DNA of 64,000 bases from an uncultured Eubacteriales bacterium (GCA_900316415.1 ONCV01000012.1:1-64000); one strand, 5' to 3'. Counted from the stretch's first letter, positions 1-64,000 are shown. Numbers and translations are program-made. The notes: generated by a model from the sequence alone, not told the origin.

Positions 1-106
1 AATACTTGAAACCATGTTTCGATGTAGCGCCGTATACCAGACCGGTACGTACGGTGCAATGGGAGGGGCGAGGGTTAACGCCCTCCCTCTACCCTATCCT
101 CGAGTT

Positions 107-751
107 TTATTCCTTCACGATATCCAGCAGTTCCCGGATGCTTTCCATGTTCCAGTCTCCGGCCCCGTTCTTTGCCGCGTCGCCCAGGCACGCGACCTTC
201 ATGCCGCCCGCGTGGCCTGCCTCCGCGCCGGATACAGCATCCTCCACGACCAGGCAGTGCTCCGGGGCGATGCCCAGCATCTGGGCCGCCTTCACGAAAA
301 CCTCGGGATCCGGCTTGGAGTGAGTGATGTTGTTGCCGTCGCTGACGGCGTCAAAATACCCGGAAAGCCCGATCTGGCCCAGGATAAAGGGTGTGTTTTT
401 GGAAGAGGAGCCGATGGCGAGCTGAAGCCCCATGGCCCGCAGCCCGTCCAGGGTTTCCTTCACCTCATCGCTGAGGTCAGCGGTGCTCATCTCCTTGAGA
501 GACTCCCGGTAGATATCGTTTTTCTGCTGGGCGAGTGCCGCTTTCTGCTCCTCGCTCAGCGCCGGGCCATGGTATTTTTCCAAAATAATCTCCAGACTGG
601 CCATGCGGCTTACGCCCCGCAGCCGGTTGTTGATGGTGCGGTCAAAGGGGATTCCCATGCTGTCCGCCATGGATTTCCATGCGCGGTAATGATACTCGTC
701 CGTGAAACAGATTACGCCGTCCAGATCGAAAATAACAGCCTGAAACTTCAT
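107..751 (-). CDS. pgmB: beta-phosphoglucomutase-like HAD phosphatase/mutase
   Basis: A 214-residue HAD-superfamily protein. Residues 7-12 (IFDLDG) carry the nucleophile D9 and acid/base D11. A GVSRMASLE segment near residue 45 matches the substrate-binding loop typical of beta-phosphoglucomutases. GSSSKN, KPDPE and VVEDAVSGAEAG are HAD motifs II, III and IV. By family it would interconvert beta-glucose 1-phosphate and glucose 6-phosphate in maltose or trehalose phosphorolysis, but no phosphorylase gene is adjacent. The ORF is open upstream to 775, yet the ATG at 751 has GGAGGAG about 5 nt before it and begins right at the catalytic motif. It follows the MATE gene on the same strand by about 100 bp. 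A generic sugar-phosphatase role is possible. Confidence 0.8.
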   Translation of the reverse strand: MKFQAVIFDLDGVICFTDEYHYRAWKSMADSMGIPFDRTINNRLRGVSRMASLEIILEKYHGPALSEEQKAALAQQKNDIYRESLKEMSTADLSDEVKETLDGLRAMGLQLAIGSSSKNTPFILGQIGLSGYFDAVSDGNNITHSKPDPEVFVKAAQMLGIAPEHCLVVEDAVSGAEAGHAGGMKVACLGDAAKNGAGDWNMESIRELLDIVKE

Positions 752-855
752 GCGCCTCTCCTCCGTTGTGCTCATTTTTACTTCCGCGATCCGGCCAGGC
801 GGCCGCGGGAGGAAACTCCGTCAGAAAACCCGGGAAAACCGATGGGAGAAAACCG

Positions 856-2253
856 TCAAAGCGTCGCCAGCATCTCCCGGTTGCATTTCCGGTAAAACAG
901 CAGGCAGATGACGAGCGAGACCGCTTCCGCAACGGGGAAACACCACCAGACCAGATAGACATTCCCGGTCAGCGTGGCAATCAGCCAGGCCACCGGCAGC
1001 AGGATGGCCAGCTGGCGGCAGATGCTCATCAGCATGCTGTAGACGCCCTTGCCCACGGCCTGGAAGACAGTGGACAGGACAATTCCGATGGCGGCGAAAA
1101 CAAAGCTGGAGGAGATGATGCGCATGGCGACTACGCCGATCTGCGTCATCTGGGCGGTCAGTTCCGCCTCCGCCTCCGATTCGAAGATGGACATCATGGC
1201 TCCCGGGAAGACCATGAACAGGATCGTGCCGATCAGCATGATCGTGATCGCCCAGTACAGCGCAACGCGGATGCACTGATAAACCCGGGCCTTCATCCGG
1301 GCGCCGTAATTGTATCCGATGATTGCGATAATCCCGTTCGACAGGCCGAAAACCGGCATGAAGATGAAGGACTGCAGCTTGAAATAGACCGAGAGAACAT
1401 TCAGGGCAGCGTTGCTCTCCGCGAACCCGGAAAGAATGGCATTCATCCCCAGGTTCATCACCGACCCCAGGGCGGACATGATGGTGCTGGGAAAGCCCAC
1501 GGCAACGATGTCCCGCAGATCGTTCCGGAAAATCCGGAAATCGGCGCGCAGCAGCTTCAGCTCCGGATTTTTCCGCTGATTCAGCAGGAAGCCGACCAGC
1601 GCGGAAACCCACTGGCCGATCACCGTGGCAATCGCCGCGCCGGACACGCCCAGCTGCGGGAGACCCAGATAGCCGAAAATCAGGAGGGGATCCAGGATGA
1701 TGTTTGTCACCGCGCCGGCGAGCTGCGTGATCATGGACAGCGTCGTGTTTCCGGTCGCCTGCAGACAGCGCTCCAGGAATACCGCCATGAAGATACCGGT
1801 GGAGAAGGTGCACACGATGGAAAGATAATCCCGGCCCGTGGCCAGAATCCAGTCCGCATTCTTCAGGTTGTCCGATACCACCAGGCGCATCAGCGGCCCG
1901 GCGAAAAAAAGACCCAGGATGACAAAGAGCAGGGAGCCGAGGATTTCGATCAGCAGCCCGTTCCAGGCAGCCCGGCGGGCTTCCGCGGGACGCCGCTCGC
2001 CCAGCCGGCGGCTCAGCAGGCTGTTGATTCCGGTTCCCATACCGACGGACAGCGCGACCATCAGCATCTGGAAGGGGTAGGCCAGCGAGACGGAGGTCAG
2101 GCCGTTGGGGTCAAACTGGGAGACAAAGATGCTGTCCACCACATTGTACAGCGCCTGCACCAGCATGGAAACCATGATGGGGACACTGACCTTCGGAACC
2201 AGCTTTCCCATGGACATGGTTCCCAGCATGGCGGACCGTTCCTGTTTCTGCAT
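856..2253 (-). CDS. MATE family efflux transporter
   Basis: A 465-residue polytopic membrane protein with the twelve-helix pseudo-duplicated pattern of MATE transporters. The first half starts KLVPKVSVPIMVSMLVQALYNVVDSIFVSQ and contains the family hallmark ATGNTTLSMITQLAGAVTN followed by DPLLIF. Length is normal for the family (440-480). Such proteins extrude cationic drugs or metabolites using Na+ or H+ gradients; substrate cannot be read from sequence. The ATG at 2253 has an AAAGGG-type ribosome site. It is divergent from the methyltransferase gene and probably cotranscribed with the downstream pgmB-like gene. Confidence 0.9.
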   Translation of the reverse strand: MQKQERSAMLGTMSMGKLVPKVSVPIMVSMLVQALYNVVDSIFVSQFDPNGLTSVSLAYPFQMLMVALSVGMGTGINSLLSRRLGERRPAEARRAAWNGLLIEILGSLLFVILGLFFAGPLMRLVVSDNLKNADWILATGRDYLSIVCTFSTGIFMAVFLERCLQATGNTTLSMITQLAGAVTNIILDPLLIFGYLGLPQLGVSGAAIATVIGQWVSALVGFLLNQRKNPELKLLRADFRIFRNDLRDIVAVGFPSTIMSALGSVMNLGMNAILSGFAESNAALNVLSVYFKLQSFIFMPVFGLSNGIIAIIGYNYGARMKARVYQCIRVALYWAITIMLIGTILFMVFPGAMMSIFESEAEAELTAQMTQIGVVAMRIISSSFVFAAIGIVLSTVFQAVGKGVYSMLMSICRQLAILLPVAWLIATLTGNVYLVWWCFPVAEAVSLVICLLFYRKCNREMLATL

Positions 2254-2465
2254 GCAAATACCCTTTCCGATGAAGATTCCAATATCCGCTCCCTCCGGAG
2301 CAGAAAAAGTATATCATATTCTCCACGGAATGGGAATGGAAAAGATGGCTCCGTGCTGCCGGATGCGGGCAGGTTTATGCCACATAGAAGACAGAGAGGG
2401 AAAACTTGATTTTTCCAGAGAAATCAGGTATGTTTGTCCGGAAGGAAACAGCGGGAGGCAAACGA

Positions 2466-3278
2466 GTGGCTGTTATGGAGATTGCTTCGGCGTCCGCTCC
2501 GGAAGTGCAGATGTTCTTTGGCATGACGGACGCCCAGCTGCGAAGCAGGCAGCGGCCGGAGGAGTCCATGCTGATCGCCGAAGGGCCGAAGGTGGTCCGG
2601 ACGGCGCTGGAGTCCGGATTAAAGCCCGTCGCCATGCTGATGCGGAAAAAGATGGTGAATACCAGCGGCGCGGATCTGGTTCGCCTGGCGGGGAGTACGC
2701 CGGTATACACAGCGGAGGACGACATACTGGCGGCGCTGACAGGGTTCCGCCTGCAGCGGGCCTGGGTGCTCTGCGCCTTTCCCCGGCCCGCACAGACGCC
2801 GCTGTCCTCCTGCCTTCATGGCGCGAGACGGGTTGCCTTTCTGGAAGGACTGAACGAGCCCTCCAATGTCGGCGCCATTTTCCGCGCGGCGGCCGCGCTG
2901 AAGGTGGATTCCCTGCTGCTTTCGCCGGACTGTGCGGATCCATTTCACCGACGGGCGGTGCGGGTCTGCATGGGTGCGGTCTTCCGCCTGCCCTGGACGC
3001 GCTGCGCACCCGCGGAGGCGTCGGAGGCCCTGCGGGCCGAGGGATTCCGGACGCTGGGCTTTGCCCTGCAGGAGCCGTGCGTGAATCTGGGAGATGAGGG
3101 GCTCCGCGGGCTGGAAAAGGCTGCCGTTTTTCTGGGCACGGAGGATACCGGACTGACTCTGGAAACCCTGTCGCGGATGGATCAGATTGTCCGGATCCCC
3201 ATGGCTGAAGGAATCGACTCCCTGAACGTGGCGACCGCAGCGGCGATCGCCTTCTGGGAACTCCGGACGCAGCCCTGA
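2466..3278 (+). CDS. TrmH/SpoU family RNA 2'-O-methyltransferase
   Basis: A SPOUT-fold methyltransferase of about 270 residues. The three SpoU motifs are visible: NEPSNVGAIFRAAAAL (N-x-G-x-x-R), FLGTEDTGL, and IPMAEGIDSLNVATAAAIAFWE, which together form the knotted SAM-binding site. An N-terminal substrate-binding segment precedes it (residues 1-90), as in RlmB-like and TsnR-like enzymes acting on rRNA or tRNA ribose. The frame is open from a TTG at 2406, but a GTG at 2466 has GGGAGG seven bases upstream (2453-2458), so GTG is the preferred start. The exact RNA target is not deducible. Confidence 0.88.
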   Translation: MAVMEIASASAPEVQMFFGMTDAQLRSRQRPEESMLIAEGPKVVRTALESGLKPVAMLMRKKMVNTSGADLVRLAGSTPVYTAEDDILAALTGFRLQRAWVLCAFPRPAQTPLSSCLHGARRVAFLEGLNEPSNVGAIFRAAAALKVDSLLLSPDCADPFHRRAVRVCMGAVFRLPWTRCAPAEASEALRAEGFRTLGFALQEPCVNLGDEGLRGLEKAAVFLGTEDTGLTLETLSRMDQIVRIPMAEGIDSLNVATAAAIAFWELRTQP

Positions 3279-3305
3279 TGCTTCAGGAAGCAATTTTCTT
3301 TCATA

Positions 3306-3341
3306 TTTGGACTACAGTTTGAACTTCAGTTTGGACTACAC
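3306..3341. repeat. three tandem 12-bp units upstream of a T-tract
   Basis: TTTGGACTACAG, TTTGAACTTCAG and TTTGGACTACAC lie head to tail just after the methyltransferase gene, followed by six T residues. Function unknown. Confidence 0.75.
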
Positions 3342-3408
3342 TTTTTTGAAGGAGCCGGGGGAAAGGGAAGCTTATGGGAATTGAACGGAGTTCTTTTGGG
3401 CTTTTCCT

Positions 3409-3430
3409 TTTGTCAACAATTTGTCAACAA
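3409..3430. repeat. two tandem copies of TTTGTCAACAA
   Basis: A perfect 11-bp tandem pair, with a related TTGACAACCA following. Read on the minus strand these are repeated TTGTTGACAAA elements downstream of tRNA-Trp. They could be protein-binding or old attachment-site sequences. No gene is seen in 3279-3527 apart from these repeats. Confidence 0.6.
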
Positions 3431-3527
3431 TCTTGACAACCATTGTCCAACCATACGATGTTTTTTTCGGGAAAAAAGGCTTTTTCCTTGCCGCTTTCAG
3501 CGATTTTTCCCTGCTCCAAGGCAAAAG

Positions 3528-3562
3528 AAAAACCCCTGAGAACGTTGATTCTCAAGGGGTTT
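3528..3562 (-). terminator. intrinsic terminator of tRNA-Trp
   Basis: On the minus strand AAACCCCTTGAGAA pairs with TTCTCAGGGGTTTT across a six-base loop and runs into a T-rich stretch, a few bases after the tRNA CCA end. Confidence 0.9.
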
Positions 3563-3566
3563 CGCC

Positions 3567-3640
3567 TGGCAGGGCAAGAAGGACTCGAACCCTCAACAAA
3601 GGTTTTGGAGACCCACGTGTTACCATTACACCATTGCCCT
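3567..3640 (-). tRNA. tRNA-Trp (anticodon CCA)
   Basis: On the minus strand a full cloverleaf can be drawn: acceptor AGGGCAA/TTGCCCT, D-arm GTGT/ACAC, anticodon loop CTCCAAA (T33, CCA anticodon), T-arm GAGGG-TTCGAGT-CCTTC, discriminator G and an encoded CCA. The outermost anticodon-stem pair is T-T and the next is a G-T wobble, otherwise pairing is good. It has its own consensus promoter and terminator, so it is a monocistronic tRNA gene. Confidence 0.93.
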
Positions 3641-3658
3641 TCGCGTGACAACGAAGGG

Positions 3659-3687
3659 ATTATATCCGTTTTCTCCCCGCTTGTCAA
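3659..3687 (-). promoter_or_regulatory. sigma-A-type promoter of tRNA-Trp
   Basis: Minus strand shows TTGACA, a 17-bp spacer and TATAAT, both hexamers perfect, ending about 19 bp before the tRNA 5' end. Confidence 0.9.
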
Positions 3688-3766
3688 GCAGAAAAAAACG
3701 CGCGGATTCCCGGGCTTTTGCCGGAATTCTGCCCGGACCGCGGGGAAAAGGGAAGGAGCCGCTGAC

Positions 3767-4387
3767 GTGCTGAAAGCCTATATCTGGGATCTGGACGGGA
3801 CCCTGCTGGATTCCTACGGAGCCATTGTGTCCAGCCTGGTTGCGGTGGCGCGGGAAACCGGCGCGGCCGATACATTCGATGAGATCATGTCCGCCGTCAA
3901 AAGGGGAGCGGTCTCCGCGTATCTGCGGGATCTGGCGGCCTGGTTCGGCCGGGATTATGACGGACTGTACCGGCGCTACCGGGAGATCAGCCACGAAAAG
4001 CTGCGGGACATCACGCTGATTCCCGGAGCGGCGGAAACGCTGGAGGCGCTGCGGAGCGCCGGCGCGGCGCATTTTGTCTATACGCACCGCGGCGCGTCGA
4101 CCGCGCAGGTGCTCCGCCGGCTGGGCCTCACGGAATACTTCACCGAGATCGTCACCTTTGAGTACGGCTTTCCGCCGAAACCCTCCGGAGCGGGGGTGGA
4201 ATACCTGGTCGAAAAATACGGTCTGGAAAAGGAAAGCACGGCCTATGTGGGGGACCGGACCATCGATGTGCTCTGCGCAAAGGACGCGGGCGTAAAGGCC
4301 GTGCTGTACTGTCCGGAGGATTCCCCCGTCCGGCCGACCGGGGAGGAGGATCGGGTGATCCGCCATCTGAGGGAGCTGACGGAATAA
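3767..4387 (+). CDS. HAD-IA hydrolase, phosphoglycolate phosphatase-like
   Basis: A 206-residue HAD phosphatase. IWDLDGTLLDS near residues 6-16 supplies the nucleophile and acid/base Asp; VYTHRG is motif II and VGDRTIDVLCAKDAG motif IV. The frame is open far upstream through the antisense tRNA region, but that part is not coding. A GTG at 3767 preceded by GGAAGGAG with eight bases between is the natural start. Family members dephosphorylate small phosphosugars or phosphoglycolate; the substrate here is unknown. The gene stands between tRNA-Trp and a small membrane protein gene on the plus strand. Confidence 0.82.
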   Translation: MLKAYIWDLDGTLLDSYGAIVSSLVAVARETGAADTFDEIMSAVKRGAVSAYLRDLAAWFGRDYDGLYRRYREISHEKLRDITLIPGAAETLEALRSAGAAHFVYTHRGASTAQVLRRLGLTEYFTEIVTFEYGFPPKPSGAGVEYLVEKYGLEKESTAYVGDRTIDVLCAKDAGVKAVLYCPEDSPVRPTGEEDRVIRHLRELTE

Positions 4388-4444
4388 GGAACGGGGAAAA
4401 CGAGAAAAGAAAGCCGGACGGAATCATCGGAGGGGAAACATAAC

Positions 4445-4717
4445 ATGAAAAGGGATCGCAAAGCTGCCACTTTCTTCATATTTATTGGATTGCTTCTTAT
4501 CCTGGTATTTGCGGTCGGAAGGATTGTCTCGCAGGATCCTTCCGCCTTCCGGAGCCGCTACATGGTCGACACCACGCTGGAGATGTTCCTGCGGTTCTGC
4601 GCGGAATGGTGGATTCCGGCGGGAGCGGTGGGAATTCCCATGTTCCTGATCTTCTTTGCGGTGAGCCTGGTCCGGGAACACCGGGACGGGGGAAACCGGC
4701 GCCAGGGACGGGACTGA
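4445..4717 (+). CDS. small two-helix membrane protein, function unknown
   Basis: A 90-residue protein with a basic N-terminus (MKRDRKAA), one hydrophobic helix at about residues 9-27, an extracytoplasmic-looking loop, a second helix at about 56-75 and a charged Arg-rich tail. Start ATG has a good GGAGGGG site. It follows the HAD gene by 57 bp and is probably cotranscribed. I do not recognise the family. Confidence 0.7.
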   Translation: MKRDRKAATFFIFIGLLLILVFAVGRIVSQDPSAFRSRYMVDTTLEMFLRFCAEWWIPAGAVGIPMFLIFFAVSLVREHRDGGNRRQGRD

Positions 4718-4821
4718 GGTCGATCTGCGGGTCTCCGGAGGAAGGCAGGAAACCCGCTTCCCCGGAGCATGAAATGAATGTTTCAATTCGGTTAAAAAAA
4801 ATACCAATACAGGAAAAAATC

Positions 4822-4850
4822 TTTACAAGGAATCGGGAACGTGATAAGAT
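4822..4850 (+). promoter_or_regulatory. promoter for the binding-protein gene
   Basis: TTTACA, 17-bp spacer, TAAGAT. The predicted transcript has a leader of about 130 nt that includes a GC-rich hairpin at about 4911-4933. No other gene is seen in 4718-4990. Confidence 0.7.
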
Positions 4851-4990
4851 TTCCGCATAAGGCATGATGTTGAAAGAGGCTCCCGGGCGTTTCAGAAGGT
4901 ATTCCTTTGGAGACGGCGCGAGGCCGTCCCCCGGCGTTTGCTGTGGGAAAACAACGGATATGCCGCAAATAAGAAGGAGGTTATCCCGGT

Positions 4991-6367
4991 ATGAAGAAGA
5001 TCATGGCTCTGGTAATGGCCGCGATGATGCTGCTTGTGTGCTGCAGCGCGATGGCCGAAGCTCCCGAAGGCTATCCCGAAGTCAAGGAAGGCATTGATTT
5101 CGGCGGCAAGGATGTTTACATCTATGATTACTGGTCCGGTGAAGACTGGGTCACCAAGACCACGGATCTGACCGAAGAGCAGCAGCTGCAGTACGACTAT
5201 CGGATGTGGCTGCAGGACACCTACAATGTGAAACTGCATCAGATCCAGAACGGTGACTGGAACACCTGCGCGCAGGTCATGATCGACTTCGTGACCAACG
5301 GCGGCGAGGATGACAAGCTGGCCATGTTCATCGTCGAGCCCGGCAAGATCGGCTCCCTGATGACCAACGGCGTGGCGGCGGACTGGAACTATGACTTCTC
5401 CGGGGAGAAGTGGAACCAGCTGGACCGCGATTTCGTCACCATCGGCGGCAAGACCTACGGCTGCTATGCCGGATACACCGAGCCCCGCGCCGTGCTGTAC
5501 TTCAACAAGCGGGTTCTGGAACAGGCCGGCATCGACTGGAACAGCATCTATGACATGCAGAAGGAAGGTACCTGGACCTGGGACGTGTTCGAGGAAATGC
5601 TCGCGAAGCTGACCGCGGACACCGACAATGACGGCACCATCGATCGCTGGGGCTTCACCGGCTCCTTCGACGACATGCAGAACGCCTTCGTGTTCGGCAA
5701 CGGCGGCAAGTGGTTCGACTTCGACGAGAACGGCAAGCTCTATCCGGCGATGAACACCGATGCCACCCTGGAAGCCCTGACCAAGGCCCGGGAACTGCGG
5801 GAGAAGTATTTCTATGCGCAGCCCGAGGACGGCAACTGGGACTACTACAAGGAAGCCTTCAAGTCCATGGACATCGGCTTCTACTCCTATCAGTGCTACG
5901 GCGGACTGGCCTTCGGCAACGGCGATTCCAGCACCACCGAGCTGGCCAACATGCAGGATGAGTGGGGCCTGGTGGCCTTCCCCGTGAAGGAAGCGGGCAT
6001 GAACTACATTACCGTCGGCTCCGGCTGCGACAACATCACCATGATCCCCTCCTGCTACGATGCGGAAACCGTGCAGAAGCTGGCGTTCATCTATGACATG
6101 TGGACCAACGACACCCCCGGTGTGGACACCGAGGATGCCTGGATCGGCGACAAGTACAACATGACCGACGAGCGGGCCGTCGATGAGACCTACAAGCACC
6201 TGCTGACCAACTCCGTGGCCAACCGCGTCAGCCTGCTGGGAACGCAGAACGACGTGCTGGGCCCGAGCCTGCTGTGGAACCTGGACGGCACGCCCGCCGA
6301 GATCATCGAGGCCGGCATGCCTGCCTGGCAGGCCCTGTGCGACACCTTCAATGCCGCCGGCAAATAA
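4991..6367 (+). CDS. ABC transporter extracellular solute-binding protein
   Basis: A 458-residue secreted protein of the family-1 (sugar-type) solute-binding class. Residues 1-22 are a classical signal peptide (MKKIMALVMAAMMLLVC then CSAMA), with cleavage probable after AMA; two adjacent Cys leave a lipoprotein alternative open. The mature part has the two-lobe pattern with YYLNKRVLEQAGID-like elements (YFNKRVLEQAGIDWN), TWDVFEEMLAKLT and a Ca-binding-looking DTDNDGTIDRWGF loop. The ATG has a strong AAGGAGG site. No permease or ATPase gene is adjacent and a terminator follows at once, so it is an orphan binding protein that must share membrane components encoded elsewhere. Confidence 0.88.
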   Translation: MKKIMALVMAAMMLLVCCSAMAEAPEGYPEVKEGIDFGGKDVYIYDYWSGEDWVTKTTDLTEEQQLQYDYRMWLQDTYNVKLHQIQNGDWNTCAQVMIDFVTNGGEDDKLAMFIVEPGKIGSLMTNGVAADWNYDFSGEKWNQLDRDFVTIGGKTYGCYAGYTEPRAVLYFNKRVLEQAGIDWNSIYDMQKEGTWTWDVFEEMLAKLTADTDNDGTIDRWGFTGSFDDMQNAFVFGNGGKWFDFDENGKLYPAMNTDATLEALTKARELREKYFYAQPEDGNWDYYKEAFKSMDIGFYSYQCYGGLAFGNGDSSTTELANMQDEWGLVAFPVKEAGMNYITVGSGCDNITMIPSCYDAETVQKLAFIYDMWTNDTPGVDTEDAWIGDKYNMTDERAVDETYKHLLTNSVANRVSLLGTQNDVLGPSLLWNLDGTPAEIIEAGMPAWQALCDTFNAAGK

Positions 6368-6386
6368 TCCCTGACCCTGTTATTCC

Positions 6387-6415
6387 GGGCCGCTCGCACG
6401 AGCGGCCCTTTTTTT
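6387..6415 (+). terminator. intrinsic terminator after the binding-protein gene
   Basis: Perfect 10-bp stem GGGCCGCTCG/CGAGCGGCCC with a two-base loop, followed by a run of T. Confidence 0.93.
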
Positions 6416-6495
6416 CTGCGCGATGCGCTGTCCGCGTGTCCGCCGGCACGGCTCCGGCGCTCTTTTTGCCGCCCTGCCCCCGCCCTCCTTTCGGC

Positions 6496-6524
6496 TTGAA
6501 AAAGTCCGGGGAATGAGGTAATAT
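6496..6524 (+). promoter_or_regulatory. promoter for the parAB operon
   Basis: TTGAAA, 17-bp spacer, TAATAT, about 50 bp before the parA start. Confidence 0.7.
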
Positions 6525-6573
6525 AGAGTGTTGAATTTTGCGGGATTGATTCCGGGGAGGAAGGGAAGCTTCC

Positions 6574-7344
6574 ATGGCAAAGGTGATCGCGATCGCGAAT
6601 CAGAAGGGCGGCGTCGGAAAGACGACGACCGCCGTGAATCTGTCCGCCTGGCTTGCGGAGAAAGGGAAGAAGACCCTGATGGTGGACCTGGATCCCCAGG
6701 GAAACACGACCAGCGGGCTGGGCTGCCGGGTGAAGGAGAACAATTCCATCTATGACCTGATGATGGGCCGGACGCAGCTGGACGACTGCATCCAGAAAAC
6801 CGGCGTCAAGAAGCTGAAGCTGATCGGCGCGGATATCCGGCTGGCCGGCGCGGAAGTGGAACTGGTGAGCGAGGAGCGCCGGGGATACTATCTGAAAACC
6901 GTGCTGGGCCCCGCCCGGGATCGTTTTGACTTTATCCTGATCGACTGCCCGCCCAGCCTGAGCCTGTTGACGCTGAACGCACTGAACGCGGCGGATTCCG
7001 TGCTGATTCCGATCCAGTGCGAATATTACGCGCTGGAAGGGGTGACCAGCCTGATGAGCACCATCAGCCGGGTGAAAAAGACCACAAACCCCCATCTGGA
7101 GATCGAGGGCGTGCTGCTGACCATGCTGGACGGCCGGACCAATCTGGGGCTGCAGGTGGTGGAGCAGGTAAAGAAGCATTTCAAAAAGGAAGTTTTTGCC
7201 ACCACGATTCCCCGGAACGTGCGGCTGGGAGAGGCGCCCAGCCACGGGGAACCCATTCATCAATATGATCCCAAAAGCGCCGGAGCCCGGGCCTATGAAT
7301 CCCTGGCGAAGGAAGTCATCGATCGGAACCGGAAGAAGGAATAA
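6574..7344 (+). CDS. parA: ParA/Soj chromosome-partitioning ATPase
   Basis: A 256-residue deviant Walker-A ATPase. Residues 7-17 ([11 protein letters not shown]) are the ParA-type P-loop with the signature Lys; [14 protein letters not shown] and [10 protein letters not shown] are the switch I and switch II/Walker B motifs. ATP-bound ParA binds DNA non-specifically and is displaced by ParB, moving origins apart; in sporulating Firmicutes it also acts on DnaA and Spo0A pathways. It is the first gene of a tightly spaced run with parB 15 bp downstream. Together with the nearby walJ it resembles gene content found near replication origins in Firmicutes, though no dnaA or DnaA-box cluster is visible. 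Confidence 0.95.
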
Positions 7345-7359
7345 GGAGGGCAGCATAGC

Positions 7360-8217
7360 ATGGCGAAGAAGGCGCATGGCCTGGGCCGGGGGCTGGACTC
7401 CCTGTTCGAGGAAACGGAGGAGCTGGACAGTTCGGCATTGCAGGAGATCTCCGTGGGCCTGCTGGATCCCAATCCGGACCAGCCGCGGAAGGATTTTGAC
7501 GAGGAGAGCCTGAGCCTGCTGGCGGACAGCATCCGCGATCAGGGCGTGCTGCAGCCCCTGATCGTGGTGGCCACACCGGGCAGCGGGGGCAGGTTCCGGA
7601 TCATCGCCGGCGAGCGGAGATACCGGGCGAGCCGGCAGGCAGGGCTGGAGACCGTGCCCTGCCTGGTCAAGGAGCTGAACCTGACCCAGCAGCGCGAGGT
7701 CGCGCTGATCGAAAACCTGCAGCGGGAGGACCTGAACCCCATGGAAGCAGCCCGGGGTATCCGGGACCTGATGCAGCATTGCGGATACACGCAGGACAAG
7801 GTGGCGGTCCGGCTGGGGAAAAGCCGGCCCGCGGTCGCGAATCTGCTGCGGCTGCTGAGCCTGCCGGAAGAGATCACGGACATGGTCCGGGAGGGTCAGC
7901 TCAGCGCCGGGCATGCCCGGGTGCTGGCGGGGCTGGCGACCCCGGAGGAGCAGATCCAGCTGGGCCGCAAGGCCGCGGAGGAGGGGCTGAACGTCCGTCA
8001 GACCGAGGCCCTGGCCGCGCGGATGAAAGCGCCGCAGAAAAAGCCGCCCCGGAAGACGGAGCTGGAGCCCGAAATGCGGGAGCTGCAGGAGCGGCTGCTG
8101 GAGAAGACGGGCATGAAGGCGACCCTGACCGGAACCGTGAAGAAGGGAAGAATCGTGCTGCAGTACGGCAGCATGGATGAGCTGAACCGGCTGAGCGAGC
8201 TGCTGGAAAAGATGTAA
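7360..8217 (+). CDS. parB: ParB/Spo0J partition protein (CTP-dependent DNA clamp family)
   Basis: A 285-residue ParB. The N-terminal ParB/Srx CTPase domain includes PNPDQPRKDFDEESL and GERRYRAS (the conserved GERRxRA motif), followed by ALIENLQREDLNPMEAA and a helix-turn-helix (YTQDKVAVRLGKSRPAVANLLRLL), then a C-terminal dimerisation segment. It would load at parS sites and spread. No copy of the consensus parS palindrome is seen in this window, so its sites must be elsewhere. Start ATG has AAGGAGG. Confidence 0.95.
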   Translation: MAKKAHGLGRGLDSLFEETEELDSSALQEISVGLLDPNPDQPRKDFDEESLSLLADSIRDQGVLQPLIVVATPGSGGRFRIIAGERRYRASRQAGLETVPCLVKELNLTQQREVALIENLQREDLNPMEAARGIRDLMQHCGYTQDKVAVRLGKSRPAVANLLRLLSLPEEITDMVREGQLSAGHARVLAGLATPEEQIQLGRKAAEEGLNVRQTEALAARMKAPQKKPPRKTELEPEMRELQERLLEKTGMKATLTGTVKKGRIVLQYGSMDELNRLSELLEKM

Positions 8218-8235
8218 ACGGAAAAGAGCGAGAAG

Positions 8236-8916
8236 ATGAGCGGAAAGGATTTACCGAAGCTGCCCTACTGGGACGGGCCCCTGAGCCACCCCTTCTACAG
8301 CCGGGTGGTAAAGCGGGGGCTGGATCTGCTGCTGGCGCTGCTCCTGCTGATTCCGGGGCTGGTGCTGATGATTCCCCTGGCGATCTGGGTGAAGCTGGAT
8401 TCCCCCGGGCCGATCATCTACAAGGCGGTGCGGGGCGGATACCATAATCAGCCCTTCTATATTTACAAGTTCCGCAGCATGGTGGTCGGGGCGGACCGCA
8501 CCGGCGGCACCACGGCGAAGAACGATGCCCGGGTGACGGGCGCCGGACGGATCATGCGGAAGCTGAAGCTGGACGAGCTGCCCCAGCTGTTCAACATCCT
8601 GAAGGGAGACATGAGCTTTGTCGGCCCGCGCCCGGAGCTGCTTCTGTACACGAATCAGTACACGAAGGAGCAGGAGTGCATCCTGTGGGTGCGGCCGGGG
8701 GTGACGGACCGCAGCAGCATCGAGTACATCGCCCAGGACGAGATCGTGGGCGAGGAGGATCCGGTGGGCAATTTCGAGCGGCTGGTGCTTCCGCGGAAGA
8801 ATCAGCTGCGGGTGGAATACGCCCGGAATCAGAGCTTCCCCCTGGACTGGAAGCTGTTCTGGGAGACAATCGCCGGGGTGTTCAGGAAGGCGGAAAAGGC
8901 CGCGAAAGAGAAGTAA
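8236..8916 (+). CDS. monotopic phosphoglycosyl transferase (bacterial sugar transferase)
   Basis: A 226-residue small PGT of the PglC/WcaJ C-terminal type. After RVVKRGLDLLLALLLLIPG, one hydrophobic re-entrant segment (about residues 28-52) anchors it. IYKFRSM, the catalytic-type DELPQLFNILKGDMSFVGPRPE (Asp-Glu dyad) and a C-terminal VRPGVTDRSS segment follow. It would transfer a sugar phosphate from a nucleotide sugar to undecaprenyl phosphate at the inner membrane face, the first step in making a surface glycan. It sits 18 bp after parB and 15 bp before the transketolase pair, so it appears cotranscribed with both. Confidence 0.92.
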   Translation: MSGKDLPKLPYWDGPLSHPFYSRVVKRGLDLLLALLLLIPGLVLMIPLAIWVKLDSPGPIIYKAVRGGYHNQPFYIYKFRSMVVGADRTGGTTAKNDARVTGAGRIMRKLKLDELPQLFNILKGDMSFVGPRPELLLYTNQYTKEQECILWVRPGVTDRSSIEYIAQDEIVGEEDPVGNFERLVLPRKNQLRVEYARNQSFPLDWKLFWETIAGVFRKAEKAAKEK

Positions 8917-8931
8917 GAGGAGCCGCAGCGG

Positions 8932-9810
8932 ATGGCAGACAGTTACGAAGCAAAGGTCCACAGCGCCTTTCCGGAGGGAAGGCCGGATGTCCGGGATCCC
9001 CGGGTGCTGGCATGGCTGATCCGGAGAAACGGGCTGGAGATGACCCATCTGAGCCGGGGGAGCCATATCGGCTCCATTTTCAGCGCGGCGGAGATTATCG
9101 CCGTGCTGTATGCCTCCGTGCTGAAGGTGGATCCGGCGAACCCGAAATGGCCGGAGCGGGACCGGCTGATCCTGAGCAAGGGGCACGCGGGCAGCGCGGT
9201 TTATTCCGCCCTGGCGGAGACGGGCTTTTTCCCCGTGGAGGAGCTGCGCACCCATTACGCCAATGGCTCCCGGCTCAGCGGACACGTGAGCCACAAGGGC
9301 GTGCCGGGGGTGGAGGTTTCCACCGGCGCCCTGGGTCACGGGCTGGCCATCGGAACCGGGCTGGCGCTTGGCGCCCGGATGGACGGCGCCTCCTGGAGGA
9401 CGGTCGTCGTGCTGGGCGACGGGGAATGTGACGAAGGCGCGGTCTGGGAGAGTGCGCTGCAGGCGGCCCAGTTCGGGCTGGACCGGCTGGTGGCGGTGGT
9501 GGATTACAACCATATGCAGAGCCTGGACTTTGTGGACCGGACGCTGCGGCTGGAGCCCTTCGAAAGCAAATGGCGCGACTTCGGATGGAATGCCATGAGC
9601 TGCGACGGGCATGACACCGGGGCACTGAAGCAGGCCTTCGACCGGGCATGGAGCCTTGCCGGAAGCGGGAAGCCCACGGTCATTCTTGCGCACACCGTAA
9701 AGGGGAAGGGCGTCTCCTTCATGGAGAACAACATCCTCTGGCATTACCGGACCCCCCAGGGCGAGGAGTATGAGGCGGCGCTGAGGGAACTGGAGGCGCA
9801 AAGACCATGA
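8932..9810 (+). CDS. transketolase, N-terminal (TPP-binding) subunit
   Basis: A 292-residue protein equal to the first third of transketolase. SRGSHIGSIFSAAEI, LSKGHAGSAVYSAL and the TPP motif GDGECDEGAVWESALQAA with VDYN are clear. It pairs with the next gene, which overlaps it by four bases (ATGA), so the two halves form one enzyme moving two-carbon ketol units. Split transketolases are common in Clostridia and archaea. Here the pair lies between a phosphoglycosyl transferase and a LicD gene, so it may feed a pentose or pentitol precursor to a surface polymer rather than central metabolism (inference). Confidence 0.93.
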   Translation: MADSYEAKVHSAFPEGRPDVRDPRVLAWLIRRNGLEMTHLSRGSHIGSIFSAAEIIAVLYASVLKVDPANPKWPERDRLILSKGHAGSAVYSALAETGFFPVEELRTHYANGSRLSGHVSHKGVPGVEVSTGALGHGLAIGTGLALGARMDGASWRTVVVLGDGECDEGAVWESALQAAQFGLDRLVAVVDYNHMQSLDFVDRTLRLEPFESKWRDFGWNAMSCDGHDTGALKQAFDRAWSLAGSGKPTVILAHTVKGKGVSFMENNILWHYRTPQGEEYEAALRELEAQRP

Positions 9811-10730
9811 GAGACGCGTTTGTGAGAGCGCTGCTCCGCGAGATGGAGCGGGATCCCCGGGTGATGCTGGTTACGGGGGATCTGGGCTTCGGCGTGCTGC
9901 GCCCGGTGAAGGAGCGGTTTCCGGACCGGCTGATCAACGCGGGCATCGCGGAGCAGAGCATGGTGGGACTGGCGGCCGGGCTCGCCATGACGGGCCGGAA
10001 GGTGGTTGTGTATTCCATCGGCAATTTTCCGACCCTGCGGCCGCTGGAGCAGATCCGGAACGACTGCGCCTATCACGGGCTGGACGTGAAAATCGTCTGC
10101 GTGGGCGGAGGATTCGTCTACGGCAGCCTGGGCATGAGTCACCACGCGACGGAGGATATGGCGGTGATGCGGGCGATCCCGGACATCACCTGCTTCACCC
10201 CGGGCGATCCCGCGGAGACGGAGGCGGCGGTGCCGGTCATGTTTGCCACGAAGGGCACCTGCTACCTGCGGCTGGGGCGGGGCAATGAGCCCCGGGCCCA
10301 TGAAGGGGAAATCACGGACTGGACCTTCCCGAAGGGAATCCGCCTGCGGGAGGGGAAGGATATCGCGCTGCTCTCCGCGGGAGGCATCCTGGTGGAGCTG
10401 AAGCGGGCAGCGGAACGCCTGGCGGAGCAGGGAATCGGGGCGGAGGTCTGGAGCTTTCCCTGCCTGAAGCCCCTGGACGCGGACCGGATCCGGGAGCTGG
10501 CGGGACGGTTTTCGGACCTGATCACCGTGGAGGAGCATACGGTGACCGGCGGCTTCGGCAGCGCGGTCTGCGAGGTGATCGCGGAAACGGGAAGCGGATG
10601 CCGGGTTCACCGGATGGGCCTGAAGGACTGCTTTACCACGGTGGTGGGGGATCAGGCCTATCTGCGGCATGTTTATGGGATGGACGCGGAAGCCATCGCG
10701 AAAAAGGCGGAAGAACTGGTGAGAAGATGA
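9807..10730 (+). CDS. transketolase, C-terminal subunit
   Basis: A 307-residue pyrimidine-binding plus C-terminal domain of transketolase. MRDAFVRALLREMERDPRVMLVTGDLGFGVL starts the Pyr domain, INAGIAEQSMVGLAAGLAMTGRKVVVYSIGNF carries the conserved Glu that activates TPP, and LIPVEEHTVTGGFGSAV-like sequence (ITVEEHTVTGGFGSAV) marks the C-terminal domain. Start overlaps the upstream subunit and its stop overlaps the licD start (ATGA), so all three are translationally coupled. Confidence 0.93.
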   Translation: MRDAFVRALLREMERDPRVMLVTGDLGFGVLRPVKERFPDRLINAGIAEQSMVGLAAGLAMTGRKVVVYSIGNFPTLRPLEQIRNDCAYHGLDVKIVCVGGGFVYGSLGMSHHATEDMAVMRAIPDITCFTPGDPAETEAAVPVMFATKGTCYLRLGRGNEPRAHEGEITDWTFPKGIRLREGKDIALLSAGGILVELKRAAERLAEQGIGAEVWSFPCLKPLDADRIRELAGRFSDLITVEEHTVTGGFGSAVCEVIAETGSGCRVHRMGLKDCFTTVVGDQAYLRHVYGMDAEAIAKKAEELVRR

Positions 10731-11470
10731 AAAGGGAACTGACGCTGGAGGAGATTCACGGGGAGCTGCTGGAGCAGCTGCGGGATATTACGGCGGTCTG
10801 CGACCGGCACGGAATTCAGTACAACCTGATGTGCGGAACCCTGCTGGGGGCGGTGCGGCATAAGGGCTTCATCCCCTGGGACGACGATGTGGACCTGCTG
10901 CTGACCCGGGAAGAGTTTACGAAGCTGCGGAAGGTCTATCCGGAGGAATGCGATCCGCGGTTCGAGCTGACCTATCTGGACACCTGGACCCCCCGGGTCA
11001 TGAACCGGGATCCGGAGAAGGCGGCGGCCTTTACGGACCTGTTCATCCTCGATCCGCTGCCCCCGGAGGGCTGGCGGCGGAAGCTTCACCTGCTGCATCT
11101 GCATCTGCTGCAGGGCATGATGAAGAAAAACGTGGATTACAGCCGGTTTGGATGGAAGAACCGGATCCTGCTCCGGGGAACCCATCTGCTGGGCCTGCCC
11201 TTCACCTACCGGTGGAAGGCCCGGCGGTATGAGAAGGTTTCCACGCGGGTGAAGACGGGAAACGATCTGCATATGAGCAACGGAGCCTTTGAGCTGATGA
11301 CCCATGTCTGGCATCCGGAGCAGTTCGCGGAGAAGATCCGGGTTCCCTTTGAAGGCGTGGAATGCCTGATCCCGAAGAAATATGACGAAGTGCTGACGGT
11401 GCTGTTCGGGCCGGATTACATGACCCCGCCGCCGCCCGAGGAACGGGTGGCCAAGCACCTGGACATCTGA
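10727..11470 (+). CDS. LicD family phosphotransferase
   Basis: A 247-residue LicD-fold nucleotidyl/phosphotransferase. The hallmark is MCGTLLGAVRHKGFIPWDDDVDLLLTREEF near residues 33-62, where the Asp cluster binds metal. LicD proteins attach phosphocholine or related phospho-groups to surface glycans and teichoic acids. The ATG overlaps the transketolase stop. With the phosphoglycosyl transferase and transketolase genes it makes a small surface-polymer module; the transferred group is not determinable. Confidence 0.88.
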   Translation: MKRELTLEEIHGELLEQLRDITAVCDRHGIQYNLMCGTLLGAVRHKGFIPWDDDVDLLLTREEFTKLRKVYPEECDPRFELTYLDTWTPRVMNRDPEKAAAFTDLFILDPLPPEGWRRKLHLLHLHLLQGMMKKNVDYSRFGWKNRILLRGTHLLGLPFTYRWKARRYEKVSTRVKTGNDLHMSNGAFELMTHVWHPEQFAEKIRVPFEGVECLIPKKYDEVLTVLFGPDYMTPPPPEERVAKHLDI

Positions 11471-11477
11471 GGCCGAT

Positions 11478-12284
11478 ATGGAAATGTATTTTTGCCCCCT
11501 CTATTCCGGATCCAGCGGGAACGTGCTGTTCGTCCAGTACGGCAACACGCGGCTGCTGATCGACGCGGGAAAACCGGGAAGACAGATCGAGGAAGCCCTG
11601 GGGCGGATCGGGGTGAACCCCGCGACGCTCAGCGGCGTGCTGATCACCCACGAGCACAGCGATCACATTCACGGCGCGGGGGTCATCAGCCGGAAATATC
11701 ATCTTCCGCTGTATGCCACCCCGGGAACCTGGGCCGCCATGGAGGGAAAGATCGGAAAAATCGAACCGGGGCTGCGCCGGGAGATTCCGGCGGGGCGGGA
11801 TTTCTACCTGGGGGATGTGGGCGTGGTGCCCTTTCCCATTCCGCACGACGCGGCGGATCCGGTGGGCTACCGGCTGTACGGCGGGAACCTGAGCCTCTCC
11901 ACCGCCACGGATCTGGGACATTTTTCCCGCTTCGTGTTCGATCAGATTGCCGGCAGCGACCTGATTCTGCTGGAGAGCAATCATGATCCGGACATGCTGC
12001 GGGCCAATCCCCATTACAATGCGATGCTGAAGGCAAGAATCCTCGGGGATCACGGGCATCTGAGCAATCAGAGCTGCGCGGAGGCGCTGCTGGCGCTGAT
12101 CGCCGCGGGCACCGGCACGGTGCTGCTCGGCCATCTGAGCGGGGAAAACAATACGCCGGAGCTGGCCCGGAGGGTCTCCACGGAGCGGCTGGAGCAGGAA
12201 GGCATCCGGGCCGGGAAGGACGTACAGCTGAGCGTGGCGCTGCGGGATCAGATCGGGGAAGTCTATACCATCAAGGAGCGTTAA
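11478..12284 (+). CDS. walJ: WalJ/YycJ-like metallo-beta-lactamase-fold hydrolase
   Basis: A 268-residue MBL-fold protein. LYSGSSGNVLFVQYGNTRLLIDAG at the N-terminus is typical of WalJ; THEHSDHIHG gives the HxHxDH zinc motif, and ESNHDPDML and LGHLSGENNTP supply later ligands. WalJ is a nuclease-like hydrolase linked to cell-wall homeostasis and DNA replication in Bacillus, usually encoded near walRK; no two-component genes occur here. It starts 7 bp after licD and ends 1 bp before the ABC-F gene. Confidence 0.88.
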   Translation: MEMYFCPLYSGSSGNVLFVQYGNTRLLIDAGKPGRQIEEALGRIGVNPATLSGVLITHEHSDHIHGAGVISRKYHLPLYATPGTWAAMEGKIGKIEPGLRREIPAGRDFYLGDVGVVPFPIPHDAADPVGYRLYGGNLSLSTATDLGHFSRFVFDQIAGSDLILLESNHDPDMLRANPHYNAMLKARILGDHGHLSNQSCAEALLALIAAGTGTVLLGHLSGENNTPELARRVSTERLEQEGIRAGKDVQLSVALRDQIGEVYTIKER

Positions 12285-12285
12285 G

Positions 12286-14184
12286 ATGATCATCCTATCA
12301 CTGCAGGGAATCCGAAAGAGCTTCGGCACCCATGAGGTGCTGCGGGATGCTTCGCTGACCCTGCAGGAGGGGGAACGGATGGGCCTGGTCGGGGTCAACG
12401 GCAGCGGAAAGAGTACCCTGATGAAGATCATCGCGGGGCTGGAGACTCCGGATGAGGGCACCCTCAGCATGCAGAAGGGGCTCCGCATCGGCTATCTGAC
12501 CCAGCAGGGCGAGCTGAGCGGGGACGAAACGGTGCTTCGCGTGCTGGAGAGCGTTTTCGATCCGGTGGTGGCGCTGGAGCAGGAGATGCGGGAAACCGAG
12601 AAGGCCATGGCCGAAGCCGCCGGGGATCCGGAGCTGCTGCGCCGGCTGGGCGGAAGGTATGACGCGCTGACCCGGGCCTTCGAGGATGGAAACGGATACG
12701 GATGGCGCAGCCAGGTCCAGGGGGTGCTGGCCGGGCTGGACCTGCGGGACTATCAGGATCAGAAGACCTCGATTCTTTCCGGGGGCGAACGCACCCGGCT
12801 GTGCCTGGGGCGGATGCTGCTGTCCGGGCCGGATCTGCTGCTGCTGGACGAGCCGACGAACCATCTGGATCTGAAAAGCATCGCCTGGCTGGAGGATTAT
12901 CTGCAGACTTACCGCGGCGCCGTGCTGGTGATCAGCCACGACCGGTATTTCATGGATCATGTCTGCGGAAAAATGGCGGAGCTGCTGATGGGCTCCATCG
13001 AGACCTATACGGGAAACTATACGGAGTATCTGGAGAAGCGGACCGCCGTTTACGAAGTCCGGATGAAGGCGTGGCAGATGCAGCAGAAGGAGATCGCCCG
13101 CGAGGAGGCGATCATCGCCACCTACCGCCGGTTCAACCGCGAAAAGAGCATCCGGGCCGCGGAAAGCCGGGAAAAGCGGCTGGAAAAAATGGAGCGGCTG
13201 GAAAAGCCCCAGGAGGAGGGCGCGATTCATTTCCGCTTTGAAACCCGCCGCCGGACGGGAGAGGATGTTCTGGTGGCGGAGGGGCTGTCCAAGGGCTATC
13301 AGGGCCGGACGCTCTTTTCGGAGCTGAAGATGCATGTCCGCTCGGGGGACCGGATCGCCCTGATCGGGGACAACGGAACCGGGAAATCCACCCTGTTCAA
13401 ATGCCTGATCGGGCAGGAGAAGCCGGACGCGGGCATGATCCGCTGGGGCGCCGGGGTGGATATCGGCTATTACGATCAGCATCAGGCCGGACTGGACGGC
13501 GGCAAGACCGTCCTGGACGAGGTCTGGGACCGCTTCCCCCGGCTGGAGCAGTACGAGGTCCGCGGCGCGCTGGGCCAGTTCCTGTTTACCGGGGATGAGG
13601 TCTTCAGTCCCGTGTCCACGCTCAGCGGCGGGGAAAAGGGCCGGGTGGCGCTGACGGAGCTGATGCTGCGGAAGGACAACGTGCTGCTGCTGGATGAGCC
13701 CACCAACCATCTCGACATGGACAGCCGCGAGGTGCTGGAGGAGGCACTGGAGGGCTTCGAGGGAACCATTATCGCCATCAGCCATGACCGGTACTTCATC
13801 AACCGGTTCGCGCAGAAAGTCTGCGTGCTGGAGGAGGGAAGGCTGAAGGAATATCTGGGCAATTACGATGCCTACTTCCAGAAGGTGAGCCGGGATCAGC
13901 TTCCGGACGGGGATCTTCCCGCGATGACGCGGACCGCGGCGGAACGGGAGAAGAAGAAGAGCCGGGAGGAGCAGCGGCAGGAAAAGGCGCGGAAGGATGC
14001 GCTGAAAGCCCTGGAAAGGGAGATCGCGGACGCGGAAGAGGCCGCGTCGGAGATGGAAAGGCGCCTGGCCGATCCCGAAACCTGGGGAAACCCGGAGGAG
14101 GGCGCCCGGCTGACGAAGGAATACAATATTCTGAAGGAAACCATCGACGGCCTGTATGAAAAATGGGCCGCGGCGGAAGGATAA
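12286..14184 (+). CDS. ABC-F family ATPase (Uup/EttA-like, ribosome-associated)
   Basis: A 632-residue protein with two ABC domains and no membrane segments. Walker A copies are GVNGSGKST and GDNGTGKST, signatures LSGGERTRLCLGRML and LSGGEKGRVALTELM, each with LLLDEPTNHLD. A charged interdomain linker and a C-terminal coiled coil (residues about 560-630, Lys/Glu-rich) resemble Uup. ABC-F proteins act on the ribosomal E site; some give antibiotic resistance. It ends the parA-to-ABC-F run. Confidence 0.92.
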   Translation: MIILSLQGIRKSFGTHEVLRDASLTLQEGERMGLVGVNGSGKSTLMKIIAGLETPDEGTLSMQKGLRIGYLTQQGELSGDETVLRVLESVFDPVVALEQEMRETEKAMAEAAGDPELLRRLGGRYDALTRAFEDGNGYGWRSQVQGVLAGLDLRDYQDQKTSILSGGERTRLCLGRMLLSGPDLLLLDEPTNHLDLKSIAWLEDYLQTYRGAVLVISHDRYFMDHVCGKMAELLMGSIETYTGNYTEYLEKRTAVYEVRMKAWQMQQKEIAREEAIIATYRRFNREKSIRAAESREKRLEKMERLEKPQEEGAIHFRFETRRRTGEDVLVAEGLSKGYQGRTLFSELKMHVRSGDRIALIGDNGTGKSTLFKCLIGQEKPDAGMIRWGAGVDIGYYDQHQAGLDGGKTVLDEVWDRFPRLEQYEVRGALGQFLFTGDEVFSPVSTLSGGEKGRVALTELMLRKDNVLLLDEPTNHLDMDSREVLEEALEGFEGTIIAISHDRYFINRFAQKVCVLEEGRLKEYLGNYDAYFQKVSRDQLPDGDLPAMTRTAAEREKKKSREEQRQEKARKDALKALEREIADAEEAASEMERRLADPETWGNPEEGARLTKEYNILKETIDGLYEKWAAAEG

Positions 14185-14238
14185 CCGGACCGGAGCATCC
14201 TGCCGCGAAGGCAGGGCCGGATCCGATGATCCGGATGA

Positions 14239-15727
<1,489 letters not shown>

Positions 15728-15896
15728 CCGGGACGGCCTTTCCTGCCGGGGCGTGATCAGCACCGGGTTTGACAACGAATCGGACGCCCGGGTCGTCTGC
15801 TTCAGCGCGTCGGATGAAACCGGAGCCGCGCTGTGGGGGACCCGGAATCCTGAAAACGGATGCCGGAACCCAGGGGCTGCCGTACGGAGCTGATCC
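15728..15896. other. short region between the GH51 pseudogene and the transposon end
   Basis: GC-rich, no recognisable gene. A frame from GTG near 15752 (reading VISTGFDNESDARVVCFSAS and on to a stop near 15894) has coding-like composition and could be the remains of a gene, but I cannot assign it. Confidence 0.35.
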
Positions 15897-15975
15897 TGTT
15901 TAATAAAAAGACATAATCAAACGGCAGAATGATTTAATAATAAAACATAATTGAATGTTAAATCATAAAGACAAG
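15897..15975. repeat. transposon end repeats, tniQ side (three TnsB-type sites)
   Basis: Sites at 15897-15917, 15931-15951 and about 15956-15975 share the core TTTAATAA..AAA.ACATAAT; the third is more divergent with a one-base indel and overlaps the tniQ stop codon. Confidence 0.75.
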
Positions 15976-16928
15976 CCAGTTGGTTTCACGGACATGAAAC
16001 GTTTGGCGGAACCTTTGAGCAAAACCATCATTAGAATGTGGCCTGCAATAGGAAGACCGCCGAAGAAGATATAGTTTGTTGCTGTGCCAGGCAGGCTGCT
16101 GGTGAAAAGCCAATTAACAAGAGGCAGATGGTGCCTTTTCATCAACCTGGCCTTCACTACACTGTAGTCAGACCAGATTTGTGTGTCAGGATCTATGAGA
16201 ATGGTGCGGTACCTGGATATGGCTTGCCAGAGACCGTCATAAGCTGCGGCGTTCTTCAAAAGCCAGGAAAAGCTTTCAGACATGGACACAAAGACTTCCG
16301 GGAAACGACGGACATCGTTTTCTTTGTACCAGGAAACAGGAGCACATTCCGGTTCTGTATGATTCAATTCTTCCAGGACTGTGCTGGCGGGAATCATACT
16401 GTTGCTGTTTCTGTTAAGCGTGCAATCGGAAGAAATAATTCGCTCTTTGTGAATGGGGCAGAATTCCACGCCGTCCAGCTGGGGAAGGATCTGCCAGTAG
16501 GCTTCTCCATATAGGATCTGCTGTTCACGGGCACAGCTGCGGCAGAACCTCAGCTTTCTGGAAGATGTCTGGATGAGGTCATGGCAAAAGCAACGCAAAT
16601 TGGAGGATCTGTACTCATACAACAAATCATTCGGGAGCTTTTCAACATACTGCTTATTCAGGAAGCTGAGTGGAAGGGCAGTGTTCTGGAGTGCGAACAA
16701 TCTCGGATCTATGTAGTTATCAGCAAGAACCCGGCTGCTCAGCAGGTGAAGACAGACAGGGATCAGTAATGTTTGAAACAGATTGATTCCATGGCCGAAA
16801 AGCTGGACCTGGGTATGGACTGCAGACGAATTCCCGCTTCTCAGGTGGTAGCGACATAATACACTGTAGTAGGATTCGCCGGGGTAAGGTGTCGGAAAGA
16901 AAGGGACGCAGCCAGAGAATTCACTCAT
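15963..16928 (-). CDS. tniQ: TniQ family target-selection protein
   Basis: A 321-residue TniQ/TnsD-like protein. The N-terminus has PYPGESYYSVLCRYHLRSGN, the usual start of TniQ domains. A zinc-binding region follows (CFCHDLIQ, CRSCAREQQILYGEAYWQ, then LDGVEFCPIHKERI), the standard CxC/CxxC/CxxH TniQ finger. It is shorter than Tn7 TnsD (about 500), with only a modest C-terminal part for DNA recognition. The ATG at 16928 has AGGAGG six bases away and overlaps the tnsC stop by eight bases, so the two are coupled. It would choose the insertion site and recruit TnsC; the target sequence is unknown. Confidence 0.87.
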   Translation of the reverse strand: MSEFSGCVPFFPTPYPGESYYSVLCRYHLRSGNSSAVHTQVQLFGHGINLFQTLLIPVCLHLLSSRVLADNYIDPRLFALQNTALPLSFLNKQYVEKLPNDLLYEYRSSNLRCFCHDLIQTSSRKLRFCRSCAREQQILYGEAYWQILPQLDGVEFCPIHKERIISSDCTLNRNSNSMIPASTVLEELNHTEPECAPVSWYKENDVRRFPEVFVSMSESFSWLLKNAAAYDGLWQAISRYRTILIDPDTQIWSDYSVVKARLMKRHHLPLVNWLFTSSLPGTATNYIFFGGLPIAGHILMMVLLKGSAKRFMSVKPTGLSL

Positions 16929-18453
16929 AACAGGCCTCCTGAATTCTGCCAGAATCAATGAATCCGGCTTGCTGCAGCGCATCATAACCAGAGAGATTGT
17001 GAAGCGGCGCTTTTTCTGGAAGCTTCCTGTTCCGGCTGTTGAAGTACTCGTAGGCGGTCTGGGCAATCTGGGATGGGACAGTGCAGTTGGCGAGCTTGGC
17101 AATGGCCCAGTTGACACAGGAGTTTGCATCCGAATAGGACAACCCCATTCCCATCATAGTGACAATGGCGGTTTCCTGAATATTCGGTTTTGCGGGCGGC
17201 ATCTTTGCCGGATTTTTTGCTTCAGCGGCAACAGAATAATTGTCCGAATAATCCTTCAGACTGAATGGCGCAATATCCAGAAACTGCTGGAGATCTACAT
17301 CTTTCCCAACTCGCATGGCATCCCGCATGGGCTTGGTAAGTCCCATTTTTTCCGTGGCGACCCTGCGAAAGTCCTTGGAAGTGAACTTTTCCCGGCCGGA
17401 AAGAATAGCGTCTTCCTGAACCAGCTTGTAGATATGCACGGCAAGAAACGGAACTCCCTGGGCTTCGGCATAGAGAGCATTTCTCATCTCTGGGGAGAAG
17501 GGAACAACGGTTTGCGTGTACTGGTATTCCCAGATGGAACGGCAGAACATATCCCATTCCTGGTCATTCTTCATCCGCTCCCACAAGGCGTCACCCTGGC
17601 CGGATCCTCGCTTGGCCTGCTGGAATTCGCTTTGCAGGATGGATAAAGCTTTCGGTGTGCCAATCATGACAACCGGTACGCCAATAGTATTGACCAGCGT
17701 GACAAAAAAGTTCAGGACTTTCGCCGGAATATCCTTTGTTGCAGTACATAAATTCTGCAGTTCATCCAGCACAATCAGGCCTACATGGAAAACCTTCACG
17801 AGATGTGCCATCTTCAGAATCATATTGTCCAACGTGCAGCGGTTCTGGTATTGCTGGTAGTAGGAAGTGCATCCGGTAAGTTCATCCAGCTTCTGGAAGA
17901 AGGCAAGACAAAGACCCTTCAGGGAACCATCCGGTGTGCAGTCCAGTTTTACCCAGGTGATCTGAGTCAGGGACAGAGGAATGCCACGGTAGCTGGTGTG
18001 ACGGATTACCTGCGGATAGAAGGAAAGGATCGTTTCTACGGTTGTGCTTTTTCCAATACCGGATATTCCAAGAATAGAAAAACCGTAGGTGTGGGGATGG
18101 TATTCATGGAGATCCCGGAGCGTCAGCCCCCGGGCCGCGGCTTTGTAACAGCTGGATAATTGAGCAATGTACTCGGGCGTTAAAGGATTCCGGTCCACAT
18201 ATCCCCAGCGGATGCAGCGATCAATAGCACTGAATATATCCACTTCCCGGGACAACGGCTGGTGGAGTCGGGCAAGGTTTTGCGTGAGGAGCCGGCGTTT
18301 TGCGACAGAACGCTTGCGGTCCTCTTCAGAGTATTCCGGACGGATCATAAGTTTGCGGATTGCCTGGCTTGGTTCAAAGGGTTCAGGGAGCGCTTCAATG
18401 CAAGGATGATTCTGGAAAACAGGAAGTTCTTCATTGCGGTATGCGGTTGACAT
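16921..18453 (-). CDS. tnsC: TnsC-like AAA+ ATPase transposition regulator
   Basis: A 510-residue AAA+ protein. Walker A is GISGIGKST (residues 129-137) and Walker B LIVLDE (226-231), followed by a sensor region VVMIGTPKA. TnsC polymerises on target DNA marked by TniQ and activates the TnsAB transposase. It starts 5 bp after tnsB ends. Length is close to Tn7 TnsC (555). Confidence 0.9.
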   Translation of the reverse strand: MSTAYRNEELPVFQNHPCIEALPEPFEPSQAIRKLMIRPEYSEEDRKRSVAKRRLLTQNLARLHQPLSREVDIFSAIDRCIRWGYVDRNPLTPEYIAQLSSCYKAAARGLTLRDLHEYHPHTYGFSILGISGIGKSTTVETILSFYPQVIRHTSYRGIPLSLTQITWVKLDCTPDGSLKGLCLAFFQKLDELTGCTSYYQQYQNRCTLDNMILKMAHLVKVFHVGLIVLDELQNLCTATKDIPAKVLNFFVTLVNTIGVPVVMIGTPKALSILQSEFQQAKRGSGQGDALWERMKNDQEWDMFCRSIWEYQYTQTVVPFSPEMRNALYAEAQGVPFLAVHIYKLVQEDAILSGREKFTSKDFRRVATEKMGLTKPMRDAMRVGKDVDLQQFLDIAPFSLKDYSDNYSVAAEAKNPAKMPPAKPNIQETAIVTMMGMGLSYSDANSCVNWAIAKLANCTVPSQIAQTAYEYFNSRNRKLPEKAPLHNLSGYDALQQAGFIDSGRIQEACYE

Positions 18454-18458
18454 AACGG

Positions 18459-20573
18459 CTACTCCTCCTTTTTCAGCGCTTTGTCCAGTGCGTCGTGGAT
18501 CATCTTCTGAACCAGAGGCATATCATCTTCTTCCTCTTCTGTCACCTCCTTCTCGGACAGGATGCCGTGTGTCTTGAGCGTTGTATCTGTGTTAGCCTGC
18601 AGAATTATTTCATTTTCCCGTTTCCTGTTGGATTGGATTTCCGCAATACGAGCGGCTTTGCTCCTGGACGAAACGGAAGAGGCAAGACGCTTAGCCTCCT
18701 GTTTGGTTTTCTCAATAAACTCATCCAGCTGTACACTGTGGAAATCCTCTGTTGGAGCATAAGTAATGGCCTCTGTGCTGTCGGCTTTGGCCATCCATGC
18801 TGCCTCTTCAGCGCTCAGGCCTTCATACATCCTGTCTTTTTCCAGAAGGTGGCATTCAATGGGGGAATCATTGGCGGCCGGACTGATATAGATGAGGGCA
18901 GCATCACGCGGATCATATGCGCATGTGAGCTTCCAGGAATGCTGGGTGCGGGCAATGTCGAACCATTTTTCCTGTTCTGCCCGGGTACAGCTATAATATC
19001 GTTTGTTGAAACGAATGCCGTGTTTGGTGACAGTGGCTTCTCCTTTGGGAAGCAGATGGTAACGGACATACTCCCTGTCCATGGTTTTCAGACCACCGCT
19101 CATATAGTGTATTCCATAATTCCAGAGATCGCGGGGTATCGGCTTTATGTGAAGCTGACGCATCTGGGGCGTTTTTCGGTAATCTTTCATATAGTGGTAA
19201 TTGTTGTATTGGAGAACACAGCGGATCATAATGGCGGTGAACTGGAAGATGTCGAGAGAAGCCTCAAGCCGGTAATCTTCCGCTCCACGCTTGTTGAAAT
19301 CCTTTTTCACAAATCCGGGAAGTCCCTCCATATCAAGATTCATCAGATGAAAGTGCTTTTCAATAATTCCTTTCAGATCGCCCCGGTATGGCGGAGCGTT
19401 TTCCACCGTAATGGAGAGATGTTTGACCAGCAGATCGGCAGTTTTGCTTTCCATTTCACCCCGGTCGCCCAGAATAACGGAAGGGAGATTCTGACAGGGC
19501 CACTCTTCTTCCGTAATGTTCACGCCATAGCGCCGACAGTAGTCAACCTTGTTCTCAATAGCATTTAAAATGGTTCTCGCAGCATTATCCCAGGATGGCG
19601 GATCCAGAGAGATGTTCATACCGGTGACAATGTGGCTGTAGCTGTCCATAAGGAAGTATATGGTTGGCCTTCCAATAATGGCGCTGCGGTCATCCCGGCT
19701 GACCAGATAAATGTCCGCTGTAGTAGCATCGATCTGACTGGCGATTCCAGGGCCATACAGATGAGTTTCTGTTTTTCCGAGCTCAGCCCGGTTCTCCAAA
19801 TTGTACTTCCGTTCGCCATCCCGGCATTTTGCCTCCTGCAGAATGTCCTTGTTTTTCCAGTGCCAGTAGAAGAACTGGGATCGGGAAGGAATATCGTCCG
19901 GATTCATAAGAGCAACGTTGTTACCGGATTTATCCTTGACAGTATAATAGTCGCCGAGCAGTTTTGTATAAGTTTTCTCCAGAGAATCCTTACCGCCGTT
20001 CAGGTGGTATTTCAGGATGGCCTCCTGAAAATGCTGAAGATCTTCCGGCGTCAGTTTTTTTCCGGCTGCACCGGGCTGCTTCTTTCTGCCGGCTCTTTGG
20101 GAGGATTCGCTGTAGGGACTTCTCGACTGACCCCGGGCATAGTATTCAGGGATCAGCGCGTCCGGAACTTTTCCACCCCGCCAGTATTTGCCCAGATATG
20201 GATACAGGTTGGGGACAGCGATACCGGATGACTCCGAGATGGCTTTCAGCTCAGAAGCGCGCCAGGCGGGATCAAAAACCAAGGGCTCATTGGTAACAAG
20301 ACGACCGATCAAATCCCAGATACGGTCCCGTGTCTGGATAGCGGCAGCGCTGAAATCCTGTAGGCCACCACGGACAAGCCAGAGATCTGGAACAAAAGTA
20401 TACAGCCCGGACGGAATTCCATCCAGGATCTCCTGCGGGGAGAATCTTCGAGGTACATTGGCCTTGGTAGTCAGACAGATCCAGAAAGCAGGATCCGAGT
20501 TCCACAAAACACGGAAGTCAAGATCCTTTTCGACCAAATGGATGACCTGGTTAATTAGAAGGGGGGAGTCCAT
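18459..20573 (-). CDS. tnsB: TnsB-like DDE transposase
   Basis: A 704-residue Mu/Tn7-type integrase-fold transposase, equal in size to Tn7 TnsB (702). The catalytic triad is visible as D282 (SQIDATTADIYL), D370 (VILGDRGEME) and E405 (LKGIIEKHF). N-terminal HTH-like segments (residues about 40-260) would bind the end repeats; the C-terminal tail (EEEEDDMPLVQKMIHDALDK) resembles the TnsB segment that contacts TnsC. It cuts the 3' ends and joins them to target DNA. Confidence 0.92.
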   Translation of the reverse strand: MDSPLLINQVIHLVEKDLDFRVLWNSDPAFWICLTTKANVPRRFSPQEILDGIPSGLYTFVPDLWLVRGGLQDFSAAAIQTRDRIWDLIGRLVTNEPLVFDPAWRASELKAISESSGIAVPNLYPYLGKYWRGGKVPDALIPEYYARGQSRSPYSESSQRAGRKKQPGAAGKKLTPEDLQHFQEAILKYHLNGGKDSLEKTYTKLLGDYYTVKDKSGNNVALMNPDDIPSRSQFFYWHWKNKDILQEAKCRDGERKYNLENRAELGKTETHLYGPGIASQIDATTADIYLVSRDDRSAIIGRPTIYFLMDSYSHIVTGMNISLDPPSWDNAARTILNAIENKVDYCRRYGVNITEEEWPCQNLPSVILGDRGEMESKTADLLVKHLSITVENAPPYRGDLKGIIEKHFHLMNLDMEGLPGFVKKDFNKRGAEDYRLEASLDIFQFTAIMIRCVLQYNNYHYMKDYRKTPQMRQLHIKPIPRDLWNYGIHYMSGGLKTMDREYVRYHLLPKGEATVTKHGIRFNKRYYSCTRAEQEKWFDIARTQHSWKLTCAYDPRDAALIYISPAANDSPIECHLLEKDRMYEGLSAEEAAWMAKADSTEAITYAPTEDFHSVQLDEFIEKTKQEAKRLASSVSSRSKAARIAEIQSNRKRENEIILQANTDTTLKTHGILSEKEVTEEEEDDMPLVQKMIHDALDKALKKEE

Positions 20574-20691
20574 TGGGCATTCCTCCTTTGTACAGGACTA
20601 ATGTAAATATGCAGATAATTTTCTGTCCTGGTTATTAAAAGTTCTGTATAAAATATCCGGAACTTTATATTTGCTATCCGACTTCATTGCA

Positions 20692-21462
20692 TCAAGACAA
20701 CGGGTTCATGAAATTAATCGGGCGATTCAGATTGACGACGACACGCCTGGACAGGACCAAATCTTTGAAAAGAGGAATAATGTTTTCTTGTGCAATTGAC
20801 AGGGCCTCGCCAACGGTTTCCAGAATCAGCGGGAAGGAGAGCTGCTTTTCTGAGAGCAGTTCCAATATACAGGAACTGGCTTTCTCCCGGAGGGCAGCAT
20901 CCGGAACAGCCTCTTTTGCTGAGAGACCGGCATACAGCCATTGCAGATTTCTCGCTTTGTCCCATTGAATGTCTTTCTCTGTGACAATCTTCCATTCGAC
21001 GCCTTTTTCTTTCCAGTACTGGTATTCAATGGAGAACTTTTCAAGAACACGTTTCTTTTCCAGCTCTGCGGCTGGCTTTATTGTTCTGGCGTGCAGACCA
21101 TCGACGCGAGTGACTAGAAAGTCGGTAGTAATGGGATAGGGAAAACTGCCGGCCTGCGGGTGCCGAATGTTAAAGCAGGAAGCGATTTCAAGTGTTTCGG
21201 TAAGACGAAGTGGAAACTGTTCCCGGATATCCAGCACATCCGGATCAAAATCAATCAGGTAGAAATAATATTCCTCAAGGCGGGAAAGGAGATGATGAAT
21301 CCTTCCGGTAGTATGTCCGAATACACGGGCAGACACACCTTGAGAGGGAAAATCATGGATGGTGATTTGCGGTTTGTAGTTGGCGCCGGTTCCCTGACCG
21401 CAACCATCATGGAGAGCTTGAAGATAGTGCTGGTAATCCCAACGGGGTCTGAGCTTTCCCAT
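20692..21462 (-). CDS. tnsA: TnsA-like endonuclease
   Basis: A 256-residue restriction-like nuclease. E63/E64 (SRLEEYYFYLIDFDPDVLDIREQFPL), D114 (PITTDFLVT) and K129 (ARTIKP) match the TnsA catalytic layout, and the C-terminal helical domain is present. It would cut the 5' ends, giving cut-and-paste movement rather than cointegrates. ATG at 21462 follows a GGGGGTGATG site. A 118-bp gap separates it from tnsB. Confidence 0.9.
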   Translation of the reverse strand: MGKLRPRWDYQHYLQALHDGCGQGTGANYKPQITIHDFPSQGVSARVFGHTTGRIHHLLSRLEEYYFYLIDFDPDVLDIREQFPLRLTETLEIASCFNIRHPQAGSFPYPITTDFLVTRVDGLHARTIKPAAELEKKRVLEKFSIEYQYWKEKGVEWKIVTEKDIQWDKARNLQWLYAGLSAKEAVPDAALREKASSCILELLSEKQLSFPLILETVGEALSIAQENIIPLFKDLVLSRRVVVNLNRPINFMNPLS

Positions 21463-21496
21463 GACATCACCCCCTGAAATTATGACTTACAATTAA

Positions 21497-21671
21497 ATTA
21501 TACTTTATTATTAAATGAAAGTCAACTATTATGAATAATTATTAAATGAAACAGAAAGCGTTGAAAAACAAAGGTTGATGATATTAGAAAAGATCAAAAA
21601 GGTCTTGAATGAAGACTGGTTATGAGATTATTAAATGAAAATCTTCTGAAATTATATCTTTTTAATCAATA
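21497..21671. repeat. transposon end repeats, tnsA side (four TnsB-type sites)
   Basis: Sites at 21497-21517, 21528-21548, 21617-21637 and 21651-21671. The first three end in ATTATTAAATG; the last, outermost copy pairs with the 15897 end. Orientation is inverted relative to the other end. Confidence 0.78.
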
Positions 21672-21717
21672 GAATCAGGAGCGGCAGCCCTTTTCCTATG
21701 CAGGAGAGTAGATACGC

Positions 21718-21733
21718 ATGAACACGTGTTCAT
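21718..21733. promoter_or_regulatory. perfect 16-bp palindrome ATGAACACGTGTTCAT
   Basis: Fully self-complementary, CACGTG core. A related copy lies at about 21844-21862 (21-base blocks from 21715 and 21841 match at about 17 positions). Likely protein-binding pair; identity unknown. Confidence 0.6.
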
Positions 21734-21867
21734 ATCCGGAGGGCGTGAAGCCAATGAAACAGGCAGTCCGACCGAACATTTCACCGGACAGAAAGGCAAA
21801 AAAACGGCAAAATGAGGTCAAACCGGCTCCGGTGATGGACACGCATGATAACGTGTTAACACGATAA
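21718..21867 (+). CDS. hypothetical 49-residue ORF bracketed by palindromes
   Basis: ATG to TAA, Lys/Pro/Arg-rich (middle reads AVRPNISPDRKAKKRQNE). The start codon lies inside a perfect 16-bp palindrome and the stop is directly after a second, imperfect copy. A GGAG lies 14 bases before the ATG, rather far. It may not be translated; it could be cryptic DNA left next to the transposon. Confidence 0.3.
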   Translation: MNTCSYPEGVKPMKQAVRPNISPDRKAKKRQNEVKPAPVMDTHDNVLTR

Positions 21868-21955
21868 GGCGGAGAATGAAGGAAAAACGCGGGGAAGCGC
21901 CCCGGCAAAAACGGAAAAATGTCAAAATTTTTTTGAAAAATCCCCCTCTTTCCTC

Positions 21956-21984
21956 TTGATTTGCCCCCCTGACTCGTGTATAAT
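21956..21984 (+). promoter_or_regulatory. S10 operon promoter
   Basis: TTGATT, 17-bp spacer, TATAAT. Transcription should begin near 21991. Confidence 0.88.
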
Positions 21985-21990
21985 GCGACT

Positions 21991-22117
21991 GTTGTCTGTG
22001 TAGGGATGAAGTGGTAAGTTGCCGCCAGGCCAGGCGGGTAATTATCACGGACCAGCCCGTCAATCGGGCGACGGACTCGGGCGAAAACGAGAACGAAATT
22101 GAGGAGGTTAAAAGGTA
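21991..22117 (+). promoter_or_regulatory. S10 operon 5' leader with two hairpins
   Basis: About 127 nt of untranslated leader. CCGCC-AGGCCA-GGCGG (about 22022-22037) and GCCCG-TCAAT-CGGGC form hairpins ahead of the GAGGAGG ribosome site. Ribosomal-protein feedback through this leader is plausible by analogy with known S10 leaders. Confidence 0.55.
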
Positions 22118-22426
22118 ATGGCCAACCAGAAAATTCGCATTAAGCTGAAGAGCTACGAGCACAAGCTGATCGACCAGAGCGCGGAGCGGATCGTGGAAAC
22201 CGCCAAGCGCACCGGTGCCCGTGTCTCCGGCCCCATCCCGCTGCCCACCGAGCGTGAGGTAGTGACGATCCTTCGCGCTGTGCACAAGTACAAGGACAGC
22301 CGCGAGCAGTTCGAGCGCCGGACGCACAAGCGTCTGATCGACATCGTGAACCCGAATCCCAAAACGGTGGACGCCATGATGAAGCTGGATCTTCCTGCTG
22401 GTGTCGAAATCGAAATGAAGCTGTAA
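22118..22426 (+). CDS. rpsJ: 30S ribosomal protein S10
   Basis: 102 residues, full length. [29 protein letters not shown] is the conserved S10 start and [12 protein letters not shown] the C-terminal signature. S10 sits in the 30S head and also binds NusB in antitermination. First gene of the S10-spc operon, preceded by a promoter and leader. Confidence 0.98.
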
Positions 22427-22442
22427 GCGGGAGGAAACGAAG

Positions 22443-23084
22443 ATGAAGAAAGCGATCGTGGGCAAAAAGATCGGTATGACCCAGGTCTTCGCGGAAGACG
22501 GACGTCTGATCCCGGTCACCGTGATTGAAGCGGGCCCCTGCACGGTGGTGCAGACAAAGAACAAGGAAAGCGACGGCTACGACGCCGTTCAGGTCGGTTT
22601 CGGCGATCTGACCGAAAACCGGGCCAAGAAGCTGCTCAACAAGCCGACCCTGGGCCATTTCAAGAAGGCCGGTGTGGACGCGAAGCGTCATCTGCGGGAA
22701 TTCCGGTTTGATGACTGCAGCGGCTACAAGGTGGGTGATGTCCTGAAGGCCGATCAGTTCGCCAGCGGCGACAAGATCGACGTGACCGGCACCAGCAAGG
22801 GCCATGGATACACCGGCGCCATCCAGCGCTGGAACCAGCACACCGGCCCCATGGCGCACGGCTCCAAGTATCATCGCGGCGTCGGTTCCCTGAGCGCGAA
22901 CTCCGATCCGAGCCGGGTGTTCAAGAACAAGCACATGGCCGGCCACTACGGTGTGGATCGGGTCACGGTGCAGAATCTGGAAGTCGTCCAGGTGGATGCG
23001 GAACGCAACCTGCTGCTGGTCAAGGGCGCTGTGCCCGGCCCCAACGAAGGTCTGCTGCTGATCCGTGACACCGTGAAGGCGTAA
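22443..23084 (+). CDS. rplC: 50S ribosomal protein L3
   Basis: 213 residues. [15 protein letters not shown] opens the protein and the central loop [30 protein letters not shown] reaches the peptidyl transferase centre. L3 is an early assembly protein of the 50S subunit. It follows rpsJ by 16 bp with a GGAGG site. Confidence 0.98.
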
Positions 23085-23108
23085 GGCTGAAAGGAAGGAG
23101 AAAGCAAC

Positions 23109-23735
23109 ATGGCTAAGACAGCTCTTTACAATATGGAAGGAGCGACCATCGGCGAGGTGGAAATGAGCGATGCGATTTTCGCCGCTCCCATTCACGAGTC
23201 CGCGATGCATCTGGTCGTTCGTTCCTACCTGGCAGCCCAGCGCCAGGGCACGCAGAGTGCCCTGACCCGCGGAGAAGTCCGCGGGGGCGGCCGGAAGATT
23301 TATCGCCAGAAGGGTACCGGCAATGCCCGGCATCATGGCAACCGCGCTCCCCAGTTCAAGCACGGCGGCGTCGTGTTCGCTCCCAAGCCCCGCGATTACG
23401 TGGTGGGTGTGAACAAGAAGGTTCGCCGCCTGGCGTTCCGCAGCGCGATGACCGCCAAGTTCAACGCCGGCGAGATCGTCGTGGTGGATGCCCTGAACCT
23501 GAAGGAAGGCAAGACCCGGCTGATGGCCGAAGCCCTGAAGAAGCTGAACGCTGACAGGAAGGCGCTGGTTGTGCTTCCCGAGCGGGATGAGAACGTGGTC
23601 CGCGCGACCGCGAATCTGGCCGAAGCGAAGACCACCTACGTCAACACCCTGAATGTCTACGACATTCTGAATGCGGGCAAGGTCGTGCTGACCAAGGCCG
23701 CGAAGGAATCCGTGGAGGAGGTGTACGCGGAATGA
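23109..23735 (+). CDS. rplD: 50S ribosomal protein L4
   Basis: 208 residues. The extended loop (TRGEVRGGGRKIYRQKGTGNARHHGNRAPQFKHGG) lines the exit tunnel, where changes can cause macrolide resistance. L4 is also the autogenous regulator of S10 operons in some bacteria. Its stop overlaps the rplW start by four bases. Confidence 0.98.
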   Translation: MAKTALYNMEGATIGEVEMSDAIFAAPIHESAMHLVVRSYLAAQRQGTQSALTRGEVRGGGRKIYRQKGTGNARHHGNRAPQFKHGGVVFAPKPRDYVVGVNKKVRRLAFRSAMTAKFNAGEIVVVDALNLKEGKTRLMAEALKKLNADRKALVVLPERDENVVRATANLAEAKTTYVNTLNVYDILNAGKVVLTKAAKESVEEVYAE

Positions 23736-24040
23736 AAAAGAACGCCTATGATATCATCAAGCGCCCCATCCTCACCGAAAAGGCATATGAGGGCATCGAA
23801 GACAAGCGGTACGTCTTCGAGGTGGACATTCACGCCAACAAGGCCGAGATCAAGGCGGCCATCGAGACCGTGTTCGCGGATGACGGCGTGAAGGTGGAAA
23901 AGGTCAACACCCTGCGCACCCTCGGAAAGATGAAGCGTCAGGGACGCACCCAGGGCAGGACGCCCGAGACCAAGAAGGCCTATGTGACGCTGAAGAAGGA
24001 CTCCAAGCCGATTAAGTTCTTCGAAGGCATGGCCCAGTAA
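23732..24040 (+). CDS. rplW: 50S ribosomal protein L23
   Basis: 102 residues, with IKRPILTEKAYEG at the N-terminus and the GRTQGRTPETKKAYVTLK tip. L23 sits at the tunnel exit and docks trigger factor and SRP. ATGA overlap with rplD indicates coupling. Confidence 0.98.
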   Translation: MKKNAYDIIKRPILTEKAYEGIEDKRYVFEVDIHANKAEIKAAIETVFADDGVKVEKVNTLRTLGKMKRQGRTQGRTPETKKAYVTLKKDSKPIKFFEGMAQ

Positions 24041-24061
24041 CAGCAGGGAGGAGACGAAAAC

Positions 24062-24895
24062 ATGGCTATTCGAGTTTACAAGCCGACTTCGCCCGCCCGG
24101 CGCTTCATGTCGGTTCTGACCTACGAGGAAATTACCAAGAAAAAGCCGGAAAAGAGCCTGACGGAATACCTCAAGAAGAACGCCGGCCGCAACAATCAGG
24201 GCAAGATCACCGTCCGTCATCAGGGCGGCGGCAACAAAGTCAAGTATCGTATCATCGACTTCAAGCGGGACAAGCTGGACATCCCCGCGAAGGTCAAGGC
24301 CATCGAATATGACCCGAACCGCAGCGCGTTCATCGCCCTGCTGTCCTACGCCGACGGCGAGAAGCGCTACATTCTGGCGCCTCTGGGCCTGAAGGTGGGC
24401 GACACCGTGATCTCCAGCGAGAACGCGGACATCAAGCCCGGCAACGCCCTGCCGATCAGCAACATCCCCGTCGGTACCCTGATCCACAACCTGGAGATCA
24501 AACCCGGCCGCGGCGGACAGCTGGTTCGCAGCGCGGGACTGAGCGCCCAGCTGATGGCGAAGGAAAACGGTTACGCGCAGGTGCGTCTCCCCAGCGGCGA
24601 AATGCGGAAGCTGCCGCTGAACGCGAAGGCCACCATCGGCACCGTGGGCAACACGGATCATGAGAATGTCCGCCTGGGCAAGGCCGGCCGCGTCCGTCAC
24701 ATGGGCGTCCGTCCCACCGTCCGCGGCGTTGTCATGAACCCGAACGATCACCCGCACGGCGGCGGCGAGGGCAAGAGCCCCGTCGGCATGCCCGCTCCTG
24801 TGACCCCGTGGGGCAAGCCCGCGCTGGGTTACAAGACCCGGAAGCACAAGAAGTATTCCAATAAGATGATCGTCAAGCGCGCCGGCACGAAGTAA
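24062..24895 (+). CDS. rplB: 50S ribosomal protein L2
   Basis: 277 residues. Contains [45 protein letters not shown] and the C-terminal [20 protein letters not shown] loop with the conserved His important for peptidyl transferase assembly. Full length and standard order. Confidence 0.98.
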
Positions 24896-24919
24896 TCGGA
24901 AGGAGGCTACTGAGAGGAA

Positions 24920-25198
24920 ATGAGTCGTTCCATTAAAAAGGGCCCCTATGTAGAGGGCGCGCTGATGAAGCGCATTGAGGAAATGAACAAATCCGGCAAG
25001 AAGAGCGTCGTGAAGACCTGGAGCCGCTCCAGCACCATCTTCCCGGATTTCGTCGGCCATACCGTGGCCGTCCATGACGGACGGAAGCATGTTCCGGTCT
25101 ATGTGACCGAGGACATGGTGGGCCACAAGCTGGGCGAGTTTGCCCCCACCCGGACCTTCCGCGGCCATGCGGGGGACAAGAACAGCAATCGCAAGTAA
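24920..25198 (+). CDS. rpsS: 30S ribosomal protein S19
   Basis: 92 residues starting [13 protein letters not shown], with [30 protein letters not shown]19 binds 16S rRNA in the head beside S13. GAGG site and normal order after rplB. Confidence 0.98.
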
Positions 25199-25217
25199 GG
25201 AGAGGAGTTGAAAGTCA

Positions 25218-25601
25218 ATGGCTACCCGTACCAAGGAAAAGGCTGCAGCCCGTTTGGCGAATGCCGATAAGCGGCCGCAGGCTCATGCCAAGTACGTTCG
25301 CATCTCTCCCCGGAAGGTCAAGATTGTGATTGACCTGATTCGCGGCAAGAATGTGGACGAAGCCCTGGCCATTCTGCAGTATACCCCTAAGGCTGCCAGC
25401 CCCGTGGTGATGAAGCTGCTCAACAGCGCCATCGCCAACGCGGTGAACAACCAGGAGTTGAACCGCCAGAACCTTTATGTCGCCGAGGTGTATGCCAATC
25501 CCGGCCCCACCCTGAAGCGGTACGTAGCGCGCAGCCGCGGCAGCGCGTCTCCCATGCTCAAGCGCACCAGCCATATCAGCGTGGTGCTTGACCAGAAGTA
25601 A
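25218..25601 (+). CDS. rplV: 50S ribosomal protein L22
   Basis: 127 residues. [23 protein letters not shown] is the L22 start, and the beta-hairpin [23 protein letters not shown] extends into the exit tunnel. The N-terminus has about 15 extra Ala/Lys/Arg-rich residues before the conserved core, common in Firmicutes. Confidence 0.98.
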
Positions 25602-25619
25602 GGAGAAGGAGGATTCAAC

Positions 25620-26288
25620 ATGGGTCATAAAGTAAATCCCCATGGCGCGCGCGTTGGTGTGATCTATGACTGGAGCACCCGCTGGTACGCCGGGAAAAAG
25701 AATTTCGCGGATAACCTGGTGGAAGATTACAAGCTTCGCAACATGCTGAAGGAAAAGTATTACAGCACCGGGATTTCCCACATTGACATCGAGCGCACCG
25801 CGCAGAGCATGACCGTGAACATCTTCACGGCGAAGCCCGGCATGATCATCGGCCGCGGCGGCGCGGGCATCGAAGAGCTGAAGAAGACCATCCATGATTT
25901 CCTGGGCCATCCCGCCCACATCAACGTGATGGAAATCAAGCAGCCTGACGCGGATGCCCAGCTGGTGGCGGAAAACATCGCCCAGCAGCTGGAGAAGCGC
26001 ATCAGCTTCCGCCGCGCCATGAAGCAGAGCCAGCAGCGCGCCATGAAGATCCCCGGCGTGAAGGGCATCAAGACCGCCGTCGGCGGCCGTCTGGGAGGCG
26101 CCGATATCGCCCGGACCGAGCGGTATCACGAAGGCTCCACCCCGCTGCAGACCCTGCGCGCCAATATCGATTACGGCTTTGCGGAAGCAAAGACCACCTA
26201 TGGCCGCCTGGGCGTGAAGGTTTGGATCTACAAGGGACAGGTCCTGCCCAAGGCAAAGAAGGCTCCCATCGCGAAGGAGGGAAAGTAA
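25620..26288 (+). CDS. rpsC: 30S ribosomal protein S3
   Basis: 222 residues. [13 protein letters not shown] opens it; the KH domain contains [12 protein letters not shown], and [27 protein letters not shown] belongs to the C-terminal domain. S3 shapes the mRNA entry channel. Confidence 0.98.
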
Positions 26289-26291
26289 CCA

Positions 26292-26735
26292 ATGCTGATG
26301 CCGAAAAGAGTAAAGCGCCGCAAGGTTTTCCGCGGCCGCATGAAGGGCAAGGCCCAGCGCGGTAATTTCCTGGCTTACGGAGATTACGGCCTGCAGGCCA
26401 TGGAGCCCTGCTGGATTACCAGCCAGCAGATCGAGGCCGCCCGTATCGCCCTGACCCGTTACACCAAGCGTGGCGGTCAGGTGTGGATCAAGATCTTCCC
26501 CGACAAGCCCGTGACCGCGAAGCCCGCTGAAACCCGCATGGGTTCCGGTAAGGGTGCTCCGGAATACTGGGTGGCCGTGGTGAAGCCCGGACGGGTTCTG
26601 TTCGAAATCAAGGGTGTGCCGGAAGAAACCGCCCGCGAGGCGCTTCGTCTGGCCAGCCATAAGCTTCCCCTGAAGACCAAGTTTATGATGAAGGCCCCTG
26701 AGGCCAAGACTGAAGCGGGTGGTGAAGAAGCATGA
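26292..26735 (+). CDS. rplP: 50S ribosomal protein L16
   Basis: 147 residues starting [25 protein letters not shown], with [27 protein letters not shown]16 positions A-site tRNA. The C-terminal acidic tail is a few residues longer than average. The stop overlaps rpmC by four bases. Confidence 0.98.
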
Positions 26736-26920
26736 AGGCAAACGAATTGACCGAAATGACCAAGGAGCAGCTGGAGCAGAAGGTGACCGAGCTGAAGAGC
26801 CAGCTGTTCAGCCTTCGCTTCCAGCTTGCGACAGGCCAGCTGCAGAACACCATGCAGATCAGCGAAACCAAGCGCGACATCGCACGGTGCAAGACCATTC
26901 TTCGCCAGAAGCAGGCTTGA
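26732..26920 (+). CDS. rpmC: 50S ribosomal protein L29
   Basis: 62 residues with [39 protein letters not shown], the two-helix L29 pattern. Located at the tunnel exit next to L23. Coupled to rplP by ATGA overlap. Confidence 0.97.
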
Positions 26921-26948
26921 AGAGTAGAGGAAAGGAGACAGCTGGAAC

Positions 26949-27206
26949 ATGGAAGAAAGAGGACTGCGTAAAACCCGGATCGGCGTCGTGATCAGCGACA
27001 AGATGGACAAGACCTGCGTCATCCAGATCAAGACGCGCGTCCGTCATCCGCTGTATGGCAAGATCATGAACCGGACCAGCAAGCTGAAGGTTCACGATGA
27101 AAACAATGAATGCGGCATCGGAGACACCATCCGCGTGATGGAGACCCGTCCGCTGAGCAAGGATAAGCGCTGGCGCCTGGTCGAGATCCTCGAAAAGGCG
27201 AAGTAA
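26949..27206 (+). CDS. rpsQ: 30S ribosomal protein S17
   Basis: 85 residues, [27 protein letters not shown] with [37 protein letters not shown]-fold protein binding 16S rRNA 5' domain. An unusually long gap of 135 bp separates it from rplN. Confidence 0.97.
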
Positions 27207-27341
27207 GCGGACACGAGGAGGCCGGATCCGGCCGGAGGCGGTTTGTTTGAGCCTTTGCAAACAGATGCCTGCCGTACTCCGGACGCCGATGGGCGGGGAG
27301 AAGGCCGAAACCTCAAGAGATAAGTTAGGAGGAAAAACACA
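27207..27341 (+). promoter_or_regulatory. enlarged S17-L14 spacer with hairpins
   Basis: 135 bp inside an otherwise tight operon. Contains the 14-base palindrome GGCCGGATCCGGCC and a GTTTG/CAAAC stem. Possibly an internal regulatory or RNA-processing element; no promoter is obvious. Confidence 0.4.
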
Positions 27342-27710
27342 ATGATTCAGCCGCAAACCCGGCTTAAGGTAGCCGATAACTCCGGCGCCAAGGAAATCAT
27401 GTGCATCCGTGTCCTGGGCGGTTCCTTCCGCCGCGACGGCAGCATCGGTGATGTGATCGTCGCCAGCGTGAAAACGGCAACCCCCGGCGGCACCGTGAAG
27501 AAGGGCGAGGTGGTAAAGGCCGTCATCGTCCGGATGCGCAAGAACAAGCGTCGGCCCGACGGCAGCTACATCAAGTTTGACGATAACGCCGCCGTCATCA
27601 TCAACGACCAGAAAATGCCCCGCGGGACCCGTATCTTTGGGCCTGTGGCTCGCGAGCTGCGTGAGAAGGATTTCATGAAGATCGTCTCCCTGGCTCCCGA
27701 AGTACTGTAA
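27342..27710 (+). CDS. rplN: 50S ribosomal protein L14
   Basis: 122 residues, [27 protein letters not shown], ending [27 protein letters not shown]14 bridges to the 30S subunit and is the RsfS silencing-factor site. AGGAGG site; first gene of the classical spc block. Confidence 0.98.
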
Positions 27711-27725
27711 GGAGGCGGAACGGTA

Positions 27726-28061
27726 ATGCATGTAAAATCCAAAGATACCGTCATCGTCATTTCCGGCAAGGATAAGGGAAAGAAGGGGAAGATTTCCGCC
27801 GCGTTCCCGAAGCTGAACCGGGTGACTGTGGAAGGCGTCAATGTCGTCACCAAGCACCAGAAGGCCCGCAATCAGATGCAGCCCGGCGGCATCATCCACA
27901 AGGAGATGCCCATCGACGCCAGCAACGTGATGCTGGTCTGCCCGAAGTGCGGAAAGGCTGCCCGGGTTTCCCACAAGGTGACCCAGACGACCGATGACAA
28001 CGGCAAGACCCATCGCAAGATGATCCGCGTGTGCAAGAAGTGCGGCGCGGAGATCGACTGA
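27726..28061 (+). CDS. rplX: 50S ribosomal protein L24
   Basis: 111 residues. The KOW motif ([22 protein letters not shown]) initiates 50S assembly. The C-terminal [13 protein letters not shown]...CKKCGAEI has four Cys as CxxC pairs, a zinc-binding form seen in many bacteria. Confidence 0.98.
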
Positions 28062-28079
28062 TAAAGGAGGAGCGCCCAT

Positions 28080-28625
28080 ATGGCTACCAGAATTAAGGAA
28101 AAATATCTGGCCGAGGCTGTTCCTGCTTTGCAGCAGAAGTTCGGCTACAAGAACGTGATGGAAATCCCGAAGCTGAGCAAGATCGTGATCAACATGGGTC
28201 TGGGCGACTGCAAGGACAACGCCAAGGCCATGGAGATGGCTGTGAACGAGCTGACCGCGATCGCGGGCCAGAAGCCCATGGTGACCAAGGCGAAGAAGTC
28301 CATCGCGAACTTCAAGGTTCGTGAGGGCATGAATGTCGGCGCCAAGGTGACCCTGCGCGGCGAGCGGATGGAAGAGTTCATGGACAAGCTGGTCTCCGTC
28401 GCGCTGCCCCGCGTGCGCGACTTCCGCGGCGTCAGCACCAAGGCCTTCGATGGCCGCGGCAACTACGCCCTGGGAATTCGTGAACAGCTGCTGTTCCCCG
28501 AAATCGAGTATGACAAGGTGGAAAAGATCCGCGGCATGGAAATGATCTTCGTCACCACTGCCAAGACCGACGAGGAATGCATGGAACTGCTGAAACTGCT
28601 GGGCATGCCTTTTGCCCATGACTAA
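28080..28625 (+). CDS. rplE: 50S ribosomal protein L5
   Basis: 181 residues; [45 protein letters not shown] and the [30 protein letters not shown] segment are diagnostic. L5 binds 5S rRNA and contacts P-site tRNA. Confidence 0.98.
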
Positions 28626-28655
28626 GTCAACTCAGGTTGAAGGAGGAAAAAGAAC

Positions 28656-28841
28656 GTGGCAAAGCTGAGCATGAAACTCAAGCAGTCCAGACCCGCGAAG
28701 TTCTCCACCCGCGCCTATACCCGCTGCCGCATCTGCGGCCGGCCCCACAGCGTGCTGCGCAAGTACGGCATCTGCCGTATCTGCTTCCGGGAGCTGGCGT
28801 ACAAGGGCCAGATTCCGGGTGTGAAGAAAGCCAGCTGGTAA
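28656..28841 (+). CDS. rpsZ: 30S ribosomal protein S14, zinc-binding type
   Basis: 61 residues, the short S14 form. Zinc ligands C24, C27, C40 and C43 (CRICGRP...CRIC). The zinc-free longer paralogue used under zinc starvation is not in this window. Confidence 0.97.
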
Positions 28842-28970
28842 AAAGACAGCATGAGGTTTTGGTAACTCGCGGAAAAGCGCGCATACAGGCGTGAACTGTC
28901 CGCGGATCACGGGGCCTGGCGGAAGGATCCGTACCGCCCGTGAGAACATTTTTTCAAGGAGGTCAAAACC
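28842..28970 (+). promoter_or_regulatory. enlarged S14-S8 spacer with terminator-like hairpin
   Basis: 129 bp. CACGGG at 28908-28913 pairs with CCCGTG at 28937-28942, with an inner GGCGG/CCGCC pairing, followed by a T-tract at 28949-28954 directly before the rpsH ribosome site. It resembles an attenuator. Confidence 0.5.
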
Positions 28971-29372
28971 ATGGTAGTGAACGATCCCATTGCCGATATG
29001 CTCACACGCATCCGGAATGGTCAGGTGGCTCGTCACGATTTCATCACCGTGCCCGCCAGCAACACCAAGAAGGCCATCGCGAAGATTCTGCTGAACGAAG
29101 GCTTTGTGAAGGCTGTTGATTTTATCGACGACGGCCTGCAGGGCGAGATCAAAATCACCCTGAAGTATCTCAACGGCAAGCAGCAGCCCGTGATCGCCGG
29201 TCTGAAGCGGATCAGCAAGCCCGGCCTGCGCGTCTATGCCAAGTGCGAAGAGCTGCCCCGGGTTCTGGGCGGCCTGGGCATCGCCATCATCAGCACCAGC
29301 AAGGGCCTGATGACGGACAAGGAAGCCCGGAAGAACGAAGTGGGCGGCGAAGTGCTGGCCTACATCTGGTAA
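28971..29372 (+). CDS. rpsH: 30S ribosomal protein S8
   Basis: 133 residues, [30 protein letters not shown] at the start and [32 protein letters not shown] at the end. S8 organises the 16S central domain and represses spc operons in some bacteria by binding mRNA; the hairpin-bearing spacer upstream may relate to that. Confidence 0.98.
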
Positions 29373-29401
29373 TAACCGACACGCTATAGGAGGTGTGAGA
29401 A

Positions 29402-29944
29402 ATGTCTCGAATCGGAAAGCTTCCGATCACAGTCCCCGCGGGCGTGACGGTTACGGTGGATGAGAACAACCTGGTCACGGTGAAGGGCCCCAAGGGCACG
29501 CTGACCCAGCAGGTGAACCCCATCATCACCGTGAAGCAGGAAGGCAATGTCCTGACCCTGGAACGTCCCACGGATGCCAAGCCCCACAAGGCCATGCACG
29601 GCCTGTACCGGGCGCTGGTCCATAACATGGTTGTCGGCGTGACCGACGGCTTCACCAAGCAGCTGGAGCTGGTTGGTACCGGTTACCGCGCGCAGGCGGA
29701 AGGCAAGACGCTGACGATCAACATCGGCTTCAGCCATCCCGTCGTGCTGGAAGCGCCGGAAGGAATCACCTATGAAACCCCGAACCAGACCACCATTCTG
29801 GTGAAGGGTGCCAACAAGCAGCAGGTCGGCAACCTTGCCGCGGACATTCGTGCCATCCGGAAGCCGGAACCCTATCTGGGCAAGGGCATCAAGTATCATG
29901 ATGAGCATATCCGCCGCAAGGAAGGCAAGGCCGGTAAGAAGTAA
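29402..29944 (+). CDS. rplF: 50S ribosomal protein L6
   Basis: 180 residues beginning SRIGKLPITVPAGVTVTVDENNLVTVKGPKG and ending EPYLGKGIKYHDEHIRRKEGKAGKK. Two-domain L6 near the GTPase-associated centre. Confidence 0.98.
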   Translation: MSRIGKLPITVPAGVTVTVDENNLVTVKGPKGTLTQQVNPIITVKQEGNVLTLERPTDAKPHKAMHGLYRALVHNMVVGVTDGFTKQLELVGTGYRAQAEGKTLTINIGFSHPVVLEAPEGITYETPNQTTILVKGANKQQVGNLAADIRAIRKPEPYLGKGIKYHDEHIRRKEGKAGKK

Positions 29945-29962
29945 GAGAGGGAGTGACTGCAA

Positions 29963-30331
29963 ATGTTCAAGAAACGTGACCGGAACGAAGTTCGCGTGAT
30001 TCGTCATGCGCGGGTCCGTAAAAAGATCAGCGGCACCCCCGAAATGCCGCGTCTGTCCGTCTACCGCAGCAACAAGCACATCCAGGCGCAGATCATTGAC
30101 GACACCAAGGGCGTGACCCTGGTGGCCGCCAGTACCCTGGACGCTGCGCTGAAGGGTCAGCTGGAGGAAGTGGACAAGAAGGGTGCCGCCAAACTGGTTG
30201 GCAAGCTCCTCGGCGAGCGCGCTGTCCAGGCCGGCATCAAGAACGTGGTCTTCGACCGGGGCGGGTATGTATATACCGGCCGTGTGGCCTCCGTGGCCGA
30301 CGGCGCCCGGGAAGCCGGACTTGAATTCTGA
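29963..30331 (+). CDS. rplR: 50S ribosomal protein L18
   Basis: 122 residues; basic N-terminus, [29 protein letters not shown] and [28 protein letters not shown]. Binds 5S rRNA. Confidence 0.98.
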
Positions 30332-30349
30332 TGAAGGAGGACTACGCAA

Positions 30350-30847
30350 ATGCCCAGGTATGAACAGGAGAGCGAATTCAAAGAGCGCCTGGTTTCCGTG
30401 AACCGCGTATCCAAGACCGTCAAGGGCGGCCGCAACATGCGGTTCAGCGCGCTGGTCGTGGTGGGCGATGAAAACGGCCGCGTAGGCGCCGGCATGGGGA
30501 AGGCCGCTGAAATTCCGGAAGCCATCCGCAAGGCCGGGGAAGATGCCAAGAAGCATCTGGTCAACGTGCCGATCGACGGCACCACCATTCCCCATGAGAT
30601 GACCGGATATTATTCCACCGCCAAGTCCGTGCTGATGCCTGCTCCCGAAGGAACCGGCGTGATCGCGGGCGGCGCCGCCCGTGCCGTGCTGGAAATGGCC
30701 GGCATCCGGGATATCCGGACCAAGAGCTATGGAACCAATAATCCCATCAACATGGTGAAAGCCACCCTGGAGGCCCTGAAGAAGCTCCGCAGCGCGGAAC
30801 AGGTCGCCAAGATGCGCGGCAAGACCGTGGAAGAAATTCTGGGATAA
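30350..30847 (+). CDS. rpsE: 30S ribosomal protein S5
   Basis: 165 residues; the dsRBD-like [29 protein letters not shown] and [22 protein letters not shown] motifs are conserved. S5 affects decoding fidelity and spectinomycin binding. Confidence 0.98.
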
Positions 30848-30860
30848 GGAGGACGCAGAG

Positions 30861-31043
30861 ATGAAACTGAAGATTACTCTGGTGAAGTCTCCGGTCGCCA
30901 GCCTTCCCAAGCACAAGGCGAATGTCGCCGCGCTTGGCCTGCACAAGGTGGGTCAGACGGTGACGCAGCCCGACAATCCCGCCATCCGCGGGCAGATCTT
31001 CGCCGTGAAGCACATGGTGAAGGTAGAGGAAGTTGACGAATAA
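30861..31043 (+). CDS. rpmD: 50S ribosomal protein L30
   Basis: 60 residues, [32 protein letters not shown]. Normal short bacterial L30. AAGGAGG site. Confidence 0.97.
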
Positions 31044-31057
31044 AGGAGGAATACCCC

Positions 31058-31498
31058 ATGAAACTGCATGAACTGCATCCCGCTGAGGGGTCCACGACCG
31101 CGCAGAAGCGGCTGGGCCGCGGTACCGGTTCCGGTCTGGGCAAGACCTCCGGTAAAGGTCACAAGGGCGCCAAGGCCCGCAGCGGCGGCGGAAAGCGGCC
31201 CGGATTCGAAGGCGGCCAGATGCCTCTGTACCGCCGGGTTCCGAAGCGCGGCTTCAACAACATCTTCGGCACCGAGTATGCCGAGGTGAACGTGGAGCGC
31301 TTGGAGATCTTCGAGGACGGCACGACCGTGACCGTGGATATGCTTCTGGATGCCGGTATCATCAAGAAGACTCTGGATGGTGTGAAGATTCTGGGCAACG
31401 GGGACCTCAGCAAGAAGCTGACGGTTCAGGCCCAGAAATTTACGGCCGGTGCCAAGGAGAAGATTGAGGCCGTTGGTGGGAAAGCTGAGGTGATCTGA
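31058..31498 (+). CDS. rplO: 50S ribosomal protein L15
   Basis: 146 residues, [41 protein letters not shown], then [19 protein letters not shown]. Followed at once by secY. Confidence 0.98.
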
Positions 31499-31499
31499 C

Positions 31500-32780
31500 A
31501 TGATTGAAAACATCCGCAAGATGTGGAAGATCGGTGAGATCCGGAAAAAGCTCATTTACACATTCCTGATGCTGGTGCTGTACCGCCTGGTCGGCGTGAT
31601 TCCCGCCCCCGGCGTGGACGCCGCCCGGGTCATGGCCAGCAACAATGTGAACAACTATCCGCTGCTGGAGCTGGTCAACATGATGACCGGTAACAACTTC
31701 AGCCAGATGACCGTGATGGCCATGGGTATTACGCCCTACATCAACGCGAGCATTATTATGCAGCTGCTGACCATCGCGATTCCCGCGCTGGAGCGCCTGT
31801 CCAAGGAAGAGGACGGACGGCAGAAGATCAACCGGATTACCCGGTACGTGACCATCGGTCTGGCGGCCCTGCAGGCCATCGGTCTGGTGCGCGGCCTGGG
31901 TTACATCAAGAGCGGCTGGCTGAACTACGTCCTCGTGGGCGTGACGATGGCCGGCGGCACCGCTCTCGCCATGTGGATCGGCGAGCGGATTACGGAGAAG
32001 GGCATCGGCAACGGCATCAGCCTGCTGATCTTTGTCGGCATCATCTCCAACCTCTTCAACGGTATCGTTTCCGGATTCAGCACCGCGGCCAACAGCGGCA
32101 CCACCTCCGGATGGATCAATCTGCTGGTGATCATCGTGACCACCATCCTGATGACCGTTGTCGTGACTTACGTGGAGCTCGGCGAGCGGCGGATCCCGCT
32201 GCAGATCGCCAAGCAGGTGAAGGGCCGCCGGGTTTACGGCGGACAGAGCACCCACATGAGCCTGAAAGTGGTCTCCGTCGGTGTGCTGCCCCTGATCTTC
32301 GCTTACAGCTTCCTGGCCTTCCCGGGCACCATTGCCCAGCTGGTGGATCCCCAGGGAAAGGGCTGGTTCACCCAGTTCTGGACCCGGAACATGTATACCG
32401 GCTCCGTCTGGTACATGATCATCAGCGCGCTGCTGATTATCGCCTTCACCTTCTTCTACTCCAGCATCAGCTTCGATCCCAAACAGCAGGCTGAGCAGCT
32501 GCAGCAGCAGGGCGCGGTGATCCCCGGTCAGCGCGGGAAGAACATCCGTCAGTACCTGCAGAACGTGATGAACAGGCTGAACCTGTTCGCGGCTCTGTTC
32601 CTGGCGGTTCTGAGCGCCGTGCCTACGCTGCTGCTCCGCCTGGCGGGCGTCAGCGTTCCCTTCGCGGCCAGCTCGATCCTGATCGCCGTGAGCGTGTCTC
32701 TGGAGACCATCCGTACCCTGCAGGGCGAGATGAGCATCCGGGGCATCGACATGGATATGGACAACGTCGGATTTATGTAA
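31500..32780 (+). CDS. secY: preprotein translocase subunit SecY
   Basis: 426 residues with ten predicted membrane helices. GITPYINASIIMQLL, TITAGT-like GGTALAMWIGERITEKGIGNGISLLIF and the cytoplasmic FFYSSISFDPKQQAEQLQQQGAVIPGQRGKN segment are characteristic. It forms the SecYEG channel. Starts 1 bp after rplO. Confidence 0.97.
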   Translation: MIENIRKMWKIGEIRKKLIYTFLMLVLYRLVGVIPAPGVDAARVMASNNVNNYPLLELVNMMTGNNFSQMTVMAMGITPYINASIIMQLLTIAIPALERLSKEEDGRQKINRITRYVTIGLAALQAIGLVRGLGYIKSGWLNYVLVGVTMAGGTALAMWIGERITEKGIGNGISLLIFVGIISNLFNGIVSGFSTAANSGTTSGWINLLVIIVTTILMTVVVTYVELGERRIPLQIAKQVKGRRVYGGQSTHMSLKVVSVGVLPLIFAYSFLAFPGTIAQLVDPQGKGWFTQFWTRNMYTGSVWYMIISALLIIAFTFFYSSISFDPKQQAEQLQQQGAVIPGQRGKNIRQYLQNVMNRLNLFAALFLAVLSAVPTLLLRLAGVSVPFAASSILIAVSVSLETIRTLQGEMSIRGIDMDMDNVGFM

Positions 32781-32807
32781 GGATTTCGTCCGTTACGGAA
32801 ATTCGAG

Positions 32808-32842
32808 GGGGCGAGGGTTGCCTCGCCCCTTCGTTCATTTAT
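32808..32842 (+). terminator. hairpin between secY and adk (partial terminator/attenuator)
   Basis: Stem GGGGCGAGG/CCTCGCCCC with loop GTTG, followed by a T-rich but broken tract. May lower or uncouple expression of adk and later genes. Confidence 0.6.
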
Positions 32843-32865
32843 CAAAAAGAAAGGGGAACGGAAGG

Positions 32866-33495
32866 ATGAATATTATTTTTCTTGGACCTCCCGGGGCCGG
32901 CAAGGGCACCCAGGCGCAGAAGATCTGTGCCGCGCTGAATATTCCGCAGATTTCTACCGGCGATATCCTGCGCCGGGCCATGAAGGAAGGCACGGAGACG
33001 GGCAAGAAGGCGAAGAGCTATATCGACGCCGGCCAGCTGGTTCCGGACGAAGTCATCATCGACATCGTGAAGGAACGCCTTCAGATGGACGACTGCCGGG
33101 GCGGCTACATCCTGGACGGATTCCCCCGCACGGTTCCGCAGGCGGAAGCCCTCGACACCTTTGCCACCATGGACAGCGTGATCGAACTGGACGTGGCGGA
33201 TCAGGTGCTGGTGGACCGGCTGAGCGGCCGCCGCGTCTGCGTCAAGTGCGGCGCGACCTATCATCTGAGCATGCTGAACGGCGAAACGCACTGCGCGAAC
33301 TGCGGCGAAGAGCTGATCCAGCGCAATGATGACAAGGCGGAAACCGTTCTGGCGCGGCTGAAGGTCTATCATGACCAGACGGCTCCCCTCATCGGCTACT
33401 ACGAAAAGAAGGGCCTGCTGAAGAAGATCGACGGCGCGCAGGGCCTGGAAAACACCACCAAGGCGATTCTGACCGCGCTGGGAGCGAACGCATGA
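32866..33495 (+). CDS. adk: adenylate kinase
   Basis: 209 residues. P-loop GPPGAGKGTQ, AMP-binding STGDILRRAM, DGFPRT, and a long LID with CVKC...CANC, a zinc-binding LID. It converts ATP plus AMP to two ADP. The frame is open to 32818, but the ATG at 32866 has GGAAGG and begins the conserved MNIIFLG. Its stop overlaps map by four bases. Confidence 0.97.
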   Translation: MNIIFLGPPGAGKGTQAQKICAALNIPQISTGDILRRAMKEGTETGKKAKSYIDAGQLVPDEVIIDIVKERLQMDDCRGGYILDGFPRTVPQAEALDTFATMDSVIELDVADQVLVDRLSGRRVCVKCGATYHLSMLNGETHCANCGEELIQRNDDKAETVLARLKVYHDQTAPLIGYYEKKGLLKKIDGAQGLENTTKAILTALGANA

Positions 33496-34325
33496 TCAGT
33501 CTGAAGAATCCGGCCCAGATCCAGAAGATGAAGGACGCGGGGAAACTGCTGTACGAGGTGGAGTCCCGGGTGCGCGAGGCGATTCAGCCGGGCGTGACCA
33601 CCGCCGATCTGGATGTTCTGGCGGAGCAGCTGATCCGGAAGGGGGGCGCCATCCCCTCGGAGAAGGGATATGAAGGATATCCCTGCTCCATCTGCGCCAG
33701 CGTGAACGATATGGTGGTGCACGGCATTCCCAGCGACCGGATTGTGCTGCGGGAAGGCGATATCATCACCGTGGACTGCACCCTGCTGCTGGACGGCTGG
33801 CAGGCGGATTCCGCCTTCACCGTCGGCGTGGGCGCCATTTCGGAAAACGCGCGCCGGCTGATCATCGCGACGGAAGAGTGCTTCTGGGAGGGGATCCGCC
33901 AGTGCGTGGCGGGGAACCGCCTCGGCGATCTGGGCCACGCGGTGGATGCCCATGCGCGGGAATACGGCTTTCAGCCGATCCGGGACTATACGGGTCATGG
34001 AATCGGACGGGAGATGCACGAGGATCCTTCCGTGTTCAATTACGGGGAACCGGGCCGCGGCCTGCGGCTCCGCAGGGGAATGACCCTCGCGGTGGAACCC
34101 ATGATCGTGGAAGGGGACTGGCATATCACGAATGATCCGGACGGCTGGGGCGTGCGCACGCGGGATCACCTGCTCTGCTCCCACTATGAGCACACGATTG
34201 CCATCAACGAGGAAGGACTGCCGGATATTCTGACGCTGCCGGACTTCAGCTGGGACAGCACCCCGGTCAACCGGAAGGGCTATCCCCGCGTGTCCTGCCT
34301 GGCCGAAGATCCGGAGGAGGCATGA
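33492..34325 (+). CDS. map: methionine aminopeptidase, type I
   Basis: 277 residues. VDCTLLLDGWQADSAFTVG carries the two metal Asp, GHGIGREMHEDP the metal His, and TLAVEPMI the metal Glu. Removes initiator Met. ATGA overlap with adk. About 25 residues longer than Bacillus Map, with an extended C-terminus (DFSWDSTPVNRKGYPRVSCLAEDPEEA). Confidence 0.95.
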   Translation: MISLKNPAQIQKMKDAGKLLYEVESRVREAIQPGVTTADLDVLAEQLIRKGGAIPSEKGYEGYPCSICASVNDMVVHGIPSDRIVLREGDIITVDCTLLLDGWQADSAFTVGVGAISENARRLIIATEECFWEGIRQCVAGNRLGDLGHAVDAHAREYGFQPIRDYTGHGIGREMHEDPSVFNYGEPGRGLRLRRGMTLAVEPMIVEGDWHITNDPDGWGVRTRDHLLCSHYEHTIAINEEGLPDILTLPDFSWDSTPVNRKGYPRVSCLAEDPEEA

Positions 34326-34328
34326 TCC

Positions 34329-34631
34329 ATGAAGGAACCGTTGTCCCTTGAGCCCGGCCGGGTCGTTCAGAGCATCCAGGGCCGGGACCGGGGAAGGTAT
34401 TTTCTGGTGCTCGAGAATCTGGGAGAGGATCGGGTCACGGTGGCGGATGGCCTGAATCATTGCCTGAAAAACCCGAAAAAAAAGAACATCAGGCATTTAC
34501 ACGCCAAACCAAATGTGGTAAAATTATCGGGTATCCGTCCTGAGGGCGGGCCGGTGCAGGACAGCGACCTGCGAAGGGCGCTGGAGGCAAGCGGGTTCCC
34601 GGTGGAACGCAGGCTGTGCAAGGAGGGCTGA
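34329..34631 (+). CDS. KOW-domain RNA-binding protein
   Basis: 100 residues. [32 protein letters not shown] is a KOW-like fold (L14e/L6e/L27e-related), then [18 protein letters not shown]. This small protein occurs between map and infA in many Clostridia; its role is presumed ribosomal. Three bases after map and four before infA. Confidence 0.85.
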
Positions 34632-34635
34632 TTTT

Positions 34636-34857
34636 TTGTCCAAGAGCGACGTGATCGAAATGGAAGGCAAGGTGGTGGAAGCCCTGCCCAATGCCATGTT
34701 TCAGGTGGAACTGCAAAACGGCCACCAGATTCTGGCCCATATTTCCGGCAAGATGCGGATGAACTTTATCCGGATCTATCCCGGGGATAAAGTTACCATT
34801 GAGCTTTCGCCCTATGATCTGACCCGCGGCCGGATCACCTGGCGCAGCAAGAACTGA
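34636..34857 (+). CDS. infA: translation initiation factor IF-1
   Basis: 73 residues, [46 protein letters not shown] with the OB fold. TTG start at 34636 after AAGGAGGG. Binds the 30S A site during initiation. Confidence 0.96.
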
Positions 34858-34909
34858 TGTCCGCTTCCCTCGCCTGCGAAGGAAGTTTCAATCCCATGTA
34901 AGGAGGTAA

Positions 34910-35029
<120 letters not shown>

Positions 35030-35046
35030 TTCACGCCAAACAAAAT

Positions 35047-35077
35047 CCGGGCCGTTTCGGCTCCGGGTTTTTGTTTT
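35047..35077 (+). terminator. intrinsic terminator of the S10-spc operon
   Basis: CCGGGCCG-TTT-CGGCTCCGG stem with one bulged base and a T-rich tail (TTTTTGTTTTT). Confidence 0.85.
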
Positions 35078-35165
35078 TGAAAATGGACTCCGCCGGACGG
35101 AAGGCATTCCTTCCGCCCGGAAAGCTGCGCGCAATCGGCGCGGAGAAAGGATCTGAGGAATTCCC

Positions 35166-35282
35166 ATGAGTACGCAGAAAAAGGACCGCAGGCAGCAAAG
35201 AACCCGGGTGATGGCGCTGGTTATCGCCGGCGTCATGATTTTTTCCGTGCTGGCCGCGGCGATCATGAGCCAGATCTGGTAA
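35166..35282 (+). CDS. small single-helix membrane protein (38 residues)
   Basis: Starts MSTQKKDRRQQRTRVMALV and ends MSQIW. Basic N-terminus then one hydrophobic helix (residues 15-36). GAAAGGA-type site 14 bases upstream, somewhat distant. It resembles the many short basic-plus-helix proteins of Firmicutes (DUF4044-like), but the assignment is not secure. Confidence 0.55.
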   Translation: MSTQKKDRRQQRTRVMALVIAGVMIFSVLAAAIMSQIW

Positions 35283-35336
35283 GAACCCGCTCCGGCTTCG
35301 GATGCCGGAGATCCGGGAGGAGGGGAGGAGAGCAAT

Positions 35337-35546
35337 CTGCGCGGAAGAAGACGAAAAGGATTCACCGCGGGCACGGTGCTGATGCTGATCGCAACGGTCG
35401 CGGTGCTGGCAGCGTATTTTCTGGTTTTCGCGCGGCTGACCGCCGGCCATGAGGCGCATCCGGGCTCCCTGACGAAGGCGGTGACGGAAGCCGTTACGCA
35501 CCTTCAGGATGCAGGCGAAGCGCCCGGAACACCTGACGGGCAATGA
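35337..35546 (+). CDS. putative single-helix membrane protein with unclear start
   Basis: A frame of about 69 residues: Arg/Lys-rich start, helix GTVLMLIATVAVLAAYFLVF, then a hydrophilic tail. GGAGGAG sits six bases before a CTG at 35337; the first conventional starts are GTG 35376 and ATG 35382, inside the helix and without a ribosome site. It is in the same frame as the 38-residue protein just upstream, separated by its TAA. Its 3' end overlaps the Gx transporter gene on the other strand by about 50 bp. Confidence 0.4.
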   Translation: MRGRRRKGFTAGTVLMLIATVAVLAAYFLVFARLTAGHEAHPGSLTKAVTEAVTHLQDAGEAPGTPDGQ

Positions 35547-36186
35547 TTCCGGTCAGGCAGCCCACGGCGGCACCGACGCCGGCGAGGATCGGCAGATAGG
35601 TATACAGCAGCTGCGGCGTGCGCAGCACGGCTCCGGCGGCCAGCACCTGCCCCAGGTTATGGGCGACGGCTCCGGCGAGGGAGGTGCCCAGAACGCCGTA
35701 TTCCGGGTGCTTCCGGATCACCGGGAAGGCGATCCCGGCGGCCAGGGCCGCCAGCCCGATCAGAAGGATGCACCACAGCAGGGCGCCGCGGGGCGGAAAC
35801 GAGCGGACCAGAATCGCCGCCCCGCTGGCCATGGCCAGCAGGGAGATGCCCAGGGCGCCTTCGGCGGGACGCTTCCGGATCCCCAGCATGACCGCCAGGC
35901 TGAGGAGCCCGCCCGAGAGGCTGTACAGAATCGCGTTCAGGGATCCGAACAGGAATCCGGACAGCATTACCTTGACCAGCATCAGCAGCAAGCTGCTTTT
36001 CCAGTTCATCAGATAGACCGCATACAGCAGAACCGTATTGGCCAGGCCGAGCTTGATGCCGGGGACGGCTCCGCCCAGCAGCGCGCTGAGGGGGATCGCC
36101 CGGTCGAAATAGCCCAGCACCAGGGAAAGGGCGGCCAGCAATCCGAACCGGGCAACCCGCCCGGTTTTTGTGTTCAATCCGTTCAA
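35494..36186 (-). CDS. Gx transporter family protein (HepT component I/ECF-like membrane protein)
   Basis: 230 residues, polytopic. GLLAALSLVLGYFDRAIPLSALLGGAVPGIKLGLANTVLLYAVYL, VKVMLSGFLFGSLNAILYSLSGGLLSL and GTSLAGAVAHNLGQVLAA are the family signatures. A segment of about 55 residues (about 105-160) with two extra hydrophobic stretches interrupts the usual sequence between GLLSLAVM and GVLGTSLAG. Start is TTG 36186, four bases after the upstream stop with GAGGT before it. Neighbours fit the usual NusG-II/Gx pair, often near flavin or electron-transfer genes. Substrate unknown. Confidence 0.85.
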   Translation of the reverse strand: MNGLNTKTGRVARFGLLAALSLVLGYFDRAIPLSALLGGAVPGIKLGLANTVLLYAVYLMNWKSSLLLMLVKVMLSGFLFGSLNAILYSLSGGLLSLAVMLGIRKRPAEGALGISLLAMASGAAILVRSFPPRGALLWCILLIGLAALAAGIAFPVIRKHPEYGVLGTSLAGAVAHNLGQVLAAGAVLRTPQLLYTYLPILAGVGAAVGCLTGIIARQVFRALRLHPEGA

Positions 36187-36642
36187 TCAGTTTACCTCGA
36201 TCACGATTTCGTGGGGAAGACAGATGATAAACCCGCCGAGGATCCGTTCCTCCAGATTCTCCCGGGTGATTTCGCCCATCTGGACGCAGTCCTGGTTTTT
36301 GCAGTTGGAGACCGCCATGCGGACCTCTTCCCCGGTCATTTCCACGGTGTTCTCCTCGCCGCCGGGCTGGCGGATCGTAATCCGGTGCGACGCGGAGAAG
36401 GGGAGGGCAAAGAGCGTCTCGTCGGCAAGGCGGACGGTCACGGTCAGGTTATCCGCGGGAACGGAGGCATTCTCCCCGTTCCAGGGCTCCCCGTCCAGCA
36501 GCAGTTCCACCCGCTTTTCCCCGGGAGCGGAACCGGACGGATTTCCCGCTTCCGGGCGGGGCCCGGCGCAGCCGGAGAGCAGCAGCAGCGCGCCAAGCGC
36601 AAGCGCCGACAGAGCGCGCCGCTGAAAAACATTCTTCCGCAA
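36187..36642 (-). CDS. NusG domain II-containing lipoprotein
   Basis: 151 residues. Lipoprotein signal ALALGALLLLSGC places it on the outer membrane-leaflet face; ELLLDGEPWNGENASVPADNLTVTVRL and the Cys pair in AVSNCKNQDCVQMGEI followed by GGFIICLPHEIVIEV are the NusG_II (DUF1312-like) pattern. Function unknown; nearly always beside a Gx transporter gene, as here (next gene overlaps or abuts). Confidence 0.87.
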   Translation of the reverse strand: MRKNVFQRRALSALALGALLLLSGCAGPRPEAGNPSGSAPGEKRVELLLDGEPWNGENASVPADNLTVTVRLADETLFALPFSASHRITIRQPGGEENTVEMTGEEVRMAVSNCKNQDCVQMGEITRENLEERILGGFIICLPHEIVIEVN

Positions 36643-36712
36643 CCGGATCCCCCCCTCCCATGATCATCATTATATCCGTTTTTGGAGTGCGATTCAACGG
36701 ACGGACGCAAGG

Positions 36713-36738
36713 AAAAACCGGACGGCGGCGCCGTCCGG
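36713..36738 (-). terminator. intrinsic terminator of the SH3 protein gene
   Basis: CCGGACGGC/GCCGTCCGG stem with three-base loop; minus-strand TTTTT follows. Confidence 0.85.
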
Positions 36739-36761
36739 ATCCGATGGCTGATCAAAGCGGA

Positions 36762-37415
36762 TCAATCCTCTTCCAGGATTTCCTCCTCCATGATGTCCTC
36801 CTCCAGGTCTTCGAGAAGCATGTATCCGACCTCCTCGTCCCTGGCGCCGTCATAGACCATGGCCCAGTCGCGGTTTTTGGCGGTCACCGACAGCCGGACG
36901 CCTTCATCGTAGGACCGGAGGATGGCGGAAGTCAGATCCGCCTTCTTGTAGACAAAGGCCGTCAGGCCGTCCACGCCGGTCCGCACGGTGACGTCGTAGG
37001 TATCCGTCTTCTTCAGCCGAGAGTGATCCAGCTTTCGGTTGGCGGCCCGGATTTCCCGCTCCTTGGCCTTCTGCGCCTCCGCCTGGGCCCGCTGGGCCTG
37101 GACGGTCTCAAAGGGCTCCGGACGGGCGATGGTCAGATGCTTTTTGACCACATAGCCCACCGCGCTGTTGTACCGGATGCGCGCCCAGGTCCCGTCCCAG
37201 TTCAGCACATAGACCTTGGTTCCGTAGGGAATTTCCGCCAGGACGTTGTCCGCCGTGGTGCTTTTCGACGAACGGAAGCGGAGCGCCCGCCCGTTGGCCG
37301 TGGAAACATACATGCTGCCCTGCTGCATGGTATCGGCCAGGGCGGCCGCGCCCAGGAGCCAGACCATCACAGCGGCCAGCAAAAAAGCTGCAGAGCGTTT
37401 CAACATCGTCATCAT
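36762..37415 (-). CDS. secreted SH3-domain protein
   Basis: 217 residues. Signal peptide (about 1-28, ending ALA-DT). SH3b-like domain at about 35-95 (LRFRSSKSTTADNVLAEIPYGTKVYVLNWDGTWARIRYNSAVGYV), a charged helical linker (QAQRAQAEAQKAKEREIRAAN), a second weaker SH3-like region (VTVRTGVDGLTAFVYKKADLTSAILRSYDEG) and a strongly acidic tail. Probably binds cell wall; no catalytic domain. Confidence 0.75.
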   Translation of the reverse strand: MMTMLKRSAAFLLAAVMVWLLGAAALADTMQQGSMYVSTANGRALRFRSSKSTTADNVLAEIPYGTKVYVLNWDGTWARIRYNSAVGYVVKKHLTIARPEPFETVQAQRAQAEAQKAKEREIRAANRKLDHSRLKKTDTYDVTVRTGVDGLTAFVYKKADLTSAILRSYDEGVRLSVTAKNRDWAMVYDGARDEEVGYMLLEDLEEDIMEEEILEED

Positions 37416-37550
37416 CCCCCCGTCAGCGAGAAAATATCCACTTTCATTGCCCTGATTTTATCAGGGTGAACGCGGTTCGTCAATGAAAGATTTCAGGAAA
37501 GCGGCTCCCGGGACCGCCGGGGGCTGCCGGGGAAGGGCAGGGGTCGGAGA

Positions 37551-38294
37551 TTATCCGGCCTTCTGGTAATCTTCCTTGTGGAAGACATAGGGCTCGGGGC
37601 TGATCTCGTTTTCGCCGAATTCGAGCAGATCGCTGACGGTGACAAGCTCGTATCCCGCCTCCAGAAGCCGGGGAATCAGTTCCTGCAGGCAGACATAATC
37701 CTTATGCCGGGCGTGGAAAAGGAGAATGCTGCCGTTTTTGGTTTTGGAGAAGGCCTTGTTCACCTCGGTCTGGGAGACTTCCCAGAGCACGATGTGCTGA
37801 TATCCGTACCGCTGAACGGCGGTGCGGAAGGATCGGCCGTCGCCCGATTCGTCCTTGATGCTGCCGTAGGGCGGACGGAAGGAATTCACCTGATAGTGAT
37901 ACCCCAGGGCGGCGTCCAGCGCCTGCTGGAAGCGCGCCAGCGTGGAATAGATATTGTAGGGATCCTTGGCGCCCAGCGCCAGATGCCCGAAGCTGTGGGA
38001 ACCGATTTCGTTGCCGTAGTCGAGGATCTTCTGCCATTCGGGCCCGTCCTCCTCGAGCACCTTCATGCCGATGGGAAAAAAGGTGCCCACCACGCCCAGT
38101 TCATGAAACAGATCCCGGATCTTCCAGGTATATTCCAGATCCCAGGAATCATCCACGGTGATCGCCACCTTCTTTTCATCGCGGCGGCCGTAACGCAGAA
38201 TGAAGCTGGAAAGATCGGTCTCCTCCTCGGCGTGAACCGGCATGAGACCCATCAGCAGAATGATCGCCAGCAGCAGGGAAACAAGCTTTTTCAT
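37551..38294 (-). CDS. secreted polysaccharide deacetylase (NodB/CE4 family)
   Basis: 247 residues with a signal peptide (MKKLVSLLLAIILLMGLMPVHA). CE4 motifs: VAITVDDSWD (motif 1, Asp pair), GSHSFGH (motif 2, zinc His pair), RPPYGS (motif 3) and ILLFHA (motif 5). Family enzymes deacetylate peptidoglycan GlcNAc, chitin oligomers or xylan. The frame is open upstream to 38357, but ATG 38294 with GAGGAT starts the signal peptide. Confidence 0.88.
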   Translation of the reverse strand: MKKLVSLLLAIILLMGLMPVHAEEETDLSSFILRYGRRDEKKVAITVDDSWDLEYTWKIRDLFHELGVVGTFFPIGMKVLEEDGPEWQKILDYGNEIGSHSFGHLALGAKDPYNIYSTLARFQQALDAALGYHYQVNSFRPPYGSIKDESGDGRSFRTAVQRYGYQHIVLWEVSQTEVNKAFSKTKNGSILLFHARHKDYVCLQELIPRLLEAGYELVTVSDLLEFGENEISPEPYVFHKEDYQKAG

Positions 38295-38517
38295 CAGATC
38301 CTCATGGCTCCTTCCTGATTTCCGGGATATTATACGTTTTCCACGGCGGAAAGACAAGTTTTTTTCCGGAAACGGGACGGGGCGGTGGTTTTTTTCCGGC
38401 GAATATGATAAGATACCGGCGAAGCGGCCCGGGGACGGGGACGCGAAGCGGCGGAAAGCCGTCTCCCGCCCGGATCCGGAGAGAACAGGCCGCGGAGAGG
38501 AAAGGAACAGAGACGGT

Positions 38518-40239
38518 ATGATGGATATGATGACCCGGATCGCGACGCTGACCAGCGAAACCCTGAAAGCCCTGTGGCCCGAGGCGGAGGGCCTGCCCGG
38601 AGCGGAGGAGCTGCGGGGGCTGCTGGCGGTGCCGCCGGATCCCGCGATGGGGGATTACGCGTTCCCCTGCTTCCGCCTGGCGAAGAGCCTGCGCATGGCT
38701 CCGCCGAAGATCGCGGAGGCCCTGTGCGGCGGATGGAGCCACGCGGAGGTCGCGACGGCCCAGCCGGTGAACGGATATATGAATTTCTTCCTGAACCGGG
38801 AGAACTTTGCCCGGGAGATGATGACCGAACTGGCGGAGAAGGGGGACCGCTACGGCTCCTCGGAGATGGGGAAGGGAAAGACGATCTGCCTCGACTATTC
38901 CTCCATCAATATCGCGAAGCGCTTCCATATCGGCCATCTGTCCACGACCATGATCGGGCACAGCCTGCGCCGGATCTACGATTTCCTGGGATACCGGACC
39001 GTGGGCATCAACCATCTGGGCGACTGGGGAACCCAGTTCGGCAAGATGATTTACGCCTACCGAACCTGGGGCAGCCGGGAAGAGGTGGAGAAGGGCGGCG
39101 TCGACGAGCTGACGCGCCTGTACGTGAAATTCCACGAGGAAGCCGAGAAGAATCCGGCCCTGGAGGACGAGGGCCGCGCCTGGTTCAAACGGATCGAGGA
39201 GGGGGACCCGGAGGCGATGGAAATCTTCTCCTGGTTCAAGGAGATGACGCTGAAGGACGCCGCGCGGGTTTATGACCTGCTGGGAGTCACCTTCGACAGC
39301 TATGCCGGCGAAAGCTTCTATGTGGACAAAACCGGGGCCGTGGTGGACGAACTGCGGGAAAAGGGCCTGCTGACCCAGAGTGAGGGCGCCTGGGTGGTGG
39401 ACCTGAGCGAGGACAATATGCCCCCCTGCCTGATCCTGAAGAAGGACGGGACGACGATCTACGCGACCCGGGACCTCGCCGCGGCGAAATACCGCCAGGA
39501 TACCTATCATTTCGACAAGTGCCTGTACGTGGTCGCCTATCAGCAGGATCTGCATTTCCGCCAGGTGTTCCGGGTGCTGGAGAAGATGGGATATCCCTGG
39601 GCGAAGGACTGCGTGCACGTTTCCTTCGGCATGGTTTCCTTTGAGGGCGAAGCCCTTTCCACCCGGAGGGGCAATACCGTGCATCTGGATGACCTGCTGG
39701 CCCAGGCCCGGGAAAAGGCGCTGGAAATCATCAATGAGAAATCCCCCGATCTGCCGGACAAGGAAGACGTGGCCCGGCAGGTGGGCATCGGCGCGGTGAT
39801 CTACACCGATCTGAGCAATAACCGGATCAAGGATATCGACTTCCGGTGGGACCGGGCGCTGAACTTCGACGGGGAAAGCGGCCCCTACGTCCAGTATACC
39901 CACGCGCGGTGCTGCTCCGTCGGCCGGAAGGCGGCGGAGATGCAGCTGCCGGAGCCGGACTGGAGCGCGCTGACCGACGATGAGGCCCAGAGCCTGCTGC
40001 GGCTGATGGGACGCTTCCCGGACGTGGTGAAGGAAGCGGCGGAGAAATACGAGCCCAGCATGATCACCCGGGCGGTGACGGACATCGCCCAGGCTTTCAA
40101 CAAGTATTATTACGAGCACCGGATTCTGGACGGCGATCCCGCCCAGGCCGCGGCCCGGGTGGCCATGACCGCCGCGGCCGCCTCCGTGATCCGGACCGGC
40201 CTTTTCCTGATCGGAATTGAGGCGCCGGAGCGGATGTAA
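38518..40239 (+). CDS. argS: arginyl-tRNA synthetase
   Basis: 573 residues, class I. SSINIAKRFHIGHLSTTMIGHSLRR carries HIGH; the MVSFEGEALSTRRGNTVHLDDLL region replaces a canonical KMSK, as usual in ArgRS. The N-terminal additional domain and the C-terminal anticodon-binding DALR domain (VQYTHARCCSVGRK onward) are present. Start ATG 38518 has GAGAGGAAAGGAA upstream. Confidence 0.96.
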   Translation: MMDMMTRIATLTSETLKALWPEAEGLPGAEELRGLLAVPPDPAMGDYAFPCFRLAKSLRMAPPKIAEALCGGWSHAEVATAQPVNGYMNFFLNRENFAREMMTELAEKGDRYGSSEMGKGKTICLDYSSINIAKRFHIGHLSTTMIGHSLRRIYDFLGYRTVGINHLGDWGTQFGKMIYAYRTWGSREEVEKGGVDELTRLYVKFHEEAEKNPALEDEGRAWFKRIEEGDPEAMEIFSWFKEMTLKDAARVYDLLGVTFDSYAGESFYVDKTGAVVDELREKGLLTQSEGAWVVDLSEDNMPPCLILKKDGTTIYATRDLAAAKYRQDTYHFDKCLYVVAYQQDLHFRQVFRVLEKMGYPWAKDCVHVSFGMVSFEGEALSTRRGNTVHLDDLLAQAREKALEIINEKSPDLPDKEDVARQVGIGAVIYTDLSNNRIKDIDFRWDRALNFDGESGPYVQYTHARCCSVGRKAAEMQLPEPDWSALTDDEAQSLLRLMGRFPDVVKEAAEKYEPSMITRAVTDIAQAFNKYYYEHRILDGDPAQAAARVAMTAAAASVIRTGLFLIGIEAPERM

Positions 40240-40375
40240 GGGATGCCCCGGGGTCCCTGCGGAGATTCCTGTAAAAAAATTTTCGAAAAAAGAAGGATTC
40301 TTACATTTTTGTGACGAATTTATGAATGTTTAAATCTGTTCTCCTGATTTTCAGGGAGGAAGGTGTGAAACTGAC

Positions 40376-41515
40376 ATGAGTAAGCCCAAGAAGAGCAGGG
40401 CCGTCCCTGTGGTGATCGTTCTGGCCGTTCTGTGCCTGGCGCTGACCTTTGCGTGCTTCTACGCGGGGGGATGGATTTCCGCGCAGAAGGAGGAGGCGCT
40501 GGCGAAGGCGCAGACCGAGGCGGAGAACTACAACGCCTCCGAGCGGCAGAAATACGCGGCCGCCATGGCGGAGACCGAGCGGCAGACCTCCAGCGGAGCG
40601 AATCTGGCCTGGCCCGCCCAGAAGACCGAGGGGTGGGATCTGCTGGATCTGACCAATTATCCGCTGGAAAGCCCCACCCAGGTGACCATGACCCGGCGGG
40701 AAATCATGAACAACGGGCTTCTGCTGGTCAATCCCTGGCATTCCCGGCCGGAGGACTTTGATGACAGTACCCTGGTCGGCCTGGGAAATTATTTCAACTG
40801 GGCGATTCAGGTGGCGGACGCCAGCATCAGCCTCTTCCCGGTAGCGGCGGACGCCCTGAAGGAGGCGATCGACGCGGCGGCGGCGGAGGATCTGGCTCAC
40901 TATTATGTGCCGGAGGCCTACCGCAGCTGGGACACGCAGAACCAGTACTTCCAGTCCAAGGTGGAAAAGCTGGCGGAAAAGAATCCCAACATGACGGGGG
41001 ATGCCCTGATCGAGGCCGCCAAGAAGGAAGTGAACTTCCCCGGCACCAGTGAATACAACACGGGGCTGGCGTTCCGGATGCGGCTGTACGACAGGAACGA
41101 CAAGGAAGTCAGCAGCACCAAGTATTCCACCTCCAACCAGGGCGTCTGGATGAACACGCACTGCTGGGAGTACGGATTCGTGTTCCGCTTCCCGCTGAAC
41201 GCCTGGCCGCTGAGCACCTCCACGGACAAGAGTTTCGTCACCGGCATCAGCAGCGAGCAGAACATCTACCGCTATGTCGGCAAGGGAAGCGCCGCGGTGA
41301 TGCACGCGATGGACTTCTGCCTGGAGGAATACATCCAGTATCTGGAGGAGCATCCCCATGTGGCGCTGTTCGAGGACGGGCAGCTGAAGTACGAGATTTA
41401 CCGCCAGTACGTGGGAGACGCGTCGGCCTTTGAGATTCAGATCACCAGCCGGGCGAAGAACTATGTTTCCTCCCTGGACAACATGGGCGGCGTGATTACG
41501 GTGTTTGAATACTGA
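40376..41515 (+). CDS. membrane-anchored VanY/M15B-like protein lacking the zinc ligands
   Basis: 379 residues: one N-terminal helix (10-33), a coiled-coil-like stretch (36-70), then a VanY-type D-alanyl-D-alanine carboxypeptidase domain. PGTSEYNTGLAFRMRLYD aligns with the family motif SEHxTGLAxD, with Y227 in place of His and R234 in place of Asp. SSEQNIYRYVG aligns with ExxH-x-RYVG, keeping E294 but with I297 in place of the third zinc ligand. HCWEYGFVFRFP is otherwise typical. It should be catalytically dead and may bind peptidoglycan or regulate. ATG has GGGAGG upstream; a strong terminator follows. Confidence 0.78.
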   Translation: MSKPKKSRAVPVVIVLAVLCLALTFACFYAGGWISAQKEEALAKAQTEAENYNASERQKYAAAMAETERQTSSGANLAWPAQKTEGWDLLDLTNYPLESPTQVTMTRREIMNNGLLLVNPWHSRPEDFDDSTLVGLGNYFNWAIQVADASISLFPVAADALKEAIDAAAAEDLAHYYVPEAYRSWDTQNQYFQSKVEKLAEKNPNMTGDALIEAAKKEVNFPGTSEYNTGLAFRMRLYDRNDKEVSSTKYSTSNQGVWMNTHCWEYGFVFRFPLNAWPLSTSTDKSFVTGISSEQNIYRYVGKGSAAVMHAMDFCLEEYIQYLEEHPHVALFEDGQLKYEIYRQYVGDASAFEIQITSRAKNYVSSLDNMGGVITVFEY

Positions 41516-41527
41516 TAACAGGGCTTC

Positions 41528-41556
41528 GGGGCAGCCGTAAGGCTGCCCTTTTTTTT
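41528..41556 (+). terminator. intrinsic terminator after the VanY-like gene
   Basis: GGGCAGCC-GTAA-GGCTGCCC followed by eight T. Confidence 0.95.
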
Positions 41557-41566
41557 CTGCCCTTCA

Positions 41567-41595
41567 TTGACAGCGGGAGGTTAAACACTTATAAT
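41567..41595 (+). promoter_or_regulatory. consensus promoter for PFOR
   Basis: TTGACA, 17-bp spacer, TATAAT: both hexamers perfect, fitting strong constitutive expression. Confidence 0.93.
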
Positions 41596-41696
41596 ACGTA
41601 CGTCTGGGGACAACCGTGTTTTGCGTGCCCGCGGGGGCGCCGGCGCGGTCTTCCGTTTCAGTTTCCCATTATTCTTTTTCCAAGGAGGGTATTCCC

Positions 41697-45227
<3,531 letters not shown>

Positions 45228-45250
45228 TCCCTTCGAAACCATACCATCAC

Positions 45251-45280
45251 GGCGCAGCCCGAAAGGGCTGCGCCATTTTC
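45251..45280 (+). terminator. intrinsic terminator after PFOR
   Basis: GGCGCAGCCC-GAAA-GGGCTGCGCC then ATTTTC. Confidence 0.9.
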
Positions 45281-45287
45281 GAAACAT

Positions 45288-45328
45288 GCCGGAGCGGCCG
45301 CGCGGAATCAGCGCGGCCGCCCCTCCGG
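45288..45328 (+). promoter_or_regulatory. large GC-rich hairpin before the GH29 gene
   Basis: GCGGCCGCGC (45294-45303) pairs with GCGCGGCCGC (45311-45320); GCCGGA/TCCGGC extends the stem. No T-run, and it ends just before the AAAGGAG site of the fucosidase gene. It could be a second terminator remnant or control translation. Confidence 0.5.
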
Positions 45329-45350
45329 CCCGAAAGGAGAACCGAACGCG

Positions 45351-46805
45351 ATGAAGCAATTTGAGCCGACCTTCGAATCCCTCCGCACCTACACCGCGCC
45401 GGACTGGTTCCGGGACGCGAAATTCGGCATCTGGAGCCACTGGGGCCCCCAGAGCGTGCCCATGTTCGGCGACTGGTATGCCCGGAACATGTATATTGAA
45501 GGAACCCCTCAGTACGAATACCATCTGCGGCATTACGGGCATCCCTCCAAATTTGGCTACAAGGATATCTGCGCGCTGTGGAAGGCAGAGAAATTTGACC
45601 CGGAAGCCCTGGCAGAACGGTACTACCGGGCGGGCGCCCGCTATCTGATGACCCAGGCCACCCATCACGATCATTTCTTCAATTACGGCTCCCGGATCAA
45701 CCGGATGAACAGCGTGAACGTGGGACCGAAGAAGGACATCCTGGCCCTGTGGAAGGCGGCGGCGGACCGGCTGGGCATGCCCTTCGGCATGAGTGAGCAT
45801 CTGGGCGCCTCCTTCTCCTGGTGGCGCGTCAACAAGGGCTGCGATCACTCCGGCCCCTATGCCGGCGTGCCCTATGACGGAAACGATCCCGCCTGGCAGG
45901 ACTTCTACCACGCGAACCAGGAGCATGGAACGGAGAACCCGGGGGACTGCTCGCCCTGGTATACGCCGAATCCCGCCTTCCGGGATTACTGGCTCCGCTG
46001 CGTCAGCGAAATGATTGACCGGTTCCAGCCGGATCTCCTGTACACGGACGGCGTTCTGCCCTTTGGGGAACACTGGATGGGGACCCAGGGGACGCCGGAT
46101 CCCGCGGCCTACCGGCACGGGCTGGAAGCGGTGGCCCGGCTGTACAACACCTCCGTGGAGAAGCACGGGAGCAATCAGGCGGTCTATCTGCAGAAGGACC
46201 GGCGCCCGGAAATTTATCAGGTGGGCGTGCTGGACATCGAAAAGAGCCAGCTTCCCGGCATCATGCCGGAGCCCTGGCATACGGACACCTGCATCGGCAA
46301 CTGGTTCTACGATGTCCGCAACCCCTACAAGCAGCCGGAGCAGATCATCGAGATGCTGGTGGATATCATCTCCAAGAACGGCGTCATGCTGCTGAACATT
46401 CTGCAGCGGCCGGACGGCACCATTGACGAGGAAGCGGAGTTTATTCTGGACCGGATCGGCGAATGGTTCCGCATCAATGGGGAAGCGGTCTACGGCACCC
46501 GGCCGTGGCGCGTTTTCAGCGAAGGGGAAACCCGGGTGAAGATCGACGGCTTCACGGAAGAAAAGACCGAATGGGGCCGGGGAGATTACCGCTTCGTGCA
46601 GAAGGGACACTTCGTCTATGCCTTCCTGATGGGGGCGAAGGGCGGAGAGACCGCGGTCATTCGCAGCTTCGGCGATCAGGACGTCCATTCCGTGGAACTG
46701 CTGGGCGCCGGCCCCCTGGAATTCCGCCGGGAGATGGGCCTTCTGCTGGTCCGCCTGCCGGAACGCCTGCCCTCCCGGTGCGCGAATACGCTGAAGATCG
46801 GATAA
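45351..46805 (+). CDS. alpha-L-fucosidase (GH29 family)
   Basis: 484 residues without a signal peptide, so probably cytoplasmic. WFRDAKFGIWSHWGPQSVPMFGDWYARNMY is the GH29 N-terminal signature, YLMTQATHHDHFFNYGS follows, and DLLYTDGVLPF supplies the nucleophile Asp. C-terminal beta domain ends near 484. It would remove terminal alpha-L-fucose from oligosaccharides of mucin or plant origin. AAAGGAG site; no transporter fused. Confidence 0.9.
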   Translation: MKQFEPTFESLRTYTAPDWFRDAKFGIWSHWGPQSVPMFGDWYARNMYIEGTPQYEYHLRHYGHPSKFGYKDICALWKAEKFDPEALAERYYRAGARYLMTQATHHDHFFNYGSRINRMNSVNVGPKKDILALWKAAADRLGMPFGMSEHLGASFSWWRVNKGCDHSGPYAGVPYDGNDPAWQDFYHANQEHGTENPGDCSPWYTPNPAFRDYWLRCVSEMIDRFQPDLLYTDGVLPFGEHWMGTQGTPDPAAYRHGLEAVARLYNTSVEKHGSNQAVYLQKDRRPEIYQVGVLDIEKSQLPGIMPEPWHTDTCIGNWFYDVRNPYKQPEQIIEMLVDIISKNGVMLLNILQRPDGTIDEEAEFILDRIGEWFRINGEAVYGTRPWRVFSEGETRVKIDGFTEEKTEWGRGDYRFVQKGHFVYAFLMGAKGGETAVIRSFGDQDVHSVELLGAGPLEFRREMGLLLVRLPERLPSRCANTLKIG

Positions 46806-46906
46806 GGCCTGTCCGGACCCCGGAACGCCGACGCGGGCGGGGCCGGAGGCGCTCCGCCGCCGGATCCGGAAACGCATTCCGGGAACCGGAATACGGCATG
46901 AACCGC

Positions 46907-46935
46907 TTGACTTTCGGGGAATGAATCCGTATACT
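46907..46935 (+). promoter_or_regulatory. promoter for the ABC importer operon
   Basis: TTGACT, 17-bp spacer, TATACT. Confidence 0.8.
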
Positions 46936-46988
46936 GAAAACAGCAAAAAGGGCGGGGAGAACCGTCCCGAAAAAAAGGAGAGTTGAAT

Positions 46989-48176
46989 ATGAAACACATG
47001 CTGTCCGTTGCCCTGTCACTGCTGTTGGTGATGGCGATGGCTGTTTCCGCGTCCGCCGGGAGCGTACAGGACGCGCTGGAAGCCGCCTCCGCCATGACGA
47101 ATGAGGAACTGTATGAGAAGGCGAAGGAGGAAATGGCCTCCGGCGCCGTGCTGAACTTCTATTCCACCACCTCCTTTGCGGAGAAGGCCGCGGCCAACTT
47201 CATGGCGGCTTATCCGGAGCTGGACGGCAAGGTGGTCTACGCGGAAATCGACGACGGCGAAACCTACACCAAGCTGACCAATCAGATCGGTTCCGGCGTG
47301 AAGGATTCCCCGGACATGGCCCTGGTGCAGAACGGCCCGGACCTGAAGGTGAACCTGCTGGACGATGAGCTGAGCTTCAACTATTTCCCCGCCGCCCTGA
47401 AGGACGTCGTGCCGGAAGCGTATCAGAATCCGACCGTGGTCACCTTCATCAACTCCCTGATGATCTACAACAACAAGGAAGGCGCCGTGGACGTGAAGAA
47501 CGTCTGGCAGCTGGTGGAGCCCGAATGGCAGGGGAAGGTCTTCTTCAAGGATCCCACGAACGAAACCGTGAACCTGAACTTCCTGATCATGCTGACCAGC
47601 CCGGAATGGACGGAGAAGATGACGAAGGCCTATGAGGCCTATTACGGCCGGGCCTGGGAATCCGCGGAGTTCGCCTCCGCCTCCTATCAGTGGATCGACG
47701 GCTTCCTGAAGAACGTAAACTACACCTTCACCTCCGCCTCCAAGATCGCCACCGGCATCGCCTCCGGCGCAGCCGGCAACATGGGCATCTTCGTCTTCTC
47801 CAAGCTGCGCAAGGTGGCGGACGAGGACCGGCCGAACCTGAGCATCCTGCAGTTTGAAAACGATGTGGACTGCTTCTCCGGCTTCATGTACAACGTGTAT
47901 GCCACGGTCTGCTCGGACACGGACTGCCCCTATACCTGCGCGCTGTTCATCAACTGGCTGCTGAGCGCGGAGGGCTTTGCCGGGGAGAAGAGCTGGAATT
48001 CCAGCCAGGGCTATTACAGCCCCAACACCACCATTGAGAAGCCCGCGGATCTGGAGGATCAGTCCTATCCCTACTGGAGCGACAAGCTGGTCTTCGAGGA
48101 CCTGAACTACATTGACGGCCTGGGCGAAACCTATAACGAGATTTACCGGTTCATCAATGTCCGCGTCAGCAAGTAA
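46989..48176 (+). CDS. ABC transporter substrate-binding protein (AfuA/FbpA-like)
   Basis: About 395 residues. Signal peptide MKHMLSVALSLLLVMAMAVSASAG. VLNFYSTTSFAEKAAANFMAAYPEL, VYAEIDDGETYTKLTNQIGSGVKDSPDMALVQNG and WQGKVFFKDPTNETVNLNF match the class that feeds FbpB-type permeases (iron, phosphonate or thiamine-like substrates). A hairpin terminator separates it from the permease gene, which would make binding protein more abundant than the membrane parts. ATG 46989 preferred over TTG 46983 for spacing from AAGGAG. Confidence 0.85.
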   Translation: MKHMLSVALSLLLVMAMAVSASAGSVQDALEAASAMTNEELYEKAKEEMASGAVLNFYSTTSFAEKAAANFMAAYPELDGKVVYAEIDDGETYTKLTNQIGSGVKDSPDMALVQNGPDLKVNLLDDELSFNYFPAALKDVVPEAYQNPTVVTFINSLMIYNNKEGAVDVKNVWQLVEPEWQGKVFFKDPTNETVNLNFLIMLTSPEWTEKMTKAYEAYYGRAWESAEFASASYQWIDGFLKNVNYTFTSASKIATGIASGAAGNMGIFVFSKLRKVADEDRPNLSILQFENDVDCFSGFMYNVYATVCSDTDCPYTCALFINWLLSAEGFAGEKSWNSSQGYYSPNTTIEKPADLEDQSYPYWSDKLVFEDLNYIDGLGETYNEIYRFINVRVSK

Positions 48177-48186
48177 GCTGCCGGCC

Positions 48187-48217
48187 GGGGCAGAGGGCCT
48201 TCCTCTGCCCCTTTTTT
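48187..48217 (+). terminator. hairpin between binding protein and permease genes
   Basis: GGGGCAGAGG/CCTCTGCCCC with five-base loop and six T. Likely a leaky terminator setting gene ratios in the operon. Confidence 0.88.
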
Positions 48218-48245
48218 ATGAGCGAGGAGAAAAGAGGCGATTGCG

Positions 48246-50069
48246 GTGTCCACCCTTCAGCCCAGCCTGCAAAGAGAGCCCCTGCGGTACCGCGTCCGGG
48301 CTTTCCTTGCCAAGCCGGCGAATCTGATCCTGCTGTTCTTCCTGACCGCGCTGATCGTGCTGTCCCTGATGCCCATGGTGACCATGCTGACCAATATGTT
48401 CACTGTCCACGCGGGCACCGAGAAGAAGATGCTCCGCCTGAAGGTCGGCAGTTGGACCATGAGCCATTTCCAGATGCTGTTTGCGGATCCGGAATGGAGC
48501 CGCGCGAATTTCTGGACGCCGCTGCTGAACTCCCTGATCGTGGCGGCGGGATCCGGGCTGCTGGGCATCCTGATCGGCGGAACCGTGGCCTGGTTCATCA
48601 CCCGTTCTGATCTGAAATGCAAGAAGTTCATTTCCGCGGTCTTCGTGTTTCCGTACATGATGCCGGCCTGGACGCTGGCCCTGTTCTGGATCAATATGTT
48701 CCAGAACAGCCGGGTCGGGGGCGGCGTGGTCGGGCTCGTGGAATCCCTTTTCGGCGTCTGCATGCCGGAATGGTTCGTGTTCGGCCTGTTCCCCATGATT
48801 GTGGTCATCGGCCTGCATTATTCGCCCTTCGCCTATCTGCTGATCGGCGGCATCCTGAAGAATATGGACGCGACGCTGGAGGAGAGCGCCACGATCCTGA
48901 AGGCCCGGAGAATGACCATCATTCGCCGGATCACGGTGCCCATTGTGATGCCCGCGATTCTGTCCACCTTCCTGCTGATCTTTTCCTCCGGCTTTGCCAG
49001 CTACACGGTGCCCGTGTTCCTGGGCTCCGCGACCCGGACCTTCACCCTTTCCACGAAGATGCGGGCGCTGATTCAGGCGGGATATGAGGGCCAGGGCTAT
49101 ATCATGGCCTTCCTCTCCATCCTGCTGGGAACCCTGATCCTGGGCATCAACCAGCATTTCACCGGAAAGCGGAAATCCTTCACCACGGTGACGGGAAAGA
49201 GCGGCCAGGTTTCGCTGGTGAAGCTGAAGAAGGCCAACGGCTTCATTTCCGCGCTGCTGATCGTGCTCACCCTGTTCTTTGCCATCATGCCGCTGGTGTC
49301 CTTTGCCCTGGAGAGCGTCATCATCCAGCCCGGAAACTATTCGCTGAGCAACATGACCCTGAATTTCTGGATCGGCACGGAGGACTCCGCCTTTGAGACC
49401 GGAATGCCGGCCGGAATCCTGGTGAACGGAACCATGTGGTGGGGGCTGATCCGCCAGGTGGGGCTGGCGGTCGCGGTCGCCCTGGTGGTCGGCACCTGCG
49501 GCATGCTGATCGGATATGCCTGCGTTCGCCGGCGGGGAACCTGGCTGTCCCGGGCGGTCGAGAATCTGGCCTTCTTCCCGTATCTGATGCCCGCCATGGC
49601 CTTCGGAACGATCTATCTGGCGGTGGCCACGAGCGCTTCCTTCAAGTGGCTGTATGGCTCCTTCTTCCTGCTGGGGCTGGTCGCCGCGGTCAAATTCCTG
49701 CCCTTCGCCTCCCGCTCCGGCGTCAATTCCATGATGCAGATCGCGCCGGAGATTGAGGAAGCCGCCACGATTTTCGGCGTTCCGTGGGTTACCCGCATGC
49801 GCAGGATCCTCTTCCCGATTCAGAAGAGCGCCATCATTTCGGGATACCTGCTTCCGGTGATCAACGTCATGCGCGAGGTGGCCCTCTTCACGCTGCTGGT
49901 GCCCTATCCCCGGTATCTTCTGACCACCATGCTGTTCTCCTTCAATGAGACGGGATATGCCCAGTACGGCAGCGCGGTGACGCTGCTGATCATCGTGATT
50001 ATCATTTCCATCAACTCACTGGTCAATAAGCTGACGGGCGCGTCATTCGACAAGGGAATCGGAGGATAA
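48246..50069 (+). CDS. ABC transporter permease, two fused modules
   Basis: 607 residues with about twelve membrane helices. Two EAA loops mark the duplicated permease modules: one around EESATILKARRMTIIRRITVPIVMPAI and one around EIEEAATIFGVPWVTRMRRILFPIQKSAI. FbpB-type iron permeases have this fused form. GTG start 48246. With the binding protein and ATPase it makes a complete importer. Confidence 0.9.
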   Translation: MSTLQPSLQREPLRYRVRAFLAKPANLILLFFLTALIVLSLMPMVTMLTNMFTVHAGTEKKMLRLKVGSWTMSHFQMLFADPEWSRANFWTPLLNSLIVAAGSGLLGILIGGTVAWFITRSDLKCKKFISAVFVFPYMMPAWTLALFWINMFQNSRVGGGVVGLVESLFGVCMPEWFVFGLFPMIVVIGLHYSPFAYLLIGGILKNMDATLEESATILKARRMTIIRRITVPIVMPAILSTFLLIFSSGFASYTVPVFLGSATRTFTLSTKMRALIQAGYEGQGYIMAFLSILLGTLILGINQHFTGKRKSFTTVTGKSGQVSLVKLKKANGFISALLIVLTLFFAIMPLVSFALESVIIQPGNYSLSNMTLNFWIGTEDSAFETGMPAGILVNGTMWWGLIRQVGLAVAVALVVGTCGMLIGYACVRRRGTWLSRAVENLAFFPYLMPAMAFGTIYLAVATSASFKWLYGSFFLLGLVAAVKFLPFASRSGVNSMMQIAPEIEEAATIFGVPWVTRMRRILFPIQKSAIISGYLLPVINVMREVALFTLLVPYPRYLLTTMLFSFNETGYAQYGSAVTLLIIVIIISINSLVNKLTGASFDKGIGG

Positions 50070-50074
50070 GGATC

Positions 50075-51193
50075 ATGCCGCAGATTATTCTGGAACATAT
50101 CAGCAAGCGCTTTGAAAAATTCACCGCGGTGGAGGATCTGAATCTGGAGATCAGCGACCGGGGCTTTGTGACCCTGCTGGGTCCCTCCGGCTGCGGAAAA
50201 ACCACCACGCTTCGGATGATCGCGGGCCTGGAAACGCCGACCTCGGGAAGAATCCTGATCGACGGGACGCCGGTCTATGATTCGGACAGGGGCATCAATC
50301 TGCCCCCCAACCGGCGGGATATCGGGTTCCTGTTTCAGAACTACGCGCTCTGGCCCCATATGACCGTGGAGCAGAACATTTCCTTCGGGCTGGAAATGCT
50401 GAAATGGGACCGGACCCGGATCCGCGCCCGGGTACAGGAAATGCTGGAGCTGCTGAAGATAGAGCAGTTCGGAAAGCGCTATCCCTCGGAGCTCAGCGGC
50501 GGCCAGCAGCAGCGGGTGGCCATCGCCCGGACCCTGGCGCCGAGCCCCCGGGTGCTGTTCATGGACGAGCCCCTGAGCAATCTGGACGCCAAACTGCGCG
50601 GGGAGATGCGCACGGAGCTGAAGCGCCTGCACAGCGAGACGAATTCCACCTTTGTGTACGTGACCCATGATCAGCTGGAGGCGATGACCCTCTCCACGAA
50701 GGTCTGCCTGATGGAAACCGGCGTCCTGCAGCAGTACGCCCCGCCGCTGGAAATCTACAACCGGCCGGCGAACCAGTTCGTGGCCTCCTTTGTGGGGAAT
50801 CCCACGATGAACTTCATCCCGGCCTGGGCCGAGCAGAAGGATCCGAAGACCCTGCAGGTCCGGATGCTGGATACCGCGGTGACCTTCGAGGCGGACGCGC
50901 CGTTTACGCTTCCGGAGCAGGAGATCATCGCCGGCATCCGGCCCGAGTTCCTGCCCATCCGGGAGGGCGGGGCGCTGAAGGCCTCCATTTATTCCACCCT
51001 GCCGGCCGGCATGGAAACCACCGTGAAGGCCCACTGCCGGGGAACCCTGCTGACCAGCGTCGTTTTCGGATCCGTGGACTACGCCGTGGATGAGGAGGTC
51101 TTCCTGGATATCACCGGAAACAGCATCGTGCTCTTCGGCGGGACGGATCACCGGACCTTCGCCTCCGGCCGCATGCGCTTCGGGGAGAAATGA
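50075..51193 (+). CDS. ABC transporter ATP-binding protein (FbpC/PotA/UgpC class)
   Basis: 372 residues. Walker [11 protein letters not shown]-loop [12 protein letters not shown], signature [15 protein letters not shown], Walker [18 protein letters not shown]-loop [10 protein letters not shown]; a C-terminal TOBE-like domain (about 250-372) with GIRPEFLPI. Energises the importer. GGAGG site 8 bases before the ATG. Confidence 0.93.
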
Positions 51194-51231
51194 AAAACGT
51201 CGGGAAATCATCCGGGCGGGGAGGGAAAGGC

Positions 51232-52161
51232 ATGTTCAGCGGAGAGAATAAAGCGGGGGAGCCTTCCGTCCGGGCATGGTATCACCTTCCGGGTCTCTTC
51301 GAGTTCGGCGATCTGTATCGGGCTTTTCTTCCCCTGTACCGGGATCACCGGGAGTGCTTCTATTCCTGGTGCGGAATCGGTTCGATTTACGGCGCTCCGG
51401 CCGACTGCCTGTGGGGCGGGGGACGGGTCGGCTTCGGGGAGGAGAAGCCGGAAGCGGCGGCGGAGCTGATGCGGGAGTACGGGATTTCCGCGCGCCTGAC
51501 CTTCAGCAATTCCCTGCTGCGGGAGGAGCACCTGGATGATCCCCGGTGCAATGCCCTGTGCGCCCTGTTCGAGCACAGCGGGCCGGTCCGGAACGGGGTG
51601 ATCATCAGCTCCGACCTGCTGCTGGAGCGGCTGCGGCAGCGGTACCCCGGGTTTTATTTCGTTTCCTCCACCACGAAGGTGCTGACGGAATTCGAGCAGC
51701 TTGCCGCGGAGCTTGACCGCCCGGAGTTTGCCTATGTGGTTCCGGATTTCCGACTGAACATGGCGCTGGACCGGCTGGGCACCCTGACCCCGGAGCAGAA
51801 GGCCCGGGTGGAGTTCCTGTGCAATGAATGCTGCTGGATCGACTGTCCGGAGCGGAAGGCGTGCTATGAAAATGTCAGCCGCCGGAACCTGGGCGAGGAC
51901 TGCGCGGAACACATCTGCGTTTCTCCCCGGGCCGAAAGGGGATACCGGTTTTCCGACGCGATGAAAAACCCGGCCTTCATCAGCATCGAGGATATCCGGA
52001 ACCTGTATCTTCCGGCCGGCTTCTCCCAGTTCAAGATCGAGGGGCGGAGCCTGGGCAGCGCCGTGATCCTCGAGTTCCTGCTGTATTATATGACCCGGCC
52101 GGAGTATCAGCTGCAGGTGCGGGAGGAAATTTACCTGAGCAGTACGCTGGACCTGTTCTGA
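51232..52161 (+). CDS. U32-peptidase-like TIM-barrel protein, function unknown
   Basis: 309 residues from ATG 51232 (GGGAGG upstream); an alternative ATG at 51190 overlaps the ATPase stop. LTFSNSLLREEHLDDPRCNALCALFE, GVIISSDLLLERLRQRYPGFYFVSSTTKV and the Cys-rich CNECCWIDCPERKACYE...CAEHIC resemble the barrel and Fe-S-type Cys cluster of U32 proteins (UbiU/V, YhbU relatives). Family members act in tRNA or cofactor hydroxylation or as collagenases, but this one is divergent. Position suggests a link to the importer's substrate. Confidence 0.5.
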   Translation: MFSGENKAGEPSVRAWYHLPGLFEFGDLYRAFLPLYRDHRECFYSWCGIGSIYGAPADCLWGGGRVGFGEEKPEAAAELMREYGISARLTFSNSLLREEHLDDPRCNALCALFEHSGPVRNGVIISSDLLLERLRQRYPGFYFVSSTTKVLTEFEQLAAELDRPEFAYVVPDFRLNMALDRLGTLTPEQKARVEFLCNECCWIDCPERKACYENVSRRNLGEDCAEHICVSPRAERGYRFSDAMKNPAFISIEDIRNLYLPAGFSQFKIEGRSLGSAVILEFLLYYMTRPEYQLQVREEIYLSSTLDLF

Positions 52162-52251
52162 TGGAGAACATCTTTCTCTGCCGGCAGGACATTTGGGGAG
52201 AAAGGGACGGATGGATTGACGGAACTGATCGACGAAAAGGAGAGGGAAGAC

Positions 52252-52752
52252 TTGAAGAAGAATGGATGGGGTACAATGGTGATCGCGCTGATTCTGGCGC
52301 TCTGCTGTATCTGCGCCGCCTGCGCGGAAGTCATTCCGCCCCAGGAGCCGGGGCAGCAAATCGGCTACCAGGCCGTGGTGCTGTGCGAAACCCTGACGCT
52401 GCGGGAGAAGGCAAGCGCTTCCTCTAAAGCGATCCGGACCCTGCATTACGGAGACCTGCCGATCGTGATCGGAGCGGATCTGCCGTCCGGGGCGAAGACC
52501 CAGAACGGATTTGTTTACTGCACCCTCGGCGAAACGGAGGACTCGCCCAGCGGCTGGCTTAACGAGGAATACCTCTTCATCAATCCGTCCTGGTATGTGA
52601 CGAAGAAGCAGAAGGCGGTTTATGCCTGGAATGATGCGAAGGCTCCCAAGGTGGCCCTGCTGGAAAAGAACGAGCGGCTCCCCATCCTGAAGGAAGAGGA
52701 TCTCTGGTACCTCATCAGCCTGCGCGGCGCGGTTGGATGGATTCTCAAATAA
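52252..52752 (+). CDS. secreted SH3-like domain protein
   Basis: 166 residues. TTG 52252 preceded by AAAAGGAGAGGG starts a clean signal peptide (KKNGWGTMVIALILALCCICAACA); the frame is open to 52216. VLCETLTLREKASASSKAIRTLHYGDLPIVIGADL is an SH3b-type start, and VTKKQKAVYAWNDAKAPKVALLEKNERLPIL a second repeat. Likely cell-wall associated; no enzyme domain. Similar in plan to the SH3 protein at 36.8-37.4 kb. Confidence 0.68.
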   Translation: MKKNGWGTMVIALILALCCICAACAEVIPPQEPGQQIGYQAVVLCETLTLREKASASSKAIRTLHYGDLPIVIGADLPSGAKTQNGFVYCTLGETEDSPSGWLNEEYLFINPSWYVTKKQKAVYAWNDAKAPKVALLEKNERLPILKEEDLWYLISLRGAVGWILK

Positions 52753-53897
52753 CCGGGAAAGCCAATCCGAAGCGGGGAGAAGGAGGAAACGCATCTGCGG
52801 ATCTGAACTGTCCAGCGCTCTCGGATACAGAGTCATGGATATTACAGAAACTGAAAGAAGCGGGAAAAATGGAACGTTATTCTCTGCCGGATGCCCGTTT
52901 TGTCACCATCGGGCGGCATGAAACCGGCGAAAAAGAACAGAACCTCTGGTGGAGCGGCTCGGGTGTACGGATGAAGCTCGCCTGCAAGCGGCTGGATGTG
53001 GAGGCAACCTCCACGGCCGCTGATCATGCACAGTGGCTGGGCGTAATGGTGGACGGCGCACCGATCACCCGCCTGCCCATGATCCAGGGCACGCATATCT
53101 ATCCCCTGCTGGTCGGCCTGGATGATCATTGTTCCCACGAAATTACCATTCTGCGGGACACCCAGCCCAGCTATGACGAATCGAGCCCTGTGGTGCTGAA
53201 CGCGGTCATTACGGACGGGACGCCCGAGGCGCCGGACGCCCGCGCCCTGATGCTCGAATTCATCGGCGACAGCCTGACGGTGGGCGAGGGAACCATGGGA
53301 CCCTATGGCGAGGAGCAGGAGTGGAGAATGCTGTTCATCTCTCACATGCCCGCGTTCCCCACGCTGGTGGCCGAAGAGCTGAAGGCGGATAAGCGTGTGA
53401 TCGCTCTGGGCGGATGGGGAGCTGCCCGCAGCTGGGACAACCAGAAGGAAAGCCGCATCGGGCGGATTTACGGTCAGCTGTGCGACATTATCCCCGGCGG
53501 CCAGATAGCCGCGCCGGATGATGAATGTCCGGCCGACGCGGTGGTGATCAATTTGGGCACGAACGACAGCGCTGCCTTAGCCGGCCTCGAAGCAGATGAA
53601 GTAAACCCGGTACGGGCTGAACTGCGTACACGCGCTGCGGAACTGATGGAAGCCGTCCGTGCCAGGTATCCCCGGGCGGCCATTGTGTGGGCTTACGGCC
53701 TGTGCGGCCACGCCGTGGAAGAAATCCTCCGGGGCGCGGTGGAGGATGTGCGGGCAAAAGGGGATCAGAATGTCCATTATCTCAGCCTCTCCGATGCCGC
53801 CACCCTCGGCGCCCGGATGCATCCCAGCCGCGAAGCGCACCGGCAAGCGGCCAGGGAGATCGCGGACGAGCTGAAGAAGCTGCTGCGCCTGGCATAA
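52737..53897 (+). CDS. SGNH/GDSL esterase, CE2-like
   Basis: Up to 386 residues. The jelly-roll part (RFVTIGRHETGEKEQNLWWSGSGVRMKLACKRLDVEA) precedes the SGNH domain with EFIGDSLTVGEG (nucleophile Ser), INLGTND and a terminal SDAATLGARMHPSREAH (catalytic Asp/His). This order is that of carbohydrate esterase family 2, which deacetylates xylan or other sugars; no signal peptide, so cytoplasmic. Start is uncertain: ATG 52737 overlaps the previous gene by 16 bases and lacks a ribosome site; ATG 52869 starts just before the conserved part. A strong AAGGAGG at 52780 has no usable start after it in this frame. Confidence 0.8.
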   Translation: MDSQITGKANPKRGEGGNASADLNCPALSDTESWILQKLKEAGKMERYSLPDARFVTIGRHETGEKEQNLWWSGSGVRMKLACKRLDVEATSTAADHAQWLGVMVDGAPITRLPMIQGTHIYPLLVGLDDHCSHEITILRDTQPSYDESSPVVLNAVITDGTPEAPDARALMLEFIGDSLTVGEGTMGPYGEEQEWRMLFISHMPAFPTLVAEELKADKRVIALGGWGAARSWDNQKESRIGRIYGQLCDIIPGGQIAAPDDECPADAVVINLGTNDSAALAGLEADEVNPVRAELRTRAAELMEAVRARYPRAAIVWAYGLCGHAVEEILRGAVEDVRAKGDQNVHYLSLSDAATLGARMHPSREAHRQAAREIADELKKLLRLA

Positions 53898-54127
53898 AGC
53901 CGAAGATTTTGCGATCCCGGCGTGAATGAGCGCAGAAGAAAGAGAGCAACAATTTACAGACATGCTTTGCAGATTTGAATGATCAGGCATGTGCTGCACA
54001 AACTGATTCATGAGGAACCGCAATCGTGATCGATTTCGGCAAAAAAATGATGCAATCCCTCTTTGACCGAAACACATATATGCGTTTCGCTTTGTGAAGC
54101 AGGACGGCGGGAGGGTGAAGAACGTAC

Positions 54128-54760
54128 ATGAGCAGCAGAATGAACCTGTATCAGTACGAGGGCAAAATAGTCCGTGTGATCGATGTGGACGGCCGGGCCT
54201 TTACCGGGGTTGCGGTGTCCTTCCCGGCAGATTACGGATTTCATGAATTCAACCGGGATGAAGAAAGCGTCAAGATAGAAGACTATCAGCTCTTTGAATC
54301 CGACATCGCGGAGATAAAGGAGCTTCCGGGCTTTTCTATTATCCGCGCAACCGAAACCTGGCAGCAGGCGGGGGCCTATTACGTCCGCATCCAGGCGATG
54401 GCAAAGAAGCACCGCATTCCCCTCCGGCAGGAGTTTGATGAACATGACGGACCGGACACAAGGTACATCGTGATAACGGATAATGACTTTCCGATCGCCA
54501 CGGCGCGGATGTATCCCCTGGATGAGAAACGCATGATGATCGGCAGGGTGGTCGTGCTGCCGGAGTACCGGCGTCAGGGCATCGGAACAATGGTCGTTTC
54601 CGAGTGCGAGGTCTGGGCGGAGGAGCTTGGTTTCAGCAAGGCTGTTGTTGAGAGCCGGGACAATAAGGTCGCCTTCTATGAGCAGATGCTCTACGAAGTT
54701 TGCGGTGAAGTTGTGGACGGAGAGACCTTCCGCTGCATCCGAATGGAGAAGGATTTATGA
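54128..54760 (+). CDS. GNAT acetyltransferase with N-terminal LSm-like domain
   Basis: 210 residues. Residues 5-65 (LYQYEGKIVRVIDVDGRAFTGVAVSFPAD ... ESVKIEDYQLFESDIAEIKEL) read like an Sm/LSm-type beta-barrel; residues 75-210 are a GNAT domain with MIGRVVVLPEYRRQGIGTMVVSECEVWAEELG (acetyl-CoA loop RRQGIG) and VAFYEQMLYE. It would acetylate an amine; the substrate is unknown. The region 53898-54127 upstream contains no recognisable gene. Confidence 0.78.
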   Translation: MSSRMNLYQYEGKIVRVIDVDGRAFTGVAVSFPADYGFHEFNRDEESVKIEDYQLFESDIAEIKELPGFSIIRATETWQQAGAYYVRIQAMAKKHRIPLRQEFDEHDGPDTRYIVITDNDFPIATARMYPLDEKRMMIGRVVVLPEYRRQGIGTMVVSECEVWAEELGFSKAVVESRDNKVAFYEQMLYEVCGEVVDGETFRCIRMEKDL

Positions 54761-55129
54761 CCTGTGAAGAAGCCGTGAAGACCATTCTGCTTGCCCTCTG
54801 CCTCCATTTCAAGGGCAACGAATTGAGACGGTAGGGATCGCCATTCTAAAGTTGAGGAGCCGCTGGAAGTCTTCAAGGATCTCTGGCATGGGTATCCTAT
54901 CATACAGACATTTTGTGTTAGCTACCTGTCCTCCCTCGTTAATTGGTTGAATGTTTATTGCTCGAATCTGAATTGTTTTGCCAGTGTCTAAGAAAATGGA
55001 TCTTTCTTTTTTACCAATGATGATGTATTATACTTTTGCCTTAGGTTTTGCGGCATGTTATGAAGCATTTCACACGGTGAAGATTTAAGCTCAAGAAGTT
55101 TTTTATTTTGATAGAACAAGGTGATTGAG
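54761..55129. other. intergenic boundary where base composition drops
   Basis: 369 bp with no intact gene. A 25-codon frame overlapping the GNAT stop (ATG 54757, MTCEEAVKTILLALCLHFKG) and a frame reading KVEEPLEVFKDLWHGYPIIQ look like worn coding remains. AT content rises sharply from about 54.85 kb. Confidence 0.45.
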
Positions 55130-57810
55130 ATGAAGACGATGAGAAGGATTGGCATTGTCTGTGTGTGTATTTTCGTTTGTATTATATTCTTGCTTTCTCC
55201 TATGAAAGAAGCTTCGGGGGCGAGTTATTATGTCAGCGATCTCAGCTGGGTGTCCGGAAGTGCGGCTACAGCGACCTGGTCTTCCTGTGATGGCGCAAAT
55301 TACTATGAGGTACAGGTATATGTTTACAGAGACAGCAGACAAACGAATCTGATCGGTTCAACTGAAACAGGAACCGCGGATACAAGAGTTGATGTTCAGC
55401 AGGAGATATACAAAGTCATTTCCGGATCTTCCTATGATCAGGTGTATGTCAACTTTGAAGTCAAGCCAGTATACCTGAATGTGTACAGCGGATGGGAAGG
55501 GTCTTTTTCGTATAGATCAGGTCTGCTTATTTACAGGATTGATCCAGCTGTTAGAGTATTACCGATCCCGCAGAACGTGAAATTATCTGAGGATTATGTG
55601 GTCTCGTTTGACACGGTGGAACATGCTTCGTGGCTTCATTATAAACTTCAGTACGAAAAAGAAGATGGAGAAATACTAGAAACAGGGGATATATATGCAT
55701 ATGGTGGAGATGAGCGTTTCGAGGAAGATATAACACCGAGAATCTATTCGGATTATAAAAAGTGGGGATTGACCAACGAAACAATAAAAGTCAGGGTTTC
55801 TGCTATGGCATTTAGCTATGATCAGGACAATCCATTCTATATTTCTAGCGATTATTCCGATTGGACGGAACCGTTCCTATACCGTGACAAAATTGCCAAT
55901 CCCGCAGAACGTGAAATTATCTGAGGATTATGTGGTATCGTTTGACACAGTGGAACATGCTTCGTGGCTTCATTATAAACTTCAGTACGAAAAAGAAGAT
56001 GGAGAAATACAAGAAACAGGGGATATATATGCATATGGTGGAGATGAACATTTCGAGGAAGATATAACACCGAGAATCTATTCGGATTATAAAAAGTGGG
56101 GTCTCTGCAATGGCATTTAGTTACGATCTGAACAATCCATTCTATACCTCCAGTGACTATTCCGATTGGACCGAACCGGTATTATATGGCGGAGAAATAC
56201 CGGTTAGAACAATAACTCTTTCTCCTGAGAAGCCTATTGTATATATCGGCAATTCATATTATCTTGGGAAAACGATCAAACCTGCCAGCGCTCATTATGA
56301 GTCAATTAAGTGGGTCTCTTCCGTTCCTAATGTGCTGAGAGTAGATAGTTATGGCAAGATAACGGGTGCTTCTGAAGGGAAAGCGGATATAACCGCCTCA
56401 ATAGGGGATGTCAGCGATACGGTCGAAGCAACGGTTTATGATATTGAATCCAATATCACTAATGCAAAGGATGAACAGACGGTAACGGACAAAGCTGGCG
56501 ATGTTATTGATGGCATAGTTAACAGCGAGTCACCCGACTTGTCAAATACAGATATATCAGCTAGTGAAATACAAAGCCTGAAGAATCAGATTCGTGAAGG
56601 ATTGGACCGCGGGGATCAGTTCAGGACGGACCTGAAAAATGAACCGCGCACAGAGAGTGATTACAGTCAAATCAAAGCTGTTCAGGAATGGATGTCAGGT
56701 TTCAAGTTTGCAGCTGCCTCAAATATCACGCTGGAGATGTATCATCGGGATCATGGCGGGAACCATCATCATATTGGTAATCTGATACAGCTAGATAACC
56801 AGATCAGTGTTTCCTTGCCTTTCAAAGCCTTACCTGAACCGGAGGCGGGATTCACCCGGGAGTTTTTGCTGTTGAAGATCCATAATGGAATTGTCAGCAG
56901 TACAACTGAGTTTACGTTTATCAATGCAAATCAGTCAGAATACTCAGAATGTGTCATTCAGGAAAGCCAGTTTTCGGATTTTATTCTTGCCTATCGAGAT
57001 GTAGAGGAAGCGAAGAAGCCAGAGTCGCATATCACGATCTCTTTTAGCCGGGGCGGAACAGCAGACTATGAAACGGTTAAGGATGATAGAGGGACAAAGG
57101 TAATCCTGCATGCTTATCCACTCAACGGCTATTCCTTTAACAAATGGGAGATCTTATACGGAAACGTGGAGATCACCGACAACGCTTTTTACCTGGGCGA
57201 TGTTGATGTTGAGATAATGGCAATGTTTGAACCAATGGATAGCCTTTGGAATATCACTTTTGAGGTGAACGGTAAAGGTCAACTTGTAATTGAACCGATA
57301 AAGGCGACTCCGGGACAAACAGTAACGGTGTTGGCGCTTCCTGATACGGGATATGAACTGGAAAGTTTGCAGGCTTCTTATTCTGTTGGAGAGATTTCTA
57401 TCAGCAAGGATGAGGATGATAATTATACTTTTGTGATGCCGGATGGAAATGTAAAGGTACTGGCTGTATTTGATCTACTGGAAAAGGGGAATGATAATCC
57501 TCCAGAAGAAAAACCTGTACAGGAACCAAATGAAACGCAGTTCCAGGAACCGACACAGGATGACAATCAGCAGGAAGCGAAACCTGAGGACAAAGAAAAG
57601 CAGGAACCTGCAAAAACGGATAATCAATCTGCAGAATTGGATAATAAAGATAACGACGGATTATCAGCCTCAACTCAGACAGAAAATAAAGAATCAAGCA
57701 AGCATGTTCCAAAGACAGGGGATAATGCTGCACTTGGAATCTGGTCATTGCTTGTTATTGCGGGGCTGTTTGGTATCGTAGTCAGTATCATAAAAGAACG
57801 TAGTAGATGA
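55130..57810 (+). pseudogene. LPXTG-type sortase-anchored surface protein, frameshifted by a tandem duplication
   Basis: Three overlapping frames (55130-55924, 55818-56120, 56110-57810) make one protein. It begins with a signal peptide (IGIVCVCIFVCIIFLLSPMKEASG), then fibronectin-III-like modules (PIPQNVKLSEDYVVSFDTVEHAS ... SDYSDWTEP). Next come a Big_2-type Ig domain (ITLSPEKPIVYIGNSYYLGKTI), two InlB-B-like repeats, a Pro/Glu/Gln-rich wall-spanning stretch and VPKTGDNAALG, a hydrophobic helix and KERSR, the sortase signal. The module around 55562-55895 is repeated 334 bp later; 334 is not a multiple of three and the second copy lacks about 29 bp, so the frame breaks twice. Removing one copy restores a continuous frame. 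Confidence 0.8.
55562..56200 (+). repeat. 334-bp tandem direct duplication within the surface-protein gene
   Basis: Copy 1 from about 55562 and copy 2 from about 55896 are near identical for roughly 205 bp, then copy 2 lacks about 29 bp (after AAAAAGTGGGG) before similarity resumes for about 90 bp. Confidence 0.9.
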
Positions 57811-57885
57811 CCTGACTTCCGGGCAATTAGGCATTGTCAGGTTAAGAAACTCGTTTGAATGATTATGGATGTGGGGTGAGGAAAA

Positions 57886-58803
57886 ATGGCTAAGTACTCT
57901 GCCATTAAACGGCGGACATTTGAGATTATCAGCAAGGCTGAAAGCGGCGATCGCGCCAGTTCCATTTTTGACTGGTCCATCATGGCCTTGATCGCCCTGA
58001 GTATTCTTACCATTATTCTGGACTCTTTCCAAAACATACATGAGAGATACCAGACTCTTTTTCAGACGTTTGAGGTTATTACCGTCATCGTTTTTACAAT
58101 AGAGTATATTCTTCGTATCTGGACTGCGGATCTGCTGTATCCAGATGCAAAGCATCCAAGGTTGAAATACTGCTTCTCCTTCATGGCAATTGTAGATCTT
58201 CTGGCCATACTGCCTTTTTATCTTCCATTCTTCTCAGCAGATCTCCGATTCCTTCGAATGATGCGTCTTTTCAGACTTTTTAGGCTGTTGCGCGTTCTTA
58301 AACTGGGCAGGTATTTGGATGCCCTCCAGGTCATTGTAAAGGTTATCCGAACGTCAGGGCCGCAGCTAATCATGTCAGTGGTGATTTGCTTTTTCGTGAT
58401 GCTCTTTTCGGCGATCATCATGTATGAAGTTGAGAACCCTGTTCAGCCGGAACAGTTTCCCAATGTGCTGTCTTCTTTGTGGTGGGCTATATGTACCCTC
58501 ACAACTGTCGGTTATGGTGATGTTTATCCTATAACGGCTGTCGGCAGATTCTTTGCCTCAATCATTAGTCTGGTGGGCATTGGAATCATTGCCATCCCCA
58601 CCGGTATTATTGCCGCCGGATTCAATCAGGTAATAAACAAAGAACAGGACAAAGATGCAGTAGAAACAATGAATGATGATGAGCTTCTTGCCCTGCAGGG
58701 GAAAGTGATCAAACAGTTGTCAGAACGAGGATATTCTCTTGTTATTGGTAAACCAACGGAACCAGATGAGAAAGAGGGTAAAGGATCCGATAGTCATACG
58801 TAG
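57886..58803 (+). CDS. voltage-gated potassium channel
   Basis: 305 residues, six membrane helices. S4 is RFLRMMRLFRLFRLLRVLKLGR (residues 121-142) with Arg every third position; the pore filter TTVGYGD lies at 206-212, followed by S6 (ISLVGIGIIAIPTGIIAAGF) and a short cytoplasmic tail. A Kv-type tetrameric K+ channel, similar in plan to KvAP-like bacterial channels. GTGAGG site upstream. It belongs to the AT-rich region. Confidence 0.93.
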   Translation: MAKYSAIKRRTFEIISKAESGDRASSIFDWSIMALIALSILTIILDSFQNIHERYQTLFQTFEVITVIVFTIEYILRIWTADLLYPDAKHPRLKYCFSFMAIVDLLAILPFYLPFFSADLRFLRMMRLFRLFRLLRVLKLGRYLDALQVIVKVIRTSGPQLIMSVVICFFVMLFSAIIMYEVENPVQPEQFPNVLSSLWWAICTLTTVGYGDVYPITAVGRFFASIISLVGIGIIAIPTGIIAAGFNQVINKEQDKDAVETMNDDELLALQGKVIKQLSERGYSLVIGKPTEPDEKEGKGSDSHT

Positions 58804-58838
58804 AATTAGGATGCGCATATTTAAAGGAGATGAGTACT

Positions 58839-59942
58839 TTGGCTACAAAACTTCGTACGAGAACTATTCTATGGGCAATTCTGCTTCTTCTAACCCTAAG
58901 TTTATGTTTAAATCCAGCACAGGCTGAAGAATCGTTCGCTTTAAATCTTACGATAAACTTTCATGGTAATCTCATTTTTTCCAGGTATAATGCTAAAATG
59001 AAGTTGGATAATGAACTGATAACTATAATCCAACACGGGGGCAAGTACATTGACTCGTTGACAGTAACTGCTGGGAAGCATACTCTGGCATTCTATAAAG
59101 AAGACAACGATAAGGTAAACGGACAAATAGAGATCGATGTAAAAGGAACGAGCTTTTTTTCCTGTACGATATCTGCAACAAGGTCTGCTATAAATATTTC
59201 TGATGTAGATTTCAGATCAGCTGAACCAGAGAATGAGAAAGAATTGAAGGAAAGGGCAGTTACTGATGCAGATTACAGTATGGTCGTACCGGAGGAAAAG
59301 AAAGGAAATGAGGATATAGTTATTACGTATGAAGATGCGCCATACTTAAAAGGGAGAGGCTACATTGATGTGATAGGAGCAGAACCATATTACGTAGGGA
59401 TTTATGGATATGTTGTGACTGGCCCTTATGATGGAATGAATGAGAATCATGAGTATAATATTACACCATGGCAGGTCAACAAATATGCTAAAATCGACGG
59501 AAATTGGGTAGAAGATGGAAAGATTAATCATAAGACAAAAGTAGCGGTTGTGTCTCAGGAGCTTGAAAAAAAGAACGGAAAAGAGTATCAAGGCTATCTT
59601 GAGGTCATTGAGATTGATTCGGGAAATAGGGAATATATAAAGGTAAGTAATTTTTGCACATCGGAGTACTGGAAGGAAAGTATGAATAAAATCAACGAAA
59701 AAGGTTATTGCATCGCCGCTTATTCTAAGAAAAGCAGTTTCGACCCAATAAATCAGAAGAACAAAGCAGTTAAGATAAAAAACAAAACGCGTGTTCTGAT
59801 TCCGATGAAAGGTACATTCTATGTTAGTTCACCTGATGTGATCAACCATTCAGTTCCGGGTATTGTTCCAATAGAAAAAGATGGAAACCAGGTTTACGAT
59901 TTTGTTTTTTTCAACAGCGGTGATTTGAATGTAGAGTATTAG
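58839..59942 (+). CDS. secreted protein of unknown function
   Basis: About 367 residues. TTG 58839 is nine bases after AAAGGAG and starts a signal peptide (ATKLRTRTILWAILLLLTLSLCLNPAQA); ATG 58830 abuts the ribosome site and is less likely. The first 100 residues (LNLTINFHGNLIFSRYNAKMKLDNELITIIQHGGKYIDSLTVTAGKHTLAFYKE) look like a small beta-sandwich of PEGA type; the rest is beta-rich, with two repeats mentioning KVAVVSQELEKKNG and KTRVLIPMKGTFYV. I do not recognise a family. It precedes the Hxs-like cluster by 26 bp and may be a partner. Confidence 0.62.
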   Translation: MATKLRTRTILWAILLLLTLSLCLNPAQAEESFALNLTINFHGNLIFSRYNAKMKLDNELITIIQHGGKYIDSLTVTAGKHTLAFYKEDNDKVNGQIEIDVKGTSFFSCTISATRSAINISDVDFRSAEPENEKELKERAVTDADYSMVVPEEKKGNEDIVITYEDAPYLKGRGYIDVIGAEPYYVGIYGYVVTGPYDGMNENHEYNITPWQVNKYAKIDGNWVEDGKINHKTKVAVVSQELEKKNGKEYQGYLEVIEIDSGNREYIKVSNFCTSEYWKESMNKINEKGYCIAAYSKKSSFDPINQKNKAVKIKNKTRVLIPMKGTFYVSSPDVINHSVPGIVPIEKDGNQVYDFVFFNSGDLNVEY

Positions 59943-59968
59943 AAATAGAAAGCAGGAGAAAAAAGGAA

Positions 59969-60352
59969 ATGATAAAGAAGTTAATGGTGGATAAAGGCAT
60001 ATATTCAAAAGATGTTCTCCTGAAGACAGCATTCAGTTTTACGGAAAGAGCGTATATTCATCTGGAGCAGAATAACGAGTATTGGGTTATTCAATGGACG
60101 AATAAGGAAGATGAAGATATTAATCCACTCGAATTTGAGAATGAATTGATTGCGCAGCAGATAAGAGAGAGACTGTTAGTTATCAATTCCGATATACGAA
60201 AAATAGTTCTTGCAAGAGCTTATGCTTCTTCGGTGATTGAATTAGCAGACGAAAAAACAAATGGAAATAAGATAGATGCAATAGACGACGGGAAACAATC
60301 ATTAGAAACCATGGATTCAGAAAAAATACTGAAAGGGTGGTTTGATGAATGA
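59969..60352 (+). CDS. hxsD: HxsD-like protein of a His-Xaa-Ser radical-SAM system
   Basis: 127 residues, cytoplasmic. IYSKDVLLKTAFSFTERAYIHLEQ, VIQWTNKEDEDINPLEFENELIAQQIRERLL and DIRKIVLARAYASSVI match my recollection of the HxsD pattern (Y...A.lKt...ft...yi.l ... EF.NEL..Q.lR ... ir..i...A). HxsD is a small protein of unknown function always near the two radical SAM enzymes HxsB and HxsC; it may act like a peptide-recognition element. Clean GGAG site, stop overlaps the next start (ATGA). The C-terminal 35 residues are extra. Confidence 0.72.
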   Translation: MIKKLMVDKGIYSKDVLLKTAFSFTERAYIHLEQNNEYWVIQWTNKEDEDINPLEFENELIAQQIRERLLVINSDIRKIVLARAYASSVIELADEKTNGNKIDAIDDGKQSLETMDSEKILKGWFDE

Positions 60353-60561
60353 ATATATGTTTTGACCTGGATATTTATTCTGAGGAAGCAGTTTCTAAAG
60401 CGATTAAGGATTATCAGGATATTGCAGTGATCAGCACCAGAAAAGAAGGGGAGCAGATGGAATGCGTTTTTCGCTCTTGTGCGGATCATTTTCCGGAGCA
60501 ATTGGTTATTCACGAGTTCTCAAACTACGTATTGAATTTAACTGTTTCTGGTAAAGAATGA
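60349..60561 (+). CDS. small second HxsD-like protein
   Basis: 70 residues. LDIYSEEAVSKAIKDYQDIAVISTRKEGEQMECVF followed by LVIHEFSNYVLNLTVSGKE mirrors the fold order of the previous gene (IYS..A...; EF.N.....), but without the C-terminal helix. Overlaps its neighbours on both sides by four bases. Function unknown; probable paralogue or partner of HxsD. Confidence 0.55.
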   Translation: MNICFDLDIYSEEAVSKAIKDYQDIAVISTRKEGEQMECVFRSCADHFPEQLVIHEFSNYVLNLTVSGKE

Positions 60562-61583
60562 GGATTATAACAATGAATTGCTTTGAAGTACTTATGCTAA
60601 TCCTTATGCTTGCATTGGGAGCATACTGTTCATATACTGATTTCATTTGCGGGAAGGTAAGCAATAAAGTACTTATTGGTGGCTTTTCTGCGGGACTCAT
60701 TCTTCACGTATGTCTGTTGTTTTCTGGAATGTTGCCTTATTATCGAACATGGATTATCAACATGCTGGTAGCAGATTTTATCTCGATAGGTATGTACTAT
60801 CTTGATATCTGGGCAGCAGGAGATTCAAAGCTGTTCATGGCCTTATACTTTTTGGTTCCACCAAGACTATTGGATGCTGGGCCTTTATCATACAGCATCA
60901 TGCCATTTCTTTTTATCTTTTCACTTGCATTACTTTGGACGATGTGTGATACTACTTTTCGTCTTCTCAGACGAGAAGCGCATAAGAAACAGACATTTGA
61001 GGTAAAAACCTTTTTACTCAATTATGCAAGAAACATGATTGAAGTGACCGGATTCTATTCAGTGTGTTATGCTGTGATTCCGGACAAAATGAATACGCAG
61101 CCGCTTTTTGCATCCGTGCTGCTTTTTTTGTATGTATATTTCTGTTCTCATGTACCATTGATGAAGAAATGGTATATTGTGGTAATTCATCTCGGCGTAG
61201 CTATCGCGTTAGGTATAGTACAACATAGACTTCCGGAATTGCCGTCCATATGGAACATAGTAATTATCGCTGCAGTAATCATAATTCAAAAGTATTGTTC
61301 AATGTATAACTATCAACTGATCAGGACATCAGAAGCAAAAGAAGGCATTATTCCCGCTATGGAAACTGTAATGAGTTTTCAGAAATCAAGAGTTCATTCG
61401 TTGCCGGCAGATCCGTCAGAAAAAATGACGGCGAGGATTACATGTGAGCAGGCGGCAGCCATTAGAAGATGGGAAAAGTCTGCCACAGGAAAACCGGAGA
61501 TCTGGATTGTTAGGAAAGTACCATTTGCAGTTATGATATTGATGGGGTTTATATTCTGGATGTCTATTCGAATTGGGGGGTGA
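60558..61583 (+). CDS. A24-family prepilin-type peptidase with extended C-terminus
   Basis: 341 residues, about seven to eight membrane helices. Catalytic Asp residues are D28 (YTDF...VSN) and D89 (WAAGDSKLF, the GxGD-type motif); the usual N-terminal methylase domain is absent. After the last core helix lies a cytoplasmic segment of about 70 residues (ARITCEQAAAIRRWEKSATGKPEIWIVRK) and a final helix. Such enzymes cleave pilin-like leaders at the membrane; no pilin genes are visible, and the gene is embedded in an Hxs-like cluster, so processing of the modified product is a plausible role. ATG 60573 after TGAGG is an alternative start. Confidence 0.78.
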   Translation: MRIITMNCFEVLMLILMLALGAYCSYTDFICGKVSNKVLIGGFSAGLILHVCLLFSGMLPYYRTWIINMLVADFISIGMYYLDIWAAGDSKLFMALYFLVPPRLLDAGPLSYSIMPFLFIFSLALLWTMCDTTFRLLRREAHKKQTFEVKTFLLNYARNMIEVTGFYSVCYAVIPDKMNTQPLFASVLLFLYVYFCSHVPLMKKWYIVVIHLGVAIALGIVQHRLPELPSIWNIVIIAAVIIIQKYCSMYNYQLIRTSEAKEGIIPAMETVMSFQKSRVHSLPADPSEKMTARITCEQAAAIRRWEKSATGKPEIWIVRKVPFAVMILMGFIFWMSIRIGG

Positions 61584-61589
61584 AGACAT

Positions 61590-62468
61590 ATGCCAGGAGT
61601 ATTATTCGAGCCAGATGATGTTTGCCTGTATGTTACAGAAAAGTGCAATTCGAATTGTATCATGTGCCCGATGAGCCTGCACTCGAGACAGCGGGGACTT
61701 TCCCTCGGTGATGATGAATGGAATAACATTCTGGGATTCCTTCCTGAGCATACAAAACATATAACAATTACTGGCGGTGAACCATTTCTGGTGTATGATC
61801 GGATCATTCCAGTGATGAAGGAAATTAGTACAAGATGTCCAGAAGCGGAAATACTTGTGTTGACTAATGGAAGAGCTCTGGCGGTAGATAGAGTTTTTGA
61901 ACAGCTTAAATCAAGCATTACTGAGAAGTTTCGTTTTGCCATCCCACTTCATGCATCGACAGAAGAGCTACATGACAGAATAACACAATCTCCCGGAAGT
62001 TTTCAGCAAACTATTCTTGGAATAAAACGTTTAAAAGAAACGAAGGCAAAAATCGAGATCAGAATTGTTGGCCATCGTTTGAATCTGCATGATATTAGTG
62101 AACTGTTTACAATGATTGCGTTGACGGACATAAAGCCGGATATTATCAATTTGATCGCTATGGAGATGACCGGATGCGCAGGCAGAAACAGAGACGAACT
62201 ATGGGTGGATTATAACTTGTTAGCTGAGAATGCCCGGAGAGGTATTCAATATGCGATAGAAAAGGGTATAGACGTTGGACTATACAACTTTCCATTATGT
62301 ATGCTCCCGGAAGGAATGTGGCCGCTTGCCAAGTCGAGCATAACAACTTCCAAAATACGCTATTATCAAGCCTGCGAAGATTGTAATGTCCGAGATGTAT
62401 GCGGTGGATTGTTTTACTCGACTTATGAATTGGGCCTTTGTAAAGTGAATCCGTTCAGGAGGCAATAA
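61590..62468 (+). CDS. hxsC: HxsC-like radical SAM enzyme
   Basis: 292 residues. C19, C23, C26 (EKCNSNCIMC) bind the SAM [4Fe-4S] cluster, TITGGEPFL is the GGE motif, and FPLCMLPEG ... YYQACEDCNVRDVCGGLFYSTYELG is the Cys-rich C-terminus expected for HxsC. HxsB and HxsC occur as a pair and are presumed to modify a His-Xaa-Ser repeat protein. Six bp after the A24 peptidase gene and 3 bp before hxsB. Confidence 0.8.
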   Translation: MPGVLFEPDDVCLYVTEKCNSNCIMCPMSLHSRQRGLSLGDDEWNNILGFLPEHTKHITITGGEPFLVYDRIIPVMKEISTRCPEAEILVLTNGRALAVDRVFEQLKSSITEKFRFAIPLHASTEELHDRITQSPGSFQQTILGIKRLKETKAKIEIRIVGHRLNLHDISELFTMIALTDIKPDIINLIAMEMTGCAGRNRDELWVDYNLLAENARRGIQYAIEKGIDVGLYNFPLCMLPEGMWPLAKSSITTSKIRYYQACEDCNVRDVCGGLFYSTYELGLCKVNPFRRQ

Positions 62469-62471
62469 ATC

Positions 62472-63857
62472 ATGTTGGGATTCTTTTATTATTCGAAGTT
62501 TCAGGATAAGTATTTGCTTACCAACGACGCAGGGAGATTTGCTTTTCTCAGTGAAGTAGAGTTTGGCCGGTTGATCAACTTGTCTCTTTCAGAAGATACA
62601 CCGATCTATCAGGAACTCGAAGAAAAGGGCTTTGTGTATTCATGCTCAAAGGAAGAATATATCAGAGATCATATTCATTTGATCAGAGACAACAACAGGT
62701 ATCTGTTCAGCGGAACAAATCTTTTTATTATTGCGGTTACAAATGCATGCAATAATCGTTGCGTATATTGCCAAGCGAACGGACTGGCAAATGCAAGGAA
62801 TATGGACAAAGAAGTTGCTGAACAGGCACTACAAAGAATCAGCGAATGTTCAGCAGAAGAAATCACTATCGAATTCCAGGGCGGCGAGCCGCTGCTTAAT
62901 TTTCCTATCATCCGGTATTTCGTTGAGAGAGCCAGAATAATAATGCCCCATAAAACCGTTCAATTTGCAATTGTTTCCAATTTAGGCTTGTTAAATGATG
63001 AAATTATAGACTTCCTGAAGGAAAATAGGATCAGTATTTCCACATCGCTCGATGGTCCGGTGGAGCTTCATGATTCTAACCGGCCAGACAGTCAGGGAAA
63101 TGGAACTTATGACAATACGGTCAATGGAAGAAAACGCCTTGCGTATAAGGGAATAGTTTGCGGTGCTATTCAAACAACCACCAGAAAATCGCTTACCCGT
63201 GCTAAAGAAATCGTGAGAGAATATGTTGAAAGAGGATATGAGTATATATTTCTTAGACCATTATCCAGATTAGGTGCGGCAGCAAGGAACTGGGATTTGA
63301 TTGGATACAGTGCAGAAGAATATCTGGTTTTTTATCGACGGGCTTTGCAAGAGATCATAGAGGTAAATAGAGAAGGGAAAAAGCTTAAGGAATACTATGC
63401 TTCTATTTTTCTTTCCAAAATGTTTAATTCCCGTGGAGTAAACTATATGGAACTGCGATCTCCGTGTGGAGCGGGACTTGGGCAAGTAGCCATTACTGCA
63501 AATGGAAATGTATATACCTGTGATGAAGGCAGAATGATGGCGGAAGCAGGAGATGAGTCTTTTTTGATCGGAAATGTTTTCAAAGACAGCTATAGTCAAT
63601 GGATTCAGTCTTCCGGGTGTCAGGCGGTATGTTCTGCTTCTCTATTGGATACACTTCCCGGCTGTTGCGATTGTGTATTTAAACCATATTGTGGAGTCTG
63701 TCCGGTGGTCAATTATGCTCTGCATGGGAATATTTCGCATGTCAACCCGGAAAAATGTAAAATCAATAAAGGAATAATGTCCATATTGCTTGAATATATT
63801 ACAGAAGGCGATCCTTTTATACTAGATTTATTCATGAGATGGGGTGAAGAGGCATGA
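62472..63857 (+). CDS. hxsB: HxsB-like radical SAM/SPASM maturase
   Basis: 461 residues. An N-terminal winged-helix-like part (residues 1-70; NDAGRFAFLSEVEFGRLI...LEEKGFVY) is likely the peptide-recognition element. C93, C97, C100 (NACNNRCVYC) hold the SAM cluster; EFQGGEPLLNF is the GGE motif. SPCGAGLGQVAITANGNVYTCDEGRMM and the Cys-rich CCDCVFKPYCGVCPVVN region form the SPASM domain with auxiliary clusters. This agrees well with the HxsB family. The stop overlaps the next start by four bases. Confidence 0.83.
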   Translation: MLGFFYYSKFQDKYLLTNDAGRFAFLSEVEFGRLINLSLSEDTPIYQELEEKGFVYSCSKEEYIRDHIHLIRDNNRYLFSGTNLFIIAVTNACNNRCVYCQANGLANARNMDKEVAEQALQRISECSAEEITIEFQGGEPLLNFPIIRYFVERARIIMPHKTVQFAIVSNLGLLNDEIIDFLKENRISISTSLDGPVELHDSNRPDSQGNGTYDNTVNGRKRLAYKGIVCGAIQTTTRKSLTRAKEIVREYVERGYEYIFLRPLSRLGAAARNWDLIGYSAEEYLVFYRRALQEIIEVNREGKKLKEYYASIFLSKMFNSRGVNYMELRSPCGAGLGQVAITANGNVYTCDEGRMMAEAGDESFLIGNVFKDSYSQWIQSSGCQAVCSASLLDTLPGCCDCVFKPYCGVCPVVNYALHGNISHVNPEKCKINKGIMSILLEYITEGDPFILDLFMRWGEEA

Positions 63858-64000
63858 GACCATTTGCTGATCAGAAAAGATTACTCGCAAGCGCTTTGGC
63901 GATGATGATTGTTGTTTGCTGCCTTTCTTTCACAAGTGTTCCATTAGTTGCTAACGCCGAAAACACGAATCCTATTACAGAGGGAGCTTTGAAATATAGT
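63854..64000 (+). CDS. secreted protein, truncated by the window edge (candidate Hxs substrate)
   Basis: 49 residues visible: a basic start (RPFADQKRLLAS), a signal-peptide core (ALAMMIVVCCLSFTSVPLVANA) and the start of a mature chain (ENTNPITEG). ATGA overlap with hxsB puts it in the cluster, in the place where the His-Xaa-Ser repeat substrate HxsA might be found; no His-Xaa-Ser repeat is visible yet because the gene runs off the end. Confidence 0.6.
   Translation, partial: MRPFADQKRLLASALAMMIVVCCLSFTSVPLVANAENTNPITEGALKYS

Follow-up and report, generated by a model that had tools for sequence, protein, structure and literature searches.

The gene cluster at the end of the window examined here (the window being the whole 64,000-nucleotide stretch that was analysed, bases 1-64000 of a 108-kb contig from a gut-type Clostridia genome) appears to be an HxsA3-type His-Xaa-Ser (Hxs) system with a dedicated leader peptidase, a reading in which leader cleavage is predicted from sequence comparison and to which we assign a probability of roughly two in three. 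The Hxs system is already known; what is new is its partnership with an A24 peptidase, that is, a variant with a peptidase of its own, and the evidence for this partnership is far stronger than the sequence of the window alone could indicate. Removal of the leader of HxsA3 or HxsA4 by the A24 enzyme at the membrane would be the step that the peptidase provides, and this is the best reading of the data. The genes concerned are as follows.

58830-59942: upstream secreted protein gene, 370 aa; not in the conserved set
59969..60352, + strand: hxsD, 127 aa; TIGR03976, 68 bits (cut-off 50)
60349..60561, + strand: hxsD-like gene, 70 aa; NF038315, 65.8 bits (cut-off 41)
60558..61583, + strand: predicted Hxs-type A24 (GxGD-like) aspartyl membrane peptidase, 341 aa; PF01478 sub-threshold
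61590..62468, + strand: hxsC, radical SAM maturase, 292 aa; TIGR03977, 271.5 bits (cut-off 267.9); PF04055
62472..63857, + strand: hxsB, radical SAM/SPASM maturase, 461 aa; TIGR03978, 480.2 bits (cut-off 370); PF04055
63854..64000, + strand: start of the gene for a MORN-repeat secreted protein, 358 aa; runs on to contig position 64930
contig 64942-65712 (L005:10943-11713): hxsA3, substrate; NF038309, 113.8 bits (cut-off 65)
contig 65721-66611: HtrA-like protease gene, past the window end, after hxsA3

That the cluster belongs to the Hxs system, as the first-pass annotation had proposed, is virtually certain, with HxsB, HxsC and HxsD all above their NCBIfam equivalog cut-offs. The two proteins first described as radical SAM enzymes with SPASM domains are indeed both radical SAM proteins and match the HxsB and HxsC models (480.2 against 370 and 271.5 against 267.9, HxsC barely exceeding its cut-off), while SPASM is recognised in HxsB only and there just short of the Pfam cut-off (20.1 vs 21.5). 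Close packing, originally claimed for six genes, holds from hxsD at 59969 to the gene that begins at 63854, with 4-base overlaps at hxsD/hxsD-like, hxsD-like/A24 and hxsB/MORN, and gaps of 6 bases between the A24 gene and hxsC and 3 bases between hxsC and hxsB. The upstream gene lies 26 bases from hxsD, has homologues in just 2 other loci and starts at 58830 rather than at the 58839 given at first. The gene at 63854, initially taken for a secreted product, encodes a MORN-repeat protein, so that the real substrate, HxsA3, is located outside the window. It had been suggested that His-Xaa-Ser repeats be sought past 64000, and hxsA3 is found there on the extended contig, starting ∼940 bases beyond the window end and two genes downstream of hxsB, its product carrying (HxSH)n repeats: HRSHSSHRSHSS... 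In a promoter and terminator scan sites were no more frequent than in shuffles.

In order to establish how generally an A24 peptidase accompanies hxsBC we have used 80 loci, obtained from a scan of a genome collection by HxsB alignment and annotated with home-made profiles. HxsB is scarce in the vicinity of the organism itself, occurring in 2/100 genomes of the family, 1/297 of the order sample and 4/391 of the class sample. The co-occurrence is wide, so that, with the matches of the radical SAM proteins to HxsB and HxsC, neither of the two refuting outcomes named in the first-pass annotation was obtained. Carriers of both include Faecalibacterium prausnitzii, Blautia, Butyrivibrio, Anaerostipes, Agathobaculum, Clostridium drakei, C. 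beijerinckii HUN142, Mitsuokella multacida and a Synergistales genome. Nearly all of the clostridial Hxs loci in this set have the arrangement [M S] D (d) A24 C B [M S] (M, MORN protein; S, substrate; d, HxsD-like gene); the A24 gene sits between D/d and C, usually overlapping both or at most ∼20 bases away. When the 391 class genomes are searched with a profile of the Hxs A24s, scores of 480 bits or more are obtained in 3 genomes, all among the 4 that have HxsB, and the remaining A24s score ∼28 bits or below. Class-level exceptions, with HxsB and no A24, are L015, where the adjoining candidate substrates resemble Nif11-type peptides, and L072, with neither hxsD nor hxsC as neighbours. In a tree that includes generic A24s of the same genomes the Hxs A24s form one group without generic members, with a modest support of 0.635. 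The subfamily tracks HxsB and not pilus genes, and we regard it as highly probable that the A24 enzyme is a dedicated part of the Hxs system.

Outside the Firmicutes the A24 gene can stand further from the core genes. In the Omnitrophota loci L079 and L084 and in the metagenome-assembled L094 it follows additional radical-SAM genes in the same run. Four further candidate-phylum loci (L071/G782, L083/G790, L089/G794 and L091/G796) have an Hxs-type A24 at a distance of 20-31 kb, on the contig and strand of the locus and behind up to a dozen radical-SAM genes. In Patescibacteria and Omnitrophota the A24 gene ends the Hxs gene run, and those candidate-phylum substrates that were tested match HxsA4 (NF038313). 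The notion that loci outside the Firmicutes are without A24 was dropped when longer stretches revealed the gene in four of them; they had seemed to be without it because the stretches ended at 10 kb. An apparent fusion of the A24 and HxsC genes in L052 was rejected, as it had been produced by a masked run of Ns. Related clusters in several phyla keep the A24 gene, and its product is therefore probably the trimming enzyme that the pathway had lacked.

The classical HxsA/HxsA2-D-B-C cassettes, such as that on an Aeromonas salmonicida plasmid (L145), share hxsD, hxsB, hxsC and an HxSH-repeat substrate with the present cluster, but they lack both an A24 and a separate HxsD-like gene, and their substrate has an ordinary N-terminal signal in place of the EE[G/A] leader described below. 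Eight loci on plasmids of Proteobacteria, Nostoc and Hymenobacter, which are of the HxsA/HxsA2 type wherever a type is named, were found to contain no A24 gene, and neither a separate HxsD-like gene nor the leader.

The assignment of the A24 protein as a membrane peptidase, made at first from the window, is retained as a prediction, although the window protein itself is below the Pfam cut-off for PF01478 (20.6 vs 26.5 bits; 21.4 bits for the archaeal C-terminal PF06847), since relatives such as that of L029 (29.0 bits) and several others exceed it, some giving no PF01478 match, and neither Asp varies across 57 sequences. The candidate catalytic residues are D28 and D89, the latter in the motif A-A-G-D-S-K, and N36, G88, K91 and P101 are invariant as well. 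The motif departs from a strict G-x-G-D; its first position is A in 46, G in 7 and S in 4 of the 57 proteins, and the second G and the D do not vary. The structural model is confident (pLDDT 94.9, pTM 0.89), and a comparison with the PDB gave a single plausible match, FlaK (3s0x_B), with a probability of 0.84, a weak E-value of 1.2 and an rmsd of 4.0 over 139 superposed columns. The weakness of this E-value and the A-A-G-D motif are both points that count against the leader-peptidase reading. Searches of the A24 proteins against NCBIfam models matched 0 families, a profile search against the sequences of solved structures gave no match, and no methyltransferase domain was matched in the Hxs A24s. 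The enzymes resemble known A24 peptidases (FlaK, PibD, EppA, PilD) in their two invariant Asp residues, the G-D-x-K motif, the FlaK match and the weak PF01478 and PF06847 matches, and differ from them in forming a subfamily of their own with additional helices, a well conserved extra C-terminal domain and a likely substrate that is a radical-SAM-modified repeat protein and not a pilin.

A distinctive and highly uniform N-terminus of HxsA3 goes with the presence of this enzyme. It begins with a hydrophilic leader, mostly 20-26 and typically ∼22 residues in length, of the form FPxIKKSIxDFLYEEE[G/A], followed by N-[IV]-[TSP]-R-[NSG]-K and then by a hydrophobic segment of ∼17 residues in which a G at +11 is nearly invariant. 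Position -1 is occupied by G except in two lineages (L063, L085), which have A, with [DE]E[ED] before it and mostly N, S or T after it, and HxsA4 proteins likewise bear EEG or EDG. The first His comes ∼28-29 residues past the leader G/A, and the HxSHxS repeats contain no Cys in most members. Leader and A24 gene occur together in more than 60 loci, and nine leader-less loci have no A24 within the stretch examined; a Fisher test (62/0 vs 0/9) gives p ∼1e-11, a value that overstates independence because the loci share kinship. Four leader-bearing loci (L074, L082, L087, L095) have sequence that stops before an A24 could appear. An AxA-like site ([AV]-F-A) lies just ahead of the first His in 52/54 HxsA3 proteins, suggesting that signal peptidase I might suffice for release. 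The EE[G/A] motif, for its part, may be a recognition site for HxsB/HxsD instead.

In FlaK and the bacterial prepilin peptidases both Asp residues are cytosolic and the cut falls after a Gly beside a hydrophobic segment (PMC4307647, PMC4985597, PMC4471445); class III leaders are 6-26 residues long, have Gly as their last residue and are removed at the cytosolic face (PMC4471445). HxsA3 is like such substrates in topology, leader length and G/A. The class III signal, however, has basic residues at -2/-3, Gly at -1, a hydrophobic residue at +1 and Glu at +5, and since HxsA3 has acidic residues at -2/-3, a polar +1 and a spacer of six mostly polar residues between the G and the hydrophobic segment we do not call its leader a class III signal peptide. 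An archaellin-like R-G cut site (between TRG and K) can be discerned in the HxsA3 of the present contig and is not general, with N, S or G at that place, so that it is a weak alternative.

Taken together, conservation and the elimination of other roles make action of the A24 enzyme on the modified product, as originally suggested, the best reading, and HxsA3 is its likely substrate. In such a scheme HxsB and HxsC, aided by HxsD and the HxsD-like protein, would carry out the modification of the His-Xaa-Ser repeats in the cytosol, on an HxsA3 that still bears its leader. The precursor would then insert into the membrane via its hydrophobic segment, and the A24 enzyme, its active site facing the cytosol as in known members, would remove the leader right before that segment. 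The most likely point for the cut would be after EEE[G/A], a placement that we offer tentatively, at slightly short of even odds. A subsequent cut by signal peptidase I at the AxA site may set the repeat domain free on the outside. The odds are about even for the general statement that in the HxsA3/HxsA4 systems of several phyla a dedicated GxGD-type peptidase removes the leader after EEE[G/A] at the cytosolic face of the membrane.

The AxA-like site, present in nearly all HxsA3 proteins, also admits a different order of events, in which signal peptidase I would cut HxsA3 first and the A24 enzyme would, in the manner of a signal peptide peptidase, clip what is left of leader and membrane segment, cutting in the membrane or at its edge so as to clear the remnant or release a leader fragment. 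The grouping of A24 enzymes with GxGD intramembrane proteases (PMC4985597) and the near-invariant G within the hydrophobic segment are in keeping with such a role. Known A24 members, however, cut at the cytosolic edge beside a Gly, and the classical Hxs systems, where the signal peptides are of the ordinary kind, manage without an A24, so that we consider clean-up of this kind unlikely. A somewhat smaller chance still is given to cleavage of another protein of the cluster, namely the MORN protein, whose gene is present at many clostridial loci, or to a role not as a protease but as a scaffold that would hold the maturase complex at the membrane, for which the conserved C-terminal domain might speak; many A24 loci are without MORN, no common cleavage motif was seen among the MORN N-termini in the sample viewed, and invariance of both catalytic Asp residues in 57/57 proteins would be unexpected for a pure scaffold.

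Leader removal from HxsA3 also has to be set against the pilus genes found in these genomes. In the genome that harbours the cluster (97% complete), as in ∼8 other carriers, the Hxs A24 is the sole PF01478 match, a count of one that is provisional because PF01478 missed some Hxs A24s (there is no match for those of G070, L079 and L084); no N_methyl pilins were found in this genome or in those ∼8 others. Four genomes of the same genus (96-99% complete) contain a T2SSE/PilT-like ATPase of the same score class and neither an A24 nor HxsB, from which it seems that the pilus cluster does not need an A24 and that the A24 came with Hxs; service to the genome's own PilT/PilC cluster was rejected on this ground. 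In the Patescibacterium L071 there is a true PilD, which has the N-terminal methylase domain, in addition to an Hxs A24, and this argues for separate jobs. Processing of pilin-like proteins encoded elsewhere, with the Hxs location incidental, is thus very improbable despite a PilT/PilC cluster with small pilin-like proteins (L142) and no other detectable A24 in the same genome, given that same-genus genomes retain the ATPase without any A24, that N_methyl pilins are missing from 9/11 single-A24 genomes and that the subfamily goes with HxsB.

The core genes of the cluster pass the NCBIfam models for the known HxsA3 (NF038309) and HxsA4 (NF038313) types, and its HxsA3 substrate has HxSH repeats, but NCBIfam attaches no A24 model to the system. 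In the epipeptide (EpeX/EpeE/EpeP) pathway, as well, a peptide is modified by a radical SAM enzyme. The membrane-embedded protease that processes this peptide, EpeP, is likewise encoded next to it (PMC10885120). EpeP is an M50 metalloprotease, unlike the predicted A24 aspartyl protease of Hxs. EpeP is the nearest analogue in that review of leader proteases, in which the terms aspartyl, aspartic, prepilin and A24 are nowhere mentioned. Our search of the open-access literature returned no paper linking Hxs with an A24 peptidase; an earlier mention is possible in the original Hxs description by Haft and Basu, a source represented here through its citation in PMC9062424. If the proposed leader removal is correct, the enzyme would be the first of the aspartyl (A24) class to act as leader peptidase in a ribosomal peptide pathway, and prepilin-peptidase chemistry would reach beyond type IV filaments, widening the role of A24 enzymes to modified-peptide maturation. 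A conserved, dedicated membrane protease would supply the absent processing step of Hxs and predict the start of the mature product, and catalytic Asp mutants would be a handle with which to trap the modified precursor and solve the chemistry of a system that is widespread, cultured gut genera such as Faecalibacterium, Blautia, Butyrivibrio and Anaerostipes included.

For HxsD a beta-alpha-beta-beta-long-alpha fold is predicted (model pLDDT 84.7), the best matches in the PDB being weak and ACT/ferredoxin/KH-like; a role as a PqqD-like RiPP recognition element was set aside, the predicted fold not being the winged helix of PqqD. The 70-residue gene, first described as HxsD-like and as a possible heterodimer partner of HxsD, does belong to a known NCBIfam family (NF038315), and on the basis of profile comparison (hhalign probability 96.8%) its predicted product is a shortened HxsD paralogue.

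Directly 3' of hxsA3, the repeat-substrate gene, the window's genome carries an HtrA-like serine protease gene (L005:11722-12612, on the stretch of the same contig that reaches past the window end). The protease is found as well in 5 close relatives at 57-64% identity (L016, L017, L018, L019 and L034) and is a possible second processing enzyme. Just upstream of the Hxs cluster lies a voltage-gated ion-channel gene (window 57886-58803), a copy of which, ~74% identical, is located near the Hxs loci of two of these relatives (L016, L018).

Upstream of hxsD, Clostridium beijerinckii HUN142 (L065) carries two pairs of MORN and HxsA3 genes; the Synergistales locus L085 contains 2 copies of HxsA3. 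At L015 (G399:C1:3763000-3779000) HxsD/B/C-type genes are present with no A24 and are adjoined by two Nif11-like leader peptides of ~100 aa, with tails such as YHSNDSYHSNDSHHNS; M16-like peptidases are also neighbors, and we consider this locus an Hxs variant with different candidate substrates. In the plasmid collection, 314 Klebsiella plasmid records have HxsB matches with identities under 60%, most of which cover below 80% of the HxsB length; they suggest a common HxsB-like radical-SAM gene on conjugative plasmids.

Gene runs of 20-31 kb, mostly in one direction and headed by Hxs genes, occur in Patescibacteria and Omnitrophota (L071/G782:C56, L083/G790:C3, L089/G794:C15, L091/G796:C5), with as many as a dozen or so genes for radical-SAM proteins and the Hxs-type A24 gene in last place; carbamoyltransferase-like or sugar-transfer-like genes are present in some of the runs; apparently these represent a much larger modification pathway. 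The Patescibacterial island (L071/G782:C56) sits within a type IV pilus region (L071:7644-8480 and the G782:C56 flanks), in which pilin genes and the gene for a prepilin peptidase, PilD, precede the island and prepilin-like genes lie 3' of A24. In the window's own genome, L142 (G000:C25:16000-32000) is a minimal cluster of PilC, small pilin-like proteins and PilT, and an ATPase matching that of L142 is also present in same-genus genomes without a detectable A24 peptidase.
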